33,384 nt of DNA from a virus. The position numbers and the translations under genes were made by a program. The notes below the pieces were generated by a model. The model saw only the letters and a program-made list of their open reading frames with translations, had not been told where the DNA came from and ran no database searches. This document shows, one piece after another, positions 1 through 33,384 of this stretch (its first letter is position 1; each line of letters begins with the position of its first letter). The stretch lies in the IMG/VR virus record IMGVR_UViG_3300037882_004058, positions 1 through 33,384 of that record, one strand, 5' to 3'.

Positions 1-1046
1 AAAGAAAAATCACCTTTTTCAAAACCATAAGAGCCACTATTTTTCAATTCGTTAACAAGAGTTTGAACTAACTCATCTGACGATCTGTTAAAACCTCTTA
101 TTTCATTACTAGAAATAGAACCCATTCTAGCTGTCTTATTCAATTGATTCAATGATCCATCTTCAAGTCCAAATCTTTTCTCTATGGCTAATTGATTTAT
201 AGCAGATTCACCAAAATTTGCAGAGCCAATGGAAGTTCCCACACCCTTAGAATAACCATAAAAATCCGCATTACTTAAACCAAAACCAGCAGCTTCTCCC
301 ATTCCACTTATTCTCGAACTTCCTTGTTGACCTTTTAAGCCCATAAATTGGCCTCTGGATACATCAAGTTTTTCAGCGTCATGAATTATCTTAGAGATGA
401 ACGATTGAATACTCATAAATGCAGCTAAACCAAAGGCACTCGCAGCACCTCCAGCCATTGCATATCCAAAAGCACTAGCTCCAGAATCACCACCACTCCT
501 CTCTCTTTTTTTCTTTCTATCCACATCACCCTCTTTTTCCAAATCATATTCTTCCTCTTCTTTAGGATCATCTAACGATCTGGAGGAGTAGTGAGTTGAG
601 TAATTTCTAAGTATGGAAGTCAGTGTTCTATTGGAACTAGCATCACTTCTGGTTTCAGCAACTGAAGAGGAATATATATTTTTTTCTTTCTCTAATTCAC
701 CTTTTGTTATTTGCCCTCTCCTTTGCTTATCTATTGCTTCATCCAATCTTGCCCTCGCTTGCGCCCTTGCTCTTTGCTCTTCGAGCCTGTTAGATTGCTG
801 AAGGAGGGATATTTCTTCGCGGATCATACGATTACGCTCCGTTTGTGATTGCGTTATCCTCTCAGCATCTTTAGCAATCTCTTTAAAGATTTCAGATGCT
901 CTTCCGCGTAATTCGTCTTCGCCTCCTCCAGCAGTGCCAGTGTTAGCCCTGTTTAGGGCTTTATCTGCTCTTGAAGCAGCTTCATCTGTACTCCTATTGA
1001 AAGAGGAAAAATCAGCATCGAAACTTATTACTCTTGTTCTATTCAT
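1..1046 (-). CDS. Tape measure protein, N-terminal part (runs off window)
   Basis: The frame is open from ATG at 1046 to the left edge, about 348 codons with no stop. The start overlaps the stop of the upstream chaperone frame (ATGA). The product would set tail length and sit inside the tail tube. Residues ~20-115 are charged and coiled-coil-like (many E, R, Q, A). A K/R-rich patch (DRKKKRERS) follows, then a Gly/Ala-rich hydrophobic stretch (AFGYAMAGGAASAFGLAAFM) that could be the membrane-active part typical of tape measures. Assignment rests mainly on position directly after sheath, tube and the two chaperones, which is the canonical order. It could instead be another tail-lumen protein. 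The rest of the gene lies outside the window. Confidence 0.72.
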   Translation of the reverse strand, partial: MNRTRVISFDADFSSFNRSTDEAASRADKALNRANTGTAGGGEDELRGRASEIFKEIAKDAERITQSQTERNRMIREEISLLQQSNRLEEQRARAQARARLDEAIDKQRRGQITKGELEKEKNIYSSSVAETRSDASSNRTLTSILRNYSTHYSSRSLDDPKEEEEYDLEKEGDVDRKKKRERSGGDSGASAFGYAMAGGAASAFGLAAFMSIQSFISKIIHDAEKLDVSRGQFMGLKGQQGSSRISGMGEAAGFGLSNADFYGYSKGVGTSIGSANFGESAINQLAIEKRFGLEDGSLNQLNKTARMGSISSNEIRGFNRSSDELVQTLVNELKNSGSYGFEKGDFS

Positions 1047-1794
1047 AATCCTTCTATTTTACCCAAGTCAAGACTTTCAAATTCCATGTCTAACTCTTGA
1101 TCTGTCATACCTGAATTCTTATCCATCTCAGATATAATTTTGGATACTCTTTGTACGACTTTATCTTCTAAAATGTCATAAATCTCATTAAAAAAAGAAA
1201 TGGACTTGTGCTCATCACTCATCCATTTAATATTATACTTCCTTCTGTAAACAAGATCAAATGGGAACATATTGTTCCAAAAATAAGTTACTTGTTTTAT
1301 GCTTAGTGAACTCATATCTGGCAGAAATTCTCTTCCTTTGAGGAAGGATAGATGTATTTCTGCCAGTGTTAGTTTTTTTCCGTAACCTCTTTATCAATAT
1401 CAAAATCCTCTTCTTTTTCCTCATTAAGGCTAGAATAAATTTCCAACATCAATGGTTTGTACCAAGGTATAAATTTTCTATTGTACTGATCCACAATCAT
1501 CTTAGATTGGTTTGCTGGTAAATCCATTACACTCTTACCTTGTGGAACCAAATCTTTAAACACTGCATTAAATCCAATAGGGTTCAGAATGGTAAAACAG
1601 CTTATGGCATCAATAAGGTCTAAGGCAAAAGTCATGCTTTGAACTTGTGATTTAACCATATCATTATATCTCCCTCCTGCTAAAGTTACCTTTAGATTTT
1701 CAATATCAACTAATTGTCCGATTGTGGGAAATTCCTGTATAATAAAACTTTTCTTCGTTCCATTTACTTCAAATACCATAACACATTTTGACAT
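1043..1794 (-). CDS. Tail assembly chaperone, long G-T form made by -1 frameshift
   Basis: The ORF starting at 1794 and the downstream frame ending at 1043 are joined if ribosomes slip -1 on A AAA AAC at 1378-1372, just before the TAA stop. After slippage the frame reads L-T-L-A-E-I through the intervening hairpin and continues without a stop into the second ORF, giving about 250 residues (141 + 109). The C-terminal part has W/Y/F-rich and acidic stretches. By analogy to lambda gpG/gpGT, the long form would bridge tape measure and tube subunits during tail assembly and be absent from the virion. The second ORF also has its own ATG at 1315, which falls at the foot of the hairpin, so independent initiation is possible but less likely. 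Confidence 0.75.
1318..1378 (-). promoter_or_regulatory. Programmed -1 ribosomal frameshift signal
   Basis: On the minus strand the heptamer A AAA AAC (1378-1372) lies in the correct phase (GAA AAA AAC TAA). A 5-nt spacer (TAACA) follows, then a hairpin with an 11-bp perfect outer stem, CTGGCAGAAAT (1366-1356) with ATTTCTGCCAG (1328-1318). An inner 5-bp stem (CTTCC/GGAAG, 1346-1332) caps it. Slippery site, short spacer and stable stem are the standard parts of a -1 frameshift stimulator. The zero frame stops at once and the -1 frame is open into the next ORF. Confidence 0.85.
1369..1794 (-). CDS. Tail assembly chaperone, short G form
   Basis: This 141-residue product is made when ribosomes do not shift at the A AAA AAC site two codons before its stop. 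It sits directly downstream of the tail tube terminator and upstream of the tape measure, the usual place of the gpG-type chaperone. The N-terminal ~50 residues form a compact alpha/beta-looking region, then helices, then an acidic tail (EEKEEDFDIDKEV) that leads into the slip site. I recognise no specific family motif. The call is from gene order plus the frameshift architecture. Confidence 0.75.
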   Translation of the reverse strand: MSKCVMVFEVNGTKKSFIIQEFPTIGQLVDIENLKVTLAGGRYNDMVKSQVQSMTFALDLIDAISCFTILNPIGFNAVFKDLVPQGKSVMDLPANQSKMIVDQYNRKFIPWYKPLMLEIYSSLNEEKEEDFDIDKEVTEKN

Positions 1795-1814
1795 AATAAT
1801 TATTTTTTTTTAAA

Positions 1815-1849
1815 TGAAAAAACCTCTCACACAATTAAGCGTGAGAGGT
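1815..1849 (-). terminator. Intrinsic terminator after tail tube gene
   Basis: A 9-bp perfect stem ACCTCTCAC/GTGAGAGGT (1849-1841 and 1830-1822) with a 10-nt loop is followed on the minus strand by a U-run (1821-1816). It separates the sheath-tube pair from the chaperone-tape measure genes, so tube is likely made in excess over the chaperones. Confidence 0.85.
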
Positions 1850-1872
1850 GTACAATGAAAAACCCAAAATTA

Positions 1873-2355
1873 TTAACCTGGGAAAATCACAGGATTAATA
1901 ACAGTGAATTCAGCATTCCTGCCCCCAAGTTGGTTTTCACCTATTTGCATTCCTTCACGTGTCATGAAGACCCCAGTAATGGAGGCAAATATTTCATAGG
2001 TTGGAGTTATTATACCCTTAGCATCTTGAGACAAAGCTTTTTTTCTCAAAACATCAACTTGGATTCCTTGTTCTTGCAGTAGAACCGTGTTGATAAAATC
2101 ATCGATTGTTTGAACACCACGATAAAATGCTTTTCCAACATCGCTATTCAAAAACATTGTAGCTTTAAAGTCAATCAAATAAGAATCACAAGAAAGAGTT
2201 CCATCCCAACTCAAAGCTGGCACTTCCATCGGGTTTAATGTCCCCAGTCCACCCACTCTCCCTCTGTTCACATTTTCATTATAATTAATCGACTTCATTT
2301 TGCCAATGGCTTGTCCATTGACTTTAATTATGGCTAATGGCCCACTGAAAGTCAT
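1873..2355 (-). CDS. Tail tube protein
   Basis: This 160-residue protein follows the tail sheath gene by 12 bases. It has the size and beta-rich character of myovirus tail tube proteins: many V/I/T strands, little charge, and a central region (LDFKATMFL-like) expected in the tube barrel. The tube polymerises inside the sheath and channels DNA. No unique motif is visible, so the call combines size, composition and the conserved order sheath-tube-chaperones-tape measure. A strong terminator follows it. No Shine-Dalgarno sequence is seen before ATG 2355. Confidence 0.8.
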   Translation of the reverse strand: MTFSGPLAIIKVNGQAIGKMKSINYNENVNRGRVGGLGTLNPMEVPALSWDGTLSCDSYLIDFKATMFLNSDVGKAFYRGVQTIDDFINTVLLQEQGIQVDVLRKKALSQDAKGIITPTYEIFASITGVFMTREGMQIGENQLGGRNAEFTVINPVIFPG

Positions 2356-2367
2356 ATCCTATCTTGT

Positions 2368-4050
2368 TTAAGCTGTTAGTGAAACGGGCAACATAAACCC
2401 GGTAATGAAAAATCTCTTCACTGGCCCATTGGGTGTGAAGGCATAATTGATATAATAATCACTATCAGACAGTGTAACTGTAACATTCTTGAAAGTTAGA
2501 ATCAAATCATCAGACTGAGATGTGGCTACATTCTGCTGCAAATAATTCTCCATCCAAGCCTTGATATCGACAGGTGAACTTGTGTTCACATTTCGACCTG
2601 CTATGAAAGTTCTTCTTATACCCTGAATCGCACCCTTATTGAGAGAAGAAGCTATTCTCATTATGGAGCCTTGCGGAGAAGTACCATCAGGATAAACATC
2701 CTGAATGTTATTCTGCATGGTATTAATATCATCCGCAATAACAAAGCCGCCCACATCTGGGACGTTGCGCAAGTGCATAACACCTGTTTGAATGAATCTC
2801 TCTCTTTCCTTTTTTAGTGGATCGTGAACAACTCCTTCAATGTCAATATCCAACCAAACTACGGGCACCTGTGGAGGAACACCAGCCATTCTGCCACACA
2901 TTAAAGCAGCATTCCACAAAACATTATAACGATAATTTGTCTGACCGGATACTGGGGACTTTCTCCAAACATCGCCATGAACAGTGTAAACACGTGGTGT
3001 GTTGTAATATTGAGCAACCTGCACACTGTGTTGAGGATTAGTTGTATCTAATGGATCATCAGCAGTATCTTTATCCAAACCAGCAGGAGCAAAGAAAAAC
3101 TGCTCATAATCTGAATTAGACTTGATGTGATTTACTATCTTTTGGCAATAAGTATCAGTGACTGTTGTGCCAAAACGATCAGTAATCACAAAAGTGTAAT
3201 CAAGCTCAGTGACATTCTCCAGAACAGTATCCAAATGTGTAGTTGAATATGTTTGTGTCCCGCCAGCAAAAAGTTTCAATGTTGAGTTCGAGCTTAGGTC
3301 TGCTGATGTTACTGCTCCTGTTCCTGTAATAGTTGAAGTGGTCGCTTTGAATAGTGAATTGAACTTTGCATCCGTAGCAAAGAAATAAGCCAATTCAGTT
3401 GCATTGTTAAATTCAGGAGTCTCCAGAATCTCAATTGGTGTAGTTTGAGACTCTATTGTTCCATTAAAAGCAACATTGGGAGTAACAGTAGTATTGAGAC
3501 CAGTATAAGTTCCTCTGTAAAATACAATTCTAAATTTAGAACTATCTAGTCTACCAGCTTTCATGTGTGCTCCAAATCCCAGAGACAATGAACTACCCGC
3601 CCCATTCAGAGCACCATTTCCGGCTAATCCTTCTGTCTTGGATTTTATTACGAAGCTACCGCCATTTGAACCGCCACCTGTAAATGTAAATGTTACTGAG
3701 GCTGCTGCTGTTGTGGCGGCTCTCACGTAATAGATACCGCCTACACCAGGAACCGATAAACTTTTAGTTGGCTTAAAAAGAACATCGGCTAAACCATACA
3801 ATATACCGCCACCAACTGCTTTCTTAACATCTTCAGCCGTTTGGAAAAAATATATTGCATCTTTAGCAGAAGTGATCTCACCAGCAATACTACCGCCAAA
3901 TCCAAAACCTGTATTTAGGTTACCACTATCAATCCATAAAAGTATGTTGGATTGACCTTGTGGCAAAACAGTTTCAACTGTGCCAAGTGTTCTGGCATAA
4001 ACACCAGGTTCAATTATTGCCCGATTATTAAAATTTACTATTGAGGCCAT
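2368..4050 (-). CDS. Tail sheath protein
   Basis: The 560-residue product has features of the contractile sheath family. The N-terminus contains the motif I-I-E-P-G-V-Y-A-R (residues ~12-20), matching the P-G-V-Y start of many sheaths. A long variable beta-rich insertion of G/S/T-rich sequence lies at ~110-280. The C-terminal third ends in ITFKNVTVTLSD-like strands and the closing segment NGPVKRFFITGF, which resembles the conserved sheath C-terminal domain that locks to the tube. It forms the contractile outer tail. Its presence identifies the phage as a myovirus-type particle. It overlaps the preceding small gene by 13 bases, suggesting translational coupling. Confidence 0.9.
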   Translation of the reverse strand: MASIVNFNNRAIIEPGVYARTLGTVETVLPQGQSNILLWIDSGNLNTGFGFGGSIAGEITSAKDAIYFFQTAEDVKKAVGGGILYGLADVLFKPTKSLSVPGVGGIYYVRAATTAAASVTFTFTGGGSNGGSFVIKSKTEGLAGNGALNGAGSSLSLGFGAHMKAGRLDSSKFRIVFYRGTYTGLNTTVTPNVAFNGTIESQTTPIEILETPEFNNATELAYFFATDAKFNSLFKATTSTITGTGAVTSADLSSNSTLKLFAGGTQTYSTTHLDTVLENVTELDYTFVITDRFGTTVTDTYCQKIVNHIKSNSDYEQFFFAPAGLDKDTADDPLDTTNPQHSVQVAQYYNTPRVYTVHGDVWRKSPVSGQTNYRYNVLWNAALMCGRMAGVPPQVPVVWLDIDIEGVVHDPLKKERERFIQTGVMHLRNVPDVGGFVIADDINTMQNNIQDVYPDGTSPQGSIMRIASSLNKGAIQGIRRTFIAGRNVNTSSPVDIKAWMENYLQQNVATSQSDDLILTFKNVTVTLSDSDYYINYAFTPNGPVKRFFITGFMLPVSLTA

Positions 4051-4259
4051 TTAATCTCTTTTTCCAATTCTAAAAAAAATATGTCTATCCATTCTTGCTT
4101 TGTGTAAAATTTTCCAATATGTTGTCTAGTCAAAATTGGAAAATCAGTGTAGTGTAATATAGCGGAAAATATAGATTCAATTTGTGATACACTAAATCTT
4201 TGTTCTATCTTTTTCTCCTTTATTACACTGTCTGTCTCTTTAACAACAGAATCATTCAT
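4038..4259 (-). CDS. Small hypothetical protein before sheath
   Basis: This 73-residue protein starts at ATG 4259. A longer version would need a TTG at 4286 inside the neighbouring gene, so I prefer the ATG. It ends 13 bases inside the sheath gene. Composition is helical with aromatic clusters (FFLELEKEIKWPQ at the end) and no recognisable motif. Its position in the neck/tail block suggests a small structural or assembly factor, but no function can be read from the sequence. Confidence 0.6.
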   Translation of the reverse strand: MNDSVVKETDSVIKEKKIEQRFSVSQIESIFSAILHYTDFPILTRQHIGKFYTKQEWIDIFFLELEKEIKWPQ

Positions 4260-4269
4260 GTTTTTATTT

Positions 4270-4980
4270 TTAATTAACTGATTCAATGGTTACCTCACCT
4301 ATCTTAATATCCAAAGGTACATTTGGGAACACTGGGTAAGTGAAGAAGGAACTGCCAATTTTATCCTGCTCAAATTTAATGGCAAACTTCCTATGATAAA
4401 CTGGAAGCGGTAGAATATTGGGGTCGATGTCTAAACTCTTAATTGCGTATTGAATGTTTTGAGCGCCCTTTAGACTAAGGTGATCTAACATACCTGTAAT
4501 TAATGTTTCCAATAAATGACTCATCAATATTAATTCAAAATTAGAATTGCTTGTTATGATTATATCATACATGCATTCTCTCTGATGTGCATATCTAGGG
4601 CGATAAGTTAAGGTATTTGTATCTATGTCGTAATTTCCATTTGATTCAAATACGTATCCCTCGTTACTTCCTAAACCAGAACCTGGTGCTTCTCCCTCCT
4701 CATTGAGTACTATGTGATAAGTGGGTATTTCCAATTTTTCAGTTGAATAACCAAGAGAAATATTTATCCCTCTTCTGCTATCTTTAGCAATGAGCTTTTT
4801 AACCTGCTGAAAGAAAGAGGTGTTTTCAAATGTTATAGTATTGTGAGTTATATCGGAGCCAAAATTTTTATATAAAACACTTTTAGTCTCATCCGCTGAA
4901 TTTTCTAGTAAATTAGACCTAAGAAATTCTATACCACATGTTATGGCTCTCATCAACTCAAACTCTGGTATTAAAAGCAT
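4270..4980 (-). CDS. Putative neck or tail terminator protein
   Basis: The 236-residue product begins MLLIPEFELMRAITCGIEFL and is an alternation of helices and strands with no catalytic motif. It abuts the upstream gene (shared base at 4980) and precedes the sheath. In contractile phages this slot, between connector/neck proteins and sheath, is usually filled by a tail terminator or tail completion protein that caps the sheath and tube. The function is inferred from location only. Confidence 0.5.
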   Translation of the reverse strand: MLLIPEFELMRAITCGIEFLRSNLLENSADETKSVLYKNFGSDITHNTITFENTSFFQQVKKLIAKDSRRGINISLGYSTEKLEIPTYHIVLNEEGEAPGSGLGSNEGYVFESNGNYDIDTNTLTYRPRYAHQRECMYDIIITSNSNFELILMSHLLETLITGMLDHLSLKGAQNIQYAIKSLDIDPNILPLPVYHRKFAIKFEQDKIGSSFFTYPVFPNVPLDIKIGEVTIESVN

Positions 4981-5717
4981 TAGATTCTATTTAAAAATTC
5001 ATCAATAAATTTATCAGCTTCTTCATCGGTATTGTATTGAGCTAATGCCTTGTCCATTAAATTCTTAGGATTCATGCCAGGGTGTATCCAAGAGTTTGGA
5101 TCGCTCTTGGGTGATATTCTCCTAAATGTGTAATATCTTCTTTGAAAAGATGAACCAGTTCTCAACAAACCTTCATATATCGGCTGCTTATGTGTATAAG
5201 AACCATATCCTTTTACAGCAGCTTTGGTTATTGTATTTGCGTAATTTGAAGGTAAATCTTTTTTGTTCAATCTTTCTGCCCCGCCTTGCTTAATTTTAGT
5301 TTGAAGGGCAGAATAAACCTCTGTTGGTATTGATGAAGCAAAACCTAGACCACGACCCAAAGACCTTGGGGAAGAGTGACGAAAGGGAATATCAACATAC
5401 CAACTTTTGCCATCCTTGGTTTGCTTTTTATTCTGGAAATCGCTTTTCTTCAAGTCATACGGCTCACCACCTTCTTCAATTTTGTTAGCAATATCACTAC
5501 TCAAATAAACAATATCACCATCTGTTTTAATGGCAGATGTATAATCTGTTTTTAATGATTTTAATTCAGATTGGGCAACTTTTTTTAAAACATTTGCGTA
5601 GCCTCTAGCCATTCTTGAAGCTACAAATTTGTGCATTGAATTGAGCTGCTTTTTAGTCATGCCTAATTCTTCAGCCAAATCTGAATAATCAATTATAACT
5701 TTTATTCCACCAGGCAT
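4980..5717 (-). CDS. Putative head-tail joining / neck protein
   Basis: This 245-residue basic protein has an early helical segment (ELGMTKKQLNSMHKFVASRM), then a region with IANKIEEGGEPYDLK and a later R/Y-rich part (SFQRRYYTFRRIS). The pattern of N-terminal helix, then a strand with EEGG and a basic core, recalls small HK97-gp10-like neck components but is longer. It sits four bases downstream of the Cys-rich protein gene. Assignment as a neck protein is from position; I do not recognise a named family with certainty. Confidence 0.5.
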   Translation of the reverse strand: MPGGIKVIIDYSDLAEELGMTKKQLNSMHKFVASRMARGYANVLKKVAQSELKSLKTDYTSAIKTDGDIVYLSSDIANKIEEGGEPYDLKKSDFQNKKQTKDGKSWYVDIPFRHSSPRSLGRGLGFASSIPTEVYSALQTKIKQGGAERLNKKDLPSNYANTITKAAVKGYGSYTHKQPIYEGLLRTGSSFQRRYYTFRRISPKSDPNSWIHPGMNPKNLMDKALAQYNTDEEADKFIDEFLNRI

Positions 5718-5721
5718 TTTA

Positions 5722-6540
5722 TCAAATTGAGAATGTTAGATTAGTATTATCCATCAACTCACTTCCATATATCGTTTTCTTGTCAAAGATTATATTTGCT
5801 CTCAAAGCTATCGCATGAACTGGTAACTTAGAGATGGAATCTTTTTCTGGTCGATAATCTTTTGAGCTATCAAATCTAGTTATCGCATTTTCTCTTGTTA
5901 TTTCCATAATATGAAATACAGGATTATGCTTGTAACGGATAGAAAGGCTGTACGGGGTGGGACAACCGACTAAAATGGGGTTATCCACAATTTCTATTGT
6001 ATTGCCGTCGAAAGTTATGTCCTCAGCCTCTATCACCCTTAATTTAGCGTTTTCCGACTCGTATAAGAACAACGAAGTTATAGAAACGAGGGGGAAGGTA
6101 GTTTGCGCCCTGTATGTACCAGGCACAACTTCTTCAAGTCTTAGGATTTGTGAATACTCTGAAAGCTCAGACATATTTACAATCCTATCCATAAAAGATA
6201 AATCCTCGTTTGGGCCAGGTCTAAAGGAAATGGAAGCTTTGCCATAATCTATTTCATTCCAAGACATATACTTATTCCCCCTATTGACCTTTTGTATAAC
6301 GGCTCTTGTCTCTCTTTTATTGTAGAAAAACCATCCAAATCCTCCGCAATTGACACATCCAACTCTAGGCTGTCCGCTTTGCTCTCCAGCGCATGGACAT
6401 TTGGTAGCTCTTTCTACTGTTATTACAGAACCATGAGATTCAATCGAATCAGTGAACTCACTTTTATCAAGTTGAGGTCTATATTCATTGAATTCATTAT
6501 AACCCGGTACGTATACTGTTGGTTTATTGTGACTGCTCAT
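5722..6540 (-). CDS. Cys-rich virion structural protein (zinc knuckle near N-terminus)
   Basis: The 272-residue product contains four cysteines as C-x-C (48, 50) and C-x2-C (62, 65) in ATKCPCAGEQSG...GCVNCGGFGW, a likely structural zinc site. The rest is beta-rich with a conserved-looking YKHNPVFHIMEITRE segment. The ATG overlaps the stop of the upstream connector gene by four bases (ATGA). Its place between connector and neck genes suggests a component of the head-tail interface. No enzymatic motif is seen. Confidence 0.55.
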   Translation of the reverse strand: MSSHNKPTVYVPGYNEFNEYRPQLDKSEFTDSIESHGSVITVERATKCPCAGEQSGQPRVGCVNCGGFGWFFYNKRETRAVIQKVNRGNKYMSWNEIDYGKASISFRPGPNEDLSFMDRIVNMSELSEYSQILRLEEVVPGTYRAQTTFPLVSITSLFLYESENAKLRVIEAEDITFDGNTIEIVDNPILVGCPTPYSLSIRYKHNPVFHIMEITRENAITRFDSSKDYRPEKDSISKLPVHAIALRANIIFDKKTIYGSELMDNTNLTFSI

Positions 6541-7343
6541 AATACTATGCTTTGTATACCAACATAATAATCTCTCATCTTAGGCATCTCTGTTTCAACA
6601 TATTTTTCATAAGCTTTCAATCTAGCTGCATAGATACCGTGTTCGCCAGCTCTTGTTGTTGATACTGTTTCACTTAATCCATCATATGAAATAGACTTTG
6701 AAGCAATGCCAGGTGTGAATACAATGTCTTGTAAATCAGTAAGAATTGGAATGGAAGATAATTTGCCCAAAAGTTCTTGTAGTTCTCCTGGAGTGTTCTT
6801 GAAGCCAGTGAGATAATCTATCTGCCAATAGTTGGGTATGTTTTGAATACCTATCGCTCCCATAAAAGGTATCATCCCAATTGCAATAGCATTGCCAGGA
6901 ATACCAGCTGTTTGCTGTCCGGTCGCTACTATGTTGAGGTTTCTACTTAGTTGTCTCTCATCAGACATTCTTCTTATTGCCATCCAAGTTATTGGATAGT
7001 TAACTTGTTGGTTGTCTGCTAAGAAGCCTCTAAATTTATAAACATGTTTAATCATTTGCGATAAACGAACATACCCCCAGCTTCTCCAATCCAAATAAGT
7101 ATAATCAATTCTTTCAAAATATTTTTGTTCCCAAAATTTCAAAGAAAGTTCATTTTCTATTTTCTGCTGTGCGGAAAGAATTTTGTTTCTTATTGAACCT
7201 TGTGCGAGAAATGATGACACCTTAGAATCATTCAATCTCAAACCTGAAATAAAACCGTATATTATCTCAGTTGTGTTAAAGAACATTGAATTATAATCAC
7301 CAATGAATCTTTTATATCGTACTTGATAATTTATTTCTGCCAT
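6537..7343 (-). CDS. Putative head-tail connector protein
   Basis: This 268-residue product lies downstream of the capsid gene, where connectors (adaptors) usually lie. The segment NYWQIDYLTGFKNTPGELQ (~173-191) resembles the Y-W-x-V/I-x-Y-x-x-G-F-x-x-x-P pattern I associate with head-tail connector proteins of SPO1-like phages; that match is from memory. The N-terminal half is helical and aromatic-rich. It would form a ring beneath the portal. It begins a transcription segment after a terminator and is translationally coupled to the next gene by ATGA. Confidence 0.55.
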   Translation of the reverse strand: MAEINYQVRYKRFIGDYNSMFFNTTEIIYGFISGLRLNDSKVSSFLAQGSIRNKILSAQQKIENELSLKFWEQKYFERIDYTYLDWRSWGYVRLSQMIKHVYKFRGFLADNQQVNYPITWMAIRRMSDERQLSRNLNIVATGQQTAGIPGNAIAIGMIPFMGAIGIQNIPNYWQIDYLTGFKNTPGELQELLGKLSSIPILTDLQDIVFTPGIASKSISYDGLSETVSTTRAGEHGIYAARLKAYEKYVETEMPKMRDYYVGIQSIVL

Positions 7344-7354
7344 TGTTACATAAA

Positions 7355-7399
7355 TTAAAAATGGCCTCTCCCTGATTTTAAAAAAAGAGAAAGACCATT
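7355..7399 (-). terminator. Intrinsic terminator between head and neck genes
   Basis: On the minus strand AATGGTCTTTCTC pairs with GGGAGAGGCCATT over about 13 positions (with G-U pairs), followed by TTTTTAATTTA. It lies in the 78-base gap downstream of the 151-residue ORF. Confidence 0.75.
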
Positions 7400-7421
7400 C
7401 ATGTTATAAAATGAACTACTT

Positions 7422-7877
7422 TTATTCAGTAATAAAAGTCTCGAAAATTTTTGACAGAATGTTCTTCCAAAAAGAAGCGTCGATTTTACTATACAAAAAT
7501 TGAATAAGAACATGCTTCTTGTCACTTTTAGGTTTATTCAAGCCTGCCTTTTCAATAATATCAACCAATTGATCTTCGCTAAAGAAATTTAGTGATTTTT
7601 TCAAAATTTCTTTATCATGGATGGAAAATACAACATCATCATCATGTGTGTAATCATTCATGTTAACGGATTGCTGCTCCACATCTTCGAGAGAAGAGAT
7701 TTCATCAGCAGACTCTGGCAAATTATCATTATCAAAAATAGTGATATTATCTACCAATCCACTAGCTCCTTCAGCATCTGTCAACAGAGTACCATCTGTA
7801 TTAATTGCAGCAGTTCCGATAACTGGGAGGATTGTTGTCTTTCCCCAAGAGCTGCTATCACGAAAATATAAAGTCAT
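7422..7877 (-). CDS. Acidic hypothetical protein next to capsid gene
   Basis: This 151-residue protein follows the capsid gene and is bracketed by two terminators, so it forms its own transcription segment. The N-terminus (MTLYFRDSSSWGKTTILPV) looks like a beta strand-turn, the middle is strongly acidic, and the C-terminus is helical with aromatic residues (DASFWKNILSKIFETFI). The part KKSLNFFSEDQLVDIIEKAGL resembles a short helix-loop-helix such as a SAP/HeH fold. A head decoration or head completion role is possible from position, but I cannot identify the family. Confidence 0.55.
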   Translation of the reverse strand: MTLYFRDSSSWGKTTILPVIGTAAINTDGTLLTDAEGASGLVDNITIFDNDNLPESADEISSLEDVEQQSVNMNDYTHDDDVVFSIHDKEILKKSLNFFSEDQLVDIIEKAGLNKPKSDKKHVLIQFLYSKIDASFWKNILSKIFETFITE

Positions 7878-7910
7878 TTGTTTATTATTTTGTTGAATAT
7901 AATAATGTTT

Positions 7911-7954
7911 GTAAAAAAAAAAGAAGGGCTAGAGGTTAAAACCAAAAGCCCTTC
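7911..7954 (-). terminator. Strong terminator after the capsid gene
   Basis: The stem GAAGGGCT/AGCCCTTC (7954-7947 and 7930-7923) is followed on the minus strand by a run of T at 7920-7912. An inner TGGTT/AACC helix extends it. It sits 35 bases beyond the capsid stop, as expected for a highly expressed gene. Confidence 0.88.
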
Positions 7955-7988
7955 AATTTCAACCCTTCTTAGGGAATGAAGTAAAACA

Positions 7989-9485
7989 TTAACCCAAAAC
8001 GTTGATAAAACGAATCATCTTCTTGGGCGCATAGAGAATTGGCGTCACATACGCCAAGATCATAAAACGGAAAGCTGGGGATACAATCGCCAAATCCATT
8101 TTCATAAGAGGTGCCAATTGGCGCAAGGTAACAACTTCATCAGTGTTTTCAAGCAAGAAAGCTTGTTTCATACCTGGCATGAAACGATTCAAGTCACGTA
8201 CAGACAAGGCGGCTGCGCCGTCATAGCCTGAAGCTAGTTGACTCAAGGAAACACCAAATAATGGATAAAACTTTGCAGCGGCTGCACTTGAAGCACCTTT
8301 GTTGCTACGATAAATCACGTAGCTTGTAGCTGGGTAAGTACCTGAACCAGCTGTGAATTTCAAATCAACAGCACCGTTTGTTACAATGGTTGCGATTGAT
8401 CCGTTCAAAACTGTCAATGCACTTTCACCAAAACGGTTTCTAGCTGTTACAGCATAGAAATAAGTACCAGCATCACTGGCTCCCCATTTGGTGTTAGTTA
8501 CAGTGGCAGCTACTGGCGTAACTGGGTTAGTACCGTCAGCTACAGGTACAGCTGGTGCATTGGGGCTAGTGGCGGTAGAAGTGGTTGTTTTAGTCGAAAA
8601 ATAACCATTCATATGCACATCATAAGTCAAACCAATATCACCAAACTGAGAGGTGAATGCATTGACTCTAGCGCCTGCTCCAATGTTGTTAAAATCATTT
8701 GGAGTGTTACCGACAAAACGCTTACTAGAATAAAGCGAAGTTGCAAATTTGGAGTGAACGGATGGTGGAAGGAACAACTCAGTTCCAACGCCAAAGTTCT
8801 CAACAACTTGTTCCGCTGCTTGTTCAACAACTGCTTCTGTCAATGAAGCCCCTCTCAAGTCAATGACCTCCGTAGAGTTCATGTAATCGTTAAAGGTCGC
8901 ATAAACATCAGCTTGTTGCTGTTGTGCAAGAAATCCATTGAATTCTTCTGGAACCAAAGTACTGTCTGCGAATGGCATACCACGGTTGATAGCCCGCATA
9001 ATGTTCATCGTCCCTGACTTGATCTGCTGTTGCATAGCGGAATCAAATGCAGTATTGACGAGAGTCATCTGGTGAGTAACTGCGCGAGTGTCGCCCAAGT
9101 ACTTAACCAACTGCGACCTACGAACGTAGGTTGGATCATTGGACTGTGGCAATTCTCCTTCCAAGGTGAAGGAACCACCGTCACCCGCATAAGACGTTTG
9201 TTGAACATATTCTTCAACTGTGTTGTACGCCTTACTAGTATTGATTCTCTTGTAAAATCTCAAAGAGCTTTCTCTGTAAGCCAAAACTTTCAAAGTTTTC
9301 TCCAAAGATTCTACCTTCAATGGACCACCACTTGCAGTGGTACTGTTGAGTGTCTGAAGACCGCTCAGCTGGGTTGCTTCAAGTGCTTTGGAAAGCTCAA
9401 GAAGTTGCTCCTGGCTGGCCGTTGAAATACCTGGGAATGCCCCTTCCAACCCGCCTAAGATACTCTGATCTGCTGCTGTAATCAT
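7989..9485 (-). CDS. Major capsid protein (HK97 fold, with Ig/FN3-like insertion)
   Basis: The 498-residue protein starts at ATG 9485 (MITAADQSILGG). The upstream extension would need a TTG at 9536. The first ~300 residues carry the pattern ASGGPLKVESLEKTLKVL...YNTVEEYV...GGSFTLEGELP...VKYLGDTRAVTHQMTLV, which I recognise from SPO1/A511-type capsid proteins. Residues ~300-430 are different: a Pro/Thr/Ala linker, then GTYFYAVTARNRFGESALT and ATSYVIYRSN, a fibronectin-III/Ig-like signature. The C-terminus returns to capsid sequence (QLAPLMKMDLAIVSPAFRFM). The insertion is probably a surface-exposed decoration domain. The gene follows protease and scaffold as usual, and a strong terminator ends it. 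Confidence 0.92.
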   Translation of the reverse strand: MITAADQSILGGLEGAFPGISTASQEQLLELSKALEATQLSGLQTLNSTTASGGPLKVESLEKTLKVLAYRESSLRFYKRINTSKAYNTVEEYVQQTSYAGDGGSFTLEGELPQSNDPTYVRRSQLVKYLGDTRAVTHQMTLVNTAFDSAMQQQIKSGTMNIMRAINRGMPFADSTLVPEEFNGFLAQQQQADVYATFNDYMNSTEVIDLRGASLTEAVVEQAAEQVVENFGVGTELFLPPSVHSKFATSLYSSKRFVGNTPNDFNNIGAGARVNAFTSQFGDIGLTYDVHMNGYFSTKTTTSTATSPNAPAVPVADGTNPVTPVAATVTNTKWGASDAGTYFYAVTARNRFGESALTVLNGSIATIVTNGAVDLKFTAGSGTYPATSYVIYRSNKGASSAAAAKFYPLFGVSLSQLASGYDGAAALSVRDLNRFMPGMKQAFLLENTDEVVTLRQLAPLMKMDLAIVSPAFRFMILAYVTPILYAPKKMIRFINVLG

Positions 9486-9573
9486 AATACGAAAATTGGT
9501 AATTTTATTACGGAAAAAATCTGGGATACTTTCCAATTCCCCAGCTTAAAACCGATAACATGTTATTAAAAAC

Positions 9574-10212
9574 TTACTGAATATTTACTTTGTACTTCTC
9601 ATTGAGATAATTAACTGTTTGAGCATCCAGGCGACCAGTTGATTCAAAAGTAATTATCTTGTCAAGAATGGCCTCAGAGTTTTCACTACCATCAGTAGCT
9701 GCCTTTTCAAGCAAACCCAAGATAGTATTTTTACCAGCAGGGGTGGCTTTTGAAATCACATTCTTATCTTCTTCTTGACCGGAAAGTGGTGAGCCGCTAT
9801 TGAATCCTTTTTCAATTACTTTTAGTCCTTCAGCAACTCTTTCAATAGATTTTCTACTGGATGCCGGAGCTTGTTCCACCTGTTCAAAACGGCGTTCAAC
9901 AGCCTGAAAAGCTTCAATATTGGCTTTCATCAATGTAGCAACGGCGGTAAATTTTTCTGCCAAAGCACTCTCAAATGCGGTAAAACGTTCATTAATGTCA
10001 GCCTTAACAAGATCAAGAATATCATCACCACCTGTCTCTGTTACTGCTGGGGTAGACTCTGTTACAACCACAGGTTCTGTCTGTTCAGATTTGATTATGA
10101 TATTTTCTTCTTTCTTTTCCTCTGTTGCTTTTTCAACAACTACCACATCATTGGTAAGGCCAAGAGCTTCGTATGCCTTTTTTAGGACATCTTGTGAAAT
10201 CAATTTGCTCAT
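9574..10212 (-). CDS. Nested scaffold protein from internal start in the protease gene
   Basis: Inside the protease-scaffold ORF, codon 300 is ATG at 10212, preceded by AACAAGGAAACAAAT, which contains an AAGGA Shine-Dalgarno core at normal distance. Most genes here lack such a site, which makes this one stand out. Initiation there would give a 212-residue protein, MSKLISQDVLKKAYEALGL onwards, containing the whole acidic plus coiled-coil scaffold part and no protease. This mirrors the lambda Nu3 arrangement. It is inference from the sequence signal and the domain boundary. Confidence 0.55.
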   Translation of the reverse strand: MSKLISQDVLKKAYEALGLTNDVVVVEKATEEKKEENIIIKSEQTEPVVVTESTPAVTETGGDDILDLVKADINERFTAFESALAEKFTAVATLMKANIEAFQAVERRFEQVEQAPASSRKSIERVAEGLKVIEKGFNSGSPLSGQEEDKNVISKATPAGKNTILGLLEKAATDGSENSEAILDKIITFESTGRLDAQTVNYLNEKYKVNIQ

Positions 10213-11109
10213 ATTTGTTTCCTTGTTATTAAATTCTTTTACTAATGTTTGAATATCTTGAATATCTTCATCCGATAGGTTTGGATAATCTGATTTGATT
10301 ATATCTGAAAGTTCTGATGCTTTGATCATTTTCTTTCCAGAGTCTTTCGCGTCAGTCAAATCCTTAATATCTGATTCCAATGATTCTTTAATCATTGGTT
10401 TACCTGTTTGTGTACTGAAATCTTTCTTGATCTCTTTAACCTTACCCTTTTTCAAAACGACTTTATAACCCTTTTTTACAACAAGACTATTCTCTCCATC
10501 TTCAATTTCAAAGATATTATCGTCATCACTATCGTCTGACTTTTGAATATTTAATTCTGATAAGTCAGAAATGTCGTATATTGGTGGGTCATAAGATTGT
10601 TCTCCCTTTACTATATCCATAATCGTATTTTTATTGATAGGACTATGTGTAATTGCACACCCTGTAATGAGACTTTTGGTTATCCGTTTAGGGTTCAATG
10701 GGTCTTTTTCAAGCGCTTTGCCTTCAATGGAAAACCCCAAACGTCTGGTCTTGGAATTCTTTTTTAAAACATTAGCTAATTCATAAACTCTTTGAGCCAT
10801 CGGATTATCTGGGTAGAGAGTTCCTTCAATGTGAAATTTATTGTCTTTGACAAATGCTTTAGTCGGTTCTCCAATGTTTGCCAGAGGGTCTTTATTGGCT
10901 TGATGGTGAAAGTTCAAGTAACCTTTTTCTAGAAATGGTTTAAAATCAAATCCATTGGGGTCAAGAATCTCTCCTTGGGAATCCTCATCATCTGTTGAGG
11001 CTATGCCTTTAACCTTCATTACCTCGTTACCATTCTCATCTTTACCTTTTTCTATTCCATCAATCTCAATAAAGAAAAAATGGTCTGAATCTTTATTTAT
11101 GAAACTCAT
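9574..11109 (-). CDS. Prohead protease fused to capsid scaffold
   Basis: The 511-residue product has an S78-type (HK97-like) prohead protease domain at ~1-170. KGIASTDDEDSQGEILDP is followed by a likely catalytic His in YLNFHHQANKDP (68/69), a nucleophile Ser in RRLGFSIEG (127), and a further His in CAITHSPINKNT (155). The rest is acidic and Lys-rich, then a coiled-coil region (ERFTAFESALAEKFTAVATL, ~370-420) and an ordered tail, as in scaffolds. The enzyme would cut scaffold and capsid N-termini during maturation. Fused protease-scaffold with an internal scaffold start is known in other phages (lambda C/Nu3). It directly precedes the capsid gene. Confidence 0.88.
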   Translation of the reverse strand: MSFINKDSDHFFFIEIDGIEKGKDENGNEVMKVKGIASTDDEDSQGEILDPNGFDFKPFLEKGYLNFHHQANKDPLANIGEPTKAFVKDNKFHIEGTLYPDNPMAQRVYELANVLKKNSKTRRLGFSIEGKALEKDPLNPKRITKSLITGCAITHSPINKNTIMDIVKGEQSYDPPIYDISDLSELNIQKSDDSDDDNIFEIEDGENSLVVKKGYKVVLKKGKVKEIKKDFSTQTGKPMIKESLESDIKDLTDAKDSGKKMIKASELSDIIKSDYPNLSDEDIQDIQTLVKEFNNKETNMSKLISQDVLKKAYEALGLTNDVVVVEKATEEKKEENIIIKSEQTEPVVVTESTPAVTETGGDDILDLVKADINERFTAFESALAEKFTAVATLMKANIEAFQAVERRFEQVEQAPASSRKSIERVAEGLKVIEKGFNSGSPLSGQEEDKNVISKATPAGKNTILGLLEKAATDGSENSEAILDKIITFESTGRLDAQTVNYLNEKYKVNIQ

Positions 11110-11110
11110 T

Positions 11111-12328
11111 TCATATTATTTTTATTTTGTAAACTTTCTTATCTCCAATATTTAATTCTTCAAACACAGAATCGGAAATTTGTTTATCTGATATTCTTGC
11201 ATATTCATCATAATCAATCAATATGCAATCAGTTGGTATTTCCATCTGGGCAGATTTTTCAATAATTTCTTCCTCAATAAAGAAAGATTTTATAAGATCA
11301 AATTTTTCATTCTCATCTGTACAATCTATATCACTCAATTCAACCAAAAGAAAACTCTTCTTTATTTCCTCGGTCATATTCATATCGACACAAAGACAAT
11401 AAGTTTTTATTTCCTCCGGTACACCTGAAATATCGACATTGACACTAAAGATAAAATATCCATTGAACTCAATTGAAACTAAAGTTCTGTCAATAGCGTC
11501 CTTAAAAACCTTTTTGTAATCAGGAAGTTTGTTGTCTTTATCGTAAACAAAAATCAGAGACTTAGAATTTTTTTCCAAAAATTCTTTCAAATCATCTTCA
11601 TTCTTAATCTTTGACAAATCCAATTCACTTAAAGAAAGGGTTTTGTCCAACTTTTGTGATATGGAGTTTTTCTTTACACCAGCTGAAGAAAGAATTGAGA
11701 GGATTGTCTTATTTTTACCTACGGATGAATCACCATAAACAAGTACATTTGTTATACCGTTCTTAGCTGCCTTCAATGTGCTTGTGAGAATCTTTTTCTT
11801 TTCGGAAAATTGTGTTTCCTTGTTTATCGAATCACATTCAGTTCTCAAACCATTTACTATTGAATCTCTAGTTATCTTTTGTGATTCTTCATTGGAGGTT
11901 ACTTTTTCTACATCTTTCTCATAGACTTCAATATCATTACCTTTTTCAGTAACAACACTAAGAACAAATTGATTCTTTTTAGAATCCTTTGTTACTGTTT
12001 GAACCACAGCACCTATTTGATCTGATATAATTTTTACCAAATAGCCAGTTTTATATTGAGCTATTGCTGGCGGTGTGACCATTCCTTGGTTATTGGAACC
12101 TCCTACACCTGAATTACCACTCTCTTTTTTATCTCCAGTTTTACTCGCTGGTTTATCCTTACTCTGTGAGGGATCAAAATATTTTGTAACCATTACAGTT
12201 TGCCCATCTCTTTGAACCGGAACCTTCTTGGCAACGTACTTGTTTTTATCCAGTGGGCCAGAAGCTGTTCCTGCGGGTCGTGCCTTCAATATATCAATCA
12301 ATTCATCAAAATCGTTACCATTTATCAT
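11111..12328 (-). CDS. Degenerate P-loop ATPase-like protein in the head gene block
   Basis: This 405-residue protein is encoded between the Mu-F-like gene and the protease. It has a low-complexity linker (~50-85), a small beta domain (YLVKIISDQIGAVVQTVT, ~96-145) and then a P-loop-like region: VLVYGDSSVGKNKT (~196-208), with Asn where Ser/Thr is normal, and a Walker-B-like SLIFVYDKDN (~257-266). FNGYFIFSVNVD..GVPEEI and VDMNMTEEIKKSF resemble FEGRIIFISNL and VSMNLDEKIARM in the AAA protein at 30504, suggesting the two are distant paralogs. The role in head assembly is unknown. The missing Ser/Thr may mean weak or no ATP hydrolysis. Confidence 0.6.
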   Translation of the reverse strand: MINGNDFDELIDILKARPAGTASGPLDKNKYVAKKVPVQRDGQTVMVTKYFDPSQSKDKPASKTGDKKESGNSGVGGSNNQGMVTPPAIAQYKTGYLVKIISDQIGAVVQTVTKDSKKNQFVLSVVTEKGNDIEVYEKDVEKVTSNEESQKITRDSIVNGLRTECDSINKETQFSEKKKILTSTLKAAKNGITNVLVYGDSSVGKNKTILSILSSAGVKKNSISQKLDKTLSLSELDLSKIKNEDDLKEFLEKNSKSLIFVYDKDNKLPDYKKVFKDAIDRTLVSIEFNGYFIFSVNVDISGVPEEIKTYCLCVDMNMTEEIKKSFLLVELSDIDCTDENEKFDLIKSFFIEEEIIEKSAQMEIPTDCILIDYDEYARISDKQISDSVFEELNIGDKKVYKIKII

Positions 12329-12332
12329 TTCA

Positions 12333-13214
12333 TTACTTTTTATTTATTTCAATTACAAAGTTATTTAAACTGTTATCCCAAACACCCCTATCAACGTATT
12401 TCTCAATTAAACATCTACAATATGGGTGTGTTGGAGGTAATACAGGAACCCAATCTTTCTTCTTGACGTTATGATTATTACCATTGGCCAAAAGTTCACT
12501 AAGCTTGAAAATCTTTGATGGTGTATCTTTACCTCCTTCTGTGTATATTCTATAACAGTGGCCACAAGCTCCCTCAAAAACCCTTACATAAACTTTCTGA
12601 TCCAGCCCTTCTTCTCCACTTTTTGCAATATACATAACTCTACCCAAAGTAAAAACCTCATGCATCATCGTGTCAATAATTAAATCAACTCTTCTTGTCC
12701 ATTGTGGTATTTCTTGTCTTACTTTCTCCTTCAGGGTTTTTTTATCTTTTGCTGATAAAGTATATTTCAATAGAATGTTTTTAACATCCTCTTTATTCTC
12801 AAACATTTCCCTTCTAAAATCACCTCTGTAAAAATCTTTCAAAACTTTTTTGAAATCAAGGGAAACTTTATACAACTCATCATAAACTTTGGTTTTGGCT
12901 CTATCTACAATTTCTTTTTCAAAATTGTTTAATTTTACTTGCTCGTTTTTAACTAGAAAAAGTCTCAATTGTATCAATGTCATTTTACTCATTTGCTCCT
13001 CAGACAAACTTTTGCTGAGCACACCAAGTTTAAACATCGTGTCAATATTACCTTCTTTTTCATAACTATCAGAGTTTATACCCATCTCCTTCAGCTTTCT
13101 TTTGTCATCTGACGAAAAAAGGGAAGAGCCTAAACTCTTCCCAACAAAAGAAAGGAAATTTTTGTCAACAAGTTCCAAGATTCTATCAACTTGTTTTTTC
13201 CTCAGTGTCTTCAT
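12333..13214 (-). CDS. Mu F-like head morphogenesis protein
   Basis: The 293-residue product has a helical N-terminal part and a C-terminal module with C-G-H-C (217-220) and PPTHPYCRCLIEKY (His263, Cys266, Cys268). This Cys-x2-Cys plus H-P-x-C-R-C pattern is the signature of the phage Mu gpF / SPP1 gp7 minor head protein family, which associates with the portal inside the procapsid. It lies downstream of the lysis genes and of a 50-residue ORF it overlaps by 29 bases. The portal-adjacent Mu-F gene is normal for tailed phages, but here lysis genes separate it from the portal gene. Confidence 0.82.
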   Translation of the reverse strand: MKTLRKKQVDRILELVDKNFLSFVGKSLGSSLFSSDDKRKLKEMGINSDSYEKEGNIDTMFKLGVLSKSLSEEQMSKMTLIQLRLFLVKNEQVKLNNFEKEIVDRAKTKVYDELYKVSLDFKKVLKDFYRGDFRREMFENKEDVKNILLKYTLSAKDKKTLKEKVRQEIPQWTRRVDLIIDTMMHEVFTLGRVMYIAKSGEEGLDQKVYVRVFEGACGHCYRIYTEGGKDTPSKIFKLSELLANGNNHNVKKKDWVPVLPPTHPYCRCLIEKYVDRGVWDNSLNNFVIEINKK

Positions 13215-13338
13215 CCTCTATCTCTATGTTTTCCTCCTTTAATATTTCCTCCATAGTGGTTTGGAAAATTTCTCCGAAGTCTTTTTTTGTTTCAATTTCT
13301 AATTCAGACAATACATTATACAAAGGTTTTTCTTTCAT
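13186..13338 (-). CDS. 50-residue acidic small protein
   Basis: ATG at 13338 overlaps the stop of the endolysin gene as ATGA, and the frame runs to TGA at 13188-13186, inside the start of the Mu-F-like gene. The product begins MKEKPLYNVLSELEIETKKD and ends in a strongly acidic stretch (IEIEDEDTEEK). Both overlaps argue for a real, translationally coupled gene. No function can be assigned. It might regulate or partner either the lysis or the head protein. Confidence 0.65.
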   Translation of the reverse strand: MKEKPLYNVLSELEIETKKDFGEIFQTTMEEILKEENIEIEDEDTEEKTS

Positions 13339-13973
13339 AGCTCAAGTTCATGGTTTTTAAAATCAAATTTATTTCTTATGAAATCTTGCAAATCTTCTTT
13401 ATTCACTAGTCCATAAGAAAGAAATTTACTCTTGTGCGTGTTCTTCTCCCACTTCCAACATTGAAGTATTTCACTAACATGCATCTGATCTAAAACTTGA
13501 CATCCAGCTGAAGATTGATCGGCTTTCATATCATTATAACTCCAATAATCATGCATGTTTATTCCAAATTGACCTACCTGCATAGTTGAAGGATCAAGGT
13601 CAATGTTCATATCCTTACTATTGTCTCTGTATATGGTCACGTCACCACCTCTCTGTAAGAAACCTGGATACTTGCCTTTATGCAATCCGTCCACCCAAAT
13701 ATCTTTATGATAGCCAGTAGCTAGAATAGCACAACCAGTTTTTTGCATAGGGTTCAATAACCAATAACCAGTAGGAACAGTTGAGGCAGGATATTGTCTC
13801 CAATATATATCCCCCTTGGAATTAGTGAAAAAACAAATTATTGTATCACTGTATTTGCCTGCAATTTTTGCACTTCTAACACCCAAGAGATTCAACTGAA
13901 ATGGTTTTTCCCTTATCGGATATTTTATCTCCTCATAGAAAGCCCTTATGATTGGATATTGAATATTTATCAT
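13335..13973 (-). CDS. Putative endolysin with YkuD-like (L,D-transpeptidase-type) fold
   Basis: The 212-residue product carries GQFGINMHDYWSY (His141) followed by DQSSAGCQVLD (Ser154/155, Cys158). A His about 15 residues before S-x-G-C is the catalytic pattern of YkuD/L,D-transpeptidase-like enzymes, some of which serve as phage cell-wall enzymes. Earlier residues give a beta-rich domain with PTGYWLLNP and ATGYHKDIWVDGLHKGKY. It would act on peptidoglycan. It overlaps the upstream holin-like gene by four bases, which supports a lysis role. There is no signal peptide, in line with a holin-dependent enzyme. It might instead be a virion-associated hydrolase. Confidence 0.62.
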   Translation of the reverse strand: MINIQYPIIRAFYEEIKYPIREKPFQLNLLGVRSAKIAGKYSDTIICFFTNSKGDIYWRQYPASTVPTGYWLLNPMQKTGCAILATGYHKDIWVDGLHKGKYPGFLQRGGDVTIYRDNSKDMNIDLDPSTMQVGQFGINMHDYWSYNDMKADQSSAGCQVLDQMHVSEILQCWKWEKNTHKSKFLSYGLVNKEDLQDFIRNKFDFKNHELEL

Positions 13974-14545
13974 GCATCAAATTTTTCAATAGTTACACTA
14001 CCATTCTCGTTCTTAAAATTTTTCATATTAAACAAGTACATTGATGCCATCGCTAGAATAGGTACAACTTGCAATAATGCCTTTTCGACGAAAGACATGA
14101 CTGATTCACTCAATTTTACACCAATTAGTTCGGAAAAAGCTGGAAATATCCCAAATATAAAAACAAAAACAAGTAGTGAGGCTGTGAATGTATTTTGAAA
14201 ACTTGTCTTTTTCATTTTAATCTTTCCATCTATTTCTAGCGCAAGATCATCTTCAAGCTGCTTTTTTTGCTTCTCCAATTCAGCTTGCTTAATCTCAAGC
14301 TGATCCTTCGCTTCCTCAAGAGCTTTAGCGTATTCTAGGGAAAGACTATGGTCTTTAGATAAAGTCACTGGGTCGCCATTCCGCAATGCTGAATTATAGT
14401 ATTCCTTACTCGCTTCTATGAATGCCAATTCTTCTGCGGAAAGTTTGTGGCCTGACTCTTCGATTATTCTAACCTCTCTCGGATCAAGGAAAATATTAGG
14501 ATCAATTTTGTTAAGACCTATTTTGATTTGAATTAATTTTTCCAT
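13970..14545 (-). CDS. Holin-like membrane protein with coiled coil
   Basis: The 191-residue protein has a long charged coiled coil (~65-102, e.g. KQAELEKQKKQLEDDLALEI) and two hydrophobic segments near the C-terminus: TASLLVFVFIFGIFPAFSEL (~121-140) and ALLQVVPILAMASMYLF (~156-172). Two membrane spans beside a cell-wall enzyme gene, with ATG overlaps on both sides, fit a holin. The long N-terminal cytoplasmic domain is larger than in most holins, so a different membrane role cannot be excluded. Confidence 0.55.
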   Translation of the reverse strand: MEKLIQIKIGLNKIDPNIFLDPREVRIIEESGHKLSAEELAFIEASKEYYNSALRNGDPVTLSKDHSLSLEYAKALEEAKDQLEIKQAELEKQKKQLEDDLALEIDGKIKMKKTSFQNTFTASLLVFVFIFGIFPAFSELIGVKLSESVMSFVEKALLQVVPILAMASMYLFNMKNFKNENGSVTIEKFDA

Positions 14546-15213
14546 TCTTGTATTTTTTTAAAGTATCTTTTAAATGATTGGTGTATATATCCCCAATCAG
14601 CGTGTATATCATTTTTATATCTTTCGTTCAATTCAGTAGTTCTTGAAGCAATAGAGCAGAAAACAACCATATCATTATCTTCATCCATTTTTACTCTTTC
14701 AACGAATTTAATTAAAGATGATATGATTTTTTCTTGTTCATATATATTCTTCAGGTAACACGTTTCATAGCACTTCTCTGTCACAAAGTAATAACTACCA
14801 CTTCTCTCTACCTCTTTTATCATTCTCCTATAATGTGAATCAATGTATATGTGATTATAATTAGAAACAGCACTTATTGTCGGTCTTGAATTTTTATCAT
14901 GCTGCTCATATATTACACTCACCACATTAAAATCTACCTTCCCATTCACAGCTATCAATATCAAAAATCTGTCAGTCTGTGTTTTTTGAAAGATCAAATC
15001 AACTCTTGTTTTTATGGAATTTATTAATTCAAAATCCATCAATAAACTAAGTGCTGAAAAGTTCTTTTGTTGTTCTAAAATAATTGAGTCCTTTTTATTA
15101 GACGCAATTTCCATTCTTTTCAATTTTATGTTTTGCTTGTAAGCAAAAATGGTAGTTACAATCAAACCAAAAAGCCCGATTGTAGCTACCACTATTTCTT
15201 TATCAACAGCCAT
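14533..15213 (-). CDS. Membrane-anchored protein of the lysis cluster
   Basis: The 226-residue product has one N-terminal hydrophobic segment (IVVATIGLFGLIVTTIFAYK, ~7-26), followed by a basic stop-transfer sequence and a soluble domain of mixed alpha/beta character (FLILIAVNGKVDFNVVSVIY and later DNDMVVFCSIASRTTE). The soluble part faintly recalls small-molecule-binding or GAF-like folds, but I cannot name it. Its 3' end overlaps the holin-like gene by 13 bases. It may be part of lysis control (for example an antiholin) or unrelated. Confidence 0.5.
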   Translation of the reverse strand: MAVDKEIVVATIGLFGLIVTTIFAYKQNIKLKRMEIASNKKDSIILEQQKNFSALSLLMDFELINSIKTRVDLIFQKTQTDRFLILIAVNGKVDFNVVSVIYEQHDKNSRPTISAVSNYNHIYIDSHYRRMIKEVERSGSYYFVTEKCYETCYLKNIYEQEKIISSLIKFVERVKMDEDNDMVVFCSIASRTTELNERYKNDIHADWGYIHQSFKRYFKKIQEWKN

Positions 15214-15223
15214 CTAAAAATTT

Positions 15224-15628
15224 TTATCTTTTACAATTCAGGGTAATCGAGCTAACAGTTCCTTGTGTGAACCCTACGAATTTTATAGCGATGAATTTAG
15301 AACCCACACCATAAAAGTTAATCGAGGAAATATGATCACCACCAGCTCCCATATTAAAGGAATCAAATTCGTTACTTGGGACAAATTGTCCATCGTTTGT
15401 TAAAAATAAAAGAACTGACCCATCTTCAAATAATAAATTTTCAAAATTAATTTGAATAAAAATAACATTATATTCCATTATTGAAGGGGTCAAAACAATA
15501 AAGTCAGTGTGTACTGATAAATCAATTGGTTGACCAGGGTCTACGCCAACAACTTCTCTAGCAATTGACATTAGATCAAAGAAAGAGGCTGACGTTTGAG
15601 AACCTCTAATTTCTGTATTATTAATCAT
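15224..15628 (-). CDS. Beta-rich hypothetical protein downstream of portal
   Basis: The 134-residue protein is rich in F, I, V, S and G with alternating hydrophobics (FIVLTPSIMEYNVIFIQINF, FIAIKFVGFTQGTVSSITLN), suggesting a beta sandwich such as a fibre head or decoration domain. No signal peptide or catalytic motif is visible. It sits between portal and lysis genes, so a virion surface role is possible; this is inference from composition and place. Confidence 0.5.
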   Translation of the reverse strand: MINNTEIRGSQTSASFFDLMSIAREVVGVDPGQPIDLSVHTDFIVLTPSIMEYNVIFIQINFENLLFEDGSVLLFLTNDGQFVPSNEFDSFNMGAGGDHISSINFYGVGSKFIAIKFVGFTQGTVSSITLNCKR

Positions 15629-15640
15629 TATATTTCAATT

Positions 15641-17275
15641 TTAATATGATTCGATCATTTCATTCCAAAGCCTCGATATTTCATTATCATCACCTTCATC
15701 ATCTGCCTTACCAATTGCTGGTGTAGGGGCTGGTTGAGGCTGAGATGCTTGATCTACCATTGCCTGCTTAGCTTCTAAAGCGGATAATTTAGCTGCAAAT
15801 GAGCTATCCAAAGGTGTGTTGCCCAAACCGTTGGGTAATGGTGGCATATTTTTAGTTGCCCTGACTTCATCAACAGTCCAATAAGTTTTAATCCTTTTGT
15901 CAATCAATCCTTCCTGTGAGATTGGATCCATATCTTCCAAACCTCTAAAGTAAATCTCATAGTTATCATTGTATTGAGAAACAATGTGTTTGTTTATATG
16001 GTTTTCAAAATGTGTCAACAATGGATTCAAACCTCTACCCTTTGAATCCTCAACTCTCGCTTCGGTTCCATTTTGGAACATGTGTCTACCACTATCACCT
16101 GAAAGAGGGAAGTTTATTTCAGCTGGATCCATTAGATATAAACCACAAGCAATCTTTATATTCAACTCTTCCCAAGCGTTGAACTCCATATCCTTGTTAT
16201 TCTCCTGCATTGATACCCATTCTACTTTCTCACTTGGCAATACAGGAATAGAGCCACTTTTAAGAACACCTCTTAGAGTATTGTACCACATCTGTCTAAA
16301 CTCCTCTAAACGTGCTGGAGAAGTTCCTGGTGCAACTTTAAAGAAACCTTTAGGCAATGCGCCGTTTTTAAAGTTGTTAGAATTGTACGTATGCGTATGG
16401 AGAAGGGCTGTGATGATAGCTATCATCTCTTCAAGTTCGGACAAACCGTATCCATTACTCTCTAAATCAGTGGTTTTATTCCTAACACCAAAAATCATTT
16501 CCTCTGGATAGAAAGAGGAAATAACGCGCTGGTCAACTATTTGAACATAAGAAGGATAAACACCTCTCCTATTCTTTTTCTTCTTTTCTGCTTCAGTGAA
16601 TTGTGCTGAATATTCTTCAAAGTAATCTTTATCAATTGAATCCGAGATACGAATGTATTTTGCATCTACTGGGTAGAATGAGTGGATTCTACCTAATCTA
16701 TCAGGAACTTTTTCGGTTGCCCATTGGTCATATATCAAGCTATCTCTAACGGACATTTTAGCCCAATCATCGAAAGCCAATGCCTCATAATCAGGTCTGT
16801 TTCCACAGTTAGAAAGGAACTTATTTAACTTGTATACCTCAACTTCTTCGTCGTAACTCAGGTTGTATCTATCAACGACCTTCATACCAGGTCTCATTTT
16901 CTTTCTTATACCAAAGCCCTTCGTTACGTCCTGATCTCTGTAAGTAAATTTAAAGTTTTCAGTTACTTGTGATATTCTTGTCCTGATTACTGAATTGACG
17001 ATTGGTTCCTTAGACATGCCTTTGAGCAAATGATAAGACATCATTATTGGCTTGTCTTTATAACCAGATGACAAATTTTGAAAAGCTATTGGAAAATCAG
17101 AGTCAAATTTTTGCTCAGCAGCCTGAGATGAATAACCAGCTTTTTGTAACATACTCATTGCTGGAAGATATACGGATGGGTCGCTTGAACCAAGTCCTTC
17201 TTCCATGCTCATTTGAGCCTTTTCCATCAATTTACCAGCGGCGTTTAAAAGTCCTTCAGCCCTATTTTTGCTCAT
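15641..17275 (-). CDS. Portal protein
   Basis: The 544-residue product has the length and layout of portal proteins. A helical N-terminus is followed by SKEPIVNSVIRTRISQVTEN, then the wing region (RRGVYPSYVQIVDQRVISS, FYPEEMIFGVRN), a long helix with NNFKNGALPKGFFKVAPG, and the segment EEFRQMWYNTLRGV..IPVLPSEKVEWV typical of portal stems. The C-terminus is acidic and Pro/Gln-rich. It forms the dodecameric DNA entry ring. Similarity to SPO1-like portals is from remembered pattern. It begins the head gene series and overlaps the preceding small ORF by 14 bases. Confidence 0.85.
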   Translation of the reverse strand: MSKNRAEGLLNAAGKLMEKAQMSMEEGLGSSDPSVYLPAMSMLQKAGYSSQAAEQKFDSDFPIAFQNLSSGYKDKPIMMSYHLLKGMSKEPIVNSVIRTRISQVTENFKFTYRDQDVTKGFGIRKKMRPGMKVVDRYNLSYDEEVEVYKLNKFLSNCGNRPDYEALAFDDWAKMSVRDSLIYDQWATEKVPDRLGRIHSFYPVDAKYIRISDSIDKDYFEEYSAQFTEAEKKKKNRRGVYPSYVQIVDQRVISSFYPEEMIFGVRNKTTDLESNGYGLSELEEMIAIITALLHTHTYNSNNFKNGALPKGFFKVAPGTSPARLEEFRQMWYNTLRGVLKSGSIPVLPSEKVEWVSMQENNKDMEFNAWEELNIKIACGLYLMDPAEINFPLSGDSGRHMFQNGTEARVEDSKGRGLNPLLTHFENHINKHIVSQYNDNYEIYFRGLEDMDPISQEGLIDKRIKTYWTVDEVRATKNMPPLPNGLGNTPLDSSFAAKLSALEAKQAMVDQASQPQPAPTPAIGKADDEGDDNEISRLWNEMIESY

Positions 17276-17498
17276 TTTGTAAAATGTTTATATTTTCTTC
17301 ATGCCTAACAAAACCACAAAAAATTACATCTTTCCCGTTTATCTTATTTACAAAAGTAACTATCAAGAAGTCATCAATTTGACCGTACACGTGAAAAAAT
17401 TCGTTCTTTGGAATTGTATAAACATATGTATAGTTGTTTCCTAAATCTATTTCGGATGATTGAAAAATTGCTAAATCTTTATCACTTACAGCAAGCAT
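17262..17498 (-). CDS. Small hypothetical protein upstream of portal
   Basis: This 78-residue protein (MLAVSDKDLAIFQSSEIDLG start) is beta-rich and ends 14 bases inside the portal gene, implying coupled translation. It is the first gene after the rha1 terminator, so it may begin the late transcript. No motif allows a functional call. Confidence 0.55.
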   Translation of the reverse strand: MLAVSDKDLAIFQSSEIDLGNNYTYVYTIPKNEFFHVYGQIDDFLIVTFVNKINGKDVIFCGFVRHEENINILQNEQK

Positions 17499-17508
17499 TT
17501 TTTATTCA

Positions 17509-17527
17509 AATCCTATCTGTTAGGATT
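17509..17527. promoter_or_regulatory. Small inverted repeat at the head of the morphogenesis block
   Basis: AATCCT (17509-17514) and AGGATT (17522-17527) flank a 7-base spacer, 10 bases upstream of ATG 17498. The minus strand here also reads TAGGATTTG, one base longer than the Bacteroidota TAnnTTTG -7 element. It may mark the late promoter or an operator. The evidence is weak. Confidence 0.3.
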
Positions 17528-17542
17528 AAAAATAATGAAAAC

Positions 17543-17580
17543 AAAAAAAGTCGTGAAAACCCTTTCAGGCTAACACGACT
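17543..17580 (-). terminator. Terminator after rha1
   Basis: On the minus strand AGTCGTG (17580-17574) pairs with CACGACT (17555-17549). An inner AGCCT/AGGGTT helix lies within the loop, and a T-run follows at 17549-17543. It separates rha1 from the morphogenesis genes. Confidence 0.85.
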
Positions 17581-17604
17581 CTGTATTTGTAGTGAGAAAA
17601 AGTT

Positions 17605-18408
17605 TTACAATTTATTTATTAGTTTGTATTTTCTTACTTTGAAATCTTCTACATCCAGAATCAAATCCTTATATTTCTTAAATAAAAAATCAATACCTTT
17701 CGGTGAAACTAATGTGTTGTATCTTGGAATAAACTCACCATTTTTATAAGTTCCTTTCCCATCCTGTAGGCAGGTCTTAAATCTATCATTGTCTATATTA
17801 GGGCGATATGGCTCATTGTGCTGATTAAGTATCCCATCTTTTCTCAACATTGCCATAAATTTACTTCTGCCTAAACCTGGGACATTGAATAGATCAGCGA
17901 CTTGCTTGAAATTAAAATATCCTTCATTTTCGATAAAAGCATCATAAACTTCACCCTTGGGCTTTAGCTCTTTAACTTTTTGTTCCGCTATCTGTCTAGC
18001 TTTATATTGCTCAGCCCAAGCAATAGCTGATTCAGCAGGGTCAAGAAAATTTGGAAGTGTTAATGAATTTCGTAAACGATTTTCCATTTCATTGAAAGCG
18101 TAAATAAATGCTTCTTTAAACATTGCTGCTTTCTTTCCAGTAAAGCCCATAACTATGAAAGAAAAACCGTCTCTAGTCATAAAAAAGTATGGTCTTGGCT
18201 TATCTTGCGTATCTTTATAATGGGCCAGCCGAAAATTCGTCCGGCTAAAATTTTCGCTAAAATCACCACTTTTAATGGAATCTAAAACATGTTTGTGAAG
18301 TTTTCCAAATTCATTGGCTACATCTAAACTTGAGGCAAAAATATCACCATCTTTCACCTGAAGTAGCTCAACGAAACGTTCTTTTAATAAAATCAATTCA
18401 TTGTTCAT
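17605..18408 (-). CDS. Rha-family phage regulator with KilAC-like C-terminus (rha1)
   Basis: The product is 267 residues from ATG 18408; a TTG at 18417 would be the only upstream alternative. Residues ~20-112 match the pRha domain: ASSLDVANEFGKLHKHVLDSI and PYFFMTRDGFSFIVMGFTGKKAAMFKEAF. Residues ~165-250 form an antirepressor C-terminal (KilAC-like) module: FNFKQVADLFNVPGLGRSKFMAMLR and YNTLVSPKGIDFLFKKY. Such proteins regulate phage gene expression, often as DNA-binding antirepressors. The gene lies 26 bases after the U-run of a ~130-nt structured RNA and is followed by a terminator, so it forms a stand-alone unit. A paralog with the same RNA upstream is at 28312. Confidence 0.85.
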   Translation of the reverse strand: MNNELILLKERFVELLQVKDGDIFASSLDVANEFGKLHKHVLDSIKSGDFSENFSRTNFRLAHYKDTQDKPRPYFFMTRDGFSFIVMGFTGKKAAMFKEAFIYAFNEMENRLRNSLTLPNFLDPAESAIAWAEQYKARQIAEQKVKELKPKGEVYDAFIENEGYFNFKQVADLFNVPGLGRSKFMAMLRKDGILNQHNEPYRPNIDNDRFKTCLQDGKGTYKNGEFIPRYNTLVSPKGIDFLFKKYKDLILDVEDFKVRKYKLINKL

Positions 18409-18433
18409 TTTAATCAAATTTTAAATTTTTGAC

Positions 18434-18566
18434 AAAAAAAAGCCCCAAAGCTTTTTGGGGTTGCACATTGTATCATCACTGATTCAAATTTTCCCAATGC
18501 TTTGAGGCATTATATCTTAAAATTGATTAAAATGAATATTTTTAATCAGTGTCTTCAACAATGTGC
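18434..18566 (-). ncRNA. Structured pseudoknot RNA, copy 3 (leader of rha1)
   Basis: Minus strand, 5' to 3'. P1 is GCACATTGT (18566-18558) with ACAATGTGC (18471-18463). P2 is CACTGATT (18551-18544) with AATCAGTG (18484-18477). A local hairpin GATTAAAA/TTTTAATC follows P2. The apical loop has GCCTCAAAGC (18508-18499), which pairs with GCTTTGGGGC (18451-18442) outside the stem, making a pseudoknot. GGG (18495-18493) can extend it with the CCCC at 18460-18457. The same CCCC can instead form a local hairpin, CCCCAAA/TTTGGGG, followed by U8 (18441-18434), a classic terminator. All helices recur with different bases in copies 1 and 2. Confidence 0.8.
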
Positions 18567-18571
18567 GAAAA

Positions 18572-18577
18572 CATATA
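18572..18577 (-). promoter_or_regulatory. TATA-like box before RNA copy 3
   Basis: Minus strand CTTATATGTTTTCGC precedes P1, with TATATG at 18577-18572. The same T-TATA-n-TG-TTTT-GC block precedes the other two copies, so it is probably the promoter -10 region with transcription starting near P1. Confidence 0.55.
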
Positions 18578-18584
18578 AGTCTGA

Positions 18585-18884
18585 TTATTTTAGCACATCT
18601 TTAAATTGATCATACATATTGTCTTCACAAATGTATTCAACATTGAATCTGCTTATATCGTAAAATCTAGGATTTGCGGCATTACCAATTGTCCTGAAAC
18701 ATCCTTCCAATCCGTTTTTACAAGTAACATCTTTCAAATAAAGCGCTGGAAACAAGCCAGCTCCCAATGGCTTTATCCAAAAAACTCTTTGATGAAAATC
18801 ATCAAAGTTACCAGCATTCTCCGCTGCGAATTGGGTGTAATGCTGGAACTTTAATTTTACCTCAATAAATTCAGGCTTGCTCAT
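18585..18884 (-). CDS. Small hypothetical protein at end of accessory operon
   Basis: The 99-residue product contains FQHYTQFAAENAGNFDDFHQ, three Cys and a mixed alpha/beta pattern. No known domain is evident. Its ATG overlaps the stop of the upstream helical transferase-like gene by four bases (ATGA), so they are co-translated and it might be an accessory subunit. The RNA copy 3 promoter begins just past its stop. Confidence 0.55.
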   Translation of the reverse strand: MSKPEFIEVKLKFQHYTQFAAENAGNFDDFHQRVFWIKPLGAGLFPALYLKDVTCKNGLEGCFRTIGNAANPRFYDISRFNVEYICEDNMYDQFKDVLK

Positions 18885-19897
18885 TTCTTTGCGTATTTAG
18901 ACCAGTCGTACTTTTTCCTTTGTTTTCCAACCTTATTCAGCATTTTCCAATACTTTGAAAATTCGCAGCAAAACATTTCTATTTGGTGCAAGCTGATATT
19001 ATTCCCCTTATTTGCATAATACCCCCGCTTTCTATCCCATTCAAGGTATTTAAAATCATCAGGCAAATATTCATTACTCATGTCTCTCAAGTCATGAATC
19101 CTTTGCCTCTGATCCTTAGCGAGGGTTGAAGGAAAAATCAATCTAATACCCAAACTACAACCTGGCCCAACATTAGTAAAATCATTCTCATCCCACCTCA
19201 TTATCGCCCCAGTCGGACTATATCTTTCAAAGTAACAGAGTGAAATATACATCTCATGACTCACAAATTCAGCTATTGCTGGCAGGGTCATTAAATGCTT
19301 TATAAACTCTTCCGGTTCCTTTGCCGTCTTCAGCGTTTTAAAGACGTTCTCAGCTTCTTTATGCAAAGTCGCTATAATCTTAAAAGCGTAGCATTTATCC
19401 CTTTTCTCATTGGGGCAGCATGCTGTATTAATAAGATATGCAGACGTATAAGGATTATTACCCGTCTTGCGATAATTTAAAAGGTTGGCAAAATAACGAG
19501 CCTTATTGAATTCTTCACGAGTGGGGAGAGCGTTTTTGAATCGTTCATTTTTGGAATAGAACTCAAAAAACTTTGGCTCATTCATAAGCCTGAAAAAGCA
19601 TATCATCCAGAACTTTTCGATTTCTGTAATGTCTTTAGGCTTGATTATATTCTCAATTTCCCATTGGCTGTTGCGGTCTAATTCCCGATAAACATGAGTG
19701 AAATTGTAATCTCTTAGGATTTCGTTTTCACTCCAAGGCGCTGGAAGCTTTAGAATGTTTCTTCGATACCAAATCTCTTGTCTTTCATGCATCATATCGA
19801 AGAACGTCTTCAAGTATTCCTCGTTGACTTCTTGTGTTACAGGTGGAAGAAGAACTTCCCAGGGAGCATTGGAACCGCTTGAACTTTTATATTTCAT
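18881..19897 (-). CDS. HMUDK helical-domain protein (putative DNA thymidine-hypermodification enzyme)
   Basis: This 338-residue protein carries FDMMHERQEIWYRRNILKLP and PWSENEILRDYNFTHVYREL followed by DRNSQW (~33-78). The W-Y-x-R, P-W-x-x-D/E-x-I-L, and F-T-x-V-Y-R-E-L-D-R pattern is what I associate with the '5-hmdU DNA kinase helical domain' family, which is related to the alpha-glutamyl/putrescinyl thymine pyrophosphorylase (HhH glycosylase-like) proteins. In other phages these act on 5-hydroxymethyl-dU in DNA. Here the domain stands alone, while a P-loop kinase is encoded at 29288. The assignment is from motif memory; no search could be run. It overlaps its neighbours by four bases on both sides. 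Confidence 0.65.
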   Translation of the reverse strand: MKYKSSSGSNAPWEVLLPPVTQEVNEEYLKTFFDMMHERQEIWYRRNILKLPAPWSENEILRDYNFTHVYRELDRNSQWEIENIIKPKDITEIEKFWMICFFRLMNEPKFFEFYSKNERFKNALPTREEFNKARYFANLLNYRKTGNNPYTSAYLINTACCPNEKRDKCYAFKIIATLHKEAENVFKTLKTAKEPEEFIKHLMTLPAIAEFVSHEMYISLCYFERYSPTGAIMRWDENDFTNVGPGCSLGIRLIFPSTLAKDQRQRIHDLRDMSNEYLPDDFKYLEWDRKRGYYANKGNNISLHQIEMFCCEFSKYWKMLNKVGKQRKKYDWSKYAKK

Positions 19898-20133
19898 ATT
19901 CTTACTTCTTCTGATTCAAATGTAAAGGGAAAACCTGTATATGAAGCAACTGTGCCTTTATTTGTTTCCAAATAAACTGTAGGAATCTTATCATCTTCTC
20001 TGGTATATAATTTTTCAATTATTTCGTTTTTACCATTTAATGTATGATAATTTTCTCCAACTTCTTTTGTAATTGTGTCTCCATCTGGTAGATAAATTCT
20101 AACCTTATGATTAGTGTAAGCTGCTTGTGCCAT
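19894..20133 (-). CDS. Small hypothetical protein (79 residues)
   Basis: The product (MAQAAYTNHKVRIYLPDGDT start) is beta-rich and charged, with no recognised motif. It overlaps both neighbours (start 23 bases inside the upstream gene, stop overlapping the next ATG), which supports it being translated in the accessory operon. Confidence 0.5.
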   Translation of the reverse strand: MAQAAYTNHKVRIYLPDGDTITKEVGENYHTLNGKNEIIEKLYTREDDKIPTVYLETNKGTVASYTGFPFTFESEEVRI

Positions 20134-20407
20134 TTTGTATTTGTTTATTAACTCTTTGAAATGCGTTTGGCTTAAAAAACCAAACCTTTATCTTTTCTTC
20201 TTCATCAATATCTTCAATCGCAATTCCAGTGTCTTCAAAATAAGTTCTTTGTCTAACAGTCTCAAGAAGAGAAAAAGGTTCAGATGATTCAGATGGAAAG
20301 AAAAGATGAGTAAAACCATTACCATTAAGGTGCCCAAACAAATGAGCTAACAAAGTTTGTCTATAAAGAGCCTTTGAATTCCTCAAAACTTTTGATTCTT
20401 TTTTCAT
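20111..20407 (-). CDS. Small hypothetical protein (98 residues)
   Basis: The product begins MKKESKVLRNSKALYRQTLL and contains HLFGHLNGNGFTHLFFPSES, a His- and Phe-rich segment, followed by an acidic C-terminal half. No known family is recognised. It overlaps the upstream gene by 47 bases and the downstream one by 23, typical of this compact operon. Confidence 0.45.
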   Translation of the reverse strand: MKKESKVLRNSKALYRQTLLAHLFGHLNGNGFTHLFFPSESSEPFSLLETVRQRTYFEDTGIAIEDIDEEEKIKVWFFKPNAFQRVNKQIQNGTSSLH

Positions 20408-20705
20408 AGATTGCTAAAATTGCATCGTATTTTTCTTGACATTCTCTCATTTTTTGATTTATTCTGGCCTTAACTAAGGTCTTACAAAGAGGTTTATCCA
20501 TGCAAATGAAAACCTGGTAAACTTGGCTTTCTTTGTTTATATAAGTGTATAAAGCCCAACCTTGCTTTTCAATCTCTTCCTTCTCCATTATTGCCTGCTC
20601 GACTAGATACCTACTATCACTGGCAAATATGTATTTTTCATCTCTTCTGAGGGCGAATCTAAGCAGACTAACAAACCCTTTATTCATATTTCCTATTGGT
20701 TCCAT
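20361..20705 (-). CDS. Hypothetical protein (114 residues)
   Basis: The product contains RDEKYIFASDSRYLVEQAIM and a helical, Lys/Glu-rich C-terminus. The ATG at 20705 lies inside the upstream gene. An internal ATG at 20687, preceded by AGGAAAT, would give 108 residues and may be the true start. No function can be read from it. Confidence 0.5.
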   Translation of the reverse strand: MEPIGNMNKGFVSLLRFALRRDEKYIFASDSRYLVEQAIMEKEEIEKQGWALYTYINKESQVYQVFICMDKPLCKTLVKARINQKMRECQEKYDAILAIYEKRIKSFEEFKGSL

Positions 20706-21679
20706 CCGTACTCTTTTTTATAACGTTTAACTATTTGTTCTAAATCTATGGAATGAACTTTGTTTCCAAGTTCTACAAAATCTAAAAATTCACAAGCGAC
20801 AAATTTATTTTTCTTTCCTTTTAAAACGCCATCCATACCTTCAACTTTTGTAAGGACAATTTTTTGTTTAGGGAAACCAGCATTCTCAAACATTTGGTGT
20901 AAATAACCAGAACCGCCAACAACACTTTTTAAAGCATACAATTCATCAATATCATGACCGATGTAATACTTGCCGTTGCGAATTTTATGCCACTTGCAAA
21001 AACAAGTTTCAATCTCACCAATATCGAATTTATATGATTTAGCCAGTTCATGACCGAACTTATCCCAACCTTCAAAATCATATTGAGTCCATTTTCTACT
21101 TTCTCCAAACAAATGTCTTAAACCAGCTACTGGGCCATCATTGCTATTGGGATCGCGACCTTCTAAACCTAGATCATTAATTTTCAGATTGTTATATCCA
21201 AATGCTTTTTCCAGCACTTCTGCAATCTTGAATGCGCTCCAAACTCCATGGTTATACTTGCCTGCGATAAGCAAACGAAGGTCTTTATTAGTTAACCTTG
21301 AAATCTCTGGCAAATAGCGATTATCAGACTGGTCACACATGGGGATAATAACGTCCATAATGGCTCTAACCATTGTATCAACTTGACGTTGCTTTCCCCT
21401 TCTTTCTATTCCAAAATGAGTAAATGTGCTTTCTCGCAACTTGCGAAATGAAGATTCCTTGAATGATTTGGAGGTTGGGAACCGATTGCAAAACAATATT
21501 GCTGATTCAAGGGAATAGAACAAAACATAGATAAAAGTAAACCAAACAGGGTCTACCTCATCTCTGTAATACTTATCCACTTTAAACAACCCCTTTCCAA
21601 TAAATGGATAAATAGGGTCTACGTCCTTAGACATAACTAGATTTCTAGCGAATCTATCAAATTGGGTATATTTATTCAT
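20693..21679 (-). CDS. Putative AADT / aGPT-PPlase clade 2 (amino acid:DNA transferase in thymidine hypermodification)
   Basis: The 328-residue protein begins MNKYTQFDRFARNLVMSKDV followed by DPIYPFI. The pattern 'R-N-x-x-M-x-K-D-V-D-P-x-Y-P' and the helical body (VWFTFIYVLFYSLESAILF; GKYNHGVWSAFKIAEVLEKA) resemble the alpha-glutamyl/putrescinyl thymine pyrophosphorylase clade 2 proteins. These were later shown to attach amino acids to phosphorylated 5-hmdU in phage DNA (amino acid:DNA transferases). A late segment (CFCKWHKIRNGKYYIGHDID) supplies possible active-site Cys/His/Asp residues. If correct it would act after a hmdU DNA kinase and before the FAD enzyme at 22617. The match is recalled, not searched. 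Confidence 0.55.
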   Translation of the reverse strand: MNKYTQFDRFARNLVMSKDVDPIYPFIGKGLFKVDKYYRDEVDPVWFTFIYVLFYSLESAILFCNRFPTSKSFKESSFRKLRESTFTHFGIERRGKQRQVDTMVRAIMDVIIPMCDQSDNRYLPEISRLTNKDLRLLIAGKYNHGVWSAFKIAEVLEKAFGYNNLKINDLGLEGRDPNSNDGPVAGLRHLFGESRKWTQYDFEGWDKFGHELAKSYKFDIGEIETCFCKWHKIRNGKYYIGHDIDELYALKSVVGGSGYLHQMFENAGFPKQKIVLTKVEGMDGVLKGKKNKFVACEFLDFVELGNKVHSIDLEQIVKRYKKEYGWNQ

Positions 21680-21690
21680 TGGTGAGTTTT

Positions 21691-21725
21691 AAAATAAAGA
21701 AAGGAACGGTTTTAGTCGTTCCTTT
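21691..21725 (-). terminator. Terminator within accessory block
   Basis: On the minus strand AAAGGAACG (21725-21717) and CGTTCCTTT (21708-21700) form a 9-bp stem with an 8-base loop, followed by CTTTATTTT. It divides the FAD-oxidoreductase segment from the AADT-like segment. Readthrough or an internal promoter is needed for the genes that follow. Confidence 0.75.
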
Positions 21726-21737
21726 TAAAAATATTGA

Positions 21738-22196
21738 TTAGTCTTGTTCTTCTTGCTGATCTTTGAAATCTTCAGGGTCAAACTCTGTTTTAGTTTCACA
21801 TGTCGAAAATGGATGATTAAATACAGGAGTCCCAGTCGTTATAAAATCTTGTGTTCTGAAATAAGGGTCTTTCCAATGTGGCTCATCTCCAACACGAAAT
21901 GGCGGCTTTAATTCATCAGGTGTAATGGGAATTATTGCAGGATAACCATTAATTTCTTTTGTAGGTTGCCAACGATATTCCTTACCTTTGTTTTCTTCCA
22001 TAATTTTCTTCCATCTTTCAGTAAATTCTTCCATTACTTCTGGGCGAATCTTACCTGCAATTTCAGAAATTCCATAAATCCCATAATGAGATAAATTATG
22101 TTCTTCAGCCCATTCAGCAATTTCCTTTACACTGCTAAATTTTTGATCGTTAGCTAGAATGATAGCTTTATTGTCTGTGTCTATTGTGAATTTCAT
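21738..22196 (-). CDS. Hypothetical protein (152 residues)
   Basis: The product begins MKFTIDTDNKAIILANDQKF, with a helical segment (VKEIAEWAEEHNLSHYGIY) and a Pro-rich, acidic C-terminal half (PHWKDPYFRTQDFITTGTPV). No family is recognised. It overlaps the upstream membrane protein gene by four bases and is followed by a terminator. Confidence 0.5.
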   Translation of the reverse strand: MKFTIDTDNKAIILANDQKFSSVKEIAEWAEEHNLSHYGIYGISEIAGKIRPEVMEEFTERWKKIMEENKGKEYRWQPTKEINGYPAIIPITPDELKPPFRVGDEPHWKDPYFRTQDFITTGTPVFNHPFSTCETKTEFDPEDFKDQQEEQD

Positions 22197-22468
22197 ATCG
22201 AATTAATTATATGTGCATTAAAATCAACTATTTCATCAAAAATACCTTTCGGATTAATCAAAGGCTTAGATGGCTTTTGAAATTTAATCAAATCAAACCA
22301 TATTAAGTCAATGAACTGGAAAACTATGCACAATCCAACAAATACAAATGACAATGGTATGTTCAAAATAACAAATAAAATCATTAAGCAAATTTTCTTC
22401 AAGAAGACAAATATCCTAAAGAAAAACCCCACAAAATAATAAACCAACAGATATTGTATTTTTTTCAT
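22193..22468 (-). CDS. Small membrane protein with hydrophobic segments
   Basis: The 91-residue product is strongly hydrophobic over its first ~65 residues (YLLVYYFVGFFFRIFVFLKK then MILFVILNIPLSFVFVGLCI), giving two or three likely transmembrane helices, with a soluble tail. It is coupled by ATGA to both neighbours. Its role is unknown; inner-membrane localisation is expected. Confidence 0.55.
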   Translation of the reverse strand: MKKIQYLLVYYFVGFFFRIFVFLKKICLMILFVILNIPLSFVFVGLCIVFQFIDLIWFDLIKFQKPSKPLINPKGIFDEIVDFNAHIINSI

Positions 22469-22620
22469 TCTTCATAAATTTTTTCTTCGTCACCAAATCT
22501 GCAATCTTCACATTCAATCAATCCGTCAATCTGATTATAATTCTCATCAAAGACATAAAAGAAATAACACTTTTTAGTTTCATTGCAAAACGAGCAAGTT
22601 TTTTCTTCAGCTTCTTTCAT
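22465..22620 (-). CDS. Zinc-ribbon-like 51-residue protein
   Basis: ATG at 22620 overlaps the stop of the FAD gene (ATGA), and its stop overlaps the ATG of the next gene (ATGA at 22468). The product contains C-S-F-C and C-E-D-C, with a further Cys in KKCYFF, a pattern of a small zinc ribbon. Both overlaps strongly support a real gene. It may bind nucleic acid or a partner protein; its function is unknown. Confidence 0.7.
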   Translation of the reverse strand: MKEAEEKTCSFCNETKKCYFFYVFDENYNQIDGLIECEDCRFGDEEKIYEE

Positions 22621-23591
22621 CTTCTCCCCATTAAACGTTTCCATAATTCATCTGCCATCCATCCTGCCAATGCTGAAGTGTTCTTTCGTCCTCCTGTTGC
22701 TGAAAACAACCCGTGCTCATAAATCCGTATAAAATCCCCTTTCTCTGTATATGGGCGTATTCCCTCGTTAATCCTCAAAACCTTTTCTTGTGGAAGAGAT
22801 GACATTATAATTGCATTGAGGTTATTATGCAATCTTTCGGTAAATTTCTCTAATCTTGCGTCATCAACTCCTTTAGGATTCTTTACTGTATTCCCGTCGC
22901 TGAATCTTACAAATCCTGGAAACTGCATAAGAAGAGAGTGTTTGTAAGGTGCCCAAGTGCCAAATCTGTTCTCCTCTAATTTCAGTTTAAGATCATAATT
23001 TGCACCCCAATAAGCATCAATATGAGGAGCCTGATTTTCGTATCCAGATTCACAAAGTAGTTTTTCCGTCCAAGCGCCTGCGGCTACTACAACTGCATAG
23101 GAGGCTGATAGTTGTCTCTTAATCGTTCTGCCCTCTTCCTTATCCTTAAAACTAACTTCGACCGTCCTATCACCAACTCTCAGCACACTAGCGGGAAAAT
23201 ACGGTTCGGTTAAAACCTTCGCAGGATTAATAAAGTAAAATTCTTTCTCAGCGTAATCTTCAGTATCCATATTAACAGCAGTTATTCTATCAATATCAAT
23301 ACCTATCTCACTCATTACTGAAAAAGAAGTCCTTGCCCTTTCAAGGTCATCACCTAACCAACCGTCAGAAGTCACACCCACTGAGCATTTAGAAGCAGAC
23401 CATTTTTGCTCCTTGTCGATGAGAAGAACGCTCACACCTCTGTGTTCAAATACTTTCTTAATCATGCATCCAACCAATCCGGCACCCACAACTATAACTC
23501 CATAGTGATCTTTGGATGCGTCTGGCCAAGAAACCCGTTCTCTGGGGACGGTGGGTGAAATAGGAGAGTAATTATTGTTTTGTTTATCCAT
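22617..23591 (-). CDS. FAD-dependent oxidoreductase (DAO / glycine-oxidase-like)
   Basis: The 324-residue protein starts at ATG 23591, which overlaps the stop of the preceding small gene (TAATG); the longer upstream reading belongs to another frame. GVIVVGAGLVGC (residues ~31-42) with Asp59 in VLLIDKE is the Rossmann FAD-binding motif. VVVAAGAWTEKL and GLFSATGGRKNTSALAGWM are typical D-amino-acid/glycine-oxidase-type segments. It probably oxidises an amine or amino acid with FAD. In phages with thymidine hypermodification, flavin enzymes trim amino acids attached to the base. Since AADT-like genes lie nearby, that is an attractive role, though free-amino-acid metabolism is possible. Confidence 0.78.
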   Translation of the reverse strand: MDKQNNNYSPISPTVPRERVSWPDASKDHYGVIVVGAGLVGCMIKKVFEHRGVSVLLIDKEQKWSASKCSVGVTSDGWLGDDLERARTSFSVMSEIGIDIDRITAVNMDTEDYAEKEFYFINPAKVLTEPYFPASVLRVGDRTVEVSFKDKEEGRTIKRQLSASYAVVVAAGAWTEKLLCESGYENQAPHIDAYWGANYDLKLKLEENRFGTWAPYKHSLLMQFPGFVRFSDGNTVKNPKGVDDARLEKFTERLHNNLNAIIMSSLPQEKVLRINEGIRPYTEKGDFIRIYEHGLFSATGGRKNTSALAGWMADELWKRLMGRR

Positions 23592-23770
23592 TACGTTAAA
23601 ACTTTTACTAACCAATAAGTAAATGCAATCAAACTGATAATAAATAAAGCCAGCCATCTATTCGGCCATTTATCCATTTCAACTTGGTGCTTAAGTTTTC
23701 TTTCGAGCATGTTTACATCATGCTCTAATTCTATGTCATAGAATCTTTCTCTGAATTCTTCTTCTGTCAT
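23591..23770 (-). CDS. 59-residue single-span membrane protein
   Basis: ATG at 23770 overlaps the stop of the preceding gene (ATGA), and its TAA overlaps the ATG of the FAD gene (TAATG). The product has an acidic/charged N-terminus (MTEEEFRERFYDIELEHDVN) and a hydrophobic segment (WLALFIISLIAFTYWLV), giving a tail-anchored look. These couplings support a real gene. Its function is unknown. Confidence 0.7.
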   Translation of the reverse strand: MTEEEFRERFYDIELEHDVNMLERKLKHQVEMDKWPNRWLALFIISLIAFTYWLVKVLT

Positions 23771-24081
23771 GGCAATTGAGGTTCTTCAAAGTGTTCAAAC
23801 ATTAAGCGAGAATATGCCTGGAGAGCTAAGCGAATATGTTTCTGTATGATTTTTTCAACAGCTTCCCTCGCTTCCGCTTCTATTTCTCTGGCTCCTGATT
23901 CAATGTGTGAAGTATCAACTCCGTTAGTCATTTTTACACAAAAATAATATCTTCCTTCGTTATCATTATCGTCATCATCCACAAAATCAAATTCAATCTC
24001 TCCGAATATCTGGAAGCCGTTGACAGCGAGAGTTTTGAATTTTAGACTTTCAACAGTGTATTCCCAAATTAAATTCTTCAT
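23767..24081 (-). CDS. Hypothetical protein (104 residues)
   Basis: The product has an acidic stretch (DFVDDDDNDNEGRYYF), beta-strand segments at each side, and a C-terminal amphipathic helix (AREAVEKIIQKHIRLALQAY). No named family is recognised. It is followed without a gap by the 59-residue membrane protein. Confidence 0.5.
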   Translation of the reverse strand: MKNLIWEYTVESLKFKTLAVNGFQIFGEIEFDFVDDDDNDNEGRYYFCVKMTNGVDTSHIESGAREIEAEAREAVEKIIQKHIRLALQAYSRLMFEHFEEPQLP

Positions 24082-24090
24082 TTTATCGCT

Positions 24091-24753
24091 TTAATAGTGT
24101 GTTAAAATATTACCATCCACATTAAAAATACTATCATTGAATCCATTCAGTTTCAAAAGATCAATAACAGTATCAGCTGTTGTTGGGTGAAATTTGTACG
24201 TGTACAGGTTTTGTCTAAGCCATTCTTCACCAAAAAGACTTTCGCCGTTTCTACCAACAGCAATCCAATCAGCAATCATTTCTAAAATGCAAAGATAAGG
24301 CATTTCTTCAACTATGGTTGAACCATCTCTCTGAACCTCAAACCAATATTCTGGATGGTGTGGATTATTTTTTCTGTGATGAGAACGAGCTGAACGAAAA
24401 GAATTCCAATCTCCAGTTTGTGTTTTAAAATCCCATTTGGAATATCCAATCGCTTCAATGTCTGAAAACTTAGACAGGTCGTGAATGAGTAAATTCCATC
24501 TAAATGAATCAGCTAGGTGTTCGTGCAATTGCAATTTGTCAATCAACTCAACGCCTGCTTTGAATACTTCGATTTTGTGAGGTATGACAGATGTTTCAAA
24601 ATAATTTCGGATTGTGTCATTTGCTTCAAAATCTGAAACTGTTTCAAATCTGGAGATAAGCTCATGATATATCTGCTTGCTGATTGAATAAGGCTCATAA
24701 TCTGTTTCTTCCAGAAAATCCCTAAACAACGAAAGGTAATAACTCTTTTCCAT
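24091..24753 (-). CDS. DUF5662-like (HD-like) phage protein
   Basis: The 220-residue product contains LLIHDLSKFSDIEAIGYSKW and, further on, ARSHHRKNNPHHPEYW. The spacing H-D-x-x-K-F ... H-H-x-x-N-x-H-H-x-x-Y-W is the hallmark I remember for DUF5662, an HD-like metal-binding family frequent in phages. It is probably a metal-dependent phosphohydrolase-type fold, but the substrate is unknown. It is the first gene of the leftward accessory operon and lies beside the repeat-rich divergent region, so it should have its own promoter there. Confidence 0.6.
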   Translation of the reverse strand: MEKSYYLSLFRDFLEETDYEPYSISKQIYHELISRFETVSDFEANDTIRNYFETSVIPHKIEVFKAGVELIDKLQLHEHLADSFRWNLLIHDLSKFSDIEAIGYSKWDFKTQTGDWNSFRSARSHHRKNNPHHPEYWFEVQRDGSTIVEEMPYLCILEMIADWIAVGRNGESLFGEEWLRQNLYTYKFHPTTADTVIDLLKLNGFNDSIFNVDGNILTHY

Positions 24754-24835
24754 TTAAATTTTATCTTTTAGAGCTAAACTAAGATTGAAAGGGCTGATTT
24801 CAGGAGATGAGAAGTTTTCAGTGATAAACTTTAAA

Positions 24836-24934
24836 GAAATGATTTTATCATTTCTACGCGCATACGCACGTTAATAGAAATCCTTTTGATTTTAAAGATA
24901 TTAATAAATATTAAATATTCTATTGATTTCTATT
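24836..24934. repeat. Cluster of TAGAAAT-type and ATCATTTC inverted repeats
   Basis: GAAATGAT-TTT-ATCATTTC (24836-24854) is an 8-bp palindrome. ATTTCTA (24850-24856) and TAGAAAT (24875-24881) flank the GC-rich core. AATAGAAATC (24873-24882) has a perfect 10-bp inverted copy GATTTCTATT (24925-24934). The three TAGAAAT-like sites in 85 bases look like multiple binding sites for one protein. Confidence 0.6.
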
Positions 24935-24946
24935 GTTTTAAAGGTA

Positions 24947-25004
24947 AAAAATAAATTAAAATTTATTTTTAACTTATAACGAAGAAAATATAATTATTTT
25001 CTTC
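24947..25004. repeat. Two adjacent perfect palindromes
   Basis: AAAAATAAATT (24947-24957) and AATTTATTTTT (24960-24970) form an 11-bp inverted repeat with a 2-base spacer. Ten bases on, GAAGAAAATA (24981-24990) and TATTTTCTTC (24995-25004) form a 10-bp inverted repeat with a 4-base loop, flanked by ATAAC and GTTAT. Neither has the GC-rich stem plus one-sided T-run of a normal terminator. Confidence 0.6.
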
Positions 25005-25158
25005 TTAGTTATCCTCAACCCCACCCTAGCACCCTAAAAAGATTGAATATTTTAAATTATCTATGTTTTTAGAAAAAAATTCTTTTTGCCTTTAAAGATC
25101 AATAATCAAGAAACAACTCTTATAAACAATACTTCTCATCTTTTTTAATTTAGAGCAT

Positions 25159-25174
25159 ACCTCAATGATGAGGT
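25159..25174 (+). promoter_or_regulatory. Small hairpin before the KilAC-like gene
   Basis: ACCTCA-ATGA-TGAGGT forms a 6-bp stem with a 4-base loop ending 18 bases before ATG 25193. It may be an operator or a leader hairpin. No Shine-Dalgarno sequence is present. Confidence 0.4.
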
Positions 25175-25192
25175 TGTATAAAATAAACTTTA

Positions 25193-25639
25193 ATGCAAAA
25201 TTCAACAAATGTTATGAATAGCCCAGATATTTTAAAACTTTCAATTGAAATGATTGATTTATTTAAAAAGACAGCAGACCTAAAAAATGAGATCAATGAA
25301 TTAAAAAAAGAAATTTCTGAAATAAAATCACAAAAACAAAATATAAATATTTATAAAAATATTAAAGATTCAATAACAATTACGCAAATGTCTCAAATTT
25401 TAAAAGCCGATAAAATATTATTCATTGAATGGTTGAGAAACAATAATTATTTGAAAAGAGGCAATGCTAAACGTAATCTCAATTTACCTTACAGAAAATA
25501 TAGACATTTTTTCCTTGTTAGGTCTTATTATAAAAATGACAAAATAGTCAAGCAAACTCTTTTCACACCTGAAGGTGTAAGATATTTTATTCAGCTTAAG
25601 ATGGATGGTTTAATGCAGGAAAATTTTTACACTGATTGA
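25193..25639 (+). CDS. Stand-alone KilAC-like (antirepressor C-terminal domain) protein
   Basis: The 148-residue product has an N-terminal coiled coil (~15-50, LKNEINELKKEISEIKSQKQ) followed by a domain with TITQMSQILKADKILFIEWL, YLKRGNAKRN and TLFTPEGVRYFIQLK. This follows the same plan as the C-terminal ~85 residues of both Rha proteins in this window (Q-M-A/S-x-x-L ... F-x-x-x-L-R ... V/T-P-x-G-I/V). The Rha DNA-recognition half is absent. It could bind the same partner or site as the Rha C-termini and modulate them. It is the first rightward gene and ends at a clear terminator. Confidence 0.65.
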   Translation: MQNSTNVMNSPDILKLSIEMIDLFKKTADLKNEINELKKEISEIKSQKQNINIYKNIKDSITITQMSQILKADKILFIEWLRNNNYLKRGNAKRNLNLPYRKYRHFFLVRSYYKNDKIVKQTLFTPEGVRYFIQLKMDGLMQENFYTD

Positions 25640-25641
25640 AT

Positions 25642-25671
25642 AAAAATTCTGCAATTGCAGAATTTTTATTT
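25642..25671 (+). terminator. Terminator after KilAC-like gene
   Basis: AAAAATTCTGC (25642-25652) and GCAGAATTTTT (25657-25667) form a perfect 11-bp stem with an AATT loop, three bases after the stop codon, followed by more T. Its symmetry means it could also work on the other strand. Confidence 0.82.
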
Positions 25672-25741
25672 TTCTCAAATGGAAGACAATCTTTCGATTA
25701 GAATAACTTAACTTTGCTTTTTTAAAGTTTAAAGAATACGA

Positions 25742-26458
25742 ATGAATGAATTAAAAATTGATTTTGGAAAATACAATGGGATAAGCAAGAAAATGATTTT
25801 TGTTTTTTGCCATGTAAAACAATTCTCACACTTAGCTCATAGTTGTGAACAAAAGTCTCCAGAGGAGTTTAAAATTTTTGGAAACAGACAATTCGAGTTT
25901 AAAAACTTTCTTTTTCATTTTGTAAATGAATCAGACGGTGCAAGAGGAATGATGAGAAGTTCAGGAAGAGAAGGAAATTTTTACATGTACTACCCATGTG
26001 ATCCTGGTTACTATTTCTCCCCCAGACAAATTGAAGAAATTGAACGAATCAATGCGGGGAGATTGAAGTTAATCAAAACAATAAAAGATTTTAATTTTTT
26101 ACTTGAAAATGGTAAGTTACCAGGGAAAAGAACGATTGGTGAAATTTTAGAATCATTGAAAGAAGGAGAGATTCCCAGTCACGAAGAGTGCTATTGGACT
26201 CTATTAGCCCTCGCAAAACGTTTAGAACATGCTGAATCCAGCATTTTAGAAGCTGAGGTAATAATAAAGGAATCCTTGCCAAGTATCTCGCCAATTTTAG
26301 AAAAATTATTCTGGGTAGCGAAGAATACAGAGTCGTTTAAAAAATTAAATCCTAAAGAATCACTAGGCAAAGATATTACAATACCAACTCTTGACAATAA
26401 TTTTAGAGAGATGAGTAAAATTATTGTTGAAAAAGCCATAAGAGAACAATATGAGTGA
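25742..26458 (+). CDS. Hypothetical protein (238 residues)
   Basis: The product has an N-terminal beta/aromatic part (KMIFVFCHVKQFSHLAHSCE; FYMYYPCDPGYYFSPRQIEE) and a long helical C-terminal half. I recognise no family. A sequence TAACTTTG (25709-25716), matching the Bacteroidota TAnnTTTG -7 element, lies 33 bases upstream in the gap after a terminator, so it likely starts its own transcript, although no clear -33 box is visible. It overlaps the next gene by eight bases. Confidence 0.55.
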   Translation: MNELKIDFGKYNGISKKMIFVFCHVKQFSHLAHSCEQKSPEEFKIFGNRQFEFKNFLFHFVNESDGARGMMRSSGREGNFYMYYPCDPGYYFSPRQIEEIERINAGRLKLIKTIKDFNFLLENGKLPGKRTIGEILESLKEGEIPSHEECYWTLLALAKRLEHAESSILEAEVIIKESLPSISPILEKLFWVAKNTESFKKLNPKESLGKDITIPTLDNNFREMSKIIVEKAIREQYE

Positions 26459-26777
26459 GAAAGAAAAACCTTGGCATGAACCAGGAGTCGTTGATCAACT
26501 AGATGTGGAATATAATCGAAATAAATTTTTGAAAATTTTTGGTTTAACTTCTGAAGAGTTCAGAAATCAATATCTTGTTGATTTTAAATCTTTCAAAAAG
26601 CGGGTTGAAGCGTGTGAAACAAAAGCCGTAAGAGATGATGAACGTTGCCCAGAAGATGGAATAAAGAGAATAATTGACGGTGAGGAAATTTATCTTTGTG
26701 ATAAATGTTGGGAATCACTTCAAGAAAGAAACAAATTAAATGAAACAATGCAAATCAAAATAGAATGGAAAATTTAG
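26451..26777 (+). CDS. Hypothetical protein with C-terminal Cys motif (108 residues)
   Basis: The product is mostly charged helix. It carries a Cys in RCPEDG and a C-x2-C in YLCDKCWESL, possibly one zinc knuckle. The start overlaps the preceding gene, the stop overlaps the next one, and there is no recognisable enzyme motif. Confidence 0.5.
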   Translation: MSEKEKPWHEPGVVDQLDVEYNRNKFLKIFGLTSEEFRNQYLVDFKSFKKRVEACETKAVRDDERCPEDGIKRIIDGEEIYLCDKCWESLQERNKLNETMQIKIEWKI

Positions 26778-26986
26778 AAAAGAAACAATTATTTGAAGTT
26801 GGATCACATGTTACACACAGAACTCCACAATTTATTCAATTCAAAATGCTAGTAATGGGTGCTGGTTTAATCCGTTATATTGATGGCAGTAGTAATTGGG
26901 TTTACTTACTTTCTTGGCAAGACTCTAATGGAGATATTCGCAGAACTTTTGTTAACGAAATTGAATTAGAACAATTCAAAAACTAA
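26765..26986 (+). CDS. Small hypothetical protein (73 residues)
   Basis: The product (MENLEKKQLFEVGSHVTHRT start) is beta-rich, with a G-S-H-V-T-H start and NWVYLLSWQDSNGDIR in the second half. This pattern is reminiscent of a small SH3/Tudor-like barrel, but no family can be named. It overlaps the upstream gene by 13 bases. Confidence 0.5.
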   Translation: MENLEKKQLFEVGSHVTHRTPQFIQFKMLVMGAGLIRYIDGSSNWVYLLSWQDSNGDIRRTFVNEIELEQFKN

Positions 26987-26991
26987 TCGCA

Positions 26992-27543
26992 ATGATAAAA
27001 ATGAAAACACTCTTCAAGAAAGACCCTAATGATCTTGGAAGAGTTATTGATGAGATTGACCCCGAAAATATGTGGGTCTTTGATGAAGGCGTAATTGCAA
27101 CCCGAAAGTGGGATGGTACGGCTTGTATGATTAAAAATGGGGTTCTTTACAAGCGATATGATGCGAAGAAAGGCAAAACACCACCACTTGGGTCTATTCC
27201 CTGCCAACCTAAACCCGATCCTATTACTGGACATTGGCCACATTGGGTAGCGTGTAGACGAAGTGACGCAGCAGATATATATCACTGTGAGGCATTTGAT
27301 AAGTTTCAACATTGGTATGACGGCACATATGAATTGTGTGGTCCAAAAATAAATGGTAATAAGGAAAAACTAACAGAGCATATTTTGAAACCGCATGGTG
27401 ACGTATGGATTAATTTATCGCAAATTAATTTCCAATACATAAAGAACCGACTGGAAGAAGCTGAAATGGAAGGTTTTGTCTTCCATCACCCGGATGGGCG
27501 TATGTGCAAGATCAGAAGGAGTGATTGGGGATTTGAATGGTAA
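26992..27543 (+). CDS. RLIG1/DUF5565-like RNA ligase
   Basis: The 183-residue protein has the nucleotidyltransferase motif I in TRKWDGTACMIKNGVLYKRY (adenylated Lys39 in K-x-D-G). The segment DAKKGKTPPLGSIPCQPKPD and PITGHWPHW follows, then motif III-like TYELCGPKINGN, motif IV EGFVFHHPDG and motif V CKIRRSDWG. The combination with the G-K-T-P-P and P-D-P-x-T-G-H-W-P stretch resembles DUF5565, whose human member C12orf29 (RLIG1) is an ATP-dependent 5'-3' RNA ligase. The phage version probably repairs cut RNA such as tRNA. It starts at 26992, or at the internal ATG 27001. Confidence 0.7.
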   Translation: MIKMKTLFKKDPNDLGRVIDEIDPENMWVFDEGVIATRKWDGTACMIKNGVLYKRYDAKKGKTPPLGSIPCQPKPDPITGHWPHWVACRRSDAADIYHCEAFDKFQHWYDGTYELCGPKINGNKEKLTEHILKPHGDVWINLSQINFQYIKNRLEEAEMEGFVFHHPDGRMCKIRRSDWGFEW

Positions 27544-27564
27544 AATCAAAATAAATCAAAATAA

Positions 27565-27969
27565 ATGAAAATATTACCCATCGGAACAGAGGTTATCTGT
27601 TTTGAAAATAAAGACAGGACTGGATGTGTTGGGATTGGATTAGTCGAAAGTGAACCATCTCCTTCAAATGCAGAAGTCAATCTTTATTGGTGTGTTAACA
27701 GGAAAGGGGAACCACTAATTAATTATTGTTATTTTGTTGTTGAATGCTACAATGACACGTCACTTTGTCCTTTCGGAAAACACAAAGACCAGCCATTAGA
27801 ATCCGTTCCAGCTGATTGGCTTATGTGGTTTTACGAAATGTGTAAGAAAGAAAAAATTTATCTTGAAGGTGATTTTAGAGGTTTCAAGGATTATGAATTG
27901 AAGCTCTATTTTTACATTGAGGATAATTTAGAAGCGATTAAAAAACAATTAAATTTACGATCTATATGA
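27565..27969 (+). CDS. DUF3820-like protein (134 residues)
   Basis: The C-terminal half carries CPFGKHKDQPLESVPADWLM-WF, the P-F-G-K-x-K-x-x-P-L-x-x-V-P-x-x-W/Y-L pattern of DUF3820, a small domain common in phages, sometimes with nucleases. The N-terminal half is a separate beta-rich region. The ATG is preceded by two AAATCAAAAT repeats (27543-27561) and no Shine-Dalgarno site. Two structured RNAs follow 24 bases beyond its stop. Confidence 0.6.
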   Translation: MKILPIGTEVICFENKDRTGCVGIGLVESEPSPSNAEVNLYWCVNRKGEPLINYCYFVVECYNDTSLCPFGKHKDQPLESVPADWLMWFYEMCKKEKIYLEGDFRGFKDYELKLYFYIEDNLEAIKKQLNLRSI

Positions 27970-27982
27970 ATTTTATTAGGCT

Positions 27983-27988
27983 TATACT
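27983..27988 (+). promoter_or_regulatory. TATACT box before RNA copy 1
   Basis: CTTATACTGTTTTGCG contains TATACT and then TGTTTTG just before P1. The same block precedes the other two copies, so it is probably the promoter -10 region. Confidence 0.55.
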
Positions 27989-27993
27989 GTTTT

Positions 27994-28125
27994 GCGTACA
28001 ATTGTAAAACAGTATTTTTAGGCTAGGAATTAAATCTTTCATAAAATATAGAAAGCTCCAAGACTTAGGGACAACTGTTTTACGACATTGTACGCAACCC
28101 TAAATATCTTGGGGCTTTTTTTTTT
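27994..28125 (+). ncRNA. Structured pseudoknot RNA, copy 1
   Basis: P1 is GCGTACAA (27994-28001) with TTGTACGC (28088-28095). P2 is GTAAAACAGT (28004-28013) with ACTGTTTTAC (28074-28083). The loop contains CTTTC/GAAAG and then AGCTCCAAGA (28054-28063), which pairs with TCTTGGGGCT (28107-28116). TTAGGG (28065-28070) pairs with CCCTAA (28098-28103), extending the pseudoknot. Alternatively CCCTAA pairs locally with TTGGGG to make a terminator hairpin before T10 (28116-28125). Sequence differs widely from copies 2 and 3, but every helix is kept. Confidence 0.82.
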
Positions 28126-28138
28126 ATTTTATCAGTAT

Positions 28139-28144
28139 TATAAT
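28139..28144 (+). promoter_or_regulatory. TATAAT box before RNA copy 2
   Basis: TATTATAATGTTTTGC carries a perfect TATAAT six bases before the first base of P1. This spacing suits transcription starting at the G of P1 (28150). Confidence 0.6.
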
Positions 28145-28149
28145 GTTTT

Positions 28150-28281
28150 GCACATTACTTTTCAACCTTTAAGGTTTAAAGCGAAAAAATTTAAAAAGTT
28201 GATAAATATAATGCCTCAAAGTGAAAGACTTTTATCAAGGTTGATTGGTAATGTGCAGGTCTCAAGCTTTGGGGCTTTTTT
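28150..28281 (+). ncRNA. Structured pseudoknot RNA, copy 2 (leader of rha2)
   Basis: P1 is GCACATTAC (28150-28158) with GTAATGTGC (28248-28256). P2 is TCAACCTT (28162-28169) with AAGGTTGA (28237-28244). P3 is TTGATAAA (28199-28206) with TTTATCAA (28231-28238). A TTTAAA hairpin lies between P2 and P3. GCCTCAAAG (28213-28221) in the loop pairs with CTTTGGGGC (28267-28275) outside P1; AGAC (28226-28229) and GTCT (28259-28262) extend it. CTCAA/TTGGG can form a weak local terminator hairpin before the T-run. The 16 bases ATATAATGCCTCAAAG are identical to copy 3, while P1/P2 differ. Confidence 0.85.
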
Positions 28282-28311
28282 ATTTTTATAACTTTTTAAA
28301 TTTAAAATCAA

Positions 28312-29091
28312 ATGTCAAGTACAGCTATTTCTTTATTCACCAAGAAGGTATTGGAATCCTTTAAAGTAGAAAATTCAGAGGTTTACACAACCAGTAGAGA
28401 TGTTGCCTTCTTCTTTGAAAAGCTCCACAAAGATGTTTTAAGATTAATCGACAATGCGGATTTTAGCGATGATTTTAATCAGCGTAATTTTACGCTGATT
28501 AAAAATTTAGACTCTAGGGGTAGAGAACAACCTGAATATCTCATGACTCGTGACGCATTTTCTTTCATAGTTATGGGATTCACTGGAAAGAAAGCAGCAA
28601 TGTTTAAAGAAGCATTTATTTCCGCCTTTAATCAAATGGAAAAAGAATTACGAGAATCAAAAGTTGTCAAGGCTCCAGACAATCTTTATGATGCCCTTAA
28701 ACTTTCACTCACTCTCCTCGAAGAAAATTTAGACCTCAAAGAAAAATTAAGACTAGCGGAAGAAGAAACAGAGATGTTAGAAAAGAAAGCGGCTAAATTT
28801 AAAACCAAAGCAGAAACATTGGATGTATTGACGGATGCGGATAGATCAATATCAATGGGGCAAATGGCAAAGACTTTAGGCTTTGGAAGAAATAGATTTA
28901 TGGCATTTCTAAGACAAATCGAATACTTGGATAAGTACAATGTTGCTTATGAATCCAGAAGAAAGTATTTTAATGTTATTCAAAAGAAATTGAAAAGAGA
29001 AAAGTTCCAAACAGTAACTCTAATAAATTCAGTGGGTATTGCTCATTTCGGCAGAATGAAATTAAGAGGAATATTTGAAGAACTGATTTAA
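28312..29091 (+). CDS. Rha-family phage regulator with KilAC-like C-terminus (rha2)
   Basis: The 259-residue protein is a paralog of rha1. The Rha domain is at ~18-110 (YTTSRDVAFFFEKLHKDVLR; EYLMTRDAFSFIVMGFTGKK), with MGFTGKKAAMFKEAFI identical in both copies. A coiled coil follows (~120-165), then the KilAC-like part (~178-259, MGQMAKTLGFGRNRFMAFLR; LINSVGIAHFGRMK). It is preceded by two tandem copies of the pseudoknot RNA; the 30 bases between the last U-run and the ATG have no Shine-Dalgarno site. The 5' leaders of both rha genes share AAATTTAAAAT. A 14-bp palindrome lies within codons ~54-65. A terminator follows it. Confidence 0.88.
   Translation: MSSTAISLFTKKVLESFKVENSEVYTTSRDVAFFFEKLHKDVLRLIDNADFSDDFNQRNFTLIKNLDSRGREQPEYLMTRDAFSFIVMGFTGKKAAMFKEAFISAFNQMEKELRESKVVKAPDNLYDALKLSLTLLEENLDLKEKLRLAEEETEMLEKKAAKFKTKAETLDVLTDADRSISMGQMAKTLGFGRNRFMAFLRQIEYLDKYNVAYESRRKYFNVIQKKLKREKFQTVTLINSVGIAHFGRMKLRGIFEELI
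28473..28504 (+). repeat. Perfect 14-bp inverted repeat inside rha2
   Basis: TTTTAATCAGCGTA (28473-28486), loop ATTT, TACGCTGATTAAAA (28491-28504), within the coding sequence for DFNQRNFTLIKN. It could be a DNA operator for autoregulation or an mRNA hairpin. The right arm ACGCTGATTAAAAAT matches 14 of 15 bases of ACACTGATTAAAAAT in RNA copy 3 (5' arm of P2). Confidence 0.7.
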
Positions 29092-29116
29092 AATATAAAT
29101 TTCCTATAATCCCACG

Positions 29117-29148
29117 GGGCTGAATCGTTCGATTTAAGCCCTTTTTTT
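29117..29148 (+). terminator. Terminator after rha2
   Basis: GGGCT (29117-29121) and AGCCC (29137-29141), with inner AATC/GATT and a GTTC loop, are followed by seven T. Confidence 0.85.
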
Positions 29149-29155
29149 ATTCTTA

Positions 29156-29265
29156 CCCTTGCTAGGACTCGTAAAAGTTAATAAAGTCCTGAGAATCGAC
29201 TGAGAATAGGCTAAATTGCGAAATTTAGGCAATAAAAAACCCCTGCTAAACGAATCTAGCAAGGG
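29156..29265. repeat. Long inverted repeat and tandem repeat in the convergent gap
   Basis: CCCTTGCTAG (29156-29165) is an exact inverted copy of CTAGCAAGGG (29256-29265), and the match continues imperfectly for about 17 bases (ACGAGTCCTAGCAAGGG versus ACGAATCTAGCAAGGG). Between them lie a hairpin AGGACT/AGTCCT (29163-29190), an 11-base-period direct repeat of CTGAGAAT (29189-29196, 29200-29207) and a GGCTAAATT/AAATTTAGGC hairpin. No ORF is present in 29092-29287. Confidence 0.6.
29234..29265 (-). terminator. Terminator after the kinase gene
   Basis: On the minus strand CCCTTGCTA (29265-29257) pairs with TAGCAGGGG (29248-29240, one G-U), followed by TTTTTT and then ATT. It ends the leftward 33 kb-29 kb unit, 22 bases past the kinase stop. 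Confidence 0.8.
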
Positions 29266-29287
29266 CAAACGACAAAATAACGACCTA

Positions 29288-29896
29288 TTAGGGAAGAATA
29301 CCGTTTTCAACTAGGATTTCAAAAAGCCTATCTGGGGATTTGATTTTAGTTGTGTCTATCTCTACCGCACAATCTGAATACTTTTCTGCCCAATTGTATA
29401 GATTGAAGTAATAACGACGTTTGCTGAAAACTTTAGAAGCGGTGTATTCACTAACTTCCTGCTTTTGGGGCTCATTAGGATATTTCTCTGTTCTTCTTTT
29501 AATCAGTCGTTTAATATTTTCTCTTTCTGAGCAGAACAGATGAATAGTGATCAATTCCACATCTTCTCTTCTTAGGAATTCTTTCCATTGCCCTGTAGCC
29601 ATTAGAGCATCCAAGACAATTATATTGACTTTTTTGAACTTTAAGGCAAACTCTACGCTTCTTTCAAAGTCTACCTTTTTGCTTATCATATCGCTTCCAC
29701 CCGTAGCAACACCATCTTCTAAGAATCCAATATGAGCTGTATTATCGAAAAAAGTTACCCCCGCACGTCCTACGCGATTGGGGGTATTGATGAGTTTATA
29801 ATTATTGTTGTCGTTATAATGATGATGTATGTTTCGGCTTAAAGAAGTTTTTCCTACAGCGTTAGTCCCTAGAATCCAAATTATTGTTTTTTTCAT
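29288..29896 (-). CDS. P-loop nucleotide kinase, candidate 5-hydroxymethyl-dU DNA kinase
   Basis: The 202-residue protein has Walker A GTNAVGKT (10-17) right after the first strand. RVGRAGVTFFDNTAHIGFLE and GVATGGSDMISKK follow, then a Walker-B-like VNIIVLDALMATGQW and a lid-like Arg/Lys-rich segment (RLIKRRTEKY). The fold is that of a small-molecule or base kinase. The TGGSD segment and the neighbouring hypermodification-type genes make a 5-hmdU DNA kinase (without fused helical domain) the most interesting option, with deoxynucleoside kinase or AAA-like alternatives. It overlaps the upstream gene by 35 bases, but the P-loop requires this start. Confidence 0.6.
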   Translation of the reverse strand: MKKTIIWILGTNAVGKTSLSRNIHHHYNDNNNYKLINTPNRVGRAGVTFFDNTAHIGFLEDGVATGGSDMISKKVDFERSVEFALKFKKVNIIVLDALMATGQWKEFLRREDVELITIHLFCSERENIKRLIKRRTEKYPNEPQKQEVSEYTASKVFSKRRYYFNLYNWAEKYSDCAVEIDTTKIKSPDRLFEILVENGILP

Positions 29897-30215
29897 ATAT
29901 TAATTTCTTTGTTCTATCAATACCAACTAACTTTTCATTTGGTTTTCCGCAAACTATGTAATACAATCTGTCAACAATTGTTTCAAACCTTTTAAGGTGA
30001 AAGTTTGCACATTCCCATTCTGTTTTGAAGCAGATATTATTGTAAATGAAATCATCACCATCAACCTGCCTAACGTCATTCCCACTTTCGTAAATAGCGT
30101 AAAAGGAAGGATCAACTGAACTTCTTTTTACGAAAGTGTAAACAACGGGGAGGTTTACACTTTCGTTTAACATCCACATTTCTTGTGGAAAATCGAAGTC
30201 GTTATTTGTTTCCAT
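29862..30215 (-). CDS. Hypothetical protein, paralog of the upstream gene (117 residues)
   Basis: The product has FPQEMWMLNESVNLPVVYTF near its start, matching IPQEFWLLRDSVPIKFVLS in the next upstream gene, so the two arose by duplication. The C-terminal halves differ. It overlaps the kinase gene by 35 bases and the upstream gene by 14. No known family can be named. Confidence 0.55.
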   Translation of the reverse strand: METNNDFDFPQEMWMLNESVNLPVVYTFVKRSSVDPSFYAIYESGNDVRQVDGDDFIYNNICFKTEWECANFHLKRFETIVDRLYYIVCGKPNEKLVGIDRTKKLIYEKNNNLDSRD

Positions 30216-30489
30216 TTTGTTTTAATTTTTTTAAGGCTTCTATTTTGCCATTGTGCCAAAAAATTTGTCTATCTATACATTCCTCTTTTGTTTGAGGATT
30301 TAGGTCTGCCTCTAATCTAGTTAAAGACAAAATTTCATCTACAAAACCAAAATCATCTGGGCGTTTTGTTATGTAAATAGTTTCATAGATGTATTTGCCT
30401 TTTAAAACCTTACTCTCGCCAGAGAGAACAAACTTAATTGGAACACTGTCTCTTAACAGCCAAAATTCTTGTGGGATTTCCTTTTCCAT
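30202..30489 (-). CDS. Hypothetical protein, paralog of the downstream gene (95 residues)
   Basis: The product begins MEKEIPQEFWLLRDSVPIKF, related to the 117-residue protein that follows it. It ends with a positively charged helix (KIEALKKLKQNGNK). The function is unknown. A small AAA ATPase is encoded 14 bases upstream, possibly in the same transcript. Confidence 0.55.
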   Translation of the reverse strand: MEKEIPQEFWLLRDSVPIKFVLSGESKVLKGKYIYETIYITKRPDDFGFVDEILSLTRLEADLNPQTKEECIDRQIFWHNGKIEALKKLKQNGNK

Positions 30490-30503
30490 TGTTATTGTTG
30501 ATT

Positions 30504-31481
30504 TTAAGATAAGAGCATAAATTTAGCAATATCGTCACTGCTATCTTCGTTGGAAGCTATAATTGCTGAAATCTTCTTTAGCGTTCTAAAGTTAACGTCT
30601 GAGCAGGCATGTTTGTTTAAATCCAAGAGTTCAAGTGCTTTTTCCTTAATACTCATGTCGATGTGAGTATCGATGTAAGGAAGGATGTTTTTCATTCTAG
30701 CAATCTTTTCATCTAAGTTCATCGACACATCAATAGCTGTAGAACGAGAAAGTAGAGCCTGATGCATACGATCACGGCGAAGGTTGCTGATGAAGATAAT
30801 ACGACCTTCAAAAAGAAATTCATCTGGAATGTCTGAAAGGCTATTCACTGACTTAACCCAACAAACCAATCGCTCATCATAACTATCCAAAGCACCCTTT
30901 AGAATGTTTCTCGCATTATCGTTGATGAGAATCTCATCACAGTCGTCAAATATAATCAGTTTATCTTTGTGATAATACAGGGTTTCATAAAGACCTTTTG
31001 TGGTGGAGAATCCTTTAACGATGATATAGTTCTCTTTGGGGATTAAATGTAAATGTTTAACCTGATCCATAACGGTATAAGTCTTCCCAATACCGCCTTC
31101 ACCTGTTATAATTAGGGATACAAGTGTCCCTCTGCAAGTCATTCTAACCAAGGCCTCCAAAAAGTCAAATCTCTGATTAATTGAATATAGATCGTTGACA
31201 TTGACTAGATTGAGGTTTCTTTTTATCCCCTCTTCCTCTTCATCCGTTGGTGCTGAATTATTATTTATATCAACGCCTGGAGCCGATATTATCTCAACTG
31301 CATTTGTTTTTCTCCAATAGTTTTTAAATTTATCACCTGGTAGCTTTTTTTTAATTAAGCATTCGCCTTGTGGTGTTATATTGGAAAACTTCCCAATTGT
31401 TTTGACCCCTTTCTCCATAAAGAACACCATCACTGGTTTTGTGAATTCTAAGCCGTTCTTGTCGTAGTATTTTATTTCCAT
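30504..31481 (-). CDS. AAA-type ATPase with N-terminal beta domain
   Basis: The 325-residue protein (ATG 31481; the TTG at 31505 is a less likely start) has a small beta domain (~1-65), an acidic linker, then Walker A GEGGIGKT (127-134), Walker B LIIFDD (175-180), a sensor-1-like RIIFISN (227-233) and an Arg-finger-like LLSRSTAID (~243-251). The C-terminus is a helical lid. This looks like a single-domain AAA+ motor of the kind some phages use in DNA processing or assembly. The protein at 11111-12328 appears to be a distant, degenerate relative. It follows a terminator, so it probably has its own promoter. Confidence 0.8.
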   Translation of the reverse strand: MEIKYYDKNGLEFTKPVMVFFMEKGVKTIGKFSNITPQGECLIKKKLPGDKFKNYWRKTNAVEIISAPGVDINNNSAPTDEEEEGIKRNLNLVNVNDLYSINQRFDFLEALVRMTCRGTLVSLIITGEGGIGKTYTVMDQVKHLHLIPKENYIIVKGFSTTKGLYETLYYHKDKLIIFDDCDEILINDNARNILKGALDSYDERLVCWVKSVNSLSDIPDEFLFEGRIIFISNLRRDRMHQALLSRSTAIDVSMNLDEKIARMKNILPYIDTHIDMSIKEKALELLDLNKHACSDVNFRTLKKISAIIASNEDSSDDIAKFMLLS

Positions 31482-31520
31482 CTTATTTTTTAGATTGTTG
31501 GTCAATAAAGTAAATAAATG

Positions 31521-31548
31521 AAAAAGGCTGATTCTTAACGAATCAGCC
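31521..31548 (-). terminator. Terminator after the fibre-like gene
   Basis: GGCTGATTC (minus 31548-31540) and GAATCAGCC (31534-31526) form a perfect 9-bp stem with a 5-base loop, followed by TTTTT. It lies 37 bases past the stop of the secreted protein gene. Confidence 0.88.
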
Positions 31549-31585
31549 CTCTTTTAAGATTAAAAGTCAATAATATCAAAAATCC

Positions 31586-33343
31586 TTAGTTTAAAAACCA
31601 CTTGTACGTTGATGTCCCGGATTTGGGATCGATTTTACATCTGATTTTTACCTCTGCTCCAACTGGAATGGCTCCACCTGGATAAGCATCACCATAGGTG
31701 CCATCACCATAAGCGATGCCGTTTGTGGTTGCACTGATCCCGATCCCATAAGTAGCATTTTCATCGTATGCAGTGAGATAGATAGTGACTTGGTTGTAGT
31801 CTGCACTGGGAGCAGGTAAAAAAAGCAAAGCATCTGAGCTCACCCCTGAGCTTGGCACGTACCCGGTAATGATGACATTGTTGTATCTGTTCAATACCTG
31901 TGAACTTGTAAGACCTGAGCTAAGTAAGTTGTAATCGACGTTGTTGTAGCTTACTGTTGTGTCTCGCTTGAGTTCCTTGTAAGACGGAACTGCTGTTCCT
32001 CCGTTTCCTGTGTAAGACAGGGTTGTTACCATGCCTGCTGCAATAGGCGGAGGATTGTTGAAATCTGGTGTAAACCTGTACTTTGTGTTCCCGTTGATTA
32101 ATTCTATTCTGAACGTATCCATGTACATGCCCCTCCTTTGGGATGACAAGTTGTAAACCGTTGAGATTATTGTTCTGCTAACTGCATCCAATCCAATCCC
32201 TGCACTTCCTTCGCCCGTCCCAATTTCTATTTCTCCGTTATATAAAGAGATGTAATCGCTTCTATTTGCTAAAGTTACCTCCCCATAATAATCAGGACTT
32301 ACATATAATCCAAATTCGTTCACGTAATCGTAATCCCGATCTGGAAAACTAGGCCAATTACCAATTGCAAAGGTTTGGCTTGCATCCATTTTTATGTTAA
32401 CGTCAGACCACAACTTGTCTGTCACATACCGATCCTTAAAACTCGGCAACCCTGCATCCCACTCGATGAACTGCTTGCGGCCTGTGGTGGTGGAGGGAGA
32501 AGAAGTTGGAAACTTGTAGCTGTAACTACCAGACTCTACACCTGCAAACTTCACGGCATTATCTGACTTATTTATTAGGATTTGTGCGTATTTACCTGAG
32601 TTCGTTCCAGTGAAGTCGTAAGTTCCAACCCTGTAATTATCATCAAAAAGTTCTTGCAAAACGTCACCGTGGATATTCGCTACAATTGAATTTGATGGTG
32701 AAATATAACTACCATAGTCAGTACCATCATAGGCAAGGCTTGGAAAGCTAGGAAAGTACCCCAATCCAAAACTCTGGCTTCCGTCACCCGCCATCTTAGC
32801 ATATGTATTCTCTTGTGAAAGAGAATCGGAGCCTGAGTAGATACCATTACCATCAGCATCCACTCCACTAGTCTGAGTATAAGCCCAATGATACCCGTTC
32901 ACGTCCTCTACAGGCCAGAATGTGTATTCTTCAAAGTCTTGTATAAAAACAAGAGTATTATTGTCAGTATAAGCAGTCCCATCAAATCCAATCACAAAAC
33001 CTAAATCTGATTGAAAGACCCCAATTTGTTCGCTGGATGTTTCTAAATAAACCTTGACTTTGATTTTAGTACCAAGCAATGTGTCTGTAATTGCTGGTAA
33101 AAGAGGGTTTGCAGGAACAGCATCGGATTTGGTCACAACCAAAGTGATAGTACTTCGACCGCCAAGAACGTCACCTAAAGCTGTCAAGTCTGCTGTAGCA
33201 TTGTTCGTTGCAAAGAGTGTAGTGTCTGGTTTTACCGCAACACGGTTGATGTACCTTGGAGGAGTACCACCAATGATCTTTCCTGTTTGCGCATTTACTT
33301 GAAATGTAATCAATCCAAGTAAGAGTATGAGTATGTACTTCAT
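31586..33343 (-). CDS. Secreted fibre-like / surface protein with signal peptide
   Basis: The 585-residue protein starts MKYILILLLGLITFQVNAQ, a clear Sec signal peptide of the style seen in flavobacteria. The body is rich in Y, G, S, T and N with many short strands. Two regions are related: DGSQSFGLGYFPSFPSLAYD and MDASQTFAIGNWPSFPDRDY, each followed by Y-x-S-P and a strand, so about 110 residues are repeated. This looks like a repeated beta-domain fibre or adhesin. Phage structural proteins rarely have a signal peptide, so it may be a secreted host-modifying factor instead. A terminator follows. Confidence 0.65.
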   Translation of the reverse strand: MKYILILLLGLITFQVNAQTGKIIGGTPPRYINRVAVKPDTTLFATNNATADLTALGDVLGGRSTITLVVTKSDAVPANPLLPAITDTLLGTKIKVKVYLETSSEQIGVFQSDLGFVIGFDGTAYTDNNTLVFIQDFEEYTFWPVEDVNGYHWAYTQTSGVDADGNGIYSGSDSLSQENTYAKMAGDGSQSFGLGYFPSFPSLAYDGTDYGSYISPSNSIVANIHGDVLQELFDDNYRVGTYDFTGTNSGKYAQILINKSDNAVKFAGVESGSYSYKFPTSSPSTTTGRKQFIEWDAGLPSFKDRYVTDKLWSDVNIKMDASQTFAIGNWPSFPDRDYDYVNEFGLYVSPDYYGEVTLANRSDYISLYNGEIEIGTGEGSAGIGLDAVSRTIISTVYNLSSQRRGMYMDTFRIELINGNTKYRFTPDFNNPPPIAAGMVTTLSYTGNGGTAVPSYKELKRDTTVSYNNVDYNLLSSGLTSSQVLNRYNNVIITGYVPSSGVSSDALLFLPAPSADYNQVTIYLTAYDENATYGIGISATTNGIAYGDGTYGDAYPGGAIPVGAEVKIRCKIDPKSGTSTYKWFLN

Positions 33344-33346
33344 ATA

Positions 33347-33384
33347 TTAATAGTCTTTAGCTTCGTAAGAAATGGTTACACTCG
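33347..33384 (-). CDS. C-terminal end of an upstream gene (partial)
   Basis: The last 38 bases are open in one minus-strand frame and read SVTISYEAKDY followed by TAA (33349-33347), three bases before the fibre-like gene's ATG. This would fit the end of a further beta-rich protein of the same transcript. The piece is too short for any functional call. Confidence 0.4.
   Translation of the reverse strand, partial: SVTISYEAKDY

Follow-up and report, generated by a model that had tools for sequence, protein, structure and literature searches.

We analysed a virus record of 33,384 bases (the whole stretch, hereafter the window) and found that it carries three RNA elements built on one plan. We read these elements and their relatives in other phages, with a probability of about 0.77, as C4-like antisense RNAs that lie on the same strand as the next gene, just upstream of it, and would block its translation. 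This reading draws on RNA structure, covariation, complementarity between RNA and cognate target, and concerted change of RNA and target, all of which are visible in the sequences.

The window probably derives from a Bacteroidota phage, because the top match of its portal protein by coverage was Chryseobacterium phage MA9V-3 (35% identity). The preliminary description had reported three copies of about 130 nt, and our sequence check upheld their coordinates, copy number and pairings. Copy 1 (c1, 27994-28121, plus strand) was identified by sequence, fold, a covariance model match of 45.9 bits and a detector score of 56, and copy 2 (c2, 28150-28281, plus) and copy 3 (c3, 18436-18566, minus) by sequence, fold, covariance model, detector and alignment. 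The common plan consists of helix P1 (9 bp), helix P2 (8-10 bp), a loop strand, a 3' helix and a U tract. In c1, P1 is formed by 27994-28002/28087-28095 and P2 by 28004-28011/28076-28083, the loop strand 28055-28064 pairs with 28106-28115, and the U tract starts at 28116. The corresponding parts of c2 are P1 28150-28158/28248-28256, P2 28162-28169/28237-28244, loop strand 28213-28222 with 28266-28275, and U tract 28276-28281; those of c3 are P1 18566-18558/18471-18463, P2 18551-18544/18484-18477, loop strand 18508-18499 with 18451-18442, and U tract 18441-18436. The loop strand GCYYCAA can pair with a 3' TTGGGGC in every copy, and the pattern GCYYCAA-N35-65-TTGGGGCTTTTT matched the record at exactly these three sites.

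The proposed position upstream of rha genes was borne out, as c2 and c3 directly precede Rha-KilAC genes recognised by Pfam and c1 lies just before c2. The 3' end of c2 is about 30 nt upstream of its predicted target, a rha-KilAC antirepressor gene at 28312-29091 (plus; PF09669, 2.5e-26; PF03374, 1.5e-11). At a similar distance from c3 lies another, the predicted c3 target at 17605-18408 (minus; PF09669, 6.6e-26; PF03374, 7.9e-14), for which the start is TTG at 18417 in the ORF list, with an ATG at 18408. A block resembling a promoter, TTATA..TGTTTT, directly precedes c1 (27982-27993, plus) and c2 (28138-28149) and, with a 1-base shift, c3 (18578 downward); the motif scan found one other site in the window, and the block would serve as the promoter of each element. 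Elsewhere in the window, a third antirepressor-like gene with the KilAC domain alone (25193-25639, plus) has no RNA element upstream, and an RNA ligase gene (PF17720 RLIG1; phrog_14301) is located at 26992-27543 (plus), two genes upstream of c1. Thymidine hypermodification genes occupy 18881-23657 (minus) and encode a 5-hmdU DNA kinase (PF18723), an amino acid:DNA transferase (PF18724) and an FAD-dependent oxidoreductase, which makes hypermodification of the phage DNA probable.

The structure of the elements was assessed by folding, covariation and a pseudoknot-terminator detector, which looks for a stem crossed by a terminator helix. Each copy folded better than 200 of 200 dinucleotide shuffles (z -6.4, -3.7 and -4.7 for c1, c2 and c3). 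Across the whole window, the detector placed c1, c2 and c3 at ranks 1-3 with scores of 56, 47.5 and 46.5, followed by 44 (complementary strand of the same region) and 42.5, and 0 of 300 shuffles of each copy equalled its score. The covariation claimed for P1 and P2 was confirmed: all 17 pairs form in every copy and 13 of them are changed on both sides, which 0 of 500 shuffles reproduced, in an alignment of three paralogues only that was fitted to the structure. We take P1 and P2 as secure, and the sequences support the crossing helix well.

The 3' end requires a more careful description. The extensions of the pseudoknot helix reported before are indeed complementary, but with TTAGGG/CCCTAA in c1 the gap to the P2 3' strand would shrink to ACA (3 nt), which makes it hardly possible for P1, P2 and the fully extended pseudoknot to form together. 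According to MFE folds of c1, c2 and c3 alike, a local terminator hairpin can take up the 3' GGGGC strand instead. Because of this hairpin in all three copies and the short spacing in c1, we regard the pseudoknot and the plain terminator as alternatives, and the 3' end of the window elements as a choice between folds rather than one static pseudoknot. In L050, a further element accepted from our scans, the loop pairs with the 3' strand over 14 contiguous pairs including 3 G-U, and no local terminator hairpin is evident. A structured class with covarying helices is supported, but to define it first of all as pseudoknotted would claim too much. What its members have in common is a loop or P1 arm that matches the start of the next gene, together with a long-range 3' helix that runs into a U tract.

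The preliminary description rightly saw a structured class upstream of Rha-KilAC genes, but it gave no function and missed the antisense complementarity. We scored local base pairing, with small bulges allowed, between the apical loops and the start regions of the two rha genes. The c2 stretch AAATTTAAAAAGTTGATAAA (28187-28206, plus) pairs with the leader of its rha gene, TTTATAACTTTTTAAATTT (28285-28303, plus), ending 9 nt before the ATG (score 34; 4 of 2000 shuffles), and the c3 stretch TTCATTTTAATCAATTTTAAG (18516-18536, minus) pairs with the start region of the other gene, including its ATG (18404-18425, minus; score 37.5; 8 of 2000 shuffles). Each loop fitted the start region of its own rha gene only, cross-pairs being at background level. 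When both window strands were scanned, the cognate start region was the best complement of c2 and of c3 after the opposite strand of the element itself. The complementary stretches are nearly all A/T, and RNAduplex energies failed to separate targets because they allow long internal loops; local pairing with shuffles was used instead. For c1, the pairing scan found no start-region target on either strand of the window. The reverse complement of its loop, TTTTATGAAAGATTTAATTCC, looks like a gene start absent from this fragment, and a 30-nt search of phage records gave matches at chance level only. A gene without known function at 23767-24081 (minus) can pair through its first 16 nt with the c1 loop at 14 positions, at a score of 24, near background.

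Starting from Rha genes of other Bacteroidota phages, we found relatives with the same plan and unrelated sequence, and, as had been predicted, these elements also lie upstream of Rha or KilA-N genes. They come from a faecal phage (L221), Bacteroidales genomes (L305, L306 and L309), IMG/VR contigs (L335 and L420), two Porphyromonas gingivalis prophages (L452 and L453, of F0570 and KCOM2797) and another faecal phage (L454). The elements lie 19-58 nt from the next ATG, on its strand. The next gene is Rha or Rha-like at seven loci (two in the window, L050, L221, L305, L306 and L335), a count of target types biased by sampling from Rha genes; it is a KilA-N gene at L420, an 87-aa ORF preceding rha at L309, and a gene for a small uncharacterised protein without Pfam match in the P. 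gingivalis prophages and L454. Exact TAnnTTTG promoter boxes lie 11-14 nt upstream of P1 in six relatives, and a short hairpin, GGGC-U-rich-AUGCCC, is common to L221, L306, L335, L420 and L452-L454.

The antisense strand is the apical loop in the window copies, and in the relatives it is the P1 3' arm, set against the start of the next gene. This pairing starts at the U of AUG and runs for 10-15 nt in one register in L305, L306, L335, L420 and L309; in L221 it covers 11 nt before the AUG, and in F0570, KCOM2797 and L454 it includes an AUG and spans 12-19 nt. The P1-arm score was reached by 0 of 2000 dinucleotide shuffles for L305, and by 0 for L306, 2 for L335, 0 for L420, 13 for L309 and 0 for L221. 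No shuffle out of 1000 reached the score for F0570, KCOM2797 or L454, nor for the second copy in KCOM2797. Cognate scores in the relatives were prominent, whereas non-cognate scores were not. L050 showed no convincing start-region target by pairing scores. The window and Bacteroidales subfamilies are alike in plan and position, and may be analogous rather than of one origin, because they share no sequence and differ in the antisense strand (loop versus P1).

RNA and target also change in concert. L306, L335 and L420 have one common 3' helix (GTAACGTG/CACGTTAC) and three different P1s, each fitting its own target. The RNAs of F0570 and KCOM2797 differ at 12 positions, all within P1 or P2. Four of these lie in the P1 3' arm, with four counterparts in the P1 5' arm and another four in the target. 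KCOM2797 carries a second RNA about 1.2 kb further on, before a paralogous gene; the two cognate pairs scored 32 and 31 against 14.5 and 12 for the crossed pairs, so each RNA fits its own gene only. In the record of P. gingivalis phage023a (BK068104), two paralogous RNA-gene modules occupy about 40807-42190, and a CDS annotated there on the minus strand (41951-42124), which the second RNA overlaps, may be spurious.

We then compared the elements with known systems. As a control, a blind antisense scan of 153 Rha loci ranked enterobacterial loci on top, and the Rfam C4 antisense RNA (RF01695) was present in the two top loci tested (L272, 81.9 bits; L226, 78 bits), indicating that the method finds the best-known system of the same kind. 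In the first of these loci, DicF, isrK and C4 RNAs lie within about 500 bases (925-1404). C4, of phages P1 and P7 and of enterobacterial prophages, is encoded just before an antirepressor gene on the same strand, is antisense to the region where translation of that gene starts, and has alleles that define specificity (PMC12197685). Its immunity role in P1/P7 is credited to Citron and Schuster (1990), as cited in PMC2864571. Our elements resemble C4 in their same-strand position upstream of an antirepressor gene and in being antisense to the start region. A same-strand antirepressor gene follows c2 and c3 (Rha-KilAC), L221, L305, L306 and L335 (Rha) and L420 (KilA-N), whereas a different gene comes next at L309 and in the P. 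gingivalis prophages. Start-region complementarity is present in c2, c3, L305, L306, L335, L420, L309, L221, F0570, both copies of KCOM2797 and L454, but not in c1 or L050. Unlike C4, the elements belong to a different phylum and have different promoters, their P1 is crossed by a long-range U-tract helix, and their antisense strand is the P1 3' arm or the apical loop. The RF01695 covariance model matched neither the window elements nor the relatives, and the Bacteroidota elements are therefore not of the C4 family.

Type III antitoxin RNAs (ToxI and its kin) are pseudoknotted phage or plasmid RNAs upstream of a gene, with a terminator between, and consist of short repeats in tandem to which a ribonuclease toxin binds. 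The window elements share with them a pseudoknotted RNA upstream of a gene, but their units are about 130 nt, the downstream genes are Rha-KilAC, no ToxN-like ribonuclease adjoins, and the pairing is antisense to mRNA. The sar RNA originates in the arc-ant spacer, on the strand opposite to ant. In phage P22 its pairing with ant mRNA prevents translation of the antirepressor (PMC12197685). The RNA genes described here differ from sar in lying upstream of the target and on its strand.

The statement that the elements belong to no known family held, as there were 0 Rfam matches in the window at the gathering score and nothing relevant at relaxed E-values, and the same was true of the relatives. 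We found no published description of such RNAs in the open-access literature. A covariance model built from c2 and c3, with c3 junction lengths edited to align, found c1 at 46 bits and L050 weakly, but in 395 Bacteroidota genomes it gave one chance match. Scans of viral and genome contigs for GCYYCAA...TTGGGGC gave matches that were nearly all chance, L050 being the sole acceptance. A search of IMG/VR for portal relatives gave none, and Chryseobacterium phage MA9V-3 has no such element. No clear members besides those named were found upstream of about 80 Rha genes of a first IMG/VR set, the 153 of the combined set, or the Rha genes of Fusobacterium and Bacteroides phages; about 20 weaker Rha-like matches and about 28 KilA-N genes in Bacteroidales genomes added no further clear members. 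Before rha in Bacteroides phages B40-8 and BF766P1 there is a 17-bp hairpin, AATGCCTC.../...GAGGCATT or GGGGCATT, whose loop can pair further upstream. This long hairpin with a crossing loop is possibly a related regulator; it was not counted, antisense not being evident. Upstream of a Bacteroidales KilA-N gene (L446), complementarity to the start (score 37) occurs with a local hairpin and no crossing helix, and may represent another kind of antisense leader.

In the C4-like reading, each element would be a gene for a small RNA of about 100-180 nt, whose transcription would start at its own promoter just before P1 and stop at the long-range 3' helix and U tract. The antisense strand (apical loop in c2 and c3, P1 3' arm in most relatives) would pair with the translation start of the next gene, usually an antirepressor gene (rha or KilA-N), and block ribosome entry and initiation. 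P1 and the target would compete for the antisense arm. P1 self-pairing often equals or exceeds target pairing in strength, so target binding may need P1 opening, and the similar energies would make the lock adjustable. From these features we infer RNA production, repression, action in trans and a role in lysogeny or immunity. By analogy with C4 of P1/P7, the RNA would be a private, sequence-addressed brake that keeps the antirepressor silent in the lysogen and sets immunity specificity.

A cis-acting leader or attenuator is possible, if doubtful: transcription would proceed from the promoter of the element in the direction of the next gene, the 3' helix or hairpin would terminate it and, in read-through, the antisense strand would mask the start codon in cis, with no RNA acting in trans. 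The same-strand position 19-58 nt before the ATG, the two alternative 3' folds of the window copies, the tandem elements preceding the rha gene at 28312, and the P1 5' arm and target as alternative, switch-like partners for one strand would all suit such a leader. However, the strong U-tract ends suggest a finished short RNA, c1 is followed by c2 with its own promoter-like block and has no match to the gene, and C4, which the scan also found, is a same-strand upstream RNA acting as antisense (PMC12197685).

The uncharacterised P. gingivalis targets indicate that antirepressor control is not universal. Together with the small target of L454, which contains a hydrophobic stretch, and the MazF-like and HicAB-like genes nearby in the KCOM2797 record, they would fit a general antisense lock on harmful phage genes, akin to type I toxin-antitoxin systems, with antirepressors as one target class. 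We consider this unlikely, given the Rha or Rha-like genes at seven loci and KilA-N at L420, although that count is biased by the Rha-based search.

The window copies and L050 have the core GCYYCAA/TTGGGGC in common, and this conservation, the alternative folds and the tandem arrangement could point to an RNA that senses a protein or ligand, in the manner of a riboswitch or through autoregulation by Rha; a factor bound to the core would then select the pseudoknot or the terminator. However, relatives that precede similar genes have a wholly different core (GTAACGTG/CACGTTAC, GGCGGTTGCC/GGCAGCCGC and GGTAGGGG/CCCCTACC) and keep complementarity to the next gene, which makes a sensing RNA improbable; the riboswitch reading was dropped once the cognate complementarity emerged. 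Chance complementarity, frequent in A/T-rich DNA, or mere duplication of the gene start, which P1 5' arms copying the target start would resemble, is scarcely credible and already contradicted by the shuffle controls (counted per comparison), by orthogonality and concerted change, which are independent of those counts, and by complementarity kept after both partners diverged.

Returning to the C4-like reading, we give even odds to a broader proposal, that the elements form a widespread Bacteroidota phage RNA class in which P1 is a swappable address, the 5' arm copying the start of the next gene and the 3' arm being antisense to that start. A phage could then carry several orthogonal locks, and swaps would create immunity groups, in a C4-like manner on a different scaffold.

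Bacteroidota phages are common in the gut and mouth, and little is understood of their immunity and antirepressor control. The elements represent a previously uncatalogued structured RNA upstream of control genes in these phages, which probably silences the next gene as C4 does. With such RNAs, the sequence by itself gives a prediction of the silenced gene and of the phages that should share the silencing or escape it; the two P. gingivalis prophages, in which address and target are swapped, offer a natural experiment that is already at hand. As a new family, these RNAs would be known by RNA-mRNA covariation rather than conserved sequence, and ordinary covariance-model searches miss families of that kind. 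If the reading is true, swaps of address and target between alleles would make new immunity groups on a non-C4 scaffold.
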